Assembly (NCBI RefSeq): GCF_026626705.1
Contig: NZ_JAPNKC010000001.1
Location: forward strand, 2,046,001 to 2,110,000
DNA: 64,000 nucleotides
Direction: 5' to 3'
Source: Pyxidicoccus sp. MSG2
GTDB taxonomy: Bacteria; Myxococcota; Myxococcia; Myxococcales; Myxococcaceae
Part shown: positions 1 to 64,000 of the stretch, in pieces
How the letters are laid out: every line of letters starts with the position of its first letter
Position numbering within the stretch: the first letter of the stretch is position 1
Notes under the pieces: model-generated
Database searches by the model: none
Seen by the model: the letters and a program-made list of their open reading frames with translations, nothing else
Told to the model about the DNA's origin: nothing
Translations under genes and position numbers: made by a program

Positions 1-1
1 A

Positions 2-3000
2 CTGGTGGCCTACGTCGTCGCGGAGGGCGCGGTGGATGCGGAGGCCCTGCGCGGTTTCCTCCAGCAGCGGCTGCCCGAGTACATGATGCCCTCCGCCTTC
101 GTCATGATGGAGGCCCTGCCGCTGACGCCCAGCGGCAAACTGGCGCGCAACCTGCTCCCCGCGCCCGACGCGGAGAGCCTGCGTGGCGACGCGCCCTTCA
201 CCGCCCCGCGCAACCCGTTGGAGGAGAAGCTCGCGGAGCTGTTCTCCACCATCCTGCGCCTGCCGCAGGTGAGCATCACCGACAGCTTCTTCGAGCTGGG
301 TGGACACTCGCTGCTGGCCACGCAGGTCATCTCGCGCATCCGCTCCCAGCTCGGAGTGGAGCTGCCGCTACGTGTCCTCTTCGAGGCGCCCACCGTCGAG
401 CGGCTTGCCGCGCGCATCGAGTCGGCGCGTCAGTCCGCTTCTGGCACGCGAGCGCCGGCCATCGTCCCCGTGCCGCGCACCGGGCCGCTGCCCCTCTCCT
501 TCGCCCAGCAGCGCCTGTGGTTCATCGACCAGCTCCAGCCCGGCAGTGCCTCCTACAACATGCCCACCTTCGTGCGCATGGAGGGGGTGCTCGACGTGGC
601 CGCGCTTCAGCGCAGCTTCGAGGAACTGGTGCGTCGGCATGAGGCCCTGCGCACGACCTTCACCCAGCAGGAGGGCCAGCCGCTCCAGCTCATCACCCCC
701 ACCGGGCGCCTGCCGCTGGAGGTTACGGACCTCAGTGGCCTGGGGCCCGTCGCCGGCCGCACCGAGCTGGAGCGTCGCCTGCGCGAGGAACTGCTGACCC
801 CGTTCCACCTCTCCACCGGCCCGCTCATTCGTGCCCGGCTCCTGAAGCTGGGGGCGACGGACCACGTGCTCGCCCTCAACATGCACCACATCGTCTCCGA
901 CGGTTGGTCCATGGGCGTGCTGGTGCGCGAAGTCGCGGCCCTCTACGACGCCTTCTCGCAGGGCCGGCCGTCGCCGCTGCCGCCGTTGCCGCTCCAGTAC
1001 GCGGACTTCGCCGTGTGGCAGCGCGAGTGGCTGCAGGGCGCGGTACTCGATGAGCAGATTGCGTATTGGAAGCAGCACCTCTCCGGAGCCGCCACCCTGG
1101 AGCTGCCCACCGACAAGCCGCGTCCGCCCGTGCAGACCTTCCACGGCGGAACGGTCCCCGTCGAGCTGTCGCTGGAGGTCTCCCACCGACTGGATGCGCT
1201 GTGCCAGCAAGAGGGCGCCACGCCCTTCATGGCCCTGACGGCCGCGTTCCAGGTGCTGCTCTCCCGTTACTCGGGCCAGCAGGACATCTCCGTCGGCTCG
1301 CCCATCGCCGGACGCAATAGGGGCGAGCTGGAAGGGCTCATCGGCTTCTTCGTCAACACGCTCGTGCTGCGGACGCAGCTGGATGCTCGCCACTCCTTCC
1401 GCGACGTGTTGCGACAGGTCAAGGAAGCGGCCCTGGGCGCCTATGCGCACCAGGACGTGCCCTTCGAGCGACTGGTGGAGGAGCTGCAGCGGACTCGCGA
1501 CATGAGCCGCAGCCCGCTGTTCCAGGTGTTCTTCGCCCTGCAGAACACGCCCATGCCCCAGGGGCAGGGGCAGAAGACGGCCCTGACGCTGCGCCCGGTG
1601 GAGAGAGTGGACAACCCCACCATCAAGTTCGAGCTCCAGCTCAGCCTCACGGAGACCCCGAACGGCTACCAGGGCTCGCTGGGCTACAACACCGACCTGT
1701 TCGAGAGCACGACGGCCCAGCGGATGGTGGAGCACTTCCGAGTGCTGGTGGAGGCCCTCGTCACCCAGCCTCGGGCGCCGCTCGCGTCCCTGTCCATGCT
1801 GACGCAGGCAGAGCGCCAGCAGGTGCTCGTGGAGTGGAACGCCACCGCCTCCGAGTACCCGCGCGGCTCCACCCTGCCCGAGGTCTTCTCGCAGGTCGTT
1901 GCCCGGTACGGCGACAAGGTCGCCGTGGAGTCTGGCGAGGAGAAGCTCACCTACCGGCAGCTCGACGAGCGTGCGAACCAGCTTGCCTGGCATCTGCGGG
2001 GCCTGGGTGTGTCCACCGACTCGCGAGTAGCGCTTGCCCTGGACCGCTCGCTGGAGCTGATTGTCTCCCTCGTCGCCATCCTCAAGGCCGGCGGCGCCTA
2101 CGTCCCGCTGGACCCGTCGTATCCCCGTGAGCGCCTCTCCGCCATGGTGGAGGACGCACGTCCCGGCGTGCTCATCACCTCGCGCGAGCTGCTCGCGAAG
2201 CTGCCCACGGAAGGCCTGTCCACAGTGGTGCCAGGCGAGGTGTCCCTGGAGGGCCAGCCCACGTCGGCCCTTCCCGTGGCCGCGCTGCCCCAGAGCCTCG
2301 CGTACATCGACTTCACCTCCGGCTCCACCGGCCGGCCCAAGGGCGTCGGCACTCCGCAGGCCGCCGTGCTCCGCACCCTCTTCGGCAACGACTACGCCCA
2401 CCTCGGCCCTGAGGAGACGTTCCTCCTCATCGCGCCCGTTTCCTTCGACGCCTCCACCCTGGAGCTATGGGGCCCGCTGCTCCACGGCGCGCGGCTCGTC
2501 GTCTTCCCGCCGCACTCGCCTTCCGACTTGAAGGAGCTGGAGTCCGTGCTGGTGAAGCACGGCGTCACCACGCTCCACCTTACCGCCGGCCTCTTCACCC
2601 AGGTGGTGGACAATCAGCCCTCCGCCCTGCGCCACGTGAAGCAACTGCTCACGGGTGGCGATGTGGTGAGCGCTCCCCACGTGCGGCGCGTGCTGGAAGG
2701 AATGTTCATTCCGGTGACGGCCTGCTACGGCCCCACCGAGACGACGCTCTTCGCCTCCACCCACCGCATGACTTCGGTGGAGCACGTCGGCACGTCCGTT
2801 CCCATTGGCAAGCCGCTCGGGAACACGCGCATCTATCTGCTGGATGCCTCCAGTCAGCCCGTGCCCGTCGGCGTCGTGGGCGAGCTGTTCATCGGCGGCG
2901 ACGGCGTGGCCCGGGGCTACGTCGGCCAGCCCGCCCTCACCGCAGAGCGCTTCGTCCCCGACTCCTTCTCCAGTGTTCCGGGTGCGCGCCTGTACCGCAC

Positions 3001-6000
3001 GGGCGACCTGGCCCGGTGGCGCAACGACGGCGTGCTGGAGTTCCTCGGCCGCGCCGACGCACAGGTGAAGGTGCGCGGCTACCGCATCGAGCTCGCCGAA
3101 GTCGAAGCCGCCCTCCTCGCCTTCCCCGACGTGGCCCAGGCCGTGGCCCTGGTCCGCGAAGACGTCCCTGGCGACAAGCGCCTCGTTGGTTACGTCGCTG
3201 CTCCAGAGTCCCTCGACACGGCCACTCTGCGTGCCTCGCTCAAGCAGCGGCTGCCTGAGTACATGGTGCCCTCCTCCCTCGTGCGCCTGGACTCCCTGCC
3301 ACTCACCGCCAACGCGAAGCTCGACCGCAAGGCTCTGCCTCCTCCGGACGCGGGGGTCTCCACCGAAGCCCTCGTCGCTCCGCGTACGCCGACCGAGGAG
3401 AAGCTCGCGGAGCTGTTCGCGGCCGTGCTGCGCGTGCAGAAGGTGAGCGTCGCCGGCAACTTCTTCGAGTTGGGTGGCCACTCGCTGCTGGCCACGCAGC
3501 TCGTCTCCCGCATCCGCGCCACCTTTGGCGTGGAGCTCCCCCTGCGCGCCCTCTTCGAGGCCTCCACCGTGGCCGCCCTCGCCACGCGCATCGAGTCCGC
3601 GTCCGGGCCCCAGGCGCCCGCCATCGTCCCCGTTCCCCGCACCGGGCCACTGCTGCTGTCCTTCGCGCAGCAACGCCTGTGGTTCATCGACCAGCTCCAG
3701 CCCGGCAGCGCCTCCTACAACATGCCCACCTTCGTGCGCATGGACGGGCCGCTCGACACGGCCGCACTGCAGCGCGCGTTCGAGGAGCTGGTGCACCGGC
3801 ACGAGGCCCTGCGCACCTCCTTCACCCAGCAGGAGGGCCAGCCCCTTCAGCTCATCGCTTCTCTCGGTGCGCTGCCCCTGGACGTGACGGACCTCAGTGG
3901 CCTGGAGCCTTCCGCCGCCCGCGCCGAACTGGAGCGCCGCCTGCGCGAAGAGCTGCTGACGCCCTTCAACCTCTCCTCCGGTCCGCTGATGCGCGCCCGG
4001 CTGCTGAAGCTGGGACCCACGGACCACGTGCTCGCACTCAACATGCACCACATCGTCTCCGACGGTTGGTCCATGGGCGTGCTGGTGCGGGAGGTCTCTG
4101 CCCTCTACGACGCCTTCGTCCAGGGACGCCCGTCGCCGCTGCCGCCCCTGCCCATCCAGTACGCCGACTACGCCACCTGGCAGCGTCAGTGGCTCCAGGG
4201 CGAGGTGCTGGAGGCGCAGCTCGACTGGTGGCGCAAGCAGCTCTCCGGCCTCTCGACGCTGGAACTGCCCACCGACAAGCCGCGCCCGCCCGTGCAGACC
4301 TTCCGCGGCGCACACGTGCCCGTGGCGTTGTCCCAGGCCGCGTCGGAGAAGCTCAAGGCGCTCTGCCAGCAGGAGGGCCTCACGCCCTTCATGGCCCTGC
4401 TCGCCGCGTTCCAGGTGCTGCTGTCCCGTTACTCCGGGCAGCAGGACATCTCCGTCGGCTCGCCCATCGCCGGCCGTCAGCGCGGAGAACTGGAGGGCCT
4501 CATCGGCTTCTTCGTCAACACACTGGTGATGCGGGCCCAGGTGGATGACCGGTCCTCGTTCCTGCACCTGCTACGCCGGGTGAAGGAGACGGCGCTGGGC
4601 GCGTACGCCCACCAGGACGTGCCCTTCGAGCGGCTGGTGGAAGAACTCCAGCCCGCTCGCGACATGAGCCGCAGCCCGCTGTTCCAGGTCATCTTCGCCC
4701 TGCAGAACGCGCCCACGGTCGCGTCGATGCAAGGCCCGGAGCAGGCCCGGAAGCCGGCGCTGGCGCTGCGCCCGCTGGACGAGGTGAACAACCCCACCGT
4801 CCGCTTCGAGCTGGAGCTGAGCCTGTCCGAGACGTCGGAAGGCTTCCAGGGCCCCTTGCGCTACAACACCGACCTGTTCGAGCCCGCCACCGCCGCGCGC
4901 ATGGCGGAGCACTTCCAGATTCTGGTGGAGGCGCTCGTCACCCGGGCCGACGCGCCCCTGGCGTCCATCTCCTTGCTCACCGAGACGGAGCGGAAGCAGG
5001 TGCTGGTGGACTGGAATGCCACCGCCTCCGAGTACCCGCGCGGCTCCACCCTGCCCGAGGTCTTCTCGCAGGTCGTTGCCCGGTACGGCGACAAGGTCGC
5101 CGTGGAGTTTGGCGAGGAGAAGCTCACCTACCGGCAGTTGGACGCGCGTGCGAGCCAGCTTGCGCACCATCTGCGTGGCCTGGGCGTGTCTACCGACTCC
5201 CGCGTGGCCATTGTCCTGGACCGCTCGCTGGAGCTGATTGTCTCGCTGGTCGCCATCCTCAAGGCCGGCGGCGCCTACGTCCCGCTCGACCCCTCGTATC
5301 CGCGTGAGCGCCTCAACTCCATGGTGGAGGACTCGCGCCCACGCGTGCTCGTCACTTCGCGCGAGATGCTCCCGAAGCTGTCCACGAAGGGGCTCGTCAC
5401 GCTGCTGCTGGAGGACGTGCCCGTGGAAGAGCAGGCCGTGCACGCGCCGCCTTCCACTGCGTGCTCCGAGAGCCTCGCGTACATCGACTTCACCTCCGGC
5501 TCCACGGGCCGGCCCAAGGGCGTGGGCACCACCCATCGCAACATCCTGCGCACGCTGCTGGGCGTCGACTTCGCTCACTTCGGTCCCGAGGAGACGCTGC
5601 TCCAGCTCGCCCCCATCTCCTTCGATGCCTCAACGCTCGAGGTCTGGGGCGCGCTGCTGCACGGCGCCCGTCTCGTCGTCATGCCTCCTCAGCCACCTTC
5701 GTTGGAGCAACTGGAACAGGTGCTCCGCGACGCACGCGTCACCACGCTCTGGCTGACAGCAGGGCTCTTCACCCAGGTGGTGGACTCCCACCTCCAGGCG
5801 CTTCGCCCGCTGAAGCAACTCCTCGCCGGCGGTGACGTGGTGCCGCCTGCACATGCGCGCCGAGTCCTCGAAGAGCTGGGCATTCCCCTCACCAACGGCT
5901 ACGGCCCCACCGAGACCACGGTCTTCGCCGCCTGCTTCCGCATGACGGACCCGGCCCACGTCGGCGCGTCCGTTCCCATCGGTCGTCCCATCGGGAGCAC

Positions 6001-7618
6001 ACGCGTGTTCCTGCTGGATGCTTCCGGTCAGCCCGTGCCCGTCGGTGTCGTGGGCGAGCTGTTCATCGGCGGCGACGGCGTGGCCCGGGGCTACGTCGGC
6101 CAGCCCGCCCTCACCGCCGAGCGCTTCGTCCCCGACTCCTTCTCCAGTGTTCCCGGCGCACGCCTCTACCGCTCGGGTGACCTCGCCCGCTGGCGCACGG
6201 ATGGCGTGTTGGAGTTCCTCGGCCGCGCCGACGCTCAGGTGAAGGTGCGCGGCTACCGCATCGAGCTCGCCGAAGTCGAAGCCGCACTGCTCGCCTTCCC
6301 CGACGTGGCCCAGGCCGTGGCCCTGGTGCGCGAAGACGTCCCTGGCGACAGGCGCCTCGTTGGTTACGTCGCTGCTCCAGAGTCCCTCGACACGGCCACT
6401 CTGCGTGCCTCGCTCAAGCAGCGGCTGCCTGAGTACATGGTGCCCTCCTCCCTCGTGCGCCTGGACTCCCTGCCACTCACCGCCAACGCGAAGCTCGACC
6501 GCAAGGCTCTGCCCGCGCCCGACGCTTCCACCACCAGCGCGGCCTACGTCGCCCCGCGCACTCCCACTGAGGAGGCCGTGGCCGCCGTCTGGGCCGAGGT
6601 GCTCCACGTCGAGAACGTCGGCGCCACCGACGACTTCTTCTCCCTCGGCGGCCACTCCCTCCTCGCCGTGCGCCTCATGGCACGACTCCGCGAGCGCATC
6701 GGAGTCGCACTGCCCGTGTCGGCCCTCTTCCAGGGCGCCACCGTGGAGCGCCTCGCACGGCGGCTGGAGCAGCGCGACGACTCCCCCACCTCCAACCTCG
6801 TCCGCCTGGACTCAGGCACCGCCACCGGCCGGCCCCTCTTCCTCGTCCACGGCGGCGGCGGCAGCGTGTTGGGCTACACCGAGCTCGTCCGCCTGCTCGG
6901 CAATCACAGGCCCATCTACGGCCTGTCCGCCTCCGGTATCGACGGAGGCGAGCTGTCTGCCGCCTCCATCGAAGTCCTCGCCCGCGACTACCTCGCCCAG
7001 CTCCGCGCCGTGCAGCCCCAGGGGCCCTACCTCCTGGGTGGCTGGTCCTTCGGTGGAATCGTCGCCTACGAGATGGCCCGGCTCCTCCAGCAGGCAGGCG
7101 AGCAGGTGGAGTTGCTCGCCCTCCTCGACAGCCTCGCCCCAGAGGTCCAACCTCGCCCCGAGCCGGACGCCCTCATGCAACTGGCCGGCTTCGGCCGGGT
7201 GCTCGGGCTGCCGTGGCAGGAGCTGCCTCTGGACGTGGAGCACCTGCGGCGGCTCGACGTCCGCGGCGCGCTGGCCTACGTGCTGGAGCTGGCGCGGCGC
7301 TCACCTTCGGGCGGGCCCGCGCTGGACCTCGACGCGGCCGAGCGCCTCTTCCGCGTGTATCAGCGGCTCAGCCACGCCCAGCGCACCTACGTGCCCGCGG
7401 GAGCCTACAAGGGCCCGGCGCTTCTCCTCCGGGCCGCCACGCCCCCGAGCGGGGTGCCTCGCACCCAGGACCTGGGCTGGAGTGCGTGGCTCGACGGCAC
7501 GCTCACGGTGTATGACGTTCCGGGCGACCACTACACCTTGCTCAGCGCGCCCAACGCCCCTCGTGTGGCGGAGCGGCTCGTCAATCACCTGGATTCTCTG
7601 GAGCGCGACGCCTCATGA
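2..7618 (+). CDS. Nonribosomal peptide synthetase, 3' portion (A-end,T-C-A-T-C-A-T-TE)
   Basis: The frame is open from base 2, so the gene begins outside the window; residue numbers count from base 5. Domains in order: the end of an A domain with A10 lysine K45, in the unusual context SGKLARN instead of NGKxDR; T (GGHS, S102); C (HHIVSDG, H294/H295); A (FTSGSTG near 770); T (S1160); C (HH from 1348); A (core near 1829); T (S2218); and a type I thioesterase with GWSFGG (S2348), D2375 and H2509 as a likely triad. Aligned by eye to GrsA PheA, the first complete A domain reads D-A-L-H-L-G-C-L-F-K and the second D-A-L-W-L-G-G-V-F-K; the latter is close to known valine codes. The TE implies this gene ends an assembly line and releases the peptide by hydrolysis or cyclisation. 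No epimerase domain is present. Confidence 0.95.
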   Translation: MVAYVVAEGAVDAEALRGFLQQRLPEYMMPSAFVMMEALPLTPSGKLARNLLPAPDAESLRGDAPFTAPRNPLEEKLAELFSTILRLPQVSITDSFFELGGHSLLATQVISRIRSQLGVELPLRVLFEAPTVERLAARIESARQSASGTRAPAIVPVPRTGPLPLSFAQQRLWFIDQLQPGSASYNMPTFVRMEGVLDVAALQRSFEELVRRHEALRTTFTQQEGQPLQLITPTGRLPLEVTDLSGLGPVAGRTELERRLREELLTPFHLSTGPLIRARLLKLGATDHVLALNMHHIVSDGWSMGVLVREVAALYDAFSQGRPSPLPPLPLQYADFAVWQREWLQGAVLDEQIAYWKQHLSGAATLELPTDKPRPPVQTFHGGTVPVELSLEVSHRLDALCQQEGATPFMALTAAFQVLLSRYSGQQDISVGSPIAGRNRGELEGLIGFFVNTLVLRTQLDARHSFRDVLRQVKEAALGAYAHQDVPFERLVEELQRTRDMSRSPLFQVFFALQNTPMPQGQGQKTALTLRPVERVDNPTIKFELQLSLTETPNGYQGSLGYNTDLFESTTAQRMVEHFRVLVEALVTQPRAPLASLSMLTQAERQQVLVEWNATASEYPRGSTLPEVFSQVVARYGDKVAVESGEEKLTYRQLDERANQLAWHLRGLGVSTDSRVALALDRSLELIVSLVAILKAGGAYVPLDPSYPRERLSAMVEDARPGVLITSRELLAKLPTEGLSTVVPGEVSLEGQPTSALPVAALPQSLAYIDFTSGSTGRPKGVGTPQAAVLRTLFGNDYAHLGPEETFLLIAPVSFDASTLELWGPLLHGARLVVFPPHSPSDLKELESVLVKHGVTTLHLTAGLFTQVVDNQPSALRHVKQLLTGGDVVSAPHVRRVLEGMFIPVTACYGPTETTLFASTHRMTSVEHVGTSVPIGKPLGNTRIYLLDASSQPVPVGVVGELFIGGDGVARGYVGQPALTAERFVPDSFSSVPGARLYRTGDLARWRNDGVLEFLGRADAQVKVRGYRIELAEVEAALLAFPDVAQAVALVREDVPGDKRLVGYVAAPESLDTATLRASLKQRLPEYMVPSSLVRLDSLPLTANAKLDRKALPPPDAGVSTEALVAPRTPTEEKLAELFAAVLRVQKVSVAGNFFELGGHSLLATQLVSRIRATFGVELPLRALFEASTVAALATRIESASGPQAPAIVPVPRTGPLLLSFAQQRLWFIDQLQPGSASYNMPTFVRMDGPLDTAALQRAFEELVHRHEALRTSFTQQEGQPLQLIASLGALPLDVTDLSGLEPSAARAELERRLREELLTPFNLSSGPLMRARLLKLGPTDHVLALNMHHIVSDGWSMGVLVREVSALYDAFVQGRPSPLPPLPIQYADYATWQRQWLQGEVLEAQLDWWRKQLSGLSTLELPTDKPRPPVQTFRGAHVPVALSQAASEKLKALCQQEGLTPFMALLAAFQVLLSRYSGQQDISVGSPIAGRQRGELEGLIGFFVNTLVMRAQVDDRSSFLHLLRRVKETALGAYAHQDVPFERLVEELQPARDMSRSPLFQVIFALQNAPTVASMQGPEQARKPALALRPLDEVNNPTVRFELELSLSETSEGFQGPLRYNTDLFEPATAARMAEHFQILVEALVTRADAPLASISLLTETERKQVLVDWNATASEYPRGSTLPEVFSQVVARYGDKVAVEFGEEKLTYRQLDARASQLAHHLRGLGVSTDSRVAIVLDRSLELIVSLVAILKAGGAYVPLDPSYPRERLNSMVEDSRPRVLVTSREMLPKLSTKGLVTLLLEDVPVEEQAVHAPPSTACSESLAYIDFTSGSTGRPKGVGTTHRNILRTLLGVDFAHFGPEETLLQLAPISFDASTLEVWGALLHGARLVVMPPQPPSLEQLEQVLRDARVTTLWLTAGLFTQVVDSHLQALRPLKQLLAGGDVVPPAHARRVLEELGIPLTNGYGPTETTVFAACFRMTDPAHVGASVPIGRPIGSTRVFLLDASGQPVPVGVVGELFIGGDGVARGYVGQPALTAERFVPDSFSSVPGARLYRSGDLARWRTDGVLEFLGRADAQVKVRGYRIELAEVEAALLAFPDVAQAVALVREDVPGDRRLVGYVAAPESLDTATLRASLKQRLPEYMVPSSLVRLDSLPLTANAKLDRKALPAPDASTTSAAYVAPRTPTEEAVAAVWAEVLHVENVGATDDFFSLGGHSLLAVRLMARLRERIGVALPVSALFQGATVERLARRLEQRDDSPTSNLVRLDSGTATGRPLFLVHGGGGSVLGYTELVRLLGNHRPIYGLSASGIDGGELSAASIEVLARDYLAQLRAVQPQGPYLLGGWSFGGIVAYEMARLLQQAGEQVELLALLDSLAPEVQPRPEPDALMQLAGFGRVLGLPWQELPLDVEHLRRLDVRGALAYVLELARRSPSGGPALDLDAAERLFRVYQRLSHAQRTYVPAGAYKGPALLLRAATPPSGVPRTQDLGWSAWLDGTLTVYDVPGDHYTLLSAPNAPRVAERLVNHLDSLERDAS
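1841..1899 (+). repeat. 59-bp identical repeat at A-domain starts (copy 1 of 5)
   Basis: The same 59 bases occur at 1841-1899, 5018-5076, 18715-18773, 21883-21941 and 28251-28309. Each copy sits just after the C-A linker and encodes the start of an A domain (ATASEYPRGSTLPEVFSQVV). They occur only in the A domains with D-A-L-H-L-G-C-L-F-K or D-A-L-W-L-G-G-V-F-K codes. Identity at synonymous sites points to recent duplication or gene conversion. Confidence 0.9.
2669..2757 (+). repeat. 89-bp tract identical to 19543-19631
   Basis: These 89 bases in the first NRPS are identical to 19543-19631 in the second NRPS, about 17 kb away. They encode the A5 region including the CYGPTETTLFAS motif, which contributes three substrate-code residues. 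The flanking sequence differs at synonymous sites, so the identity is confined to the tract. Confidence 0.85.
3178..3339 (+). repeat. 162-bp tract identical to 6352-6513
   Basis: The C-terminal A-subdomain segment of the first complete A domain is identical over 162 bases to 6352-6513 in the next module. It covers the linker and the A10 lysine (TANAKLDRKAL). Outside it the modules diverge, which suggests gene conversion or unequal exchange within the gene. Confidence 0.85.
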
Positions 7619-7788
7619 CACCCCAAGCCCCTCCCTCACCGGGCTACTCGATGCGGACCTTCGGGTTCCGTCGTCGTTCCCGCGATTCCAACTTCGAGTA
7701 GTCGTTCTTCGTGAGCGCGCGCAGCGGACCGCCGGCCGATGACGGCCGTGCAGTGGCCGAGTGCGCGCGCAGGGAAAGGTAGTCGGTC
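7619..7788. other. Intergenic spacer between the two NRPS genes
   Basis: This 170-bp spacer separates the TE-terminated first NRPS from the second. The only element I can support is a ribosome binding site (AGGGAAAGG, 7771-7779) upstream of the ATG at 7789. I see no convincing terminator or -35/-10 pair, so co-transcription is possible. Confidence 0.5.
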
Positions 7789-10700
7789 ATGGCCCTGACC
7801 TCCGAACAGAAGCGCGCACGGCTCGCCGAGCTGCTGCGAGACAAAGCCCGTCAGTCCCGGCGCGCTCCGCTGTCCTTCGCGCAGGAGCGCCTGTGGTTCC
7901 TCGACCAGCTCGAGCCCGGGAGCCCGGCCTTCAACATGCCGTTCACGCTGGAGCTGACCGGCGACATTGACGCCGAAGCCCTGCGCCGCGGCCTGGAAGC
8001 GCTCGTGCACCGCCACGAGACGCTCCGCACCACGTTCCACGGTGAGCCCGAGGGCCCGGTGCAGCGCATCTCCGCGCCCGCCCCGCTGGAGCTTCCCGTC
8101 ATCGACCTGCGCGACGTCGCGTCCGAGCAGCGACAGTCCGAGGCGCGCCGTCGGCTGCAAACGGAGGCCCTGCGCCCGTTCAACCTCGCCACCGGCCCGC
8201 TGCTGCGCGTCCTGCTGCTGAAGCTCGACACCCGGGAACACGTGCTGCTGCTCAACGTGCACCACATCGTCTCGGACGGCTGGTCCATGACGGTGCTGGT
8301 GCGGGAGCTGACCGCGCTCTACCAGGCCTTCGCCGCGGGCCAGGCTCCTGAGCTGCCGCCGCTGCCACTCCAGTACGCGGACTATGCGGAGTGGCAGCGG
8401 AAGTGGCTGAACGGCGAGGAGTTGGAGAAGCAGCTCACGTGGTGGCGGCAGCAGCTCGACGGCGCGCCGCAGGATTTGGAGCTGCCCACCGACAGGCCGC
8501 GCAATCTCCAGGCTTCGCCCCCAGGGGACCTGGCGCCCGTCCTGCTCTCCCAGGAGCTGACGGAGGCAGTGGAGACCTTCTGCCTCCGTGAAGGTGTCAC
8601 GCCGTTCATGCTGTTCCTGGCGGCCTTCCAGGTGCTGCTGTCGCGCTACTCGGGACAGGACGACATCTCCGTCGGCTCGCCGGTGGCGGGACGCAACCGC
8701 GCCGACCTGGAGGGGCTCGTCGGCTTCTTCCTCAACACCCTGGTGATGCGCACCCGCCTGGACGGCGACCCCACCGTGCGCGAACTGCTCGGCCGCGTGC
8801 GGGAGATGGCGCTCGGCGCCTATGCCCATGAGCACGTCCCCTTCGAGCGCCTCCAGCCCATGCGGGACTTGCGCGAGGCGCCGCTGTTCCGGGTGATGTT
8901 CATCCTCCAGAACATGCCGCCCCCCGAGCTGTCGCTGCCGGGGCTGACGATGCGCGGTGCGCCCCTGGCGGACTCCGTCGCGAAGTTCGACCTGACGCTG
9001 ACGCTGAGGCGCACGGGGGACGGTTACAAGGGCCGGCTCGACTACCGCGCGGACCTGTTCGAAGCGTCCACGGCCGAGCGCATGGTGCGGCACCTGCGCA
9101 CGCTGGTGGAGGCCCTGGTGGCCTCGCCCGACACGCGCCTGTCCGCGCTCGCGCTGCTCTCGGACGAGGAGCGGAGCCGTGTCCTCGTGGACTGGAATGC
9201 CACCCGCGCGGACTTCCCAGAGGCGTGCGTCCACTCGCTCTTCGAGGCGCAGGTACGGTGCGCGCCCGATGCGCGTGCCGCCTCTTTCGAGGGACAGCAC
9301 CTCACCTACGCGCAGCTCGATGCGAAGGCCAACCAGCTCGCGCACGCGCTGAGCCGCCGGGGCGTCGGGCCCGAGGTGCGCGTCGCGCTCAGCGTGGAGC
9401 GCTCGCTGGATGTCGTCGTGGGCCTGCTCGGCATCCTCAAGGCCGGCGGCGCCTGGGTGCCCGTGGATCCGCTGCTGCCGCGTGAGCGCCTGGCCTTCAT
9501 GCTGGAGGACAGCGGTGCTTCGGTGCTGCTGACGCAGTCGGTGCTGCTGGAGCGCTTCTCCGAGGCACACCACGCCCGTGCGTTCTGCCTCGACACCGAG
9601 AAGGACGCGCTCTCTCGGGAGAGCACCGATGCACCGGTGACGAGCGTGGCCCCGTACCACCAGGCCTACCTGCTCTACACCTCCGGCAGCACCGGCACGC
9701 CCAAGGGCACCGCCGTCGAGCATCGCAGCGTGGCCAACCTCGTCACCCACGAAGCGGTGGCCTACGGCATCGGCCCCGGTAGCCGCGTGTTGCAGTTCGC
9801 CAGCCTCTCCTTCGACCTGTCGGTGGAGGAGATCTTCACCACCCTGTGCTCCGGAGGCGCGCTGGTTCTGGCGCCGCTGGAGAAGTTGATGCCGGGCGCG
9901 CCGCTGCAGAAGCTGCTGCGCGAAGAAGCGCTCACCGTCATCAGCCTCACGCCCGCGGCACTGGCGGCCACCTCGGCGGAAGGACTGACCGAGCTGCGCA
10001 CCGTCATCTCCGGTGGCGAAGCCCTGCCTTCCGAAGTCGTGGCGCGCTGGGCTCCGGGCCGACGCCTGCTCAACACCTACGGCCCGACCGAGGCCACGGT
10101 GATTGCCACCCTCACCGAGTGCGTCGCGGACGGACGCGTGCCCTCCATCGGCCGGCCCCTGGCCAATGTGCGGGTGTACGTGCTCGACGGGCGCGGAGAG
10201 CCCACGCCCGTGGGCGTGAAGGGCGAGCTGTACGTGGGCGGTGTCGGCGTGGCGCGAGGCTACGCGGGCCGCTCCGCCCTCACCGCCGAGCGCTTCGTGC
10301 CGGACCGATTCTCGGGCGAGTCGGGCGCGCGTCTGTACCGCACGGGCGACGTGGTGCGCTGGCGCGAGGACGGCACGCTGGACTTCGTCGGCCGCGCGGA
10401 CGCGCAGGTCAAGGTTCGCGGCTTCCGCATCGAGTTGGGCGAGGTGGAGTCCGCACTGGCGAAACTGCCCGCGGTGCGCGAGGCCATCGTCGTCGCACGT
10501 GAGGACGGCCCCGGTGGCAAGCGCCTCGTGGGCTACGCCGTGGCGCGCGAGGGCATGCAGACGGACGGCGCCGCACTGCGCGCCGCGCTGAAGGGGACCC
10601 TGCCCGAGTACATGGTGCCGTCGGCCATCGTGGTGCTGCCCGCGATGCCGCTCACGTCCAATGGCAAGGTGGACCGCAAGGCCCTGCCCACGCCGGACCT

Positions 10701-13700
10701 CGCCGCTTCCACCGGTCGCCCGGACTTCGTTGCGCCCCGCACTCCGACGGAAACGCAGCTGGCGGGCATCTGGAGCGCCGTGCTCGGCGTGGAGCCGGTG
10801 GGCCTGTCCGACAACTTCTTCGAGCTGGGTGGACACTCGCTGCTGGCCACCCAGGCCATCAGTCGCATCCGCGCCGCCTTTGGCGTGGAGTTGCCGCTGC
10901 GGGAGTTGTTCGACTCCACCACACTCGCGGACCTCGCGATGAGGGTAGACCGGGCAGTGCTTGCCGGTCAGGGCCCCCAGGCGCCCGCGCTGGTGCCGGT
11001 GCCGCGCACGGGCGAGCTGCCGGTGTCGCTGTCGCAGCAGCGCATGTGGTTCCTCGACCAGCTCGAGCCGGGCAGCGCGTTCTACAACCTGCCCGTGGCC
11101 CTGAACATGACGGGCGCGCTCGACGTGAGCGCCCTGCAGCGCGGCCTGACGGAGCTGGTGCGCCGGCACGAAATCCTGCGCACCACCTTCCGGGAGGGAG
11201 CCAATGGGGCCGTGCAGGTCATCCACCCGGCCGCGCCCGTTCCGCTGCCGGTGACGGACCTGAGCGGGCATCCCGAAGCGCGCCAGGGCATCGGGCGCTG
11301 GGTGCGCGAGGAAGGGCTGCGGCCCTTCGACCTGACGCGCGGCCCGCTGCTGCGCGCCGCCCTGCTACGGCTCGGAGCCCAGGAGCACGTGCTGGTGCTC
11401 ACGCAGCACCACATCGTGTCGGACGGCTGGTCCATGGGCGTCGTGGTGCGGGAGCTGGCCGCGCTCTACCGGGCCTTCATCGAGGACCGCCCCGCGCTGC
11501 TTCCAGAGCTGCCGTTGCAGTACGCGGACTTCGCGTCCTGGCAGCGAGGCTGGCTGCGCGGCGATGTGCTGGACGGTCAGCTGCGCTGGTGGCGCGAGCG
11601 ACTCGCCGGTGCGCCCCTGGCGCTGGAGCTGCCCACGGACAAGCCGCGTCCGGCGGTCCAGACGTCGCGCGGCGCCGCTCGCCCGGTGGTCCTGCCTGTT
11701 CCCCTCGCCGAGGGGCTGGAGGCGTTCTGCCGCCGCGAGGGAATCACTACCTTCATGGCCCTGCTGGGCACCTTCCACCTCCTGCTCAGCCGCTACACCG
11801 GCCAGGAGGACATGCTCGTCGGTACCGTGCTGGCGGGACGCGAGCGTGGAGAGCTGGAGTCGCTCGTCGGCTTCTTCGTCAACACGCTGCCCCTGCGAGC
11901 CCGCGTGTCCGGCTCGGACACCGTCCGCGCGCTCCTGGCCCAGGAGCGCGAGAGCGTGCTCGGAGCCTTCACCTATCAGTCCGTGCCCTTCGAGCGGCTG
12001 GTCGAGACGCTCAAGGTGGAGCGCGACTCGAGCCGCCCGCCGCTGGTGCAGGCGACGTTCGTCCTCCAGAACGCCCCCGTGCCCGAGCTGTCGCTGCCGG
12101 GGCTGACGCTGCGCCCGCGACCGGTGGAGGAGAGCCCGGTCCGCTTCGAGCTGGAGCTGGGACTGTGGCGCACCGCCGAGGGCTACTCGGGCTATCTCTC
12201 CTACAACGCGGACCTCTTCGCGCCGGAGACCATCTCCCGGATGGCGGAGCACTTCCGCGTCCTCGCCGAGGGACTCGTCGCCCACCCCGAAGCGCCGTTG
12301 GCGTCCCTGTCCATGCTGACGGAGGCCGAGCGCCGTCAGGTCCTGGTGGACTGGAATGCCACCGCCACCGACTACCCGCGTGACGCGTCCATCCACGCGC
12401 TGTTCGCACGGCAGGCCGCCCTCACACCGGACGCGGTGGCCGTCGTCTTCGGAGATGCACAGCTCACCTATGGGGAGCTGGACCGGCGCGCCAACCAGCT
12501 CGCGCACCACCTGCGAGCCAGCGGCGTGGCGCCGGGCGCACGCGTGGGCGTGTGCCTGGAACGCTCGCTGGAGTTGGTGGTGGCACTCGTGGGTGTGCTC
12601 AAGGCGGGCGGCGCCTATGTGCCGGTGGACCGGAGCTACCCGACGGAGCGCATCACCTTCCTGCTCCAGCAGGCGGGCGTCGGCGTGCTGCTGACGCAGG
12701 AGCACGTGGCGGATGATTTGCCCGCGCTCGGCCAGCTCCTCGTATGCCTGGACACGGAATGGGCACAGGTGACGCGCTGGCCGGAGACCGCGCCGGAGGT
12801 GGACGTCTCCGCAGACGCGCTGGCCTACGTCATGTTCACCTCGGGCAGCACCGGCCAGCCCAAGGGCGTCAGCGTGCCGCACCGGGCCGTGGTGCGTCTG
12901 GTACGCGACTCCACGTTCATCGACTTCGGCCCGGACCACACCTTCGCGCAGCTCGCCCCGGTGGCCTTCGATGCCTCCACGCTGGAGGTGTGGGGCGCGC
13001 TGCTCAACGGCGGCCGGCTCGTGGTGGCCCCGCCACACAAGCTGTCACTGGAGGAACTGGGCGCGCTGCTCGTCAGCCAGGGAGTCACCACGCTCTGGCT
13101 GACGGCGGCCCTCTTCGAGCAGGTGGTGCTGCACCAGGGTGAGTCCCTGGCTCGCGTGCGGCAGGTGCTCGCGGGCGGTGATGTGCTGCCCGCCGAGCGC
13201 GTACGCCAGCACCTGGAGCGCCTCCCCGAGGGCGCCGTCCTCGTCAACGGCTATGGCCCCACGGAGAACACCACGTTCTCCGCCACGCACACGCTGCGCC
13301 GTGGCGACACGTTGAGCACGTCGGTGCCCATCGGCCGCCCGTTGTCCAACTCCACCACCTTCGTGCTCGACGCAGCCCTGCAGCCGGTGCCCGTGGGTGT
13401 ACCCGGCGAGCTGTACGTCGGCGGTGACGGCCTGGCCTGGGGCTACCTGGGCCGCCCGGAGCTGACCGCCGAGCGCTTCGTCCCGAACGCCTTCTCGGGA
13501 GTGCCCGGCACTCGCCTCTACCGCACCGGAGACAGGGTGCGCTGGAAGCCGGACGGCACGCTGGAGTTCCTCGGCCGCACCGACTTCCAGGTCAAGGTGC
13601 GCGGCTTTCGGATTGAACCCGGCGAAGTGGAGGCCGTGGTGCGCCGCTTCGCTGGCGTGCGCGAGGCCGTGGTGGTGGTGCGCGAGGATGTCCCGGGCGA

Positions 13701-16700
13701 CAAGCGCCTGGTCGCCTACGTCGTGGCAGAAGAGGAGGAGGTGCTGGAGGCCCAGGCCGCGCGCACCTTCCTCCAGCAGAAGCTGCCCGAGTACATGGTC
13801 CCCTCCGCCGTGGTGGTGCTGCCGGCACTCCCGCTGTCGCCCAACGGCAAGGTGGACCGCAAGGCGCTGCCAGCCCCGGAGGCTCCGGGCGGCGGTGACG
13901 GCGGGGAGTATGTCGAACCGCGCACGGAGACGGAGCGCCAGCTCGCGCTGTTCTTCTCGGAGCTTCTGCACGCCGCGCGAGTGGGGGCTCATGACAACTT
14001 CTTCGACCTGGGCGGCCACTCGCTGCTGGCCACGCAGCTCGTGTCGCGGGTGCGCGCGACGTTCGGCTTCGACATGCCCCTGCGGGACCTCTTCGAGGCG
14101 CCCACCGTCGCCGAGTTGGCAGGACGCATCGACGCCGCGCGGAGTACCCAGGCAGGCCCCGCGCGTCCACCGCTGGTGCCCGTGCCGCGCACCGACGCGT
14201 TGCCCCTGTCCTTCGCGCAGCAGCGCCTGTGGTTCCTCGACCAACTGGAGCCCGGCAGCGCCTTCTACAACATCCCCGCCGCCGTCCGGCTCGAAGGCCC
14301 CCTGGACGTGGGCTCGCTGGAGCGGGCTCTCCAGGAGCTCGTCCGCCGGCACGAGGCGCTGCGCACGACCTTCCGTGAGGAGGCAGGTGGCACCGTGCAG
14401 GTCATCGCGCCCGTCGCGGAATTGCCGCTGCGCATGGTGGACCTGAGTGGACTCGACGGCGACGCCGCCGAGGCGGAGACCCGGCGCCTGGTGGAGGAGG
14501 ACGCGCAGCGCCCGTTCTCACTGGGCACGGGCCCACTGATTCGCGCGCTGCTGGTGAAGCTCGGCGCCGCCGACCACGTGCTTCTGCTCAACCTGCACCA
14601 CATCGTCACGGACGGCTGGTCCTCGGGTGTCCTCGTCCGCGAGGTGGCCGCGCTCTACGAAGCCTATTCCGAGGGCCAGCCCTCGCCCCTGCCCGAGCTG
14701 CCAGTGCAGTACGCCGACTACGCCGTGTGGCAGCGCGGGTGGCTGCGGGGCGAGACGCTGGACGCGCAGTTGGGCTACTGGCGCCAGCAGCTCGCGGGCG
14801 CTCCCAGCGCGCTGGAACTGCCCACCGACAAGCCGCGTCCGCCCGCGCAGTTGTTCCGCGGTGGCGTGCGGCAGCGCATATGGACGAAGACGCTGTGGGA
14901 GGGCGTGAAGACAGCCGCACAGCGCGAGGGGGCCACGCCCTTCATGGTGCTGCTGGCGGCGTACCAGACGGTGCTGGCGCGCCACGCGGGCCAGGAGGAC
15001 ATCTCCGTCGGCTCGCCCATCGCCGGACGCACGCACGCGGAGACGGAGGGACTCATCGGCTTCTTCGTCAACACGCTGGTGCTGCGCGCGCACGTCTCGC
15101 CCCAGGCCACCTTCCGCGAGCTGCTGGCGCAGGTGCGCGAGGTGACGCTCGGGGCGTACGCGCACCAGGACGTCCCCTTCGAGAAGCTGGTCGAGGAGCT
15201 GCAGCCCCGGCGTGACTTGAGCCGCAATCCCCTCTTCCAGGTGGCGCTGACGCTACAGAACACCCCGATGACGGAGGTGAAGCTGCGGCGGGGGATGACG
15301 CTGAAGGGCCTGGAGGCCGGCAACCTTACCTCGAAGTTCGACCTGTCCCTGCTGGTGTGGGAGACGGCCGAGGGCGCCACGGTGTCGCTCAACTACGACA
15401 GTGACCTGTTCGAGCCGGACTCGGCCGGGCGGCTGCTGGAGCACGTGGAGGTGCTGCTGGAGGCCGCGGCCGCGGAGCCCGGGAAGCGGCTGCGCGAGCT
15501 GCCACTCATGGGCGAGGAGGAGCGGCGCCGGCTGGTGGAGCAGTGGAGCGGGACGGCCGCGAAGTATCCGCGCGAGACGTCGCTGGCGGAGCTGTTCGAG
15601 GCCCAGTCGCAGAAGACGCCGCACGCGGTGGCGGTGGAGCACGCGGGCCAGCAGTTGACTTACGACGCGCTGAACCGCCGCGCCAACCAACTGGCGCACC
15701 ACCTGGGGGCCATGGGAGTCGGCCCCGAGGCGCGGGTGGGCTTGTGCCTGGAGCGCTCGCTGGAGTTGGTGGTGGGCGTGCTGGGCATCCTCAAGGCCGG
15801 TGCCGCGTACGTTCCGCTGGACGCCAGCTACCCGCGAGAGCGCTTGCAGTGGATGAAGCGCGAGGCCGGCGTCACGGTGCTCGTCGCGCAGGAGAAGCTG
15901 GCGGGAGCGGTGGCCGAGGCCGGCGAAACGGTGGTGCTCGTCGACGCCGGGCGGAATGAGCTCGCGCGCCAGCCAGAGAGCAACCCGCCGGCCCGGGTCG
16001 GCGGTGGTCACCTGGCGTACGTGATGTTCACCTCGGGAAGCACGGGCAGGCCGAAGGGCGTGGGCGTGCCGCACCGGGCGGTGTCGCGCCTCGTGCTGGA
16101 GACGGACTTCGCGCGCTTCGGACCAGAAGAGGTGTGGCTGCAGCTCGCGCCCATCTCCTTCGATGCCTCGACGCTGGAGTTGTGGGGCGCGCTGCTGCAC
16201 GGCTCGAAGCTGGTGGTGTACCCGGCGGGTACGCCTTCGCTGGAGGAGTTGGGCCGCACGCTGGTGGCCTCCGGCATCACCTCGCTGTGGCTCACGGCGG
16301 CCCTCTTCGAGCAGATGCAGGCCCGGCAGCCGGAGGCCCTGGCCCGCGTGAAGCAGGTGCTGGCCGGAGGGGATGTCCTTCCCGTGGGGCGCGTCCGCGA
16401 GCGGCTCGCCGCGGGTGGCACGCTGGTCAACGGCTACGGCCCGACGGAGAACACCACGTTCTCCACCTGCCACCGGATGGAGCGGCTGGACCCGGTGGGC
16501 TCCCGCTCGGTGTCCATCGGCCGGCCCATCCGCAATACGACGGCGTATGTGCTGGACGAGGCGATGCAGCCCGTCGCGGTGGGTGTGCCCGGCGAGCTTT
16601 ACGTGGGCGGAGACGGACTGGCCCTCGGCTACCTCGGCCGGCCGGACCTGACGGCGGAGCGCTTCGTCCCGCATCCCTTCGGAAACGGAGAGCGCCTGTA

Positions 16701-19700
16701 CCGCACGGGCGACGGGGTGCGTTGGCTCGCGGACGGGACGCTCGAGTTCCTCGGCCGCAAGGACGGCCAGGTGAAGCTGCGCGGCTTCCGCATCGAGCCG
16801 GGCGAGGTGGAAGCGGCCCTGACGCAGCATCCGCGGGTGAGGGAAGCCGTAGCGGTGGTGCGCGAGGACACGGCCGGTGACAAGCGACTGGTGGCCTACG
16901 TCGTGGCACAGGGCGTGGAGGCCCAGGCACTCAAGGAGTTCCTGCGCACGAAGCTGCCCGAGTACATGGTGCCTTCCGTACTGGTGCCGCTGGACGCGCT
17001 GCCGCTGACGCCCAACGGCAAGGTGGACCGGCGCGCCCTGCCGGCTCCGGGGGCCCTCGTGTCCGAGCAGCGCGAGTACGTCGCGCCCCGCACGGAAACG
17101 GAGCAGCACCTGGCGACGCTCTGGGCAGAGGTCCTGGGCCGGGCCCAGGTCGGCGCCACCGACGACTTCTTCGAGCTGGGCGGCCACTCGCTGCTCGCCA
17201 CGCGGCTCGTGTCCCAGCTGCGTGCGTCCCTGGGCGTGGAGTTGCCCCTGCGCGCGCTGTTCGAGGCCCCTACGCTCGAAGCGCTCGCCCTGCGCGTCGA
17301 GGCCGCGCGGCGCGATGGCGCGGCACCCGAGGCTCCTCCTCCCGTGCCCGTGCCCCGTGACGGTGCGCTGCCGCTGTCCTTCGCCCAGCAGCGCCTGTGG
17401 TTCATCGACCAGCTCGAGCCCGGCAGCGCCGCCTACAACATCCCCGTCGTCCTGCGCATCGAAGGCGCCCTCCACGTGGACGCGCTCCAGCGGGCCTTCT
17501 CCGCCCTCGTCGCGCGTCACGAGTCGCTGCGCACCACCTTCGCCTCTCGCGAGGGCCAGCCCACCCAGGTCATCCACCCGCCCTCGGACTTCGCGCTCGG
17601 CGTGGAGGACCTGTCCGCGATGCCGGAATCCGAGCGCTGGGAAGAGGCTCAGCGCCGTGCGCTGAGGGAAGCGGCGATTCCCTTCTCGCTCGGAGCCGGC
17701 CCACTGCTGCGCGCCACGCTGCTGCGGCTGGCGCCCGAGGCGCACGTGCTGGTGCTGGTGATGCACCACATCGTCTCCGATGGCTGGTCCATGGGCGTGC
17801 TCGTGCGCGACATGGAAGCGCTGTACTCGGCGCTCGCGGAAGGCCGACCGCCCTCGTTGCCAGCGCTACCGGTGCAGTACGCGGATTACGCCGTCTGGCA
17901 GCGCCAGTGGCTGAGCGGTGAGACGCTGGAAGCGCAGCTGGGCTGGTGGAAGCAGCAACTGACCGAAGCGCCGTCGCACCTGGAGCTGCCCACGGACAGG
18001 CCCCGGCCCGCGGTGCTCTCGAACCAGGGCGGCACGGTGCCGGTGCGGCTGTCGCGGGAGCTCGGCACGTCGCTGGCGGCCCTGGCGCAGCGGGAGGGGG
18101 CCACGCCCTTCATGGTCCTGCTCGCGGCCTTCCAGGTGTTGCTGTCGCGCTACTCGGGCCAGAAGGACGTCCTGGTGGGCTCGCCCATCGCGGGCCGCCG
18201 GTACGCGGAGACCGAGGGGCTCATCGGCTTCTTCGTCAACACGTTGGTACTGCGCAGCCGCGTGAATGCGAGCGCGTCATTCCGGACGCTGCTGGCCCAG
18301 GTGAGGGAGACCACGCTGGGCAGCTACGCCCACCAGGACGTGCCCTTCGAGAAGCTGGTGGAAGAGCTGCGGCTGGAGCGAGACCTCGGCCGGCCCGCGC
18401 TCTTCCAGGTCCTCTTCGCCCTGCAGAACACGACCCGGGTGACGCCGCGGAAGTCCTCTCTGGGCCTGCGGCCGGTGGAGCTGGAGAACCCCACCAATCG
18501 GTTCGAGCTGGAGCTCAACCTCGCGCAGTCGGAGCAGGGCTACGAGGGTGTGCTCGGCTACAACACGGGCCTGTTCGAGGCCGGTACCGCTCAGCGGATG
18601 GCGGAGCACTTCGGCCTGCTGGTGGACGCGCTCGTGGCCCGGCCCGAAGCGCCCCTCGCGTCCGTGTCCATGCTGTCGGAAGCGGAGCGGCGACAGGTGC
18701 TGGTGGAGTGGAATGCCACCGCCTCCGAGTACCCGCGCGGCTCCACCCTGCCCGAGGTCTTCTCGCAGGTCGTGGCTCGCTTCCCGGACAAGGTCGCCGT
18801 CGAGTTCGGTGACTCGCGCCTCACGTATCGGCAATTGGATGAACGGGCGAACCCGCTCGCCTGGCACCTGCGGGGCCTGGGTGTGTCCACCGACTCGCGC
18901 GTGGCGCTTACCCTGGACCGCTCGCTGGAGCTGATTGTCTCCCTCGTCGCCATCCTCAAGGCTGGCGGCGCCTACGTCCCGCTCGACCCGAGCTACCCGC
19001 GTGAGCGCCTCGCCGCCATGGTGGAGGACGCGCGCCCCACCGTGCTCATCACTTCTCGCGCGTTGCTCGCGAAGGTGCCCACGGAAGGCCTGTCCACCGT
19101 GGTGCTGGAGGATGTGTCACTGGAGGCGCAGCCGACTTCGACGCCTCCGATGGCCGCGCTGCCTCAGAGCCTCGCGTACATCGACTTCACCTCCGGCTCC
19201 ACGGGCCGTCCCAAGGGCGTCGGCACTCCGCAGGCCGCCGTGCTCCGCACCGTCTTCGGCAACGACTACGCGCACCTCGGTCCGGACGAGACGTTCCTCC
19301 TCATCGCGCCCGTCTCCTTCGATGCCTCCACCCTCGAGCTGTGGGGGCCGTTGCTCCATGGCGCGCGCCTCGTCGTCTTCCCGCCACACTCGCCTTCCGA
19401 CCTCAAGGAACTGGAGTCGGTCCTGGTGAAGCACGGCGTCACCACGCTGCACCTCACCGCCGGCCTCTTCACCCAGGTGGTCGACAACCAGCCCTCCGCC
19501 CTTCGCCACGTGAAGCAACTGCTCACCGGAGGTGACGTCGTCAGCGCTCCCCACGTGCGGCGCGTGCTGGAAGGAATGTTCATTCCGGTGACGGCCTGCT
19601 ACGGCCCCACCGAGACGACGCTCTTCGCCTCGTGCCACCGCATGACGGAGGTGGCCCAGGTGGGCACCTCCGTGCCCATTGGTCGCCCCATCGGCAACAC

Positions 19701-22700
19701 GCGCGTGTACCTGCTCGACGCTTCCGGGCAGCCCGTGCCCGTCGGCGTCGTCGGTGAGCTGTTCGTCGGTGGCGACGGTGTGGCCCGTGGCTATGTCGGC
19801 CAGCCTTCCCTCACCGCCGAGCGCTTCGTCCCCGACTCCTTCTCTGGTGTTCCGGGTGCTCGCCTCTACCGCACGGGCGACCTGGCCCGCTGGCGGGGTG
19901 ACGGCGTGCTGGATTTCCTCGGCCGCGCCGATGCCCAGGTGAAGGTGCGCGGCTACCGCATCGAGCTCGCAGAAGTCGAAGCCGCACTGCTCGCCTTCGA
20001 CAACGTCGGCCAGGCCGTGGCCCTGGTGCGTGAAGACGTCCCTGGCGACAAGCGCCTCGTCGGCTACGTCGCTGCTCCCGAGTCGCTCGATACAGCCGCC
20101 CTACGTGCGGCGCTCAAGGAGCGGCTACCCGAGTACATGGTGCCCTCCGCCCTCGTGCGTCTGGACACCCTGCCCCTCACAGCCAACGCCAAGGTCGACC
20201 GCAAGGCCCTTCCTCCTCCGGATGCCGCGCTGACCTCCACCGAGGACTTCGTTGCTCCGCGCACTCCCACCGAGGAAAAGCTGGCAGAGCTGTTCGCGGG
20301 AGTCCTCCGGCTCTCCAGGGTAGGCGTCACCGGCAACTTCTTCGAGCTGGGTGGTCACTCCCTGCTGGCCACGCAGGTCATCTCGCGCATCCGCTCCCAG
20401 CTTGGCGTGGAACTGCCGCTGCGCGCCCTCTTCGAGGCCCCCACCGTGGCGGCCCTCGCCACGCGCATCGAGTCCGCACGGCAGTCCGCGCCCGGCACCC
20501 AGGCGCCCGCCATCGTCCCCGTTCCCCGCACCGGGCCGCTACCGCTGTCCTTCGCCCAGCAGCGCCTGTGGTTCATCGACCAGCTCCAGCCCGGCAGCGC
20601 CTCCTACAACATGCCCACCTTCGTGCGCATGGACGGGCCGCTCGACGTGGGCGCCTTGCAGCGCGGCTTCGATGCGCTGGTCCACCGGCATGAAGCCCTG
20701 CGCACCACCTTCATCCAGGAGGAGGGCCAGCCCCTCCAACGCATCTCGTCCACGGGCGAGCTGCCGCTTCAGACAGTGGACCTGAGCGACCTGGAGCCCC
20801 AGGCCGCCCGCGCCGAGCTGGAGCGGCTCCTGCGCGAGGAACTGCTGCGGCCCTTCAACCTCGCCACCGGTCCGCTGGTGCGTGCGCAGTTGTTGAGGTT
20901 GAGCGCCACCGAGCACGTGCTCGCGCTCGACATGCACCACATCGTCTCGGACGGCTGGTCCATGGGCGTGCTGGTGCGTGAAGTCGTCGCCCTCTACGAG
21001 GCCTTCTCGCAGGGTCGGCCTTCCCCCCTGCCGCCCCTGGTCATCCAGTACGCCGACTACGCGGTCTGGCAGCGGCAGTGGCTCCAAGGAGCGGTGCTGG
21101 AGGAGCAGCTCGGCTGGTGGCGTCAGCAGCTCTCGGGCAGCTCCACCCTGGAGCTGCCCACCGACAAGGCCCGCCCGCCAGTGCAGACCTTCCGCGGCGC
21201 GCAGGTGCCAGTCGTCCTGTCACCCTCCACGTCCGAGGCCCTCAAGGCACTGTGCCAGCGGGAGGGCGCCACGCCCTTCATGGCGCTGCTCGCCGCCTTC
21301 CAGGTCTTGCTGTCGCGCTACTCCGGGCAGCAGGACATCACCGTCGGCTCGCCCATCGCCGGCCGCCAGCAAGGAACGACGGAGGGCCTCATCGGCTTCT
21401 TCGTCAACACCCTGGTGCTGCGCTCCCAGGTGGACCCGAGCGCCTCGTTCGCTCACCTGTTGCGGCAGGTACGGGAGACGGCGCTCGGCGCGTATGCCCG
21501 CCAGGACGTGCCCTTCGAGCGGCTCGTCGAGGAGTTGCAGCCCACGCGAGACCTGAGCCGCGGCCCGCTCTTCCAGGTGTTCTTCGCCTTGCAGAACGCG
21601 TCCATGCCCTCGGTCGGCACGAACGGGCTGACGCTGCGCCCGGTCGAGGTGGACAACCCCTCGGCCCGGTTCGAGCTGGAGCTGAACCTGGGCGAGACCT
21701 CCGACGGCTACCAGGGCTCGTTGGGCTACAACGCCGACCTGTTCGAGGCCGGCACGGCACAGCGCATGGCGGAGCACTTCCGCGTGCTGGTCGAGGCTCT
21801 CGTCTCGAAGCCGAAGTCGTCCCTGGCATCCCTGGCCATGCTGTCCGAGGCCGAGCGCCGGCAGGTGTTGGTGGAATGGAATGCCACCGCCTCCGAGTAC
21901 CCGCGCGGCTCCACCCTGCCCGAGGTCTTCTCGCAGGTCGTGGCGCGGTACGCGGACAAGGTCGCCGTCGAGTTCGGTGAGGAGAAGCTCACCTACCGGC
22001 AGCTCGACGCGCGCGCGAACCAGCTTGCGCATCATCTGCGCGGCCTGGGCGTGTCCACCGACTCCCGCGTGGCCATTGCCCTGGACCGCTCGCTAGAGCT
22101 GATTGTCTCCCTCCTCGCCATTCTCAAGGCTGGCGGCGCCTACGTCCCGTTGGACCCGTCGTATCCGCGCGAGCGCATCGCCGCCATGGTGGAGGACTCG
22201 CGTCCTCGCGTGCTCATCACCTCGAATGAGCTGAGGGCGAAGCTGCCCACCGAGGGCCTGTCCACCGTGGTGCTGGGGGAGGTGTCCCTGGAGGCCCAGC
22301 CGACGTCGGCGCCTCCGATGGCCTCGCGGCCCCAGAGTCTGGCGTACATCGACTTCACCTCCGGCTCCACCGGCCGGCCCAAGGGCGTTGGCACTCCGCA
22401 GTCCGCCGTGCTTCGCACCCTCTTCGGCAACGACTACGCGCATCTCGGGCCGGATGAGACCTTCCTCCTCATCGCGCCGGTCTCCTTCGATGCGTCCACC
22501 CTGGAGCTGTGGGGTCCGCTGCTCCATGGCGCGCGGCTCGTCGTCTTCCCGCCGCACTCGCCTTCCGACCTGAAGGAACTGGAGGCCATCCTCACGAAGC
22601 ATGGCGTGACGACGCTGCACCTCACCGCCGGCCTCTTCACCCAGGTCGTGGACAACAACTTCCCCGCCCTGCGCAACGTGAAGCAGTTGCTCACCGGGGG

Positions 22701-23565
22701 TGACGTGGTCAGCGCGCCGCACGTCCGCCGCGTGCTGGAAGAGCTCCGCATCCCCGTCACGGCCTGCTACGGCCCCACGGAAACCACCCTCTTCGCCTCT
22801 ACCCACCGCATGACGTCGGTGGAGCACGTGGGCTCCTCCGTGCCCATTGGCCGTCCCATCGGCAATACGCAGGTGTACGTGCTGGATGCGCACGGCCAGC
22901 CGGTGCCTGCTGGAGTCGTCGGTGAGCTGTTCGTCGGCGGCGACGGCGTAGCCCGGGGCTACGTGGAGCAGCCCGCCCTCACCGCCGAGCGCTTCGTCCC
23001 TGACGCCTTCTCCAGTGTCCCGGGTGCTCGCCTCTACCGCACGGGAGACCTGGCTCGTCGGCGGAATGATGGCGTGCTGGAGTTCCTCGGCCGCGCCGAT
23101 GCCCAGGTGAAGGTGCGCGGCTACCGCATCGAGCTCGCGGAAGTCGAAGCCGCACTGCTCGCCTTCCCCGACGTGGCCCAGGCCGTGGCCCTGGTGCGCG
23201 AGGACGTCCCCGGCGACAAGCGCCTCGTCGGCTACGTCGCCGCTCCCGAGTCGCTCGACATGGCCGCCCTGCGTGCGGCGCTCAAGGAGCAACTGCCCGA
23301 GTACATGGTGCCCTCCGCCCTCGTGCGTCTGGACACCCTGCCCCTCACCGCCAACGCCAAGGTCGACCGCAAGGCCCTGCCCGCTCCCGACTCGGTCAGC
23401 AGCTCGGCGGACGACTCCTACCTGGCGCCGAGGACTCCCACCGAACAGCGGTTGGCCGAGGTCTTCGTCCAGGTGCTGCGCGTGCAGCGCGTGGGCCTCC
23501 ACGACAACTTCTTCGAGCGGGGTGGCCACTCCCTGCTGGCCACGCAGGTCGTCTCCCGCATCCGC

Positions 23566-23576
23566 GCCGTCTCAGC
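23566..23576 (+). other. Frameshift point inside carrier domain 5
   Basis: Upstream, the T domain reads in phase 1 up to VVSRIRAV. Downstream, VELPLRALFEAPTVAAL continues in phase 0. Other copies have a Phe codon before the hydrophobic-VELPLRAL stretch (for example ATFGVELPLRAL). Here the bases read gtctcagcgtgg where one extra t would restore frame. This is one missing base: a genuine mutation, or an assembly/sequencing error in repetitive DNA. Confidence 0.85.
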
Positions 23577-30878
<7,302 letters not shown>

Positions 30879-30990
30879 GCCCCACGATTGGAGGGGCCCG
30901 GCGCCACCCCGGGCGAGGCTGCTATCCTCGCGCGGGCCAGGGGCCGGGCCGCCGCACTCCGGGACTTCCCACCCTGCTGGAGCATGCATC

Positions 30991-32214
30991 GTGATCGTCA
31001 ACATCGAGGACCTCCGTCAGCGCGCGCGCAAGCGGCTCCCCAAGGCCGTGTTCGACTACGTAGAGGGCGCCGCCGAGGACGGCTTCACGGTGGGCGCCAA
31101 CCGGCGTGGCTTCGACCGCTACCTCTTCCGGGCGCGCTCGCTGGTGGACGTGAGCGTGGTGGACCGCTCCACCACCGTGCTCGGAGAGAAGCTGGCGACG
31201 CCGCTCATCCTCGGCCCCACGGGCCTGGCGGGACTGCTGGCGCCCCGGGGCGAGGAGCTGGCCGCGAAGGGCGCGGCGAGCCGCGGGGCCCTGTTCACGC
31301 TGAGCACCATGTCCATCGGCACCATTGAGGAGGTGGCCGCCGCGGCGCCGTCGCCGCTGTGGTTCCAGCTCTACGTGTGGAGGGACCGCGGCGTCACGCG
31401 CTCGCTGGTGGAGCGGGCGAAGGCGGCGGGCTACCGCGCGCTGTGCCTCACGGTGGACGTGCCGGCCATGGGCAACCGGGAGAATGACAGGCGCAACGGC
31501 TTCACCATTCCTCCGCGCATCACCTTCACCAACCTGCTGGACGTGTTCCGGCATCTGGGGTGGGTGCTGCGGATGTCGTCCAGCCCGCGCGCCACGTTCG
31601 GCAACTTCGTGGACCTGCCGGAGCTGAAGCGCACGGATGCGGTCTCCGTGGCGCAGTTCACCAACAGCCAGTTCGACGCGTCCGTGACGTGGAAGGACGT
31701 GGAGTGGCTGCGCTCGGTGTGGCCGGGGCCGCTGGTGCTCAAGGGCATCTCGTGTGCCGAGGACGCGCGACGCGCGGTGGAGCTGGGCGTGGAGGCGATC
31801 ATCGTCTCCAACCATGGAGGGAGACAGCTCGACTTCCTCCCCGGCGCCGTGGACGTGCTGCCGGAGGTGGTGGACGCGGTGGAGGGGCGCAGCGAGGTCA
31901 TCCTCGATGGCGGCATCCGCCGGGGCTCGGACGTGGTGAAGGCGATTGCCATGGGGGCGCGGGCCTGCATGATTGGCCGGCCGTTCCTGTACGGGCTCGC
32001 GGCCAACGGACAGGCGGGGGTGGAGCTGGCGCTGGACATCCTGTCGAAGGAAATCGACAAGACGCTGGCGCTGCTCGGCCGGCCGCGGCTGGCGGACCTG
32101 GACCGCTCGGCGCTCCGTGTGGATGCGCCCGCGCTTCTCGACGCTCCGGCCTCGACTCTGCGGTTGGTGGAAGGGGCTCGCCGGCTTCCGGCGGATGACA
32201 CCCAGGCGGGCTGA
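30991..32214 (+). CDS. FMN-dependent alpha-hydroxy-acid oxidase
   Basis: 407 residues with a GTG start, 112 bp after the NRPS stop and on the same strand. It is a full-length member of the glycolate/lactate/mandelate oxidase family, a TIM barrel that oxidises 2-hydroxy acids to 2-keto acids with FMN. Family landmarks: N-terminal LPKAVFDYVEGAAED; active-site Tyr region WFQLYVW; RENDRRNGF; FMN-contacting Lys251 (LKGIS); and the catalytic SNHGGRQLD with His275 and Arg278, followed by LDGGIRRGSDV and GRPFLYGL. The substrate cannot be read from sequence. Its position next to NRPS A domains with a hydroxyphenylglycine-like code makes a 4-hydroxymandelate-oxidase-like role in arylglycine supply possible. 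A housekeeping lactate/glycolate oxidase is the alternative. Confidence 0.88.
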   Translation: MIVNIEDLRQRARKRLPKAVFDYVEGAAEDGFTVGANRRGFDRYLFRARSLVDVSVVDRSTTVLGEKLATPLILGPTGLAGLLAPRGEELAAKGAASRGALFTLSTMSIGTIEEVAAAAPSPLWFQLYVWRDRGVTRSLVERAKAAGYRALCLTVDVPAMGNRENDRRNGFTIPPRITFTNLLDVFRHLGWVLRMSSSPRATFGNFVDLPELKRTDAVSVAQFTNSQFDASVTWKDVEWLRSVWPGPLVLKGISCAEDARRAVELGVEAIIVSNHGGRQLDFLPGAVDVLPEVVDAVEGRSEVILDGGIRRGSDVVKAIAMGARACMIGRPFLYGLAANGQAGVELALDILSKEIDKTLALLGRPRLADLDRSALRVDAPALLDAPASTLRLVEGARRLPADDTQAG

Positions 32215-32346
32215 AGGGTTGCTTCCCGCCGCGACCCGGGACAACCTTCCAGGGTGGTAACAGCCGTGCCACCCTGGCACGTCAGACCCGGTTGATATGC
32301 CGTCCCCATGGAACCGGAGATGGGCGGCGGGGAACATGGAGCGGTC
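32215..32346 (+). repeat. Upstream region shared by the two Uma2 genes (copy 1)
   Basis: About 100 bp before the ATG at 32347 align with the region before 34423. Both hold acaacc(t)tcccagg, ccaccctg-cacgtc-gaccc and tgcc-tcccca blocks in the same order. The duplication therefore includes the likely promoter/leader, not only the coding part. Confidence 0.6.
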
Positions 32347-32901
32347 ATGGAACGGAAAGCGGCCACGTATGCAGATCTGGTGGCACTTCCCGATCGATTC
32401 ATCGGGGAGCTGATTGGCGGAGTGCTGCATGCCAGCCCGAGGCCGGCTGCAGCGGTCGCAATCGCTGCTTTCAACCTGTGCGCCGCAGTGGGGATGCCGT
32501 TCTCTGCGGGCAAGGGTGGACCCGGCGGCTGGGTCATCCTGAACAAGCCAGAGCTCCACCTGGGCGAGGACGTGCTGGTCCCCGACGTGGCCGGCTGGCA
32601 TCGCGAGCGGATGCCCCACCCGCGAGAAGTCGTGGCGTTCACGGTGGTGCCGGACTGGGTCTGCGAGGTGCTCTCTCCCTCCACGAAGGCGCTGGACCGC
32701 AAGGAGAAGCTGCCCATCTACGCACGCGAGGGCGTGCGGCACGTCTGGCTGGTGGACCCGAGGGCCCGAGCGCTGGAAGTGTTCCGGCTGGAGGGCGCGG
32801 ACTATTCGCTGCTCGCCACGCACTCCGGTGGAGGACACGTTCGCGCCGAGCCCTTCGATGCAATCGAGCTGAATCTGGCGTTTGTCTGGGGCGAGACGTA
32901 G
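32347..32901 (+). CDS. Uma2-family (DUF820) restriction-endonuclease-fold protein, copy 1
   Basis: 184 residues. I chose the ATG at 32347 (MERKAATYADL) over 32308. The paralogue at 34423 starts at the same point with the same length, and its upstream sequence has lost the earlier ATG and gained an in-frame stop. The protein has the Uma2/DUF820 pattern of the PD-(D/E)xK fold: ELIGGVLHASP, PELHL-DVLVPDVAGW, CEVLSPST followed by a Lys-containing segment, then YAREGVRHVWLVDP. Members are predicted nucleases, often multicopy in cyanobacteria and myxobacteria, with no settled role. The paralogue lies 1.5 kb downstream. The nuclease function is inference from the fold. Confidence 0.85.
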   Translation: MERKAATYADLVALPDRFIGELIGGVLHASPRPAAAVAIAAFNLCAAVGMPFSAGKGGPGGWVILNKPELHLGEDVLVPDVAGWHRERMPHPREVVAFTVVPDWVCEVLSPSTKALDRKEKLPIYAREGVRHVWLVDPRARALEVFRLEGADYSLLATHSGGGHVRAEPFDAIELNLAFVWGET

Positions 32902-32937
32902 TCGGTGGCGGTCGTTTCGCCCTGGTAGGGTTCAGGC

Positions 32938-33402
32938 ATGAGCACGACCCGCATCAGCCGCCATGTGAATGCGCCTCGCGCGAGCGTCTATCGCGCGCTT
33001 CTCGATGCCCGTGCGGTGCAGACGTGGATGGTGCCGGACGGCATGACCAGCCACGTGCATGCGTTCGAGCCGCGCGAAGGAGGCTCGTTCCGCATCTCGC
33101 TCACGTATGACGCGCCGACAAGCACCGGCAAGACGACCGCGCACACCGACACGCACCATGGCCGCTTCGTGAAGCTCGTGCCGGACGAGCAGGTGGTCCA
33201 GGTGGTCGAGTTCGAGACGGACGACCCCGCGATGCGCGGCGAGATGACGATTACGTACACCCTCACCAATGCGGACGGCGGCACCGATATCCACGCCGTG
33301 CACGAGGGGCTCCCGCGCGGCGTGTCCCCCGCGGACAACGAGCTCGGCTGGCAGATGTCACTCGGGAAGCTCGCGGCGCTCGTCGAGGGCAGCTCGCCGT
33401 AG
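32938..33402 (+). CDS. SRPBCC / AHSA1-type START-like domain protein
   Basis: 154 residues, one SRPBCC (Bet v1-like, AHSA1) domain with no signal or membrane segment. Typical features: an N-terminal RISRHVNAPRASVYRAL strand-helix, then WMVPDGMTSHV, and a C-terminal helix GWQMSLGKLAALVE. The fold makes a deep hydrophobic pocket for ligands; no ligand or reaction can be assigned. It lies 36 bp after Uma2 copy 1 on the same strand and converges on the SUKH gene. A second SRPBCC protein, paired with an ArsR regulator, is at 48987. Confidence 0.85.
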   Translation: MSTTRISRHVNAPRASVYRALLDARAVQTWMVPDGMTSHVHAFEPREGGSFRISLTYDAPTSTGKTTAHTDTHHGRFVKLVPDEQVVQVVEFETDDPAMRGEMTITYTLTNADGGTDIHAVHEGLPRGVSPADNELGWQMSLGKLAALVEGSSP

Positions 33403-33439
33403 AAGTCCGGCGTTCTCGTTCCGACAGTGAGAACCCACG

Positions 33440-34201
33440 TCAGCGCGGTGCTCCCCTGGCCAGCCACTCCTGGAGCTCGGCCCTGAGGCGAGCGAGGCGC
33501 GCGCCGAACCACTGACGGAAGTCGACGGACGCGTCGTACAGCGCATCGGGCTCATCGTGGAAGCGCATGAACACGGGGGCTTCACCGGAAGCGGCTCGCT
33601 GCGCACAGAGGGCGAAGACCGCCTCCCCGTTCCTGTCGTCGGACACGTGCAGCAGCCGCCGAGGCGAGCGCGGGTCCAGCGTCACGCCTTCACGCTTCGC
33701 GACCTGAACGAACCGCTCGGCGGTCAAGGCGACATCGGCGTCGAGCGAAGCGCTCGCGGCCACCAGCCGATCCACGGGCGTCGTGGCGTCACGCCATGGG
33801 CCAAGAAAGGAGACGGAGCCCAGTTCGAGGAGAAAGGCCGCGAAGGACGGAGGAAGGGTGAAGCCCAGCGCATGTTCAGCGGCACTCACCTCTGCCCGTG
33901 TCGCCGGTGAACCCTCGAGGGCCACGGCCTGGGTCCGCTCGCCCGTCATCCGCGCGGCGAGGCCCGGCTCACGCTGGAGCCGCTCGGCGAACCACGCGTT
34001 GACCGGGGCAAGCTGCTCCCGATAGCTGCCCGTGCCTTCGGCAGAGGCTCCGTCGAGGCCTAGCGAAGCGCGGTAGGTCGCCGGGTCACGCGCCCGCTTC
34101 TCGGCATCGACGCGCTCGGCCTGTTCCTTCGTGGCGAGGCCCGCCTTCTGGAAGGCCGCTGCGAGGCCTCCGAGCGCTGGCTTCTTGTCCTTTCCACCCA
34201 T
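33440..34201 (-). CDS. SMI1/KNR4 (SUKH) domain protein
   Basis: 253 residues from the ATG at 34201, which I prefer to the upstream 34234 because GGGAG sits about 7 bases before it. The charged N-terminus (GGKDKKPALGGLAAAFQKAGL, then KEQAERVDAEKRARD) is followed by a SUKH-like domain with RAEVSAAEHALGFTLPPSFA, AFLLELGSVSFLG and a C-terminal FHDEPDALYDASVDF. SUKH proteins are common immunity proteins against polymorphic nuclease toxins, but also occur as general adaptors. No toxin gene is adjacent, so immunity is only a possibility. It lies between the two Uma2 copies. Confidence 0.7.
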   Translation of the reverse strand: MGGKDKKPALGGLAAAFQKAGLATKEQAERVDAEKRARDPATYRASLGLDGASAEGTGSYREQLAPVNAWFAERLQREPGLAARMTGERTQAVALEGSPATRAEVSAAEHALGFTLPPSFAAFLLELGSVSFLGPWRDATTPVDRLVAASASLDADVALTAERFVQVAKREGVTLDPRSPRRLLHVSDDRNGEAVFALCAQRAASGEAPVFMRFHDEPDALYDASVDFRQWFGARLARLRAELQEWLARGAPR

Positions 34202-34422
34202 GACCTGCTCCCGCGACGCCTGTCTTCGGTTCAACGATGTTGTAGCCGGGTGGCGTCACATCAAACCGGATTCTTGCACATCACGCCCCATGGGCTTGCA
34301 TGACGACGACTCAGGATACAACCTCCCAGGGAGTACGAAGACGAACCACCCTGACACGTCGGACCCGGCCGTCATGCCCTCCCCATTGAATTGGAGACGG
34401 GCGGCGGGGAATAGGGGCAGCG

Positions 34423-34977
34423 ATGGAACGGAAACCGGCCACATATGCGGACCTGGAGGCACTTCCCGACAATGTCATCGGAGAGCTGATCGGCGGCGTG
34501 CTGCACGCCAGCCCGAGGCTAGCAGGGCAACATACGCTCGCCGCTTCCCGGCTGGGAATCGAGCTGGGAGGTCCGTTCGACCGGGGAAGGAATGGGCCTG
34601 GAGGATGGATCCTCCTCGTAAAGCCGGAGCTGCACCTGAGCAAGGACGTGCTAGTGCCGGACCAGGCCTGCTGGCACCGCGAACGGCTGCCGAATGCGCG
34701 AGAGGTGGTGGCGTTCACGGTGGTGCCGGACTGGGTCTGCGAAGTGCTCTCGCCCTCCACGGAGGCCCTGGACCGGAAGGTGAAACTGCCCGTGTACGCG
34801 CGCGAGGGCGTGCGGCACGTCTGGCTGATGGACCCCGAAGCGCGCACGCTGGAGGTGTTCCGATTGGAGGGTACGGAGTATTCGCTGCTCGCCACGCACT
34901 CAGGCCCGGCCGTCATTCGCGCCGAGCCCTTCGAGGTCGTCGAGTTGGAGCTCGCATACCTCTGGGACGAGATGTAG
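34423..34977 (+). CDS. Uma2-family (DUF820) restriction-endonuclease-fold protein, copy 2
   Basis: 184 residues, the same length as the copy at 32347 and clearly paralogous through its whole length (MERKPATYADL, ELIGGVLHASPRL, AFTVVPDWVCEVLSPST, YAREGVRHVWLMDP). The middle has diverged most (HTLAASRLGIELGGPF versus AAFNLCAAVGMPF). The PD-(D/E)xK-like residues are kept, so both copies look functional. An in-frame tag just upstream fixes the start at 34423. The upstream region resembles that of copy 1. Predicted nuclease; biological role unknown. Confidence 0.85.
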   Translation: MERKPATYADLEALPDNVIGELIGGVLHASPRLAGQHTLAASRLGIELGGPFDRGRNGPGGWILLVKPELHLSKDVLVPDQACWHRERLPNAREVVAFTVVPDWVCEVLSPSTEALDRKVKLPVYAREGVRHVWLMDPEARTLEVFRLEGTEYSLLATHSGPAVIRAEPFEVVELELAYLWDEM

Positions 34978-35135
34978 CTGTGCCAAGGCGCCAGCGTCAG
35001 CGTCCCATCCGACTTCGTCCGGAGCACCCCTCCCCTGCAATTCAGACGACTGCGGATGCAAGCGCATCCTCGCGACGCAAGCTGAATGAATTCGCCACGT
35101 GCGTCCGCGCTCCCCAGGCCCCTTCGCCAGAGGAA
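34978..35135. other. Spacer between Uma2 copy 2 and mcrC
   Basis: 158 bp between convergent genes. I see no gene, strong hairpin or repeat. Confidence 0.4.
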
Positions 35136-36206
35136 TCAGCTGCCTGTTGCCCCTGGCCGGACCGGCAGCGGTAAGCGGAGCCCCTCGGCGAGTTGGAGCA
35201 ACTCGGCGCGGATGGACTGCCAGGGCCTGTCGAGGTCCAACGAACGCGCACGCAGCTCGTAGGCACCCAGCCGGTAACGCAGGTCGAAGTGCTCACCCGT
35301 CGAGGCGTACAGGAGGACAGCGGCATGGGCCTCCCGCTCACTCTGTCCCTCCAGGTTCTTCAGATAGGCCAGCATCTGGTAGAGGTGCGCTTCGCGCAGC
35401 TTCTTGCGGCCATCCCGACCGACACGCAGTGGGGACTGGTAGAACTTCGTGTCGACGATGACCTTCCTTCCCGGCGCCACCAGGGAGAGGTCGGTTCGCA
35501 TCACGGGAAGAAGCGATTCGGTCCCCTCGACCACCGGCTCCACCTTCCACCGGATGGTCTCGACTTCGACCCTGAAGTGGCGCTGTTCGCGCTTGAGGAA
35601 GTTTCGGACGAAGCCTTCGAACAGGGCCCCCATCTCCTGCTCGTTGGCCCGGAAGTCGTTGAAGCGGTAGCCCTTTCCCTGCGCGTCGGGAACGAGGCAC
35701 CGCACCGCCAGCTCACACACATGAAGCAGAAACCGGTAGTGGCCGTTGTTGCGGTGGAGCTGAACGCGCTGAAAGAGCGCGGGCGTGGGCTCGATGTCCA
35801 TCACGCCACGCATGCGCCGCGCCGCCAGCAGCAGCTCACGCGAGCGGCCAGGGGAGACTCCGGCGGAAGCCAGCCGCACCAGGGACGCGCGCAGCAATCG
35901 GTTATGCAGGACGTCCGAGTCGAGCTCGTCAAAGGTGCAGGCAGCTCGCCCTGTCCGCTCCAGGCCCCGCTTCATGCTCGAAGCGAGGTCGAGCTTTCCA
36001 CGCGGGGAGCGCAGCTCTTCCCGGCACTCTACATAGGCGCGGTCGAGTCCCCGTCGCAGCAACCCGGTGACGCCCGAGCTGAGCACGTGCGCCAGCAGGT
36101 CCTCGACCCGTTCACAGGCGAGTGCCCCGACGTCGGTGGCCGTGGAGTCGTCAAGGTGCTCCCAGGCGTAGCAGAGCAGGTAGTAGACGTTCTGGAGGGG
36201 AACCAC
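35136..36206 (-). CDS. mcrC: McrC: nuclease subunit of McrBC type IV restriction system
   Basis: 356 residues, GTG start 5 bp after the mcrB stop. McrC partners the McrB GTPase and carries the DNA-cutting site. The N-terminus (VPLQNVYYLLCYAWEHL) is typical of the family. The C-terminal PD-(D/E)xK nuclease is seen as MRTDLSLVAPGRKVIVDTKFY, with Asp and the DTK triplet as the metal and catalytic residues. The middle region has LDSDVLHNRLLRASLVRL, also usual for McrC. The two genes form a two-gene operon that restricts modified incoming DNA. The key residues are present, so it looks intact. Confidence 0.92.
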   Translation of the reverse strand: MVPLQNVYYLLCYAWEHLDDSTATDVGALACERVEDLLAHVLSSGVTGLLRRGLDRAYVECREELRSPRGKLDLASSMKRGLERTGRAACTFDELDSDVLHNRLLRASLVRLASAGVSPGRSRELLLAARRMRGVMDIEPTPALFQRVQLHRNNGHYRFLLHVCELAVRCLVPDAQGKGYRFNDFRANEQEMGALFEGFVRNFLKREQRHFRVEVETIRWKVEPVVEGTESLLPVMRTDLSLVAPGRKVIVDTKFYQSPLRVGRDGRKKLREAHLYQMLAYLKNLEGQSEREAHAAVLLYASTGEHFDLRYRLGAYELRARSLDLDRPWQSIRAELLQLAEGLRLPLPVRPGATGS

Positions 36207-36211
36207 CGGGT

Positions 36212-38314
36212 TCAGTCCTCCGCGAGGAGTAGCTCCACTGCCTCATCGGCACGCGCGGGCCGGTCGAACCAATACTCCCTGAGTAGCGGCTCGACTTCGT
36301 AATCGATGATCTGCTTGTACCAGGCGTCGTCACAGGTGCTCTCTTTTGACGCGCAGAAGTAGCTGTGGCCAACCAGGTAGCCCCGCCCCAGGCTCGGATC
36401 GCCCTCGATATGTTCGTTGAGCGTCCGCACCCGGTTCCGGATGCGCTCGATGAGCGCGGGCGAGGCGCCACGCAATGTCAGGTGCCGATGGAACGACGGC
36501 TCCTCGGTGGCAGGGCCGATATCGATGAACGCAAAGCGCCGCCTCAGCGCGTAGTCGACCATGGCGAGAGAGCGGTCGGCCGTGTTCATGGTTCCGATGA
36601 TGTACAGGTTCGGAGGAACGTAGAACGGCGCGTCCTTCTCTTCTGCATAGGCGAGCGAGACACCCCACCGCGACTCTCGCTTGTCGGGCTCGATGAGCAT
36701 CATCAGCTCACCGAAGATCTTGCTGAGGTTGCCCCGGTTGATTTCATCGATGATGAGGACGTAATCGTCCTCCGGGTCCTGCAGCGCTCGGTCGCAGAAG
36801 CGGAGAAAGGGTCCGTCCTTCAGCTCGAAGCCACCCGCCTTCGCGGGGCGATAGCCCTGGACGAAGTCCTCGTAGGCGTAGGACTGGTGGAATTGGACGA
36901 AGCAGACATGGTCGGGGGCATGCCGCTCGAGGATGAGGTTCGCCAGACGCGAGGCAACGAAGGTCTTGCCCACTCCTGGCGGGCCCTGGAGGACGACGTT
37001 CTTGCGGTGGCGCACCAGGGTGACGAGGTGCTCCAGCTCCGAACGAGGCAGGAAGATTTCCGCCATGGCATCGTCCAACGTGTAAGGCGGCTCGGGTGGC
37101 TTCGGCGGAGGCAGTTTGGGAATCGAGGCTCCCGCCCCCTGGCCGTCACTCCCACCCACCTCCACGGCGGCTTCCAGTTCCGCAACCAGCCCCGCATAGG
37201 CCGTGACGTTCGTCAGCGTCTTCGTCACCAGCGGCCGCTCACGGGGCTGCTTCTCACCGGACCACAGCCACTTCACCTTCCTCACGCTGTTGTAGTCGCG
37301 GCGAGTGGTGTCGTAACGATAGTCGGACTCCACCACGCCGTATCCCACGATGAGATGACGGCCCTTCTTGGCGAAGACGACATCCCCGGGCCGTATCACC
37401 TGCGCGAACTCCCAGCAGGCCAGCGCGTCGTGCCGTGGCTCGACGGCGTCGTCTCCACCCTTCTTGCGAAGCGCATCCTTGATGGAATCCAAATCCGGGT
37501 ACCTGCGGAGATCTCCCAGGTCGTCCCACCCGATCGCCACGATGCCGTCGCGATAGAACTCCTCCCAATGGTCGGCACGCGGCCCCGGGGCGATGAGCCA
37601 TACCTGCCGCCCGGTCGGCTGCGGCGCGGGAGCCGGAACCACGGCCCCGGGTACCATCGCGGCCTCCTCCCACTCACACACATGCTCCAACTCCCACGGG
37701 CTGATTCGGAGGGCAGCCTGGAGCTCCCGCACCTGAGCGGTGAAGCGGAAATAGGAATCGACCGCGTCTTCACTCCGCTCGAACAAGCCCTCCTCTGCGA
37801 GGCGCGTCCGCATCGATTCGTAATAGATGGGCCACTGCTCGGGCGCCTCCATGTGCCAGGCCGCGCTGACAAAGAAGGGAGTCCGCGTCGGCTGGACCGC
37901 CCTGCGGGTCGTTACCCCCTGGGCAATCAGCTCCACGAGACGGTCATGGAAGCCCATCATCCGGCTACGTGCCTCTTCATCTGACGACGGCAGGGGCAGG
38001 ACCGAGCGCAGACGCACTTCGATGTCTCGCGCATATGCGGGCAGGTGCTTAACCAGGGTGTTCAGGAACATGGCCCCGGACAGGCCCTTGAGCCCGAACA
38101 CGTCCCACTCGTTCCGGGTGTTCACGTCGAACGTGGAGCGGAGCGCCTCCAAGCCCACACTGCCTGCCCTGAATGCGCTGAACAGGGCGCGGATTTCCTC
38201 GCGAACCTTCTTGCGAGCCACATCCCGGTCGGCCTGGGCCTCCATGTAGGCCAGGTCATTCCGCATGGCATCGAGCCGCTGCTTCCATCGTCCAACGACC
38301 GCGTCACTCAGCAT
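36212..38314 (-). CDS. mcrB: McrB-like AAA+ GTPase with EVE-like domain
   Basis: 700 residues. The C-terminal half is a McrB AAA+ motor: Walker A GPPGVGKT near residue 443, Walker B VLIIDEINRGN, the McrB signature GTMNTADRS, and ALRRRFAF. In place of the E. coli-type DNA-binding domain there is a helical N-terminal region (1-230) and then an EVE/PUA-like segment (about 238-380: VWLIAPGPRADHWEEFY, IAIGWDDLGDL, IRPGDVVFAKKG, IVGYGVVESDY). EVE domains are known or predicted to bind modified bases and are often fused to McrB. This suggests the target is hypermodified or methylated DNA; which base cannot be told. It is transcribed away from the cys operon leader and followed by mcrC. Confidence 0.9.
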   Translation of the reverse strand: MLSDAVVGRWKQRLDAMRNDLAYMEAQADRDVARKKVREEIRALFSAFRAGSVGLEALRSTFDVNTRNEWDVFGLKGLSGAMFLNTLVKHLPAYARDIEVRLRSVLPLPSSDEEARSRMMGFHDRLVELIAQGVTTRRAVQPTRTPFFVSAAWHMEAPEQWPIYYESMRTRLAEEGLFERSEDAVDSYFRFTAQVRELQAALRISPWELEHVCEWEEAAMVPGAVVPAPAPQPTGRQVWLIAPGPRADHWEEFYRDGIVAIGWDDLGDLRRYPDLDSIKDALRKKGGDDAVEPRHDALACWEFAQVIRPGDVVFAKKGRHLIVGYGVVESDYRYDTTRRDYNSVRKVKWLWSGEKQPRERPLVTKTLTNVTAYAGLVAELEAAVEVGGSDGQGAGASIPKLPPPKPPEPPYTLDDAMAEIFLPRSELEHLVTLVRHRKNVVLQGPPGVGKTFVASRLANLILERHAPDHVCFVQFHQSYAYEDFVQGYRPAKAGGFELKDGPFLRFCDRALQDPEDDYVLIIDEINRGNLSKIFGELMMLIEPDKRESRWGVSLAYAEEKDAPFYVPPNLYIIGTMNTADRSLAMVDYALRRRFAFIDIGPATEEPSFHRHLTLRGASPALIERIRNRVRTLNEHIEGDPSLGRGYLVGHSYFCASKESTCDDAWYKQIIDYEVEPLLREYWFDRPARADEAVELLLAED

Positions 38315-38406
38315 GGCTTCAAACGTTAGGCGGGAAAGGGAGCGAGAAATCAGTGGGTAGGAGACACTCCGACGCGAGGGCCTGAGCGCCCCCCTCGCAG
38401 GGCAGG

Positions 38407-38436
38407 TTGACGCCGGACCCCGACCGCCGTTACTTT
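38407..38436 (+). promoter_or_regulatory. Possible sigma70-type promoter for the cys operon
   Basis: TTGACG (38407-38412) is followed 18 bases later by TACTTT (38431-38436). The -10 match is poor. A second caggttgacgcc copy lies at 38464-38475 in a partly repeated stretch, so the -35 hit may be coincidence. Confidence 0.3.
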
Positions 38437-38520
38437 GGAAATTCCTCCGTTACGTTGGATGCCCAGGTTGACGCCCTCCACCCCGACCGCCGCGCTGTTC
38501 CGCTGCCGCTGCTGTCGGTC

Positions 38521-38580
38521 GTGTGCCTGTTGTGCCCTGTCGGGCCTGGGCTGTTGACGCGCGCACCGGACCTCTTCTGA
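38521..38580 (+). CDS. Possible first leader peptide (19 aa, two early Cys codons)
   Basis: A GTG-started 19-codon ORF with TGC at codons 2 and 5 and a TGA stop 17 bases before the first hairpin. No clear ribosome binding site. It is called only because a second, far more Cys-rich ORF stands in the same position relative to the second hairpin. It could be chance. Confidence 0.3.
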   Translation: MCLLCPVGPGLLTRAPDLF

Positions 38581-38597
38581 GTCCACGCGTTTCCTCC

Positions 38598-38638
38598 CGG
38601 CCCGGCCTCCTCTCGAAGGAGCCGGGCCGCTCGCTTTT
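38598..38638 (+). terminator. Terminator-like hairpin 1 in the cys leader
   Basis: A 13-bp GC-rich stem with one bulged base (arms 38598-38611 and 38617-38629), five-base loop, then ctcgctttt. The T run is short. It shares layout with hairpin 2 (GC stem, CTC/GAG top, a few Ts). It lies between mcrB and cysH, on the plus-strand leader. Confidence 0.6.
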
Positions 38639-38674
38639 CCGCCTCCTGCTCTCCCACCGCAGCTCCCGCGTCTC

Positions 38675-38833
38675 ATGCCTTCCACTGCTTCCCGCTCCGC
38701 TCCGAAGTCCCTCGCGCTGACCGCCGCGAGCGGAGCGTCGTGGGCCCGGGGCGTGTGCGGCGCGTGCTGTCTGGCGTGTGCGTGTCCCGTGTGTCCGCCT
38801 CCCGGCGGGTGCCGAGCAGCGAGGAGTGGCTAG
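38675..38833 (+). CDS. Cys-rich leader ORF of the sulfate-assimilation operon
   Basis: A 52-codon ORF from ATG 38675, or a 26-codon ORF from the in-frame GTG at 38753, ending at TAG 38831-38833. Counted from the GTG, cysteines are at 2, 5, 6, 9, 11, 14 and 20: seven in 20 residues, including C-G-A-C-C. Neither start has a strong ribosome binding site. The stop is 29 bases before a strong terminator, and cysH starts 85 bases after the stop. Leader peptides rich in the end-product amino acid are how amino-acid operons sense charged tRNA, so ribosome stalling at Cys codons could control readthrough into cysH. The peptide itself probably has no other role. A small metal-binding protein is the alternative. 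Confidence 0.65.
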   Translation: MPSTASRSAPKSLALTAASGASWARGVCGACCLACACPVCPPPGGCRAARSG

Positions 38834-38862
38834 CAGTCCCTTCTCGACCTTCCCTGCTCGCG

Positions 38863-38900
38863 CGGCCCGCCCTCGAAAGAGGCGCGGGCCGTTTTCGTTT
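38863..38900 (+). terminator. Intrinsic terminator / attenuator hairpin 2 before cysH
   Basis: A 12-bp GC stem (38863-38874 with 38879-38891, one bulge) closed by a GAAA tetraloop and followed by gttttcgttt. This is the best intrinsic terminator in the window, and it sits between the Cys-rich ORF and cysH, so it must be bypassed for operon expression. The bases ggcggg (38804-38809), within the leader ORF, could pair with cccgcc (866-871 of the left arm) as an antiterminator; that pairing is a guess. Confidence 0.8.
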
Positions 38901-38918
38901 CCACCCTCGGAGTCCTCC

Positions 38919-39662
38919 ATGTCGCCCCCGCTGTCCGCCACCTCCCTCGCAGTCTCCACCCCGGCCCCCCTCGACGAGGCGCGCGCATTGAAGGACGCGC
39001 CCGTGGAGGAGGTGCTCGCCTGGGTGGAGCGGCGGTTCGGCGCGCGCGCGGCCCTCGCCTCCAGCTTCGGCGTGGAGGACATGGTCCTCATCGACCTGGC
39101 GCGCAAACACGCGCCGAGTCTCCGCGTCTTCACTCTCGACACCGGCCGTCTCCCGCCAGAGACGTACGAGCTCATCGAGGTGACTCGCAACCGCTACGGC
39201 ATCGCCGTGGAGACCTTCTTCCCCGAGCGCACGCGCGTGGAGGCGATGGAGTCCACGCTGGGCTACTTCTCCTTCCGCAAGAACCTCGAGGCGCGCAAGG
39301 AGTGCTGCGCCATCCGCAAGGTGGAGCCGCTGCGGCGCGCGCTCGCTGGCCGCGAGGCGTGGGTGACGGGCCTGCGCCGCGAGCAGTCCGTCACCCGCAC
39401 CGCCGTCGACATCGCCGAGGTCGACGCCGAACACGGAGGCCTCCTCAAGCTCAGCCCGCTGGCCGCGTGGACCCGCCAGGACGTGTGGGCCTACGTGAAG
39501 GCCAACGCCGTCCCCTACAACGCGCTCCATGACCGCGGCTACCCGTCCATCGGCTGCGCGCCCTGCACCCGCGCGGTGAAGCCGTACGAGGACGAGCGCG
39601 CCGGCCGCTGGTGGTGGGAAGCGCGCGAGCACAGCGAGTGCGGCCTGCACCCGGTCCGCTGA
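38919..39662 (+). CDS. cysH: Phosphoadenylyl/adenylyl-sulfate reductase, APS-reductase type
   Basis: 247 residues from ATG 38919, with GGAG six bases upstream. It reduces activated sulfate to sulfite using thioredoxin. The [4Fe-4S] cysteine pairs of APS-using enzymes are present (KECCAIRKVEPL and GCAPCTRAV), together with GRWWWE and the catalytic C-terminal ECGLH. ASSFGVEDMVLIDL marks the PP-loop-type nucleotide site. PAPS-type enzymes lack the cluster cysteines, so the substrate is probably APS. This fits the absence of an intact APS kinase in the operon. It is the first gene of the operon, directly after the leader terminator. Confidence 0.94.
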   Translation: MSPPLSATSLAVSTPAPLDEARALKDAPVEEVLAWVERRFGARAALASSFGVEDMVLIDLARKHAPSLRVFTLDTGRLPPETYELIEVTRNRYGIAVETFFPERTRVEAMESTLGYFSFRKNLEARKECCAIRKVEPLRRALAGREAWVTGLRREQSVTRTAVDIAEVDAEHGGLLKLSPLAAWTRQDVWAYVKANAVPYNALHDRGYPSIGCAPCTRAVKPYEDERAGRWWWEAREHSECGLHPVR

Positions 39663-39669
39663 GCGCGCC

Positions 39670-40320
39670 ATGAGCCACCCCATCGACTACCCCGTCTGCC
39701 TCCGCCTGGAGGGGCGCCGCGTCCTCCTCGTGGGAGGCGGCACCATCGCCGAGGGCCGCGCCCTCGCCGCGCTCGAGGCCGGCGCCCGGCTGCGCGTCGT
39801 CGCCCCCGAGGCCACCGCCACGCTGCGCACCCTGGCCACCGAGGGCCGCCTCGAATGGCTCGCCCGCCCCTATGCCTCCGGCGACGTACGCGGGCACGAC
39901 CTCGTCCTCGCCGCCGCGGACGACACGAGCGTGGGCCCTCGCGTGGCGGCGGAGGCGCGGGCGCTCGGCATCTGGGTGAACACGGCGGACGTGCCAGCGC
40001 TGTGCGACTTCACGCTGCCCTCCGTGGGACGCCGGGGCCCCATCACCTTGGCCATCTCCACCGCCGGCCAGGCGCCCGCCGTGGCCCGGCTGCTGCGCCG
40101 CGAGCTGACGGCGCGGGTGGCACCGCACCACGTGTGGCTGGCGCGGCTCAGCGGGTGGCTGCGCCGCCGCCTGCCCGCGGGCGTGGAGCGCCAGCGGCTC
40201 TTGAAGGGGCTGGTGGAGGGAGACATCGGCGCGCTGCTGGCACGGGGCGAGCGCAAGGCCGCGGGAGTCCGACTCCGCGCGGCGCTGAAGACCTTGAAGT
40301 CATCGGGAGAGACGACATGA
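39670..40320 (+). CDS. Precorrin-2 dehydrogenase / sirohydrochlorin ferrochelatase-like
   Basis: 216 residues, 7 bp after cysH. It has the N-terminal NAD-binding domain of siroheme synthase (Met8/SirC, the N-terminal part of CysG): RRVLLVGGGTIAEGRALAAL as the dinucleotide fold, ADDTSVGPRVAAEARALGIWVNTAD, CDFTLPSVGRRGPITLAISTAG, and the helical C-terminal dimerisation region. It oxidises precorrin-2 to sirohydrochlorin and may insert iron, supplying siroheme to CysI. Its stop overlaps the start of the next gene (ATGA), indicating translational coupling. The ferrochelatase activity is not certain from sequence. Confidence 0.9.
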   Translation: MSHPIDYPVCLRLEGRRVLLVGGGTIAEGRALAALEAGARLRVVAPEATATLRTLATEGRLEWLARPYASGDVRGHDLVLAAADDTSVGPRVAAEARALGIWVNTADVPALCDFTLPSVGRRGPITLAISTAGQAPAVARLLRRELTARVAPHHVWLARLSGWLRRRLPAGVERQRLLKGLVEGDIGALLARGERKAAGVRLRAALKTLKSSGETT

Positions 40321-41117
40321 GAGAGCAGGTGCAGGGACGCGTGTTCCTGGTGGGAGCAGGCCCGGGAGACCCGGAGCTGCTCACGCTGCGCGCGGCGCGG
40401 TTGCTGAGAGAAGCGGACACGGTGGTGCATGACAGGCTCGTCCATCCCGCGGTGCTGGAGCACGCGCGTCCCCGCGCGCGCCTCATCTACGTGGGCAAGG
40501 AAGGCGGCGGCGAGTCCGTGCGGCAGGAGGACATCCACTCCGTGCTCATCACCCAGGCCCTGCTGGGCCGTCAGGTGGTGCGCCTCAAGGGCGGAGACCC
40601 GTTCGTCTTCGGCCGCGGCGCGGAAGAAGCCCTCGCGCTGGAGAAGGCCGGCATTCCCTACGAGGTGGTGCCCGGCCTGTCCGCGGGCATCGCCGCGACG
40701 GCCTCGGCGGCCATCCCCGTCACCCACCGGGACGTGTCCGGAGAGGTGACGTTCGCCACCGCGCACCGCGTGGGCGGCGCGCCGGACTGGGACTTCCTCG
40801 CGAGGGCCCAGACGCTGGTGCTCTTCATGGCGGGAGACCGACTGGAAGCGACGGTGCGCGCCCTGGTGACGGCGGGCCGGGCCGCTTCGACGCCTGCGGC
40901 AATGGTGGAGGCGGGCACGTGGGAGCACCAGCGGGTGGTGGAGGCCACGCTGGGCAACATCGCCCTCGAGGCGCGGCGGGCCGCCATCGGCTCCCCGGCG
41001 CTGCTGGTGGTGGGCGAGGTGGTGGCGCTGCGCTCGCGGCTGCCGTCGCTGGTGGCACGCGGTTCAACGATGAATGGGCACCCGGTGCCCCTGAAGGCGG
41101 AGGGTGGCCATGAGTGA
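40317..41117 (+). CDS. cobA: Uroporphyrinogen-III C-methyltransferase (SUMT)
   Basis: 266 residues from an ATG overlapping the previous stop by 4 bases, with a GGGAGAG ribosome binding site. Family motifs: [20 protein letters not shown] (SAM binding), [48 protein letters not shown] and LVLFMAG. It methylates uroporphyrinogen III twice to precorrin-2, the substrate of the preceding gene product. Together the two replace the fused CysG of enterobacteria. The end overlaps cysD by 8 bases. The short C-terminal tail past the family core ([14 protein letters not shown]) looks unstructured. Confidence 0.95.
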
Positions 41118-42027
41118 GAACACGCTGGCGAGGACCACGCACCTGGCGGAACTGGAGGCGGAGAGCATCCACATCCTGCGCGAGACGGTGGCCGAGTTCG
41201 CCAACCCGGTGATGCTCTACAGCATCGGCAAGGACTCGCAGGTGCTGCTGCACCTGGCGCGCAAGGCCTTCCACCCCGCGCCCCTGCCCTTCCCGCTCCT
41301 CCACGTGGACACCACCTGGAAGTTCCGGGACATGTACACCTTCCGCGACGCCTTCGTGGCCCGGCACGGGCTGAAACTCCTCGTGCACCAGAACCGCCGC
41401 GCGCTCGCCGAGGGCATCAACCCCTTCGACCACGGCAGCCAGAAGTACACCCACGCCATGAAGACGCAGGCGCTGCTGGAGGCGCTGGCGCAGCACGGCT
41501 TCGACGCGGCCTTCGGCGGTGCGCGCCGCGACGAGGAGAAGTCCCGCGCGAAGGAGCGCGTGTTCTCCTTCCGCGACAGGCACGGCCAGTGGGACCCGCG
41601 CCGGCAGCGGCCGGAGCTGTGGAACCTCTACAACGGCCGCGTGGACGCCGGGGAGAGCATGCGCGTCTTCCCCCTCTCCAACTGGACCGAGCTGGACGTG
41701 TGGCACTACGTGCTGCGCGAGCGCATTCCGGTGGTGCCGCTCTACTTCGCCGCCGAGCGCCCCGTCATCGACCGCAACGGCACGCTGCTGATGGTGGACG
41801 ACGAGCGCATGCGCCTGCGCCCGGGCGAGAAGCCCTCGCTGAGGCGGGTGCGCTTCCGCACGCTCGGCTGCTACCCGCTGAGCGGCGCCATCGAGTCCTC
41901 CGCCACCACGGTGGAGGCCGTCATCCACGAGATGGTCAACGCCCGCCAGTCCGAGCGCCAGGGCCGTCTCATCGACCACGACGAAGAGGGCTCCATGGAG
42001 CTCAAGAAGCGCGAGGGCTACTTCTAA
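41110..42027 (+). CDS. cysD: Sulfate adenylyltransferase subunit 2
   Basis: 305 residues from ATG 41110, with GGAGGG five bases upstream. I prefer this to the GTG two codons earlier. It makes APS from sulfate and ATP together with CysN. The PP-loop ATP-pyrophosphatase motif is seen as [18 protein letters not shown]. Other family blocks: [45 protein letters not shown] and [14 protein letters not shown]. The stop overlaps the start of cysN by one base (TAATG), a usual arrangement for the two subunits. Confidence 0.97.
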
Positions 42028-43763
42028 TGGATACCGCACTGCAGACACCTCCCCAGCCCGACGTGCAACGGCTCCTCGATGAGCACTCCAGCCGCGAGCT
42101 GCTGCGGCTCGTCGTCGTGGGCTCCGTGGACGACGGGAAGTCCACGCTCATCGGCCGGCTCCTCTACGAGTGCGACGGCCTCTTCGAGGACCAGATTTCC
42201 GCCGTGAAGAAGGCCAGCGCCAAGCGCGCCGCCGCTCGCACCGAGGTGCCCCCGGAGGTGCTCGCCCAGGGCCTCAGGGCGGCAGCCGGAGCCGAGGACG
42301 AGGAGCTGGACTTCTCCCTCTTCACCGACGGCCTGAAGGCCGAGCGCGAGCAGGGCATCACCATCGACGTGGCCTACCGCTACCTGTCCACGGGCAAGCG
42401 CAAGGTCATCATCGCGGACACGCCGGGACACATCCAATACACGCGCAACATGGCCACCGGCGCCTCCACGGCGGATGCGGCGGTCATCCTGGTAGACGCG
42501 CGCCTGGGCGTGCTTCCGCAGACGCGCCGGCACGCGTACATCGCCTCGCTGCTGGGCATCCCCTACCTGGCCGTCGCGGTGAACAAGATGGACCTGGTCG
42601 GCTTCGACCGCGCCACCTTCGAGCGCATCGGCCAGGAGCTGGCGGACTTCGCGTACACGCTCGGCTTCGAGGGCGTGCGCCTCTTCCCCGTCAGCGCGAG
42701 CCGGGGCGACAACATCACCCGGCCCAGTGCGAGGACGCCGTGGAACGAGGGCGGCACGCTGCTCGGGTGGCTGGAGTCGCTGCCCCACCAGCGCCGGCTC
42801 GACAACGCCGCCTTCCGCTTCCCCGTGCAGTACGTGCTCCGGCCGCACCAGGACTACCGCGGGCTGGCCGGCCAGGTGGCCTCCGGCACCGTGCGCGTGG
42901 GTGACGAGGTGCAGGTGCTCCCCTCCGGGCGCCGCACGCGCGTGGCGGGCATCGACACCTTCGACGGACCACTCGAGGAGGCGTCCGCGCCGGCTTCCGT
43001 GACGCTGCGGCTGGCGGACGAGGTGGACGCCAGCCGGGGTGACTTGCTGTCCCACGTGGACGAGCCGCCGCTCGCGCTCCACCAGCTCGACGCGATGCTG
43101 GTGTGGTTCGGGGAGCAGCCGTTGGACGTCTCGCGCCGCTACCTGGTGAAGCAGGCCACGCGCACCGCGCCCGCGCAGGTGGAGCGCATCCTCTGGCGCA
43201 AGGAGCTGGAGGACCTGTCCGAGGTACCCGCGGAGGCGCTGTCCCTCAACGACATCGGCAAGGTGCGGCTGGTGTGCCGCCGGCCACTGCTGGCCGACCC
43301 GTACCGCGACAACCGGCGCACCGGTGCCTTCATCATCATCGACGCCCTCACGCACGACACGGTGGGCGCGGGCATGGTGCTGGGGCCGGCGGACACGGGG
43401 ACTCGGGGCGCGGTGGAGGCGTCCCTCGTCTCCTCGGCCGAGCGGCGCGCGCGGCTGGGGCAGCCTGGGGCCATCGTCCTCCTGCCGTCCTCGCCGGGGG
43501 CTGCGTCGCGTGCCTTCGAGCTGGAACGGAGCCTGTTCGACCAGGGCCGGCACGTAGCCACCGTCGCGGGTGACGTGGAGGTGGCGCTCGGGCTGGCCGG
43601 CGCGGGGCTGGTGGCGCTGGTGCACACCGAGGCGCCACAGACGCGGCGAGTCCTCCGCGCGGAGGCTCGCGACGCGGGCGTGGCGTGGCTGGAACTGGAT
43701 GCGTCCGAGGACGCGAAGCAGCACGTGGAGCGCGTCCTGGCGCTCGGGGAGAACGTGAAGTGA
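42027..43763 (+). CDS. cysN: Sulfate adenylyltransferase subunit 1 with degenerate APS-kinase tail
   Basis: 578 residues. The EF-Tu-like GTPase that drives CysD: G1 GSVDDGKST (residues 32-40), EREQGITIDVAYRY, DTPGHIQYTRNM and NKMDLVG. The CysN core ends near VGAGMV. About 125 further residues resemble the start of CysC (APS kinase): PGAIVLLPSSPGAASRAFEL aligns with the CysC P-loop region but lacks the GxxGxGKS/T residues, and RSLFDQGRHVATVAGD aligns with the strand ending in DGDN. The tail appears to be a shortened, catalytically dead CysC from a CysNC ancestor. A direct APS-reductase route would make APS kinase dispensable. It overlaps cysJ (GTGA). Confidence 0.95.
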   Translation: MDTALQTPPQPDVQRLLDEHSSRELLRLVVVGSVDDGKSTLIGRLLYECDGLFEDQISAVKKASAKRAAARTEVPPEVLAQGLRAAAGAEDEELDFSLFTDGLKAEREQGITIDVAYRYLSTGKRKVIIADTPGHIQYTRNMATGASTADAAVILVDARLGVLPQTRRHAYIASLLGIPYLAVAVNKMDLVGFDRATFERIGQELADFAYTLGFEGVRLFPVSASRGDNITRPSARTPWNEGGTLLGWLESLPHQRRLDNAAFRFPVQYVLRPHQDYRGLAGQVASGTVRVGDEVQVLPSGRRTRVAGIDTFDGPLEEASAPASVTLRLADEVDASRGDLLSHVDEPPLALHQLDAMLVWFGEQPLDVSRRYLVKQATRTAPAQVERILWRKELEDLSEVPAEALSLNDIGKVRLVCRRPLLADPYRDNRRTGAFIIIDALTHDTVGAGMVLGPADTGTRGAVEASLVSSAERRARLGQPGAIVLLPSSPGAASRAFELERSLFDQGRHVATVAGDVEVALGLAGAGLVALVHTEAPQTRRVLRAEARDAGVAWLELDASEDAKQHVERVLALGENVK

Positions 43764-45610
43764 GTCCGTCGTCGGCAGGAGGGGCCTCGCGCCCCGTGGC
43801 GCCACCCTTCGTCACCCCGCTGCTGGGTGACGAGAAGGGCGCGCTGCTGCTCAAGCTGGTGGAGGGCCTGGATGCGGCGGCCCTGCACTGGCTGAGCGGC
43901 TATGCGGCGGGACTGGCCTCGCGGCCCGGTTCCGCTCCGGTCTCCGTGGCGGCGCCCGTGTCCGCCACGCCCGCGGCCGCTCCGGCGGTGCCGCTCACCA
44001 TCGTCTACGGGACGCAGACGGGGAACAGCCGGCTGCTGGCGGAGCGGCTCAAGCACCAGGTGGAGTCCGCCGGGCTGCCAGCTCGACTCTTCCGCGCCAG
44101 TGACTACCCCCTGCGGGAGCTGGCGAAGGAGAAGCTGCTCTGCGTGGTCATCAGCACGCAGGGGGATGGAGACCCGCCGGACGACTCGCGCGGCTTCTGC
44201 GAACACGTGCTGGGCAAGCGGGCCCCGAAGCTGGAGGGGCTGCGCTTCGCGGTGCTGGGACTGGGCGACTCCAGCTACCCGAAGTTCTGCGAGGTGGGCC
44301 GCGCGCTCGACGCGCGCTTCACGGAACTGGGCGCCACCCGGCTGCTGGAGCGCGCCGACTGCGACGTGGACTTCGAGCCCGTGGCCACGGGGTGGCTCGA
44401 CCAGGCCTTCGCCCGGGCCCGCGAGGCGCTGGAGCCCCAGGCCCCCCCCATCGCGGCCGTCGTCCCCCTGCGCGGCGCGGCTGCCACGCCGACGTCCAGC
44501 AAGGAAGCGCCCTTCGCCGCCGAGGTGCTGGTCAACCAGCGCATCACCGGCCGGGGCGCGCTCAAGGACGTGCGGCACGTGGAAGTGTCGCTCGAAGGCT
44601 CGGGCCTGGAGTACGCGCCGGGCGATGCACTCGGCGTGTGGCCGCACAACCCGCCCGAGTTGGTGGACGCGTTCCTGTCCGAGCTGAAGCTGGACGGGGA
44701 CACGGAGGTGAAGCGGGACGGGCGCACGCTACCGCTGGCGAAGTGGCTGGGCGAGGAACTGGAGCTGACGAAGCTCAACCGGCCCTTCCTGGAGCGCCAC
44801 GCAGCGCTGGCGGGCAGCGCGGAGCTGAAGCGGTTGCTGGAGCCATCCGGCGCGGAGGGTTTCCGTGCGCTGCTGGCCAGCCACCAGGTCATCGACCTGC
44901 TGCGCGCGCACCGGGCGCCGTGGGGTGCGGCGGAGCTCGTCGCGGCGCTGCGCAAGCTGGCGCCGCGGCTGTACTCGATTGCCTCCAGCCCGAAGCGCGT
45001 GGGCGCGGAGGCGCACCTGACGGTGTCGGTGGTGGACTACACGGCCTTCGGCACGCGGCACCTCGGCGCCGCGTCGTCCTACCTCGCCGCGCGGGCGGCC
45101 GGGACGGACAAGGTCCGCGTCTTCATCGAACCCAACGAGCGCTTCCGCCTGCCGGAGGATGGCGACAAGGACGTGCTGATGATTGGCCCGGGCACGGGCG
45201 TGGCGCCCTTCCGCGCCTTCGTGCAGGAGCGCGCGGAGCTGGGCGCGCGCGGCCGCAACTGGCTCTTCTTCGGCGAGCAGCACTTCCGCACGCAGTTCCT
45301 CTACCAGGTGGAGTGGCAGGAGGCCCTGAAGAAGAAGACGCTGCATCGGCTGTCCCTCGCCTTCTCGAGAGATCGCGCGGAGAAGGTCTACGTACAGCAC
45401 CGCCTGCGCGAGGCCGGGCGCGAGGTCTACGAATGGCTGGACGGCGGCGCCTCCCTCTATGTCTGCGGTGACGCCCAGCGCATGGCCCCGGACGTCCACG
45501 CGGCGCTGCTGGACATCGTCTCCACCCACGGCGGGAAGAGCCGTGAGGACGCGGAGGCCTGGCTCCAGGGTCTGCGCGAGCAGCGGCGCTACCTGCGCGA
45601 CGTCTACTGA
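43760..45610 (+). CDS. cysJ: Sulfite reductase flavoprotein, alpha subunit
   Basis: 616 residues from a GTG overlapping the cysN stop, with GGGGAG 8 bases upstream. Electron-transfer partner of CysI, taking electrons from NADPH. Domains: an N-terminal extension with Pro/Ala linker (1-75); FMN flavodoxin (about 76-225: VYGTQTGNSRLLAERL, STQGDGDPPDDSRGF, LGLGDSSYPKFC); FAD-binding with connecting domain (about 250-450: YAPGDALGVWPHNP, RLYSIASSP); and NADPH-binding (about 470-616: IGPGTGVAPFRAFVQER, FFGEQHF, YVCGDAQRMAPDVHAAL, terminal RRYLRDVY). All cofactor motifs look intact. Confidence 0.96.
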   Translation: MSPSSAGGASRPVAPPFVTPLLGDEKGALLLKLVEGLDAAALHWLSGYAAGLASRPGSAPVSVAAPVSATPAAAPAVPLTIVYGTQTGNSRLLAERLKHQVESAGLPARLFRASDYPLRELAKEKLLCVVISTQGDGDPPDDSRGFCEHVLGKRAPKLEGLRFAVLGLGDSSYPKFCEVGRALDARFTELGATRLLERADCDVDFEPVATGWLDQAFARAREALEPQAPPIAAVVPLRGAAATPTSSKEAPFAAEVLVNQRITGRGALKDVRHVEVSLEGSGLEYAPGDALGVWPHNPPELVDAFLSELKLDGDTEVKRDGRTLPLAKWLGEELELTKLNRPFLERHAALAGSAELKRLLEPSGAEGFRALLASHQVIDLLRAHRAPWGAAELVAALRKLAPRLYSIASSPKRVGAEAHLTVSVVDYTAFGTRHLGAASSYLAARAAGTDKVRVFIEPNERFRLPEDGDKDVLMIGPGTGVAPFRAFVQERAELGARGRNWLFFGEQHFRTQFLYQVEWQEALKKKTLHRLSLAFSRDRAEKVYVQHRLREAGREVYEWLDGGASLYVCGDAQRMAPDVHAALLDIVSTHGGKSREDAEAWLQGLREQRRYLRDVY

Positions 45611-45634
45611 CCCTTTCCCTTCGTGAGCGACGAC

Positions 45635-47332
45635 ATGAGTCACCAGTCCAAGCCTCTGTCCGAGGTGGAGCACATCAAGACGCAGAGCCGCCTCTTGCGC
45701 GGCACGCTGGCGGAGAGCCTGGTGGACCCGGTGACGGGCGCCATCGCCACGCCGGACACCAGCCTCATCAAGTTCCACGGCAGCTATCAGCAAGACGACC
45801 GGGACATCCGCGAGGAGCGCCGGCAGCAGAAGCTGGAGCCGGCCTACAGCTTCATGCTCCGCACGCGTCTGCCCGGCGGCGTGTGCACGCCGGCCCAGTG
45901 GCTGGCCATGGACGCGCTGGCGAGGGAGTTCGCCAACCACACCCTGCGCATCACCACGCGGCAGGCGTTCCAGCTCCATGGCGTCATCAAGGACGACCTC
46001 AAGCCCACCATCGCCCGCATCAACCAGGCGTTGATGGACACGCTGGCCGCCTGCGGCGACGTGAATCGCAACGTGCTGTGCAACCCGAACCCGGTGGACT
46101 CGCGCGTCCACGAGACGGTGTACCAGTGGGCGGTGCGCGTCTCCGAGCACCTGCTGCCGAAGACTCGCGCCTACTACGAGGTCTGGCTGGACGAGGAGAA
46201 GGTGGCCGGCGGCGAGGACGAGCCCATCTACGGCGCCACCTACCTGCCCCGGAAGTTCAAGACCGCCGTCGCGGTGCCACCCCTCAACGACGTGGACGTC
46301 TTCGCGCAGGACCTGGGCTTCATCGCCATCCTGGAGGGCGGAGAGCTGGCCGGCTTCAACGTCTCGGTGGGCGGCGGCATGGGCGCCACGCACGGGGACG
46401 CGGCCACGTACCCACGGCTGGCGGACGTGGTCGGCTTCATCCCTCCGGAGAAGACGCTCGCCGTCGCGGAGGAGGTGGTGAAGATTCACCGCGACTTCGG
46501 GGACCGCGGCAACCGCAAGCACGCGCGGCTGAAGTACGTCCTGGAGGAGCGCGGCGTCGCGTGGTTCACGGCGGAGCTGGAGCGGCGGCTCGGCTTCGCG
46601 CTGCAGCCCGCGCGCGCATTCGCGTTCGAGCACAACGGCGACCGCTTCGGCTGGGTGGAGGGGCATGACGGGAAGTGGCACCTGACGCTGCACCTGGACA
46701 GCGGCCGCGTGGCGGACCACCCCGGGGCGCCGCACCTCACCGGCCTGCGGGAGATTGCCCGCATCCACCAGGGCGACTTCCGGCTCACGGCGAACCAGAA
46801 CCTCGTCATCGCGAACGTACGCGCCGAGGCCAGGGAGTCCATCGACGCGCTGGTGGCCCGGTATGGGCTGGACGGCTTCCGGAGCGCCAGCCCCCTGCGA
46901 AGGAATGCGCTGGCATGCGTGGCACTGCCCACCTGCGGCCTGGCCATGGCCGAGGCGGAGCGCTACCTGCCCGCGTTCGTGGAGAAGCTGGAGGCACGGC
47001 TGGTGGCGCATGGCCTGCGGGACGCCAACCTCCTGCTGCGCATCACCGGCTGCCCGAATGGCTGCGCGCGGCCGTACCTCGCGGAGGTGGGGCTCGTGGG
47101 CAAGGCGCCGGGCCGCTACAACCTCCACCTCGGTGGCGACGCGCGCGGCCAGCGGCTGAACCGGCTGTATCGGGAGAATATCGACGAGGACGGCATCCTC
47201 GGTGCGCTGGAGCCGCTGTTCGCGGAGTACTCACGCGAGCGGAAGCCGGGCGAGGGCTTCGGTGACTTCGTGGTGCGGGCGGGCCATGTCCCGGCGGTGC
47301 CGGCGAAGGGGACCGCGACCCAGGCGGCCTGA
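45635..47332 (+). CDS. cysI: Sulfite reductase hemoprotein, beta subunit
   Basis: 565 residues from ATG 45635; a GTG at 45623 would add four. It reduces sulfite to sulfide at a coupled siroheme-[4Fe-4S] site. Family features: the N-terminal ferredoxin-like half ([45 protein letters not shown]); [11 protein letters not shown]; the cluster/siroheme motifs [17 protein letters not shown] and [20 protein letters not shown] with the four ligand cysteines; and the end GDFVVRAG. Siroheme is supplied by the second and third genes of the operon. Last gene of the operon; a hairpin follows. Confidence 0.97.
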
Positions 47333-47345
47333 GCACACGTGCCGG

Positions 47346-47374
47346 GCGCGGCGGCTCAGTCTTCGCCGCCGCGC
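47346..47374. terminator. Bidirectional hairpin between cysI and the methyltransferase gene
   Basis: A perfect 10-bp stem (47346-47355 with 47365-47374) with a 9-base loop that contains the stop codon of the minus-strand gene. There is no T run, so termination strength is uncertain. Confidence 0.45.
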
Positions 47375-48312
47375 ACCGCGGTGAGCAGCAGGTCGTACTT
47401 CCCGCCAAGGAAGGTGCGGAAGCCGTGCTGGTGCAGGTAGCGCCGGTAGAAGGAGAGGTCCTTCACCAGCAGCGACAGGTCCGGCTCGCGCAGGTTGCGC
47501 ACGCGCGCGCCGTAGACCACCTCTCCGTCCCGGAAGCGTGAGTTGGGGAAGCCGAGCAGGAGCGTGGCCCTCGGCTCCAGGTGCTGCTGCACCAGTCGGC
47601 GCAGCAGGGCGTGGTCATCCACGCCGGGGCTCTGCAAGGTGCCCACCGACACGACGAGGCTGAAGCGGCCCAGGTCCTCGGGCAGCGCGTTGAGGTCCGC
47701 GAGGACGAAGCGGTGGCGCGTGTCGGGAAAGCGGGCGCGCGCCTCTTCGAGCGCGCTGGCGCCATGGTCCACGCCGACGAAGCTGACGTCCGGCGCGCCT
47801 TCGAGCCATGCGAAGGCCGCGAGCTCGTCTCCCCGATTCACCCCGAGGTCGAGCACCCTCGCGCCCGGGGGCAGATGGATGCGCCCGAGCACCTCCAGCC
47901 ACGGCAGGAGGAATCCCGCGTCCTCCAGCTTGCGCACCCGCGCGAACTCGGAAGCCGTCCCATACCGCTCCCGGGGCTCGAGTCCCTCTTCTACCTCCTC
48001 GCCTCCCGCGTGCCACGAGGCTTCGGAGCCGAGCCGCTCGAAGGTGAGCGCCACGTGCGTGCCATCCACCGGGCGAGGCGTGAGCAGCCGGCAAGAGAGC
48101 CCGTCAGCCAGGTCACACCAACTGCGCAGCGGCCGGTGGACGAGCCCGTCCCCTGGCCCCACGCGCTCCCCTGGATAACGCCCACGCCCCAGGTCCGGGT
48201 CGGGGACCTCGATGCGGACGCTCCCCGCCCCGAGCGCCCCTTGCAGATGACGCACGATGACGATGAGCGGCTCGTCGTGAAAGCGGCGGGGGGACTCGGC
48301 GGGGCTCGACAT
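47356..48312 (-). CDS. Class I SAM-dependent methyltransferase domain protein
   Basis: 318 residues, no signal or membrane segment. The C-terminal two thirds is a Rossmann methyltransferase: motif I ARVLDLGVNRGDELAAFAWL, acidic loop VSFVGVDHGASALEEARARF, HRFVLADLNALPED, and SLVVSVGTLQS. The N-terminal 120 residues contain no motif I recognise. The substrate is unknown. It is divergent from the arsR gene, with the palindrome array in between, and convergent with the cys operon. Confidence 0.75.
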   Translation of the reverse strand: MSSPAESPRRFHDEPLIVIVRHLQGALGAGSVRIEVPDPDLGRGRYPGERVGPGDGLVHRPLRSWCDLADGLSCRLLTPRPVDGTHVALTFERLGSEASWHAGGEEVEEGLEPRERYGTASEFARVRKLEDAGFLLPWLEVLGRIHLPPGARVLDLGVNRGDELAAFAWLEGAPDVSFVGVDHGASALEEARARFPDTRHRFVLADLNALPEDLGRFSLVVSVGTLQSPGVDDHALLRRLVQQHLEPRATLLLGFPNSRFRDGEVVYGARVRNLREPDLSLLVKDLSFYRRYLHQHGFRTFLGGKYDLLLTAVRGGED

Positions 48313-48384
48313 GGCGCCACCAGCCTACCGCCCGGAATTCGCGCAAGACGCGGGAAGACGCGGCCCTGCCGGGCGGCGGACCGG

Positions 48385-48487
48385 CGGAATGAACGTTCCT
48401 TCCGGCCCGCAGGCGGCCGGGTTGGCGGAAGGAACGTTCCTTCCGGTCCGCCCGGGCGACGGAACGGCGGAAGGAACGTTCCTTCCG
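48385..48487. repeat. Three-copy 20-bp palindrome array, 41-42 bp pitch
   Basis: CGGAAGGAACGTTCCTTCCG, a perfect 20-bp palindrome, occurs at 48426-48445 and 48468-48487. A one-mismatch copy (t for g) is at 48385-48404. Start-to-start spacing is 41 and 42 bp, about four helical turns, placing the sites on one face of the DNA. The array lies between divergent genes (methyltransferase, arsR). It looks like an operator array or a small repeat family. Confidence 0.85.
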
Positions 48488-48562
48488 GCTGGCGGGCGGC
48501 CGGGGGCCGGGGCTCGGCAGGCCCGGGCCAGGACTCGCACGACGGATGCGGAGGCCGGGGGG

Positions 48563-48590
48563 TTGACGCCCGACATGTCATGGCCATAAA
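48563..48590 (+). promoter_or_regulatory. Likely promoter of arsR-SRPBCC
   Basis: TTGACG (48563-48568), 16-base spacer, CATAAA (48585-48590). Transcription would begin about 48596-48600, only a few bases before the ATG at 48604, so the mRNA may be nearly leaderless. Confidence 0.5.
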
Positions 48591-48605
48591 TAACCATCAG
48601 GTTAT
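48590..48605. promoter_or_regulatory. ArsR-type operator overlapping the arsR start
   Basis: ATAACC-ATCA-GGTTAT is a perfect 6-bp inverted repeat with a 4-base spacer. It spans the likely transcription start and the first bases of the ATG. The place and form suit autorepression by the ArsR-family product. No protein-DNA evidence is available. Confidence 0.6.
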
Positions 48606-48990
48606 GAAACCAACGAGTCATGGACAGCTGACGTCTGCTCGCCTCGATGCGACCTTCGCCGCGCTCGCGGACCCCACGCGGCGGGCCATCCTCGCCCGGC
48701 TGGCTTCGGGTGAGGCGTCGGTGGCGGAGCTGGCCGAACCGTTCGCGATGAGCCAGCCCGCCATCTCCAAGCACCTCAAGGTGCTCGAGCGCGCGGGGTT
48801 GATTTCCAGCGGCATCGACGCGCAGCGGCGCCCCCGTCGCCTGGAGGCCACACCGCTCGCGGAGGCCAACGCCTGGCTGGAGAACTACCGCCGGTACTGG
48901 GAGGCGAACTTCGAGCATCTCGATGCCGTGCTGGAGGAACTGAAGACCCAGGAAGCACCAGAGCCCCACAAGCGGAGGAAGAAGAAATGA
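48604..48990 (+). CDS. ArsR-family winged-helix regulator
   Basis: 128 residues from ATG 48604; an in-frame ATG at 48580 is possible but would lie in the promoter. A single winged helix-turn-helix: FAALADPTRRAILARLASGE, VAELAEPFAMSQPAISKHLK as the recognition helix, VLERAGLISSGIDAQRRPRR as the wing. There is no metal-binding cysteine pair. Such metal-less ArsR proteins are usually paired with SRPBCC genes, as here. The stop overlaps the next start (ATGA), and the operator above suggests autoregulation. The C-terminal tail is highly basic. Confidence 0.92.
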   Translation: MKPTSHGQLTSARLDATFAALADPTRRAILARLASGEASVAELAEPFAMSQPAISKHLKVLERAGLISSGIDAQRRPRRLEATPLAEANAWLENYRRYWEANFEHLDAVLEELKTQEAPEPHKRRKKK

Positions 48991-49484
48991 CCCCACGAAA
49001 CGTAGGGAAGCTGAGTCTCGCGACCGAGGGCGACCGGGACCTCGTCATGACGCGCGTCTTCAACGCGCCTCGCAGAATGGTCTTCGACGCCTGGACCCGG
49101 CCCGAGCTCCTCAAGCGATGGCTCGGAATCCAGAACGGCTGGTCGATGACCGTCTGCGAGGTCGACCTGAAGGTGGGCGGAGGCTACCGCTTCGTCTGGA
49201 GCCGACAGGGTGGCGGCAACCTGGGGATGCGCGGCGTCTACCGCGAAATCGTCCCCGGCGAGCGCATCGTGAGCACCGAGGTGTTCGACGATGCCTGGTA
49301 CCCTGGGGAAGCGGTGGGCACCCTCACCTTCGTCGAGCAGGACGGGAAGACCACCGTCACCAGCACGATGCGCTACGCCTCGAAGGAAGCCCTCGAAGCA
49401 GTTCTCAAGACGCCGATGGAGCGCGGCGTGGCGGCGAGCTACGACAAGCTCGAGGAGTTGCTGGTTTCACAGGCGGCCGCATAG
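48987..49484 (+). CDS. SRPBCC / AHSA1-type protein, coupled to ArsR
   Basis: 165 residues, start overlapping the arsR stop. One AHSA1-type START-like domain: LVMTRVFNAPRRMVFDAWTR, LLKRWLGI, CEVDLKVGGGYRFVW, GVYREIVPGERIVSTEVFDD, and C-terminal helix GVAASYDKLEELL. ArsR-SRPBCC pairs are common in soil bacteria. The role of the SRPBCC partner is usually unknown, with ligand binding or stress response suggested. It is unlike the SRPBCC protein at 32938 beyond the shared fold. Confidence 0.9.
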   Translation: MTPRNVGKLSLATEGDRDLVMTRVFNAPRRMVFDAWTRPELLKRWLGIQNGWSMTVCEVDLKVGGGYRFVWSRQGGGNLGMRGVYREIVPGERIVSTEVFDDAWYPGEAVGTLTFVEQDGKTTVTSTMRYASKEALEAVLKTPMERGVAASYDKLEELLVSQAAA

Positions 49485-49519
49485 CCAGTGACACCGGCGC
49501 GAGGACGGGCGAAAGACAG

Positions 49520-49549
49520 CGGCCCGGCCACCGCGAGGTGACCGGGCCG
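49520..49549. terminator. Hairpin between convergent SRPBCC and wall-hydrolase genes
   Basis: A 13-position GC stem with one mismatch and a GCGA (GNRA) tetraloop: arms 49520-49532 and 49537-49549. There is no T run. It is placed between two convergent genes, so it may serve both strands. Confidence 0.5.
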
Positions 49550-49573
49550 GAGTGCTTCGAACCCGCGTGTGAA

Positions 49574-51181
49574 TCAGGCCGCCGGGCCCGCGCCGTTGTA
49601 CCAACCGGTGATCTTCTTCACGTAGTTCTGCGTCTCCTTGAACGGCGGTACGCCGTGGTACTTGTCCACGTTGCCCGCGCCGGCGTTGTACGCGGCGAGT
49701 GCCAGCCGCACGTCACCCTTGTAGCGCTTGAGCTGCTGGGCCAGGTACTTCGTGCCGCCCTCGATGCTCTGGCGCGGGTCCGTGCGGTCCTTCACGCCCA
49801 GCTCCTGCGCCGTGGCCGGCATCAGCTGCATCAGGCCCTTCGCGCCAACGCCCGAGGTGGCGTTCGGGTTGAACGCCGACTCCTGCTGGATGACCGCCTT
49901 GATGAGCCGCGCGGGCACGCCGTACTTCTTCGACATGTCGTTGATGATGCCGTCGTACTTGTTGGACGTGAAGCCGCTCAGGTCGTTGTTGCCCTTCGCC
50001 GGCCCGGCATTGTCCGTCCCCTTCGGGCCCTCGGCGGCGCCCTTGGAGGTGCTGCCGCCCACCTTGGCGCCCAGCTTCTCGAAGGCCGCGCGGGTCAGCG
50101 GGCCGTAGTAGCCCGTGTTCTTCACGCCGTTCGCCTTCTGGAAGTCCTTGAGCGCCTGCTCGGTACGCGGGCCGAACGTGCCCGGGCCGGTGTTCATCTC
50201 GGCCTGGGACATGTAGCCGCCCTTCACCAAAGCCTTCTGGAGCTGCTCCACGGCCGCTCCGTGAGCGCCCTTCTCCAAATCCCTGCCCGGCAGCGCCATG
50301 CCCTTCACCGAGCCGTGCTGCGGAGGCTTCGGGTCCGAGGGCTTCGGGCCGTCCGTGCCATCCGGCGGGCGACCACCCGGCTTCGGGTTGCCGCCGGAGA
50401 ACGTCACCAGCTCGCCCGTGGTCCTGTAGGGCCTCGGGCCGCCCACCAGCTGGCTGCCGTTGGTGCGCAGGGTGATCTCCTTCCCGGTCGCCGGGTCATT
50501 GGCGTAGTAGACGGTCTTCCCGTTCTCCTTGCCGCGGCCGGTGATGGTGATCCAATGGTCGGTGCCGTTGGCGCCGCCGTTGCTGCCCGGGCTGTGGTCC
50601 ACGCCCACCACCACCGGACGGCCGGCGTCGATCTGCTTGTTGATGGTGTTGAGGCTCCACGCCTGCTTGGCCGCGCCCAGGCCGCCCATCTTCGCCGCCG
50701 AGCCCCAGATGAGCGCGTTGCCGGAGTAGCCGTGGTTCTTGTCCAGGTACGCGTCCATCTCGCCGGGGTTGATGACCTTGCCGGTAATCTTGCTCACCGC
50801 CATCGCGGTGGCCGTCATCGCGCAGCCGGCGGCGGCCAGGCTGGAGCTGCTGCCCAGCCGGCGCGAGCCCCACTGCGGGTCGCCCTGGCGGTACATGGGC
50901 GTGCCGTCACGCGACGTGGGGAACTTGCGGCCGTCGTCGTCCTTCACCGGGCCCTTCTTCGCGGACGTGGCCGCGAAGTTGTCGCCGCCCGGCGCGGGCT
51001 TGGAGCCACCACCGCGCGCGGCCGGCTTCTCGAAGCCGTCGGGGATGACGAGCTTCTGGCCCGCCTGGATCTTGTTCGGGTCCGCGAGGTTGTTGGCCTT
51101 GGCCAACTTCTCCACCGTGGTGTTGTAGCGGGCGGCAATCGCGCTGAGGCGGTCGCCACGGGAAACGTTGATCGTGGTCAC
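49574..51181 (-). CDS. Multidomain peptidoglycan hydrolase: LysM, C39-like, PG-binding, SLT
   Basis: 535 residues from a GTG with GAAGGA six bases upstream. Domains: LysM (1-48: SRGDRLSAIAARYNTTVEKL); C39-like peptidase (about 95-260) with likely catalytic Cys120 (AAAGCAMTATAMA), His209 (DHWITITG) and Asp229 (YYANDPATG); Pro-rich linker; peptidoglycan-binding (about 315-375: LEKGAHGAAVEQLQKALVKG); SLT lytic transglycosylase (about 405-530) with Glu434 (QQESAFNP), GLMQLMPATAQELG and LALAAYNAGAGNV. It combines a glycan-cleaving and a possible peptide-cleaving domain with two wall-binding domains. No signal peptide is visible, so export must be non-Sec or lysis-dependent. Confidence 0.9.
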   Translation of the reverse strand: MTTINVSRGDRLSAIAARYNTTVEKLAKANNLADPNKIQAGQKLVIPDGFEKPAARGGGSKPAPGGDNFAATSAKKGPVKDDDGRKFPTSRDGTPMYRQGDPQWGSRRLGSSSSLAAAGCAMTATAMAVSKITGKVINPGEMDAYLDKNHGYSGNALIWGSAAKMGGLGAAKQAWSLNTINKQIDAGRPVVVGVDHSPGSNGGANGTDHWITITGRGKENGKTVYYANDPATGKEITLRTNGSQLVGGPRPYRTTGELVTFSGGNPKPGGRPPDGTDGPKPSDPKPPQHGSVKGMALPGRDLEKGAHGAAVEQLQKALVKGGYMSQAEMNTGPGTFGPRTEQALKDFQKANGVKNTGYYGPLTRAAFEKLGAKVGGSTSKGAAEGPKGTDNAGPAKGNNDLSGFTSNKYDGIINDMSKKYGVPARLIKAVIQQESAFNPNATSGVGAKGLMQLMPATAQELGVKDRTDPRQSIEGGTKYLAQQLKRYKGDVRLALAAYNAGAGNVDKYHGVPPFKETQNYVKKITGWYNGAGPAA

Positions 51182-51329
51182 GGAAGGTCCTTCGTGCCCC
51201 GGGGGGTTGAACGCAGGGCTTTGGACCCGATTCTCGAAATCAGAGAGAGAAAGTTTCCGGGGGTGTCGCTCTTTCCAGGTCTCTCATCAGGATGGCTGGA
51301 AACTTCCACGGAAGCGTCCGTGGGGGCCA

Positions 51330-53051
51330 TCAGCGCCCGGACGCAGGGTGCTTTCCGGCCCACCACGTGTGGACCTCCCTCAAGTCGTGGAATGCGCTGG
51401 TGAGGTGGTCGGGGTGCGCGTCCTTCGCCAGGGCGTCGAGGAGCGGCCCCGCTCTCGCCTGGAGGTGCACCGCGGCCAGCCGCGCGAGCGCGACAAGCAG
51501 CTTGGACCCTGGGCGCGCGTGCGAGGGGTGGAGGCGTGGCACCTGCGCGGCCAGCTCGGGGATGGACATGGGGGCCTGCCGCCACCGCTCCACCTGCTGC
51601 GTGAGGCTGACGGGAGACGGCGACGCAAGCCCGGTGAGGAACACCTGGAGCAACATCCGCGCGGCGTCATCCGTGAGGGGTGGCCTGGCGGCCTCCACGC
51701 TCCACCTGGACATGAGGAGGCGCTCGTAGAGCTCGTTGATGATGGTGGTGAGGCCGGAGAGGCGGAACCCGTGGTGGTCCATGCGCCCGAGGATGGACGC
51801 CACCTCGTCCGCGCTGGTGGTGGGGCAGCGCTGCTCCGGGATGTGCGGGGAGCTCATGGCTCCCGACCGCCACTGCCCGAACTCCTTCCCGAGCAGCTCC
51901 GAGTGCAGGCCCAGGAGCGCGCCCGCCACCGTGCGCGCCCAGAGGCTTCCGTCTCCCCCGTGCGCGGACAGGCTCACGGCGTAGTGGTGGTGCTTCGGCG
52001 TCAGGTCGAGCGCCTTCAGCTCGAAGCGGGTGCCCGTGGAGCGCGCGGCCTCGTTCGCCAGGCGCACCTGCTCCAGGACGTACCGCCGCAGCTCGCGCGA
52101 GTCCTCGGACAGCAGGCGCGACACCTCGGACGGTTCGTCCGTCTCCGCGTCGAAGAGGAAGAGGCTCTCGCCATGCCAGGGGAGGAACGCGGTGACGTCA
52201 CCGCTGGCGATGGGCGTCCCCGGTCCGTGGGCCGCCAGCCCCGTCTCGCGTCCGGTGGCGGGAAGCCGGAGCGTGCGCGACGTGCCCTCGTGAAGTGACA
52301 CCCGCTGGAGCGCATCGGCGGACACCTGGGTGAGCAACACGTCCTTCGTGGCGAAGGTCGGCATCGTGAGGGCGGGGAGCCCCTTGCGCTCGAAGACGTC
52401 GCGGCCGGACACGCGCCACACAGTAGCCGTCCCGTGCACGACGTCGTGCGCGACGATGCCGAGCGCATCTTCGAAGGGCGTGAGCCACACATCCCACGTG
52501 GGAGGCACCCACAGCCGGGCCGAGGCCACCACCCGCGGCGCATCGAAGTCGCGGAAGTCCGTCAGCAGCGCGTGCCCGTCCCCTCCGAGGGTGGCCACGA
52601 GCCCGCCCCGGCCCGCATGCCTGGGGCGGGACCAGCGGGGCGCATTCCACTCCGTGGACAGCAGCACGGGCTCCTCCTCCGGGAACGGGAGCGGCCGCGA
52701 GCCCGCGGGCTCTGCCTTCAGGGTGAGCCGCTCGAGCATCGAGGGCGCGCCGAGGTCCATCACCCGCAGCAGCGCTTCGCCCGAGGCGTCGAGCAACGAG
52801 GGCTTGAGCTTGAAACGGGCGTAGCGCGCCTCGCGCTCCAGCGTGTCCACCGCCACGAGGTGGCTGCGGTCATGGCTGTCGTCCCAGGCGAGCACGAGCC
52901 TGCCCGCTCCATCGGTGGACAGCAGGCCCTCGCTCGACGCGTGGATGTCCGGGTCCGACACCACCTCGTCGGGCAGGCACCACGACGACAGCGCGAGCCC
53001 GTCCAACACCACCACGTAGTCCAGCCCGTCGACCTTCGAAACGAAGTGCAT
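51330..53051 (-). CDS. Protein of unknown function
   Basis: 573 residues from the ATG at 53051 (MHFVSKVDGLDYVVVLDGL), chosen because GGGGAG lies 5-7 bases upstream. The frame stays open to 53264 but would then overlap the start of the divergent gene. I do not recognise the family. The N-terminal ~350 residues are rich in short beta-strand-like segments with repeated turns (LVLAWDDSHDRSHLVAVDT, WRVSGRDVFERKGL), suggesting a propeller-like or sheet-rich fold. The C-terminal part is helical (LTTIINELYERLLMSRWSVE, KLLVALARLAAVHLQARAG). No signal peptide or membrane span. Divergent from the aldehyde dehydrogenase gene. Confidence 0.75.
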   Translation of the reverse strand: MHFVSKVDGLDYVVVLDGLALSSWCLPDEVVSDPDIHASSEGLLSTDGAGRLVLAWDDSHDRSHLVAVDTLEREARYARFKLKPSLLDASGEALLRVMDLGAPSMLERLTLKAEPAGSRPLPFPEEEPVLLSTEWNAPRWSRPRHAGRGGLVATLGGDGHALLTDFRDFDAPRVVASARLWVPPTWDVWLTPFEDALGIVAHDVVHGTATVWRVSGRDVFERKGLPALTMPTFATKDVLLTQVSADALQRVSLHEGTSRTLRLPATGRETGLAAHGPGTPIASGDVTAFLPWHGESLFLFDAETDEPSEVSRLLSEDSRELRRYVLEQVRLANEAARSTGTRFELKALDLTPKHHHYAVSLSAHGGDGSLWARTVAGALLGLHSELLGKEFGQWRSGAMSSPHIPEQRCPTTSADEVASILGRMDHHGFRLSGLTTIINELYERLLMSRWSVEAARPPLTDDAARMLLQVFLTGLASPSPVSLTQQVERWRQAPMSIPELAAQVPRLHPSHARPGSKLLVALARLAAVHLQARAGPLLDALAKDAHPDHLTSAFHDLREVHTWWAGKHPASGR

Positions 53052-53254
53052 GACGCTCCCCGGCCACGCCGCGGGCTCACGAGAGGGGCCATTCTGCCCG
53101 GCTGCCCTCCAGGCGGCGCGGCGGCAGGGCGCATCATGCCCGGCCCCTGGGGCGATGGGCCGATAACAATTGCCCGTCACGCTCTGTCGTAAAGCGCGCT
53201 CTCCCCCTCTCCGGGCCGTGACGCTCCCCGCGTCCGTCGGCTTTCCTGGTCCCC

Positions 53255-54640
53255 ATGAGCACACACATCGTCGACAACCCGTACACCGGCGACGTCGCCG
53301 CGTCGGTGGAGCCCACCTCTCCCGCCCAGCTGGACTCCGTGCTGGAGCGCGCCCGGAGCGCCTCGCGCGCGCTGCGTGCGATGAGCGTGGAGGCGCGCGT
53401 GAAGCTGGTGTTGCGCGCCTGCGAGGTGATGGAGAAGCACGCCGACGCCATCGCCCGCGACATCACCCGGCAGATGGGCAAGCCGCTTTCGCAGGCCCGC
53501 GGCGAGGTGGGCGGCATGGCGGGACGGCTGCGCCACATGGCATCGATTGCCGCCGGGTCGCTCGCGGACATCGTCCTGCCGCCCAAGGACGGCTTCGAGC
53601 GGAGGATTGCCAAGGAGCCGCTCGGCGTGGTGCTGGACCTGCCCGCGTGGAACTACCCGCTGCTCACCGCCGTGAATGCGGTGGCGCCGGCCGTGCTCGC
53701 GGGCAACGCCGTGGTGGTGAAGCACTCGCCGCGCACGCCCCTGTGCGGCGAGCACTTCGCCCGCGCCTTCGCCGAGGCGGGCGCGCCCGAGGGCACGGTG
53801 CAGGCCATCTTCCTGGACTACGCCGCGACGGAGAAGCTCGTCGGGGACGCGCGGGTGGACCACGTGCTGTTCACCGGCTCGGTGCTCGGCGGGCACAAGA
53901 TGCAGGCGGCGGCGAAGGACCGCTTCCTGCACATCGGCCTGGAGCTGGGCGGCAATGACCCGGCCTACGTCGCACCGGACTGCGACTTCGACAAGACGGT
54001 GGAGAACATCGTCGACGGCGCCATGTACAACGCCGGCCAGAGCTGCTGCGCGGTGGAGCGCGTGTACGTGCACCAGTCGCTGTACGCGCGCTTCGTGGAC
54101 GCGGTGGAGCCGCTGGTGCGCGCGTATGTGCTGGGCGACCCGGAGTCCGACAAGACGACGCTCGGCCCCATTGCCCAGCCGTGGCACCCGGCGGAGCTGG
54201 AGGCGTTCGTCCAGGACGCCACCCGCCGGGGCGCGAAGCTCGTTTGCGGCGGCCGCCCCACGCAGGTGAACGGCAAGGGCCGCTTCTTCGAGCCGACGCT
54301 GCTCAAGGACGTGAGCGCGGATGCGAAGGTGATGCGCGAGGAATCCTTCGGGCCGCTGCTGCCCATCGCCTCCGTCAGCTCCGACGAGGAAGCCCTGGCG
54401 CGGATGAACGCATCCAGCCTGGGGCTCACCGCGAGCGTCTGGACGTCGGACAGGGACCGTGCGGACCGGATGGCGCGCCAGCTGGAGGCGGGCACCGTCT
54501 ACATGAACCGCTGCGACTCGCTGGACCCCGCGCTGCCGTGGAGCGGCGTGAAGGACTCCGGGCGCGGGATGACGCTGAGTGCGCTCGGCTTCGACTCGCT
54601 GACGCGGCCGAAGTCCCTGTACTACCGGCTGCGGTTCTGA
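53255..54640 (+). CDS. Aldehyde dehydrogenase family protein
   Basis: 461 residues, full-length NAD(P)-dependent aldehyde dehydrogenase. Catalytic Cys264 in AGQSCCAVERVYV and general base Glu230 in LELGGNDP; Lys in VVVKHSP; late motifs EESFGPLLPI and SGVKDSGRG. It oxidises an aldehyde to the acid. The similarity to succinate-semialdehyde-type enzymes is by general look only; the substrate is not readable from sequence. It stands alone, divergent from the unknown gene and convergent with the sirtuin gene. Two adjacent cysteines at the active site are common in the family. Confidence 0.93.
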   Translation: MSTHIVDNPYTGDVAASVEPTSPAQLDSVLERARSASRALRAMSVEARVKLVLRACEVMEKHADAIARDITRQMGKPLSQARGEVGGMAGRLRHMASIAAGSLADIVLPPKDGFERRIAKEPLGVVLDLPAWNYPLLTAVNAVAPAVLAGNAVVVKHSPRTPLCGEHFARAFAEAGAPEGTVQAIFLDYAATEKLVGDARVDHVLFTGSVLGGHKMQAAAKDRFLHIGLELGGNDPAYVAPDCDFDKTVENIVDGAMYNAGQSCCAVERVYVHQSLYARFVDAVEPLVRAYVLGDPESDKTTLGPIAQPWHPAELEAFVQDATRRGAKLVCGGRPTQVNGKGRFFEPTLLKDVSADAKVMREESFGPLLPIASVSSDEEALARMNASSLGLTASVWTSDRDRADRMARQLEAGTVYMNRCDSLDPALPWSGVKDSGRGMTLSALGFDSLTRPKSLYYRLRF

Positions 54641-54646
54641 GCGGCG

Positions 54647-54684
54647 GCGCCGGGGCCCGCCAGCCGCGCGGGTCCCTCCGGCGC
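54647..54684. terminator. Possible hairpin between convergent ALDH and sirtuin genes
   Basis: Arms GCGCCGG (54647-54653) and CCGGCGC (54678-54684), with further partial pairing inside. No T run. Confidence 0.3.
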
Positions 54685-54704
54685 TTCCGAACGGCGCGGG
54701 TATC

Positions 54705-55580
54705 TCACCCCCGCGCCAGCGCCTCCGAGAGCCGGGGCAGCACGTCTCCGGCTCGCGCCTCCACGCGCACGTCCGCCAGTTCCACGCCCCGGCACTCGCC
54801 GATGTTGAGGATGGCGATGGGCATGCGGCGCTCGGACGCGCGCACGAGGAAGCGGTAGCCGGAGAAGATGGCCAGCGACGAGCCCACCACCAGCAGCGCG
54901 TCGCCCTCCTCCACCAGCGAGAAGGCCGCCTCCACCGTGGGCGCCGGCACGTTGTCGCCGAAGAACACCACGTCCGGCTTCAGCGTCCCGCCACAGTGCA
55001 GGCACGCGGGGACGTGGAAGGACTGGAGCAGCTCCGAGGACAGCTCCGCGTCGCCGTCCGGCCGCAGCTCCAGCACGTGGTGGGCGAAGTCCGGGTTGAG
55101 CGCGAATAACCGCTCCTGCAGGTCCACCCGCGCCTCCTGCGCGCCACAGTCCAGGCAGCGCACACGCGCCAGCGCTCCGTGCAGCTCGATGACGCGCGAG
55201 CTGCCGGCGGCATGGTGCAGCCGGTCCACGTTCTGGGTGATGAGCCCCGGCACCAGGCCGTTGCGCTCCATCTGGGCCAGCGCGTGGTGCGCGGCGTTCG
55301 GCTTCGCCGAGGAGAAGCGCGGCCAGCCGAGCAGGCTCCGCGCCCAGTAGCGCGCGCGAATCTCCGGCCGGGTGAGGTACTCGCGGTGCTGGATGGGGTT
55401 GCGCGCGCGGGCCCGCGTCCCCGGCCCCCGGTAGTCCGGGATGCCTGACTCGGTGCTGCACCCGGCGCCGGTGAGCACCACCGTGCGGCGGCCTCGCAGG
55501 AGCCGCACCAGGGTCTCCACGCCTTCGGTCGCTTCGGGGGCAGGCAGGGCTTCGAGCGAAGACGTCATCGCGCGAGACAT
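54705..55580 (-). CDS. Sir2-family NAD-dependent protein deacylase
   Basis: 291 residues if started at ATG 55580; ATG 55568 is almost as likely and the open frame reaches 55619. Sirtuin landmarks: TGAGCSTESGIPDYRG (NAD binding), TQNVDRLHHAAG, catalytic His in ELHGALARV, two zinc pairs CLDC and CLHC, VVFFGDNVP, and VVGSSLAIFSGYRF. It removes acyl groups from lysines using NAD. The class and targets are not evident. It is divergent from the M48 protease gene, with about 100 bp between their starts. Confidence 0.93.
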   Translation of the reverse strand: MSRAMTSSLEALPAPEATEGVETLVRLLRGRRTVVLTGAGCSTESGIPDYRGPGTRARARNPIQHREYLTRPEIRARYWARSLLGWPRFSSAKPNAAHHALAQMERNGLVPGLITQNVDRLHHAAGSSRVIELHGALARVRCLDCGAQEARVDLQERLFALNPDFAHHVLELRPDGDAELSSELLQSFHVPACLHCGGTLKPDVVFFGDNVPAPTVEAAFSLVEEGDALLVVGSSLAIFSGYRFLVRASERRMPIAILNIGECRGVELADVRVEARAGDVLPRLSEALARG

Positions 55581-55679
55581 ATAATGATGCGGCCCTCCCG
55601 GCGCCGGACGCCCGCTCACCTGCCCCGCCCGGGCCCCTGACGGCCCGTGTTAAAAGGGGGCCTTCCCGAGCGGGCTCCC

Positions 55680-57500
55680 ATGTACGCCTTCGTCGCCGTC
55701 GCCCTCTTCGTCGCCCAGGCCCCACCGGGAGCGGAGCCGCCGGAGCACGTCCACCGCCGCGAGGTGGTGAGGCCCATGGACGAGGCGACCCTGTCCCGCC
55801 GCCTGCTCGCCACGGGCGTCGTCGGGCAGGACGCGGTGGCCCCGGCGCCCGGCGCGGACACGGTGACGCGGCCCCCCACGGAAGCAGCGCTCACCCACCA
55901 GCGCCGCGTCCGCCTCGCGTGGCAGGTGCCGCTGGGGATGGCGCTGTTCCTCGGCCTGTCGCTGCTGGGCACCTGGGGCGCCGGGCGCGCGCTGTCGTCG
56001 GTGCAGCTCGGGCAGCTCCGCTCGGAGCATGTCCACCTGTTACGCGCGGAGCAGACGCCGTCCGAGCGACGCGTGGACCGGCTCTACAGCGCGGTGCTCT
56101 GGTACGCCTCGCTGCTGTTCTACGTGTCCGTGCCGATGCTGCTCGCGCTGACGCTGGTGATGACGGGCGGGCTCTTCTACGGGCTGCTCCGGCTGCCGGT
56201 CCTCTCCGTGAAGTTGATGGCCCTCATCGGCATCATCGGCTTCGGCGGGCTGGTCGCCATCCTCCGGGGCCTCTTCGTCAGCACCTCCGAGCCGGACGAG
56301 GGCCGGACGCTCGCCCCCGCCGAGGCCCCCGCGTTGTTCCTGGCGCTGGCGGAGGTGGCCCAGGTCTCCGGGGCCCGTGAGGTGGACAGGGTGCTGCTGT
56401 TCCCGGGCGTCGGCATCTGCGTACGCGAGGACGGCGGCCGGCTCCAGGTGCTGCTGGGGCGCGGCGAGCGCATCCTCCACCTGGGCCTGGGCGCCGTGCG
56501 CGGCCTCACCGTGTCCGAGCTGAAGGCCGTGCTCGCCCACGAGTACGGCCACTTCTCCCACGGCGAGACGCGCCTGACGCCCATCATCGGCCGCATCCAG
56601 ACGCAGGTGGTGCGCACCATTCACGGCATCCAGACCCTGGGCTGGGCCGCCCTCAGCCCCGTGTTCTGGTTCCTGCGCGCCTACTTCTCCGTCTACCTGC
56701 AGGTCACCGCCGGCCATGCCCGACGCCGCGAGCTGCTGGCGGACCGGGTCTCCGCGCTGGCCTACGGCGGGGACACCTTCGCCCGGGCGCTGCTGAAGAC
56801 CGTCGAGTCCGGGGACACCTTCCACCGCGGAGTGACGGTGGCCGCGTGCCTGCGCGAGGCCGGCCGTCCCTCGAAGGATTTGTACCGCACCGTCGAGGCC
56901 ACGGCGCGCGGCACGCCGGCCCTGCTGCGCTCGCGCATCCAGGAGGAGCTGTTCGCCCGCCCGGTGGATGCGTACGACTCGCACCCGCCCCCGTCCGAGC
57001 GCGTGCAGCGCGTGGCGGGCCTCCCCGGGCGGCGCCCCGTGGAGGACACTCCGGCGCTGACGTTGTTCAGCGACCCGGTGAAGCTCTCGGAAGAGCTGGG
57101 AGGCGAGGTGCTCACCCTCCTGGACCACGCGCTTACCGGGCAGGGCCTCCCCGCCGGAGCGCCCGTGGCCGCGACGGACGCGGAGCAGGACCGGCTGGCG
57201 GAGGCGCTCGCCCTGCACCAGGCCTCGCTCGCCCTGCTCGAGCGCGGCCACCCGGAGGCCTACGACCTGCTCCAGGAGTCCATGGCACGCCTGGAAGACG
57301 CCGCCGGTGCCGGGAAGGCCTTCCTCGTGGCGCTGCTCCAGGACCTCTCCGGCATCCACCTGCGGCACGACAACCCTGAGGCCGCCCGCGTCGCGCTCCA
57401 GCGGGCCATCGACATCCTCCAGGCCCTTCCCGGCCACGAGCAGCGCGTGGCCGAGCTGCACGAGCTGCTCAACGGGCTGCCGCCACGACAGGCCGCGTGA
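55680..57500 (+). CDS. M48-family membrane metalloprotease
   Basis: 606 residues from ATG 55680 (MYAFVAVALFVAQAPPG, a signal-like start), preferred to the open frame at 55647. Two or more membrane segments (WQVPLGMALFLGLSLLGTW; YASLLFYVSVPMLLALTLVM; LMALIGIIGFGGLVAIL) precede the zinc protease domain. Zinc motif HEYGH gives His287, Glu288 and His291, with the third ligand in RRRELLADRVSALAY. A helical C-terminal ~200 residues contain TPR-like pairs (EALALHQASLALLERG; ARVALQRAIDILQALPG). It resembles HtpX/Ste24-like peptidases with an added repeat tail, probably acting in envelope quality control. Confidence 0.88.
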   Translation: MYAFVAVALFVAQAPPGAEPPEHVHRREVVRPMDEATLSRRLLATGVVGQDAVAPAPGADTVTRPPTEAALTHQRRVRLAWQVPLGMALFLGLSLLGTWGAGRALSSVQLGQLRSEHVHLLRAEQTPSERRVDRLYSAVLWYASLLFYVSVPMLLALTLVMTGGLFYGLLRLPVLSVKLMALIGIIGFGGLVAILRGLFVSTSEPDEGRTLAPAEAPALFLALAEVAQVSGAREVDRVLLFPGVGICVREDGGRLQVLLGRGERILHLGLGAVRGLTVSELKAVLAHEYGHFSHGETRLTPIIGRIQTQVVRTIHGIQTLGWAALSPVFWFLRAYFSVYLQVTAGHARRRELLADRVSALAYGGDTFARALLKTVESGDTFHRGVTVAACLREAGRPSKDLYRTVEATARGTPALLRSRIQEELFARPVDAYDSHPPPSERVQRVAGLPGRRPVEDTPALTLFSDPVKLSEELGGEVLTLLDHALTGQGLPAGAPVAATDAEQDRLAEALALHQASLALLERGHPEAYDLLQESMARLEDAAGAGKAFLVALLQDLSGIHLRHDNPEAARVALQRAIDILQALPGHEQRVAELHELLNGLPPRQAA

Positions 57501-57515
57501 GCCCGCGCGCCGACG

Positions 57516-59393
57516 TCACTGGGGACTGCTGGCCGCGCTCGCCGAGCCCGACGTGGGCAGGGCGCCGTAGTCCAGGACCACCGGCGTGCCCACGGGCGGG
57601 ATGACCACCCGCCGCAGGCCCCGGTCCTTCCACTGCAGCAGCACCAGCGACGGGTCCTCCAGCGGCACGTCGAAGGTGTAGGCCACGCGCTTGATGCCGC
57701 GGGCATCCACCTCCATCACCTTCGCCGTCGCGCCGTCGAGCTTCACCTCGTCGCCCTGCTTCAGCATGAAGCGCTCGCTGCGGTGGACGCGCTCGGAGAG
57801 GGTCTCGAAGTACCGGTCATGCGCCAGCGCCAGCTCCAGCGAGTTGGGCCCCGTCCGGGTGAGCGTGGGCATCTCGACGGCGTAGGACAGCGTCCACCAC
57901 GCCCGGGGCAGCACGTTGCCGCGCGCCCACCACGCAATGGACGTGTAGAGGGACAGGTTCGGGTTCGGCAGCGTCAGCACCGCCACGCGCTGGCCGGGCA
58001 GCGCCGCCACGTCCAGGTCGTGCTTGAGCTGCGCGTAGACGCGCTCCACGCTCCCCGTCATGTGCGCCATGGTGCCGGTGACGGTGTACCAGCCCACCGG
58101 CGCCAGCAGGACGTGCGTGACGGCCAGCAGGCCCGCGACCCCGGTGAGCACGCGCCAGCCCGTGGAGCGCGCCCGGTTGCGCCAGACATGCGTCAGCACC
58201 AGGGAGATGATGGCGGCGGCGCCCACGCTCGGCACCAGCAGCAGCCGGTCGCCCTGGATGGTGGCGGCCACCGGCAGCAGCGCCAGGAAGGCCCCGGCCA
58301 GCAGCCAGCGCGAGTGCCGGCGCTCGTCCTCCGACAGGTACGGCCACACCGCGCGCAGCAGCCCGCCCACCAACGCGGCGGCGAAGAGGCCCACGCCGAT
58401 GACGAACCCATCCCCACCCTCGAACTGGAGGGTGAGCTCCGTGGAGATGCTCAGCAAGAGCCCCCAGAGCATGGCGGGGATGCGCACCGCCGCCACGGCC
58501 AGCCACGCCGCCGGCTGCGACAGCGGGTCCACGTACAGGTCCGAGCCGAAGGAGCCGTAGCCCAGCTTCTTGTAGAGGGCCAGGTAGCCCAGCGCGAGCA
58601 CCGCCGCGGGCGCCACCGACAGCAGCCGCTGCCGCCACGGCCCCTTCGCGCCCAGCAATTCGTAGGCGAGCACATACGCGAGGACGCCCAGCGCCGTCTC
58701 CCCGCCCGCAAGCCCCAGGACATACGCCAGCACCGACAGGGGCGCGGCCCACCGGCGGCCGTGCTCGCGCCACTCCATGTGCAGCCACAGGCCCACCAGC
58801 GCCGGCAGCGTGGCCACCACCGCGTTGCGGTTGCACCACCAGCCCACCGGCGCCGCGTGAGAGTCGTCGATGGCGAAGAGCAGCAGCGCCACGGCCCCCA
58901 CCGCCCCGGCCAGCGTGCGCCGCATCAGCAGCGCGAACACGCCCACCAGCGCCAGGTACCAGAGGATGGAGTGGACGTGGAACGCCGCCGGGTTCTCCCC
59001 GAAGAGGGCCTGGTCCAGCACCATCGTCGCGCTGCTCAGCGGCCGCCAGAAGGCGAGCTTCAGGTCCGGCTGCGTCCACCAGGGGAAGATGCCCTTCTCC
59101 ACCAGCGGCATCGTGATGGCCGGGTCCCCCGGGATGAAGCGGTACAGGTCGAACGCGTGGTTGGCGAGCGGCGCCGGCGGCACCCGCCCCGACAGGATGC
59201 CGAGGTAGATGAAGTCGTCACCGAAGAGCCCCACCTGGAACACCGTCAGCGACATCAGCGCCGCCGCGCCCAGCGCGAGCCAGAAGACTCTCGGCCACAC
59301 CAGCCAGCGATTGACAGGAGAAACCTTCTCTACAGGGGTAACCAGGTTGTCCATCAAGACGAATCTCAACACCAGATGGAGCCGGAAGACCAT
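57516..59393 (-). CDS. Polytopic membrane protein, possibly GT-C glycosyltransferase-like
   Basis: 625 residues (an internal ATG at 59354 would give 612; neither start has a good ribosome binding site). About ten membrane spans cover the first 440 residues (VFWLALGAAALMSLTVFQVG; ILWYLALVGVFALLM; VGAVALLLFAI; LLLVPSVGAAAIISLVL). An acidic FGDDF follows the first span, where GT-C glycosyltransferases keep their catalytic acid. The C-terminal ~170 residues are soluble with beta character. There are no glycan genes around it. The GT-C link is inference from layout; an uncharacterised membrane protein is the safe call. Confidence 0.7.
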   Translation of the reverse strand: MVFRLHLVLRFVLMDNLVTPVEKVSPVNRWLVWPRVFWLALGAAALMSLTVFQVGLFGDDFIYLGILSGRVPPAPLANHAFDLYRFIPGDPAITMPLVEKGIFPWWTQPDLKLAFWRPLSSATMVLDQALFGENPAAFHVHSILWYLALVGVFALLMRRTLAGAVGAVALLLFAIDDSHAAPVGWWCNRNAVVATLPALVGLWLHMEWREHGRRWAAPLSVLAYVLGLAGGETALGVLAYVLAYELLGAKGPWRQRLLSVAPAAVLALGYLALYKKLGYGSFGSDLYVDPLSQPAAWLAVAAVRIPAMLWGLLLSISTELTLQFEGGDGFVIGVGLFAAALVGGLLRAVWPYLSEDERRHSRWLLAGAFLALLPVAATIQGDRLLLVPSVGAAAIISLVLTHVWRNRARSTGWRVLTGVAGLLAVTHVLLAPVGWYTVTGTMAHMTGSVERVYAQLKHDLDVAALPGQRVAVLTLPNPNLSLYTSIAWWARGNVLPRAWWTLSYAVEMPTLTRTGPNSLELALAHDRYFETLSERVHRSERFMLKQGDEVKLDGATAKVMEVDARGIKRVAYTFDVPLEDPSLVLLQWKDRGLRRVVIPPVGTPVVLDYGALPTSGSASAASSPQ

Positions 59394-59534
59394 GTCTGCC
59401 TGGACCTACCTCCCCGCGAGGTCGTGCCGCGGCCGCCCGGGGAAGACGCGCGGCAGGTGGCCGGCCTGGACGGCGCGGGCGCGACACGATGTGCGAGCGG
59501 GCCCCGGAGCCCTGGCCGTGCTACACGCGGGCCC

Positions 59535-60002
59535 ATGCTGCGCTGGCAATGGAAGACCTTCCCGGAGCTGACGCTCGACGAGTTGTACGCACTGCTCGCC
59601 CTGCGGCAGGAGGTGTTCGTGGTGGAGCAGCGCTCCATCTACCAGGACGTGGACGGGCTGGACGGTGCGTCGCTCCACCTGCTCGCGTACGAGGACGTGG
59701 CGGGGGCGCCCTTCCTCGCCGCCTACCTGCGCATCCTGCCCCCGGGCGTGAAGTTCCCCGGCGCGAGCAGCCTGGGCCGCGTGGTGACGTCGCCCCGGGC
59801 GCGTGGACGCGGGCTGGGGCGTGAGGTGGTGGCGCGCGGCCTGTCCCGGCTGGACTCGGACTTCCCGGCGGCGGACGTCCGCATCTCCGCCCAGCACTAC
59901 CTCCAGCGCTTCTACGAGGGCTTCGGCTTCCACGCGGAAGGCGACGTGTACGACGAGGACGGCATCCCCCACATCGAGATGGTCCGCGCCGCCCGTCGCT
60001 GA
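59535..60002 (+). CDS. GNAT-family N-acetyltransferase, ElaA-like
   Basis: 155 residues. ElaA-type GNAT: N-terminal WKTFPELTLDELYALLALRQ, EVFVVEQRSIYQDVDGLD, then acetyl-CoA binding SLGRVVTSPRARGRGLGREV (R-G-R-G-L-G as the pyrophosphate loop), and C-terminal AQHYLQRFYEGFGF. The substrate of ElaA proteins is not established. It is divergent from the membrane-protein gene and followed by the lipoprotein gene 109 bp later. Confidence 0.92.
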   Translation: MLRWQWKTFPELTLDELYALLALRQEVFVVEQRSIYQDVDGLDGASLHLLAYEDVAGAPFLAAYLRILPPGVKFPGASSLGRVVTSPRARGRGLGREVVARGLSRLDSDFPAADVRISAQHYLQRFYEGFGFHAEGDVYDEDGIPHIEMVRAARR

Positions 60003-60111
60003 ACGCGCGCGCCGCCCGCCGCTTGTCGGAGAGCGGCCGTCACGTCAGGCTCCTGCTCCCAACCCGACGGACCGGGGCCCCCAGACCCTGGCGGAGAAGA
60101 GAGAGCCCGAC

Positions 60112-61704
60112 GTGCGTCACGGCCTCGCGATGGGAGCGCTGCTCGCCGTCCTCGCCTCGTCCCAGCTCGCCTGCGTGGTGGGCCCCCGCTTCACCCGCTG
60201 CCCCGCCGAGGGTGGCCGCGCGTGGGTGCGGCTGGACAGCGACCACTACACGCTGGAGACGGACCTGCCGCCCGAGGAGGCGCGCAAGGCGATGGGCGCG
60301 CTGGAGCGCACGCGCGTCGCCATCCTCGCCGCGATGTGGCCCGACGCGCTGGCCCGGCCGATGGCGAAGGTGCGCGTCTACGTCCTCGCGGACCCCGACG
60401 AGTTCGAGGGCCTCTACCCCCGGCGCGTGCGCGCCTTCTTCTTCCGCTCGGAGACCGAGGCCCTCATCGTCCTGCCGGGCCCGCCCGACTCATGGGAGCA
60501 GCGCTTCACGGGGCTGTCGAAGGCCTCGTCCTCGCGGCTCAACCACGAGCTGGCCCACTTCCTGAGCACCTACGCCCTGCTGCGCCAGCCCCGGTGGCTC
60601 TCCGAGGGCCTGGCCGAGTTCCTGGAGACGCTGCGCCTGTCGGAGGACGGAAAGACGGCGGTGGTGGGCGCGCCGCACTTCGAGGCCATTCAGGACATGG
60701 GGGTGCTCCTGAATCGGGTGGTGCGCGCGCGTCCGGAGAAGCGGGACTGGACGATGCAGCGCGTCTTCTCGTGGGACTCCTCGCTGGAGTCGCGCGAGGA
60801 CGACCGGCAGCTGGGCGCCATGTACGCGGCGAGCTGGCTGCTCGTGCACTGGCTCTACCACGAGCGCCCCCGCGAGCTCGCCGCGTACCAGGCCCTGCTG
60901 GCGAAGGGCGTCGCGCCCGACGAGGCCCAGCGGCAGGCGCTGCCCGAGCTGCGCTCCGCCACGCTCGACGCCGTGCTGCTCGACTACCTGAGGAACCGCC
61001 GCTACCGCGAGCACACGGTGCCGGTGCCCACCGTGGGCACGGCCTTCCTGGAAGAGGTCGTCGAGCATGCGGAGGTCCACGCCATCCGCGCGAAGCTGGC
61101 GGCGCTGGGGGCCCACATGGCCCACCGGGAGCCCTTCATCCACAACCGGCGCAAGCTGTCGCAGGACGAGCTGGACGAAGCGCTCCGGTTGGACCCGAAG
61201 GGACTGCCCGCCCTCTCCACGAAGCTGCGCGCGGCGCCCGAGGCCGAGCGGCCCGCCATCGCCCGCGAGGCGGTGGCCGCCCATCCGGACGAGGCCGAGG
61301 CCTGGCTGCTCCTGGCATCCGCGCTGGGAGCGGACGCGACGGCACAGGCAGAGCAGGAGGCGGCCTACAAGAAGGCGCTGGAACTGGAGCCGCGCAGCGC
61401 CCCTGCGGCGACGGGGCTGGCCTGGCTCTACGTCACCCAGGGACGTCTCGCGGAGGCGCTCCCGCTGGTGCAGTGGGCCGTCGCGCTCGCCCCATGGAGC
61501 ACGCAGGCCCTGGACACCTTCGCCATGGTGCTGGCGGGCGGCGGAGCCTGTGACGAAGCCATCCAGACGGAGGAGCGCGCCCTGGAGCTGATCCAGGACG
61601 AGGGAAACCCCGAGGTGGAGAAGGTGCTGCGGGAGCGGCTGGCGGGCCTCACCCACGGCACGCTCTGCACGCCGGCCGCGCCGCGCCCCGACGCGCCACG
61701 CTGA
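60112..61704 (+). CDS. Lipoprotein with HExxH (gluzincin-like) domain and TPR-like repeats
   Basis: 530 residues from GTG 60112, with GAGAG 8 bases upstream; ATG 60130 is an alternative. The N-terminal signal ends in lipobox LAC with Cys21 as the lipidated residue. A zinc-protease-like motif HELAH (His145, Glu146, His149) is followed by SEGLAEFLE, whose Glu could be the third ligand, the order of peptidase MA-like (DUF1570-type) gluzincins. The C-terminal ~180 residues contain TPR-like units (AWLLLASALGADATAQAEQE; AATGLAWLYVTQGRLAEAL; AIQTEERALELIQDEG). Probably an outer-membrane or periplasmic peptidase; its activity is not proven by sequence. Confidence 0.85.
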   Translation: MRHGLAMGALLAVLASSQLACVVGPRFTRCPAEGGRAWVRLDSDHYTLETDLPPEEARKAMGALERTRVAILAAMWPDALARPMAKVRVYVLADPDEFEGLYPRRVRAFFFRSETEALIVLPGPPDSWEQRFTGLSKASSSRLNHELAHFLSTYALLRQPRWLSEGLAEFLETLRLSEDGKTAVVGAPHFEAIQDMGVLLNRVVRARPEKRDWTMQRVFSWDSSLESREDDRQLGAMYAASWLLVHWLYHERPRELAAYQALLAKGVAPDEAQRQALPELRSATLDAVLLDYLRNRRYREHTVPVPTVGTAFLEEVVEHAEVHAIRAKLAALGAHMAHREPFIHNRRKLSQDELDEALRLDPKGLPALSTKLRAAPEAERPAIAREAVAAHPDEAEAWLLLASALGADATAQAEQEAAYKKALELEPRSAPAATGLAWLYVTQGRLAEALPLVQWAVALAPWSTQALDTFAMVLAGGGACDEAIQTEERALELIQDEGNPEVEKVLRERLAGLTHGTLCTPAAPRPDAPR

Positions 61705-61839
61705 CCCGCCAGCAGCCCCCGCCTCGCGAGGCCGGAGCCCATGCGGCCAGGGCAGGCACCCTCCGGGACAGCTCGCCAATGCCCCGCATCACCGCCAGCG
61801 TGCCACTGCGGGCGCAGGTGCTTGCGACTGGGAGGCTCG

Positions 61840-64000
61840 ATGGCAGACCAGGACAGGACCGTCCTTCCGACGGCGCGCCCCGAGGCCCAGCCCTTTCGCT
61901 GGAGCGAGCTCGACCAGGAGCAGCGGAAGGTGGCCAGCCTCATCCACCAATGGATGGTCAGGTTCGTCGATAGCACCCCCATCGGCCTCCCCGCGCAGGG
62001 CCCCTTCACCTGGCAGGCGGCGGACCTCCAGCGCCCCTCCAACGTCCTGCTCATCCACGGCGGGCGCGGCAGCGGGAAGACGAGCGTGATGCTCACGATG
62101 CTCGAAATCTGGCGCCGCTCCCTCATGGAGGGACTCGAATACCCGGGCGCCGACCGGCCCGCCTGCAATGACGGCCCGAGCGAAGCGGGCGACAAGGAGA
62201 AGGAGCGCTCGCTCAGATACCTCCTGGCGGGGACGCCCTTCGACGACGCGCTGGTCGCGGGCGCGCACCCCGGGTGGATCATCCCCCTCAAGCCCCTGGA
62301 CCTGCAGCCGCTCCCGCAGAGCGCGTCCCTGCTGACCTGGATTGCCAGCCGCATCTTCGAGTTCGCGAGCCTGCTCGAACAGCTCGCGACCGGGACGCTG
62401 GAGGGAGAGGCGCCGCAGCCCATCGCGAGCTGGCATCCCGAGTCCCGGAACGAGGCGCCGTGGCGCAAGCCCTGGCGCGAGTTCGCCACGGCGGCCGCCT
62501 ATGGGTGGGAGAGCAACCTCGACCAGCGCCGGGGGGGCCTGGACCCGGAGGCCTTCGCGGAGGAGCTCACCCAGGCGGAGCGCTCCCGGCACGACGTGGT
62601 CGTCAAGTGGCGGGCCTTCGTGAGCGCGGTCGTCAAGTACGCCCGCCAGCAATTCCCCCGCACCATCGATGGCAAGGCGCGGCTGGTGCTGCCCATCGAC
62701 GACGTGGACATGAACCCCAACCGCTGCGTGGAGGTGCTGGAGCTGGTGCGCTTCCTCTGGCACCCGCAGCTCGTGTTCATGCTGACGGGCCAGTCCCGCC
62801 TGTTCGTCAAGATGCTCCGGGTCTCCTGCCACGGGCTGATGCGCGGAGGGCTCGGCAGCGGCGGCGTCAACCGCAGCGAGTTCCAGTCCCTGGACGCGCG
62901 CCCCTCCGCGCACGAGCTCGCCGTGCAGGCGTATGACCGGGTCATCCCTCCCGGACAGCGCTTCTCGCTCGCGTCCCTGGCGCCGGACGTGCGCCTCCAT
63001 CACCTCCTCCGCCTCCTCCACGCGACGCTGTTCAATGCGGAGCCGACATCCGACGAGAAGCCCGGCGAGAAACCGCCCGTCGAGCAATGGCTGGAAAAGA
63101 TAGGGGGCCAGTACAAGCACCTCGGCGCCTTCCTGGGCCGGTTCCACGCCCATCCCCACCTGCAGGTGGCGCTTCCCCAGTACTTCCGGCGCCTGCGCAA
63201 CCTCGAGCAGGCCCTGGTGAGGGAGACCGCCAAGAACGAGAAGCTGACGCAGCCGGAGCTGGCCTATGTCCTCTGGCACGACGCCATCGAGAACCAGGCC
63301 TTCTCCCGCCTGTCCGACCGGGGCCTGCGGCATGCCGTCCAGTTCCCGCTCGTCAGCGATGATGGCCGCACCTGGAAGCACAAGCTGCGGGTGGCGTTGA
63401 ACGCTCCCATCCGGCAGCGAGGCCACCTCCACTCCCGTCACCTCCGCGCGCTGCGGGACGTCAACCTGCGCTACGAGTTCAGCACCGCCACCGACTTCGC
63501 CTGGAAGGTCCGCGGGGACTTCCCACGCGAAGTCCCGGACCACCTGACGGCGTTGCTCCTCCTGGCCATCGACGTCGCGGCCGACGCCGAGGACGCGGTG
63601 GAGTGCCGACCCGAGCTGGAAGGGCGGTTCCAGTTGGATGGGCTCGTCGCCCCGCACGTGCGGGTCCTCGTTCCGGTGGAGTTCGCCTTCGGGGTTCTTC
63701 ACGTGCCGTTCAGCTGGCCCACGCCGGACTGGGTCGGCGCCAGACATGCCGCGTACTTCAACGCGTACTGGAACCAGGGGCTGAGCGCCGCGCTGGCCCG
63801 GGGAAAGGAGAAGCGGAAGAAGAAGAAGACGGAGCAGGGGCAGGAACTGGAGGAACTGCTCGCCCTCTTCCTGCGCGGCATCCTGTGGGCACACCAGGAC
63901 CTCCGCGAGCCGGAGGAGGCGCCCGGTGCCTGGCAGGACCGGCTGGAGGACTGCACCCGCGCGCACGAGAGCCTCGAGTCGAACGCGTCGCGGACCGTGC
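61840..64000 (+). CDS. Large P-loop NTPase, KAP/STAND-like, 3' truncated by window edge
   Basis: The frame is open for 720 codons from ATG 61840 (GGAGG at 61831-61835) to the window edge without a stop. Walker A is GGRGSGKT (residues 74-81, Lys80); Walker B is LVLPIDDVDMN (Asp287, Asp288), with the double acidic pattern of KAP-type ATPases, followed by the sensor-like LVFMLTGQSRLF. Between them is a ~200-residue insertion with no recognised motif. A Lys-rich stretch (GKEKRKKKKTEQ) lies near residue 660. There are no membrane spans in the visible part. KAP and STAND NTPases are frequent in phage defence, but family and role remain uncertain until the missing C-terminus is seen. Confidence 0.8.
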   Translation, partial: MADQDRTVLPTARPEAQPFRWSELDQEQRKVASLIHQWMVRFVDSTPIGLPAQGPFTWQAADLQRPSNVLLIHGGRGSGKTSVMLTMLEIWRRSLMEGLEYPGADRPACNDGPSEAGDKEKERSLRYLLAGTPFDDALVAGAHPGWIIPLKPLDLQPLPQSASLLTWIASRIFEFASLLEQLATGTLEGEAPQPIASWHPESRNEAPWRKPWREFATAAAYGWESNLDQRRGGLDPEAFAEELTQAERSRHDVVVKWRAFVSAVVKYARQQFPRTIDGKARLVLPIDDVDMNPNRCVEVLELVRFLWHPQLVFMLTGQSRLFVKMLRVSCHGLMRGGLGSGGVNRSEFQSLDARPSAHELAVQAYDRVIPPGQRFSLASLAPDVRLHHLLRLLHATLFNAEPTSDEKPGEKPPVEQWLEKIGGQYKHLGAFLGRFHAHPHLQVALPQYFRRLRNLEQALVRETAKNEKLTQPELAYVLWHDAIENQAFSRLSDRGLRHAVQFPLVSDDGRTWKHKLRVALNAPIRQRGHLHSRHLRALRDVNLRYEFSTATDFAWKVRGDFPREVPDHLTALLLLAIDVAADAEDAVECRPELEGRFQLDGLVAPHVRVLVPVEFAFGVLHVPFSWPTPDWVGARHAAYFNAYWNQGLSAALARGKEKRKKKKTEQGQELEELLALFLRGILWAHQDLREPEEAPGAWQDRLEDCTRAHESLESNASRTV

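What the first reader, a model, noticed from the sequence alone, without database searches (positions are those of the whole stretch)
38521..38918. Cysteine-sensing attenuator with tandem hairpins before the sulfate-assimilation operon
An untracked ORF (38675 or 38753 to 38833) encodes seven Cys in about 20 residues and ends just before a strong terminator (38863-38900) that cysH must read through. A second hairpin (38598-38638), with a short ORF carrying two early Cys codons, lies upstream in the same relative layout. Seen: the ORFs and hairpins. Known: leader peptides rich in the end-product amino acid drive attenuation. Inferred: Cys-tRNA starvation stalls ribosomes and allows cys expression. 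A tandem two-step version controlling a whole cysH-to-cysI operon would be new to me.
Basis: partly seen in the sequence, partly recalled or inferred. Interest (0 to 1): 0.8.

Follow-up and report, generated by a model that had tools for sequence, protein, structure and literature searches.

The report
Twin cysteine-sensing transcription switches before cysH
Two cysteine-rich mini-genes, each followed by its own RNA stop signal, sit in series in front of this bacterium's sulfate-to-cysteine operon and most likely shut it off when cysteine is plentiful; the same device also guards other cysteine and sulfur genes in some relatives.

Summary
Each is followed by a terminator-like hairpin, and each ORF's 3' end can pair with that hairpin's 5' arm (antiterminator). 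Both leaders are kept in 30 of 30 genomes of genera g1 (27), g5 (2) and g20 (1), in frame while residues vary. A covariance model found the element, single, before a second cysK in seven of these genomes (this one included), before nitrite/sulfite-reductase-cysH operons in two further genera, and before a Sulf_transp gene. Best reading: a trp-type ribosome-mediated attenuator sensing charged tRNA-Cys, duplicated in tandem. Known: actinobacterial Cys leaders without terminators; Salmonella mgtCBR tandem attenuators with two different signals. In ten searches of an open-access library I saw no Cys attenuator with an intrinsic terminator, nor a same-signal tandem. Against: terminator 1 is weak in 10 of 30 genomes, antiterminator covariation is thin, and equilibrium folding favours the terminator, so switching must be kinetic. 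Transcription start, translation, termination and cysteine response are inferred; no expression data were available.

The parts
38407..38436 (+). Promoter-like site TTGACG-N18-TACTTT upstream of leader 1
   Evidence: TTGAC with a -10-like hexamer (at least 3 of 6 to TATAAT) at 17-18 nt spacing in 29 of 30 relatives; end of the -10 to the picked start codon: median 11 nt, range 7-79 (the 79, L008, looks like a wrong start pick), 22 nt in this window. Not a mapped promoter; the stricter scan found none.
38459..38557 (+). Leader ORF 1, MPRLTPSTPTAALFRCRCCRSCACCALSGLGC*; Cys codons at 38504, 38510, 38513, 38522, 38528, 38531, 38552
   Evidence: Frame conserved in 30 of 30 genomes with 5-8 Cys in the last 25 codons, against 0-2 in each other frame
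38541..38607 (+). Antiterminator 1: CGGGCC-U-GGG (38541-38550) pairs with CCCGGCCCG of the terminator 5' arm and encloses the stop codon
   Evidence: Minimum energy of the stretch from ORF tail to terminator 5' arm is -17.8 to -42.2 kcal/mol in 30 genomes; 26 of 30 with z below -1, 14 of 30 below -2. By eye the fold joins tail and arm, wholly or in part, in 27; not in L125 and L126, and the L123 stretch was cut short.
38598..38640 (+). Terminator 1 hairpin (38598-38629) and interrupted T-tract
   Evidence: Aligned in 30 genomes; dG -18 or lower in 20 of 30, weaker in 10; in 13 of 30 the script's pick is followed by at most 4 T in 10
38675..38833 (+). Leader ORF 2; Cys codons at 38756, 38765, 38768, 38777, 38783, 38792, 38810
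   Evidence: In-frame ATG in 30 of 30; 4-14 Cys in the last 25 codons, against 0-3 in the other frames
38795..38808 (+). 1:2 (protector) hairpin CCGCC-UCCC-GGCGG
   Evidence: 98% of cells paired in 30 genomes against 27-59% when slid; no two-sided change
38804..38871 (+). Antiterminator 2: GGCGGG..CGAGCAG pairs with CUGCUCG..CCCGCC; inner hairpin over the stop codon
   Evidence: Predicted hairpin of -30.7 to -40.2 kcal/mol in the 30 unit 2 copies; 90% of cells paired against 29-56% slid, no two-sided change
38863..38900 (+). Terminator 2 hairpin (38863-38891) and T-tract TTTTCGTTT
   Evidence: 94% of cells paired against 45-56% slid
38919..39662 (+). cysH, first gene of the controlled operon
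   Evidence: NF002537 282.9 bits, TIGR02055 271.4 bits
39670..47332 (+). Rest of operon: cysG N-terminal domain protein (39670-40320), uroporphyrinogen-III methyltransferase (40323-41117), cysD (41110-42027), cysN (to 43763), cysJ (to 45610), cysI (to 47332); start codons not refined
   Evidence: NCBIfam matches TIGR01470, NF004790/TIGR01469, TIGR02039, TIGR02034, TIGR01931, TIGR02041. Co-transcription is inferred from spacing.

Best explanation
A pair of ribosome-mediated (trp-type) transcription attenuators in series, both sensing charged tRNA-Cys, controls cysH-to-cysI. With cysteine plentiful, the ribosome translates each Cys-rich leader to its stop codon, covers region 2, and the terminator (3:4) forms, so RNA polymerase stops at about 38635 or 38900. 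When charged tRNA-Cys is scarce, the ribosome stalls on the Cys codons, region 2 pairs with the terminator's 5' arm before the 3' arm is made, and polymerase reads through. Two gates in series should multiply, giving low basal expression and a steep response. Shown by sequence: the leaders, frame conservation, mutually exclusive hairpins, recurrence before other cysteine/sulfur genes. Inferred: transcription start, translation of the leaders, termination, response to cysteine, and serial action.
For: Two Cys leaders in 30 of 30 genomes. Cys codons are enriched only in the leader frame (means 6.2 and 6.1 per 25 codons, against 1.0-1.7 in the other frames). In-frame ATG for leader 2 in 30 of 30 despite length differences. 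Terminator, antiterminator and 1:2 hairpin of unit 2 are kept; unit 1 has the same layout. On 25 diverse elements, 6 pairs of the terminator and 1:2 helix change on both sides (0 of 500 shuffles reach this; the alignment was fitted to this structure). Matched region 2 and region 3 pair better than swaps between 13 lineage groups (227 of 20000 permutations as good; 39 of 41 elements used). In nascent RNA ending before the terminator 3' arm, a ribosome at a Cys codon leaves the 5' arm held by region 2 (mean 0.88 unit 2, n 30; 0.69 unit 1, n 30; 0.81 cysK, n 7). The same element lies before other cysteine/sulfur genes: cysK in 7 of 7 second paralogues and 0 of 34 other cysK loci checked; NIR_SIR followed by cysH in G137 and G089; Sulf_transp in G137. 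No TTGAC[AG] between terminator 1 and stop 2 in 29 of 30.
Against: Full-length equilibrium folding favours the terminator wherever the ribosome sits (mean P 0.94 stalled against 1.00 at stop for unit 2, n 30; 0.80 against 0.85 for unit 1, 23 of 30 scored), so the switch needs kinetic control. The antiterminator shows no two-sided covariation in the automated counts. In the swap test 6 of 13 groups pair no better with their own partner than with the others' on average (Cit, G121u2, Mcl3, Mcl4, Mcl5, Pyx). The zero at the stop codon follows from masking region 2, and unit 1 of L125 and L126 scores only 0.08 and 0.23 there. Terminator 1 is weak in 10 of 30 genomes and T-poor in 13 of 30. No leader has a Shine-Dalgarno-like GGAG/GAGG/AGGA. 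34 of 70 examined cysH loci of the order show no element by these scans, two of them cut short by contig ends. No RNA or expression data.
Confidence: 0.85

Rival explanations
1. Only unit 2 is a working attenuator; unit 1 is a duplicated relic whose leader or terminator no longer gates transcription.
For: Terminator 1 is weak (dG above -18) in 10 of 30 genomes and its picked hairpin is T-poor in 13 of 30; antiterminator 1 scores lower against shuffles than antiterminator 2 (median z -1.71 against -3.17); single-unit elements exist before cysK, in Archangium-type genomes and elsewhere.
Against: Leader 1 keeps 5-8 Cys and its frame in 30 of 30; terminator 1 is strong in 20 of 30 and its arms change together between clades, by eye.
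Confidence: 0.2
2. Translational or Rho-dependent attenuation by Cys leaders, as proposed for mycobacteria, with the hairpins acting on mRNA stability or ribosome access to cysH.
For: Cys leaders in actinobacteria are described that way (passages of PMC1262725, PMC9031893, PMC13236596); in most relatives leader 1 starts close to its predicted promoter, like the leaderless mycobacterial ORFs; the generic terminator scan found none here.
Against: Hairpins end in T-rich tracts and resemble hairpins that follow unrelated genes in relatives (L188, L198); the antiterminator overlaps the terminator arm and does not cover the cysH start.
Confidence: 0.08
3. The Cys-rich ORFs make functional small peptides (metal-binding or modified) and the hairpins are ordinary terminators of a small gene.
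For: Two Cys-rich reading frames are conserved.
Against: N-terminal parts and Cys positions vary widely, tails are fixed at the RNA level while their residues change, one relative has a run of 12 Cys, and different leaders precede different cysteine/sulfur genes.
Confidence: 0.04
4. The region is a ligand-binding riboswitch or T-box rather than a leader-peptide attenuator.
For: A conserved structured leader before a biosynthetic operon.
Against: No Rfam match in the leader region of the window at E up to 5 and none at gathering score on L181, L189, L193, L196; the conserved Cys codons would be unexplained.
Confidence: 0.02

Closest known systems
Ribosome-mediated transcription attenuators of the E. 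coli trp/his type (recalled; trp summarised in PMC3641672 section 11, read)
   Same: Leader ORF rich in the end-product amino acid, terminator-like hairpin, alternative antiterminator, 1:2 protector helix in unit 2
   Different: Senses cysteine; two complete units in series for one signal; antiterminator encloses the leader stop codon
Actinobacterial cysteine leader peptides (Seliverstov et al. 2005, PMC1262725, passages read; Canestrari et al. 2020, not held, known only from passages in PMC13236596, PMC9031893, PMC9094748)
   Same: Runs of Cys codons in a short ORF before cysteine operons; in most relatives leader 1 starts close to its predicted promoter
   Different: PMC1262725 reports no conserved terminator hairpins in mycobacteria, and the M. 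smegmatis case is described as translational; here each ORF has a terminator-like hairpin and an antiterminator
Salmonella mgtCBR tandem attenuators (PMC3641672, abstract and section 11 read)
   Same: Two short ORFs in one leader, each controlling transcription into the operon
   Different: mgtM and mgtP sense ATP and proline and their stem-loops do not resemble intrinsic terminators; here both units carry the same Cys signal and terminator-like hairpins, and look duplicated
Tandem riboswitches (metE, as told in PMC3641672 section 11) and tandem rimP-leader terminators (PMC2965389, passages)
   Same: Two termination gates in series
   Different: Ligand or unknown sensing, not a translated Cys leader

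Membership tests
Ribosome-mediated transcription attenuator (trp type) | Short leader ORF rich in codons of the pathway's product amino acid | tested here: met
   Two ORFs with seven Cys each; 30 of 30 genomes
Ribosome-mediated transcription attenuator (trp type) | Intrinsic terminator between leader ORF and first gene | tested here: met
   By anatomy: hairpins with T-rich tails after each ORF; terminator 1 weak in 10 of 30; a generic scan found none; termination itself not shown
Ribosome-mediated transcription attenuator (trp type) | Alternative antiterminator using the ORF 3' part and the terminator 5' arm | tested here: met
   swap test 227 of 20000; no automated two-sided covariation
Ribosome-mediated transcription attenuator (trp type) | 1:2 protector hairpin | tested here: met
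   Unit 2: 98% of cells paired; unit 1 has GCCC-NNNN-GGGC in many genomes but not in the M. xanthus clade (by eye)
Ribosome-mediated transcription attenuator (trp type) | Leader is translated and read-through follows aminoacyl-tRNA level | not testable with these tools
   No ribosome profiling or expression data
Actinobacterial polycysteine leader attenuators | Cys-run short ORF before cysteine genes | tested here: met
Actinobacterial polycysteine leader attenuators | No conserved intrinsic terminator after the leader (PMC1262725) | tested here: not met
   Conserved terminator-like hairpins present
Actinobacterial polycysteine leader attenuators | Leaderless ORF | tested here: inconclusive
   Start codon a median of 11 nt after the -10-like hexamer, 22 nt in this window; no mapped transcription start
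mgtCBR-type tandem attenuators | Two attenuator ORFs in series on one transcript | tested here: inconclusive
   Anatomy fits and no second TTGAC[AG] box in 29 of 30; transcript not shown
mgtCBR-type tandem attenuators | Two different signals | tested here: not met
   Both ORFs are Cys-rich
Known riboswitch, T-box or other Rfam RNA family | Match to an Rfam model | tested here: not met
   Three matches with E up to 5 in 37000-47000, all below gathering score and outside the leader; none on L181, L189, L193, L196 at gathering score

The most novel reading that the evidence does not exclude
A cysteine attenuation regulon in the order Myxococcales (sulfate reduction, a dedicated second cysteine synthase, sulfur uptake) built from one homologous RNA element. 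In the Myxococcus/Pyxidicoccus line it stands as two same-signal gates in series before the cysH operon, giving a multiplicative, steep response. Sister genera have operator-like palindromes at the promoter and a decayed leader with its hairpin left behind (by eye), suggesting replacement between protein repression and attenuation.
Probability: 0.5. Interest if true: 0.78.

Novelty: new variant of a known kind. Interest (0 to 1): 0.7.

Why it matters
Classical attenuation is textbook for Trp, His, Leu, Ile/Val, Thr and Phe; cysteine pathways are usually described under protein regulators or, in actinobacteria, Cys leaders without terminators (general statement partly recalled). A Cys attenuator with a terminator/antiterminator pair and four kinds of target would add an amino acid and a phylum to this mode of control. 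The duplicated same-signal leader is a natural test of what two attenuators in series do to basal level and steepness: one can be removed at a time in a laboratory Myxococcus.

Tried and rejected
The first scan read minus-strand loci in the wrong orientation and missed the leaders of 17 of the 30 tandem genomes; corrected.

Equilibrium folding with a ribosome mask did not show switching; only the nascent-RNA version did, and its zero at the stop codon is built in by masking. Automated covariation for the antiterminator was negative. The terminator search picked a wrong hairpin for unit 2 in six M. xanthus-clade genomes (L018-L020, L023-L025), and its duplex test was weak for unit 1 in many genomes.

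Of the wider R2 hits I fetched 18 weaker places; two (L193, L196) held a Cys leader of 6 Cys, the other 16 had at most 3 Cys in 20 codons and look like bare terminators. The remaining weak hits were not examined. Of the 12 loci, the seven cysK loci and L189 held leaders; L188, L190, L191 and L192 did not.

Riboswitch or T-box: no Rfam match.

Dropped before counts: nine of the 79 genomes with a cysH match (G011, G016, G017, G019, G021, G023, G030, G034, G049) were not fetched; seven of 49 aligned matches (six unit 1 rows and one antisense fragment) lacked the motif used, 39 of 41 motif-bearing elements were assigned to groups, 7 of 30 unit 1 copies were not scored.

Full report
WHAT IS THERE. 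Between a divergent minus-strand ORF (36212-38314, start codon at 38314) and cysH (38919) lie two copies of one layout: Cys-rich short ORF, stop codon, spacer, GC-rich hairpin, T-rich tract. Leader 1 runs 38459-38557 and ends CRCCRSCACCALSGLGC*; leader 2 runs 38675-38833 and ends CGACCLACACPVCPPPGGCRAARSG*. In 5000 dinucleotide shuffles of 38315-38918, 6 gave one cluster of at least 7 Cys in 20 codons and none gave two.

THE OPERON. NCBIfam names the seven genes as cysH, cysG N-terminal domain protein, uroporphyrinogen-III methyltransferase, cysD, cysN, cysJ and cysI. That they are one transcript is inferred from spacing.

CONSERVATION. A cysH search of 145 genomes of the order found 79 with a match. 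I examined up to 800 nt upstream in 70 of the 79 (30 loci, 40 fetched; L116 and L145 are cut short by contig ends). Thirty hold both leaders: 27 of 27 in genus g1, plus G055 and G056 (g5) and G121 (g20). That g1 is Myxococcus/Pyxidicoccus I take from named records with the same leaders, among them Pyxidicoccus caerfyrddinensis, P. fallax and Myxococcus xanthus AM003; in Citreicoccus inhibens only leader 1 passed the threshold of that call. G045 and G048 (Archangium-type) hold a single leader with 4 Cys, G001 and G004 (family f2) one with 5. In G089 and G137 the leader lies one gene further up. The other 34 of 70 show none by these scans.

SELECTION ON CYS CODONS. Over the last 25 codons leader 1 has 5-8 Cys in frame and leader 2 has 4-14; each other frame has 0-3 (30 genomes). 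Positions of the Cys codons shift between clades, and G121 has an unbroken run of 12 in leader 2. An in-frame ATG for leader 2 is present in 30 of 30 although its length varies.

RNA STRUCTURE, UNIT 2. Three mutually exclusive helices are kept: 1:2 (CCGCC/GGCGG, 98% of cells paired), 2:3 antiterminator (GGCGGG..CGAGC with GCTCG..CCCGCC, 90%) and 3:4 terminator (94%). Sliding the partner columns gives 27-59%. Because these arms are nearly invariant, the set has little covariation: one two-sided pair in the terminator, none in the other two. In one search the antiterminator is predicted as one long hairpin with the leader stop codon near its tip in the 42 elements folded (30 unit 2 copies -30.7 to -40.2 kcal/mol; others down to -46.5; weakest -25.6 in L137, which was cut short).

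COVARIATION. For the antiterminator, RNAalifold on 36 elements gave none. By eye, CGAGC/GCTCG becomes CGAGT/ACTCG in Archangium-type elements and CGGGTCG/CGACTCG in G121 unit 1. A swap test over 39 of 41 elements in 13 lineage groups found matched pairing better on average than swapped (227 of 20000 permutations as good), carried mainly by the cysK, M. xanthus, f7 and Archangium groups; 6 of 13 groups showed no advantage.

UNIT 1. It has the same layout. The stretch from ORF tail to terminator arm folds at -17.8 to -42.2 kcal/mol, 26 of 30 with z below -1 and 14 of 30 below -2; L125 and L126 do not fold as antiterminators. Terminator 1 is strong in 20 of 30 and weaker in 10. A model trained only on unit 2 copies (R1) also finds unit 1 of G121 (E 2.3e-21) and, weakly, unit 1 in six further loci (E 1.1e-4 to 0.02, which also returned one antisense fragment at 0.037). 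This fits origin by duplication, firmly only for G121.

SERIES ARRANGEMENT. A TTGAC box with a -10-like hexamer lies before leader 1 in 29 of 30, the start codon a median of 11 nt after it (22 nt in this window); a TTGAC[AG] box between terminator 1 and stop 2 occurs in 1 of 30. So RNA reaching cysH probably passes both hairpins. This is inferred; the generic promoter scan found nothing at its cut-off.

A REGULON. Model R1, searched over the 145 genomes, returned unit 2 in the 30 genomes it was built from and found a second locus elsewhere in seven g1 genomes, G000 included (C1:1542885-1543006, E 6.9e-13). There MSLPLPTTGAQCCCCRVACACCCLAGPEHWESA* precedes cysK (TIGR01139, 411 bits). These seven each carry two cysK copies; the leader is before 7 of 7 of the second copies and before none of 34 other cysK loci checked, the seven sister copies among them. 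Model R2 over 195 genomes of the phylum and follow-up of 18 of its weaker places added a second element in G137 (family f7), before a Sulf_transp plus DUF6691 pair, and one in G089 (g14), before a NIR_SIR reductase followed by cysH; G137's first element precedes a NIR_SIR reductase followed by cysH. The other 16 places held no Cys leader.

MECHANISM. Shown: the parts and their conservation. Inferred: ribosome stalling on Cys codons frees region 2. In nascent RNA without the terminator 3' arm, the 5' arm is held by region 2 when the ribosome sits on a Cys codon (means 0.88, 0.69, 0.81 for unit 2, unit 1, cysK). Completed RNA favours the terminator in either state, so the outcome must be decided during transcription, as attenuators of this type are generally thought to work (recalled).

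LITERATURE. Searches: (held library only; listings seen). PMC1262725 (passages) reports Cys-run leaders in Mycobacterium, Propionibacterium and Bifidobacterium, without conserved terminator hairpins in Mycobacterium. PMC9031893, PMC9094748 and PMC13236596 (passages) cite Canestrari 2020, which I could not read. PMC3641672 (abstract and section 11) describes tandem attenuators for two signals whose stem-loops do not resemble intrinsic terminators. None of the listings showed a Cys transcription attenuator with an intrinsic terminator, or any in Myxococcota; most subscription papers are not in the library.

VERDICT. A real, conserved, probably functional tandem cysteine attenuator; a new variant of a known kind.

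Noticed in passing
L093 5460-5710 and L083 12384-12596: In two Bacteroidota loci a SAM riboswitch (RF00162, 62.9 and 76.9 bits) is followed at once by a short ORF ending in a Cys run (CCCCCC* and CCICCMCCCC*); in L093 it lies about 290 nt before the cysH match. A possible SAM-plus-cysteine double sensor.
   Followed up: partly
cysH upstream regions of L026, L027, L111, L113, L118-L121 (and the cysK promoter in L186): Genera with a decayed, short or absent Cys leader carry palindromes such as TCCGYTATARCGGA or ATCCGCCATATTGGC near the TTGACG box, and several keep a hairpin before cysH (by eye only, a regex did not recover them). Suggests a repressor site.
   Followed up: partly
L028, L030, L114: Archangium-type genomes keep the start of a leader-like ORF and a hairpin but no Cys run, as if the attenuator were decaying (by eye).
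   Followed up: no
L123 (G121), leader 2: Leader 2 holds 12 Cys codons in a row, mostly TGC repeats, perhaps grown by repeat slippage.
   Followed up: no
L041 (BNCN01000014.1): A record titled Comamonas sp. KCTC 72670 carries a Myxococcus-like cysH (78% identity to the window's) and both leaders; probably mislabelled.
   Followed up: no
G000:C1:1543044-1543958 and 2890290-2891198: Seven g1 genomes have two cysK genes about 80% alike; only one has the Cys leader.
   Followed up: yes
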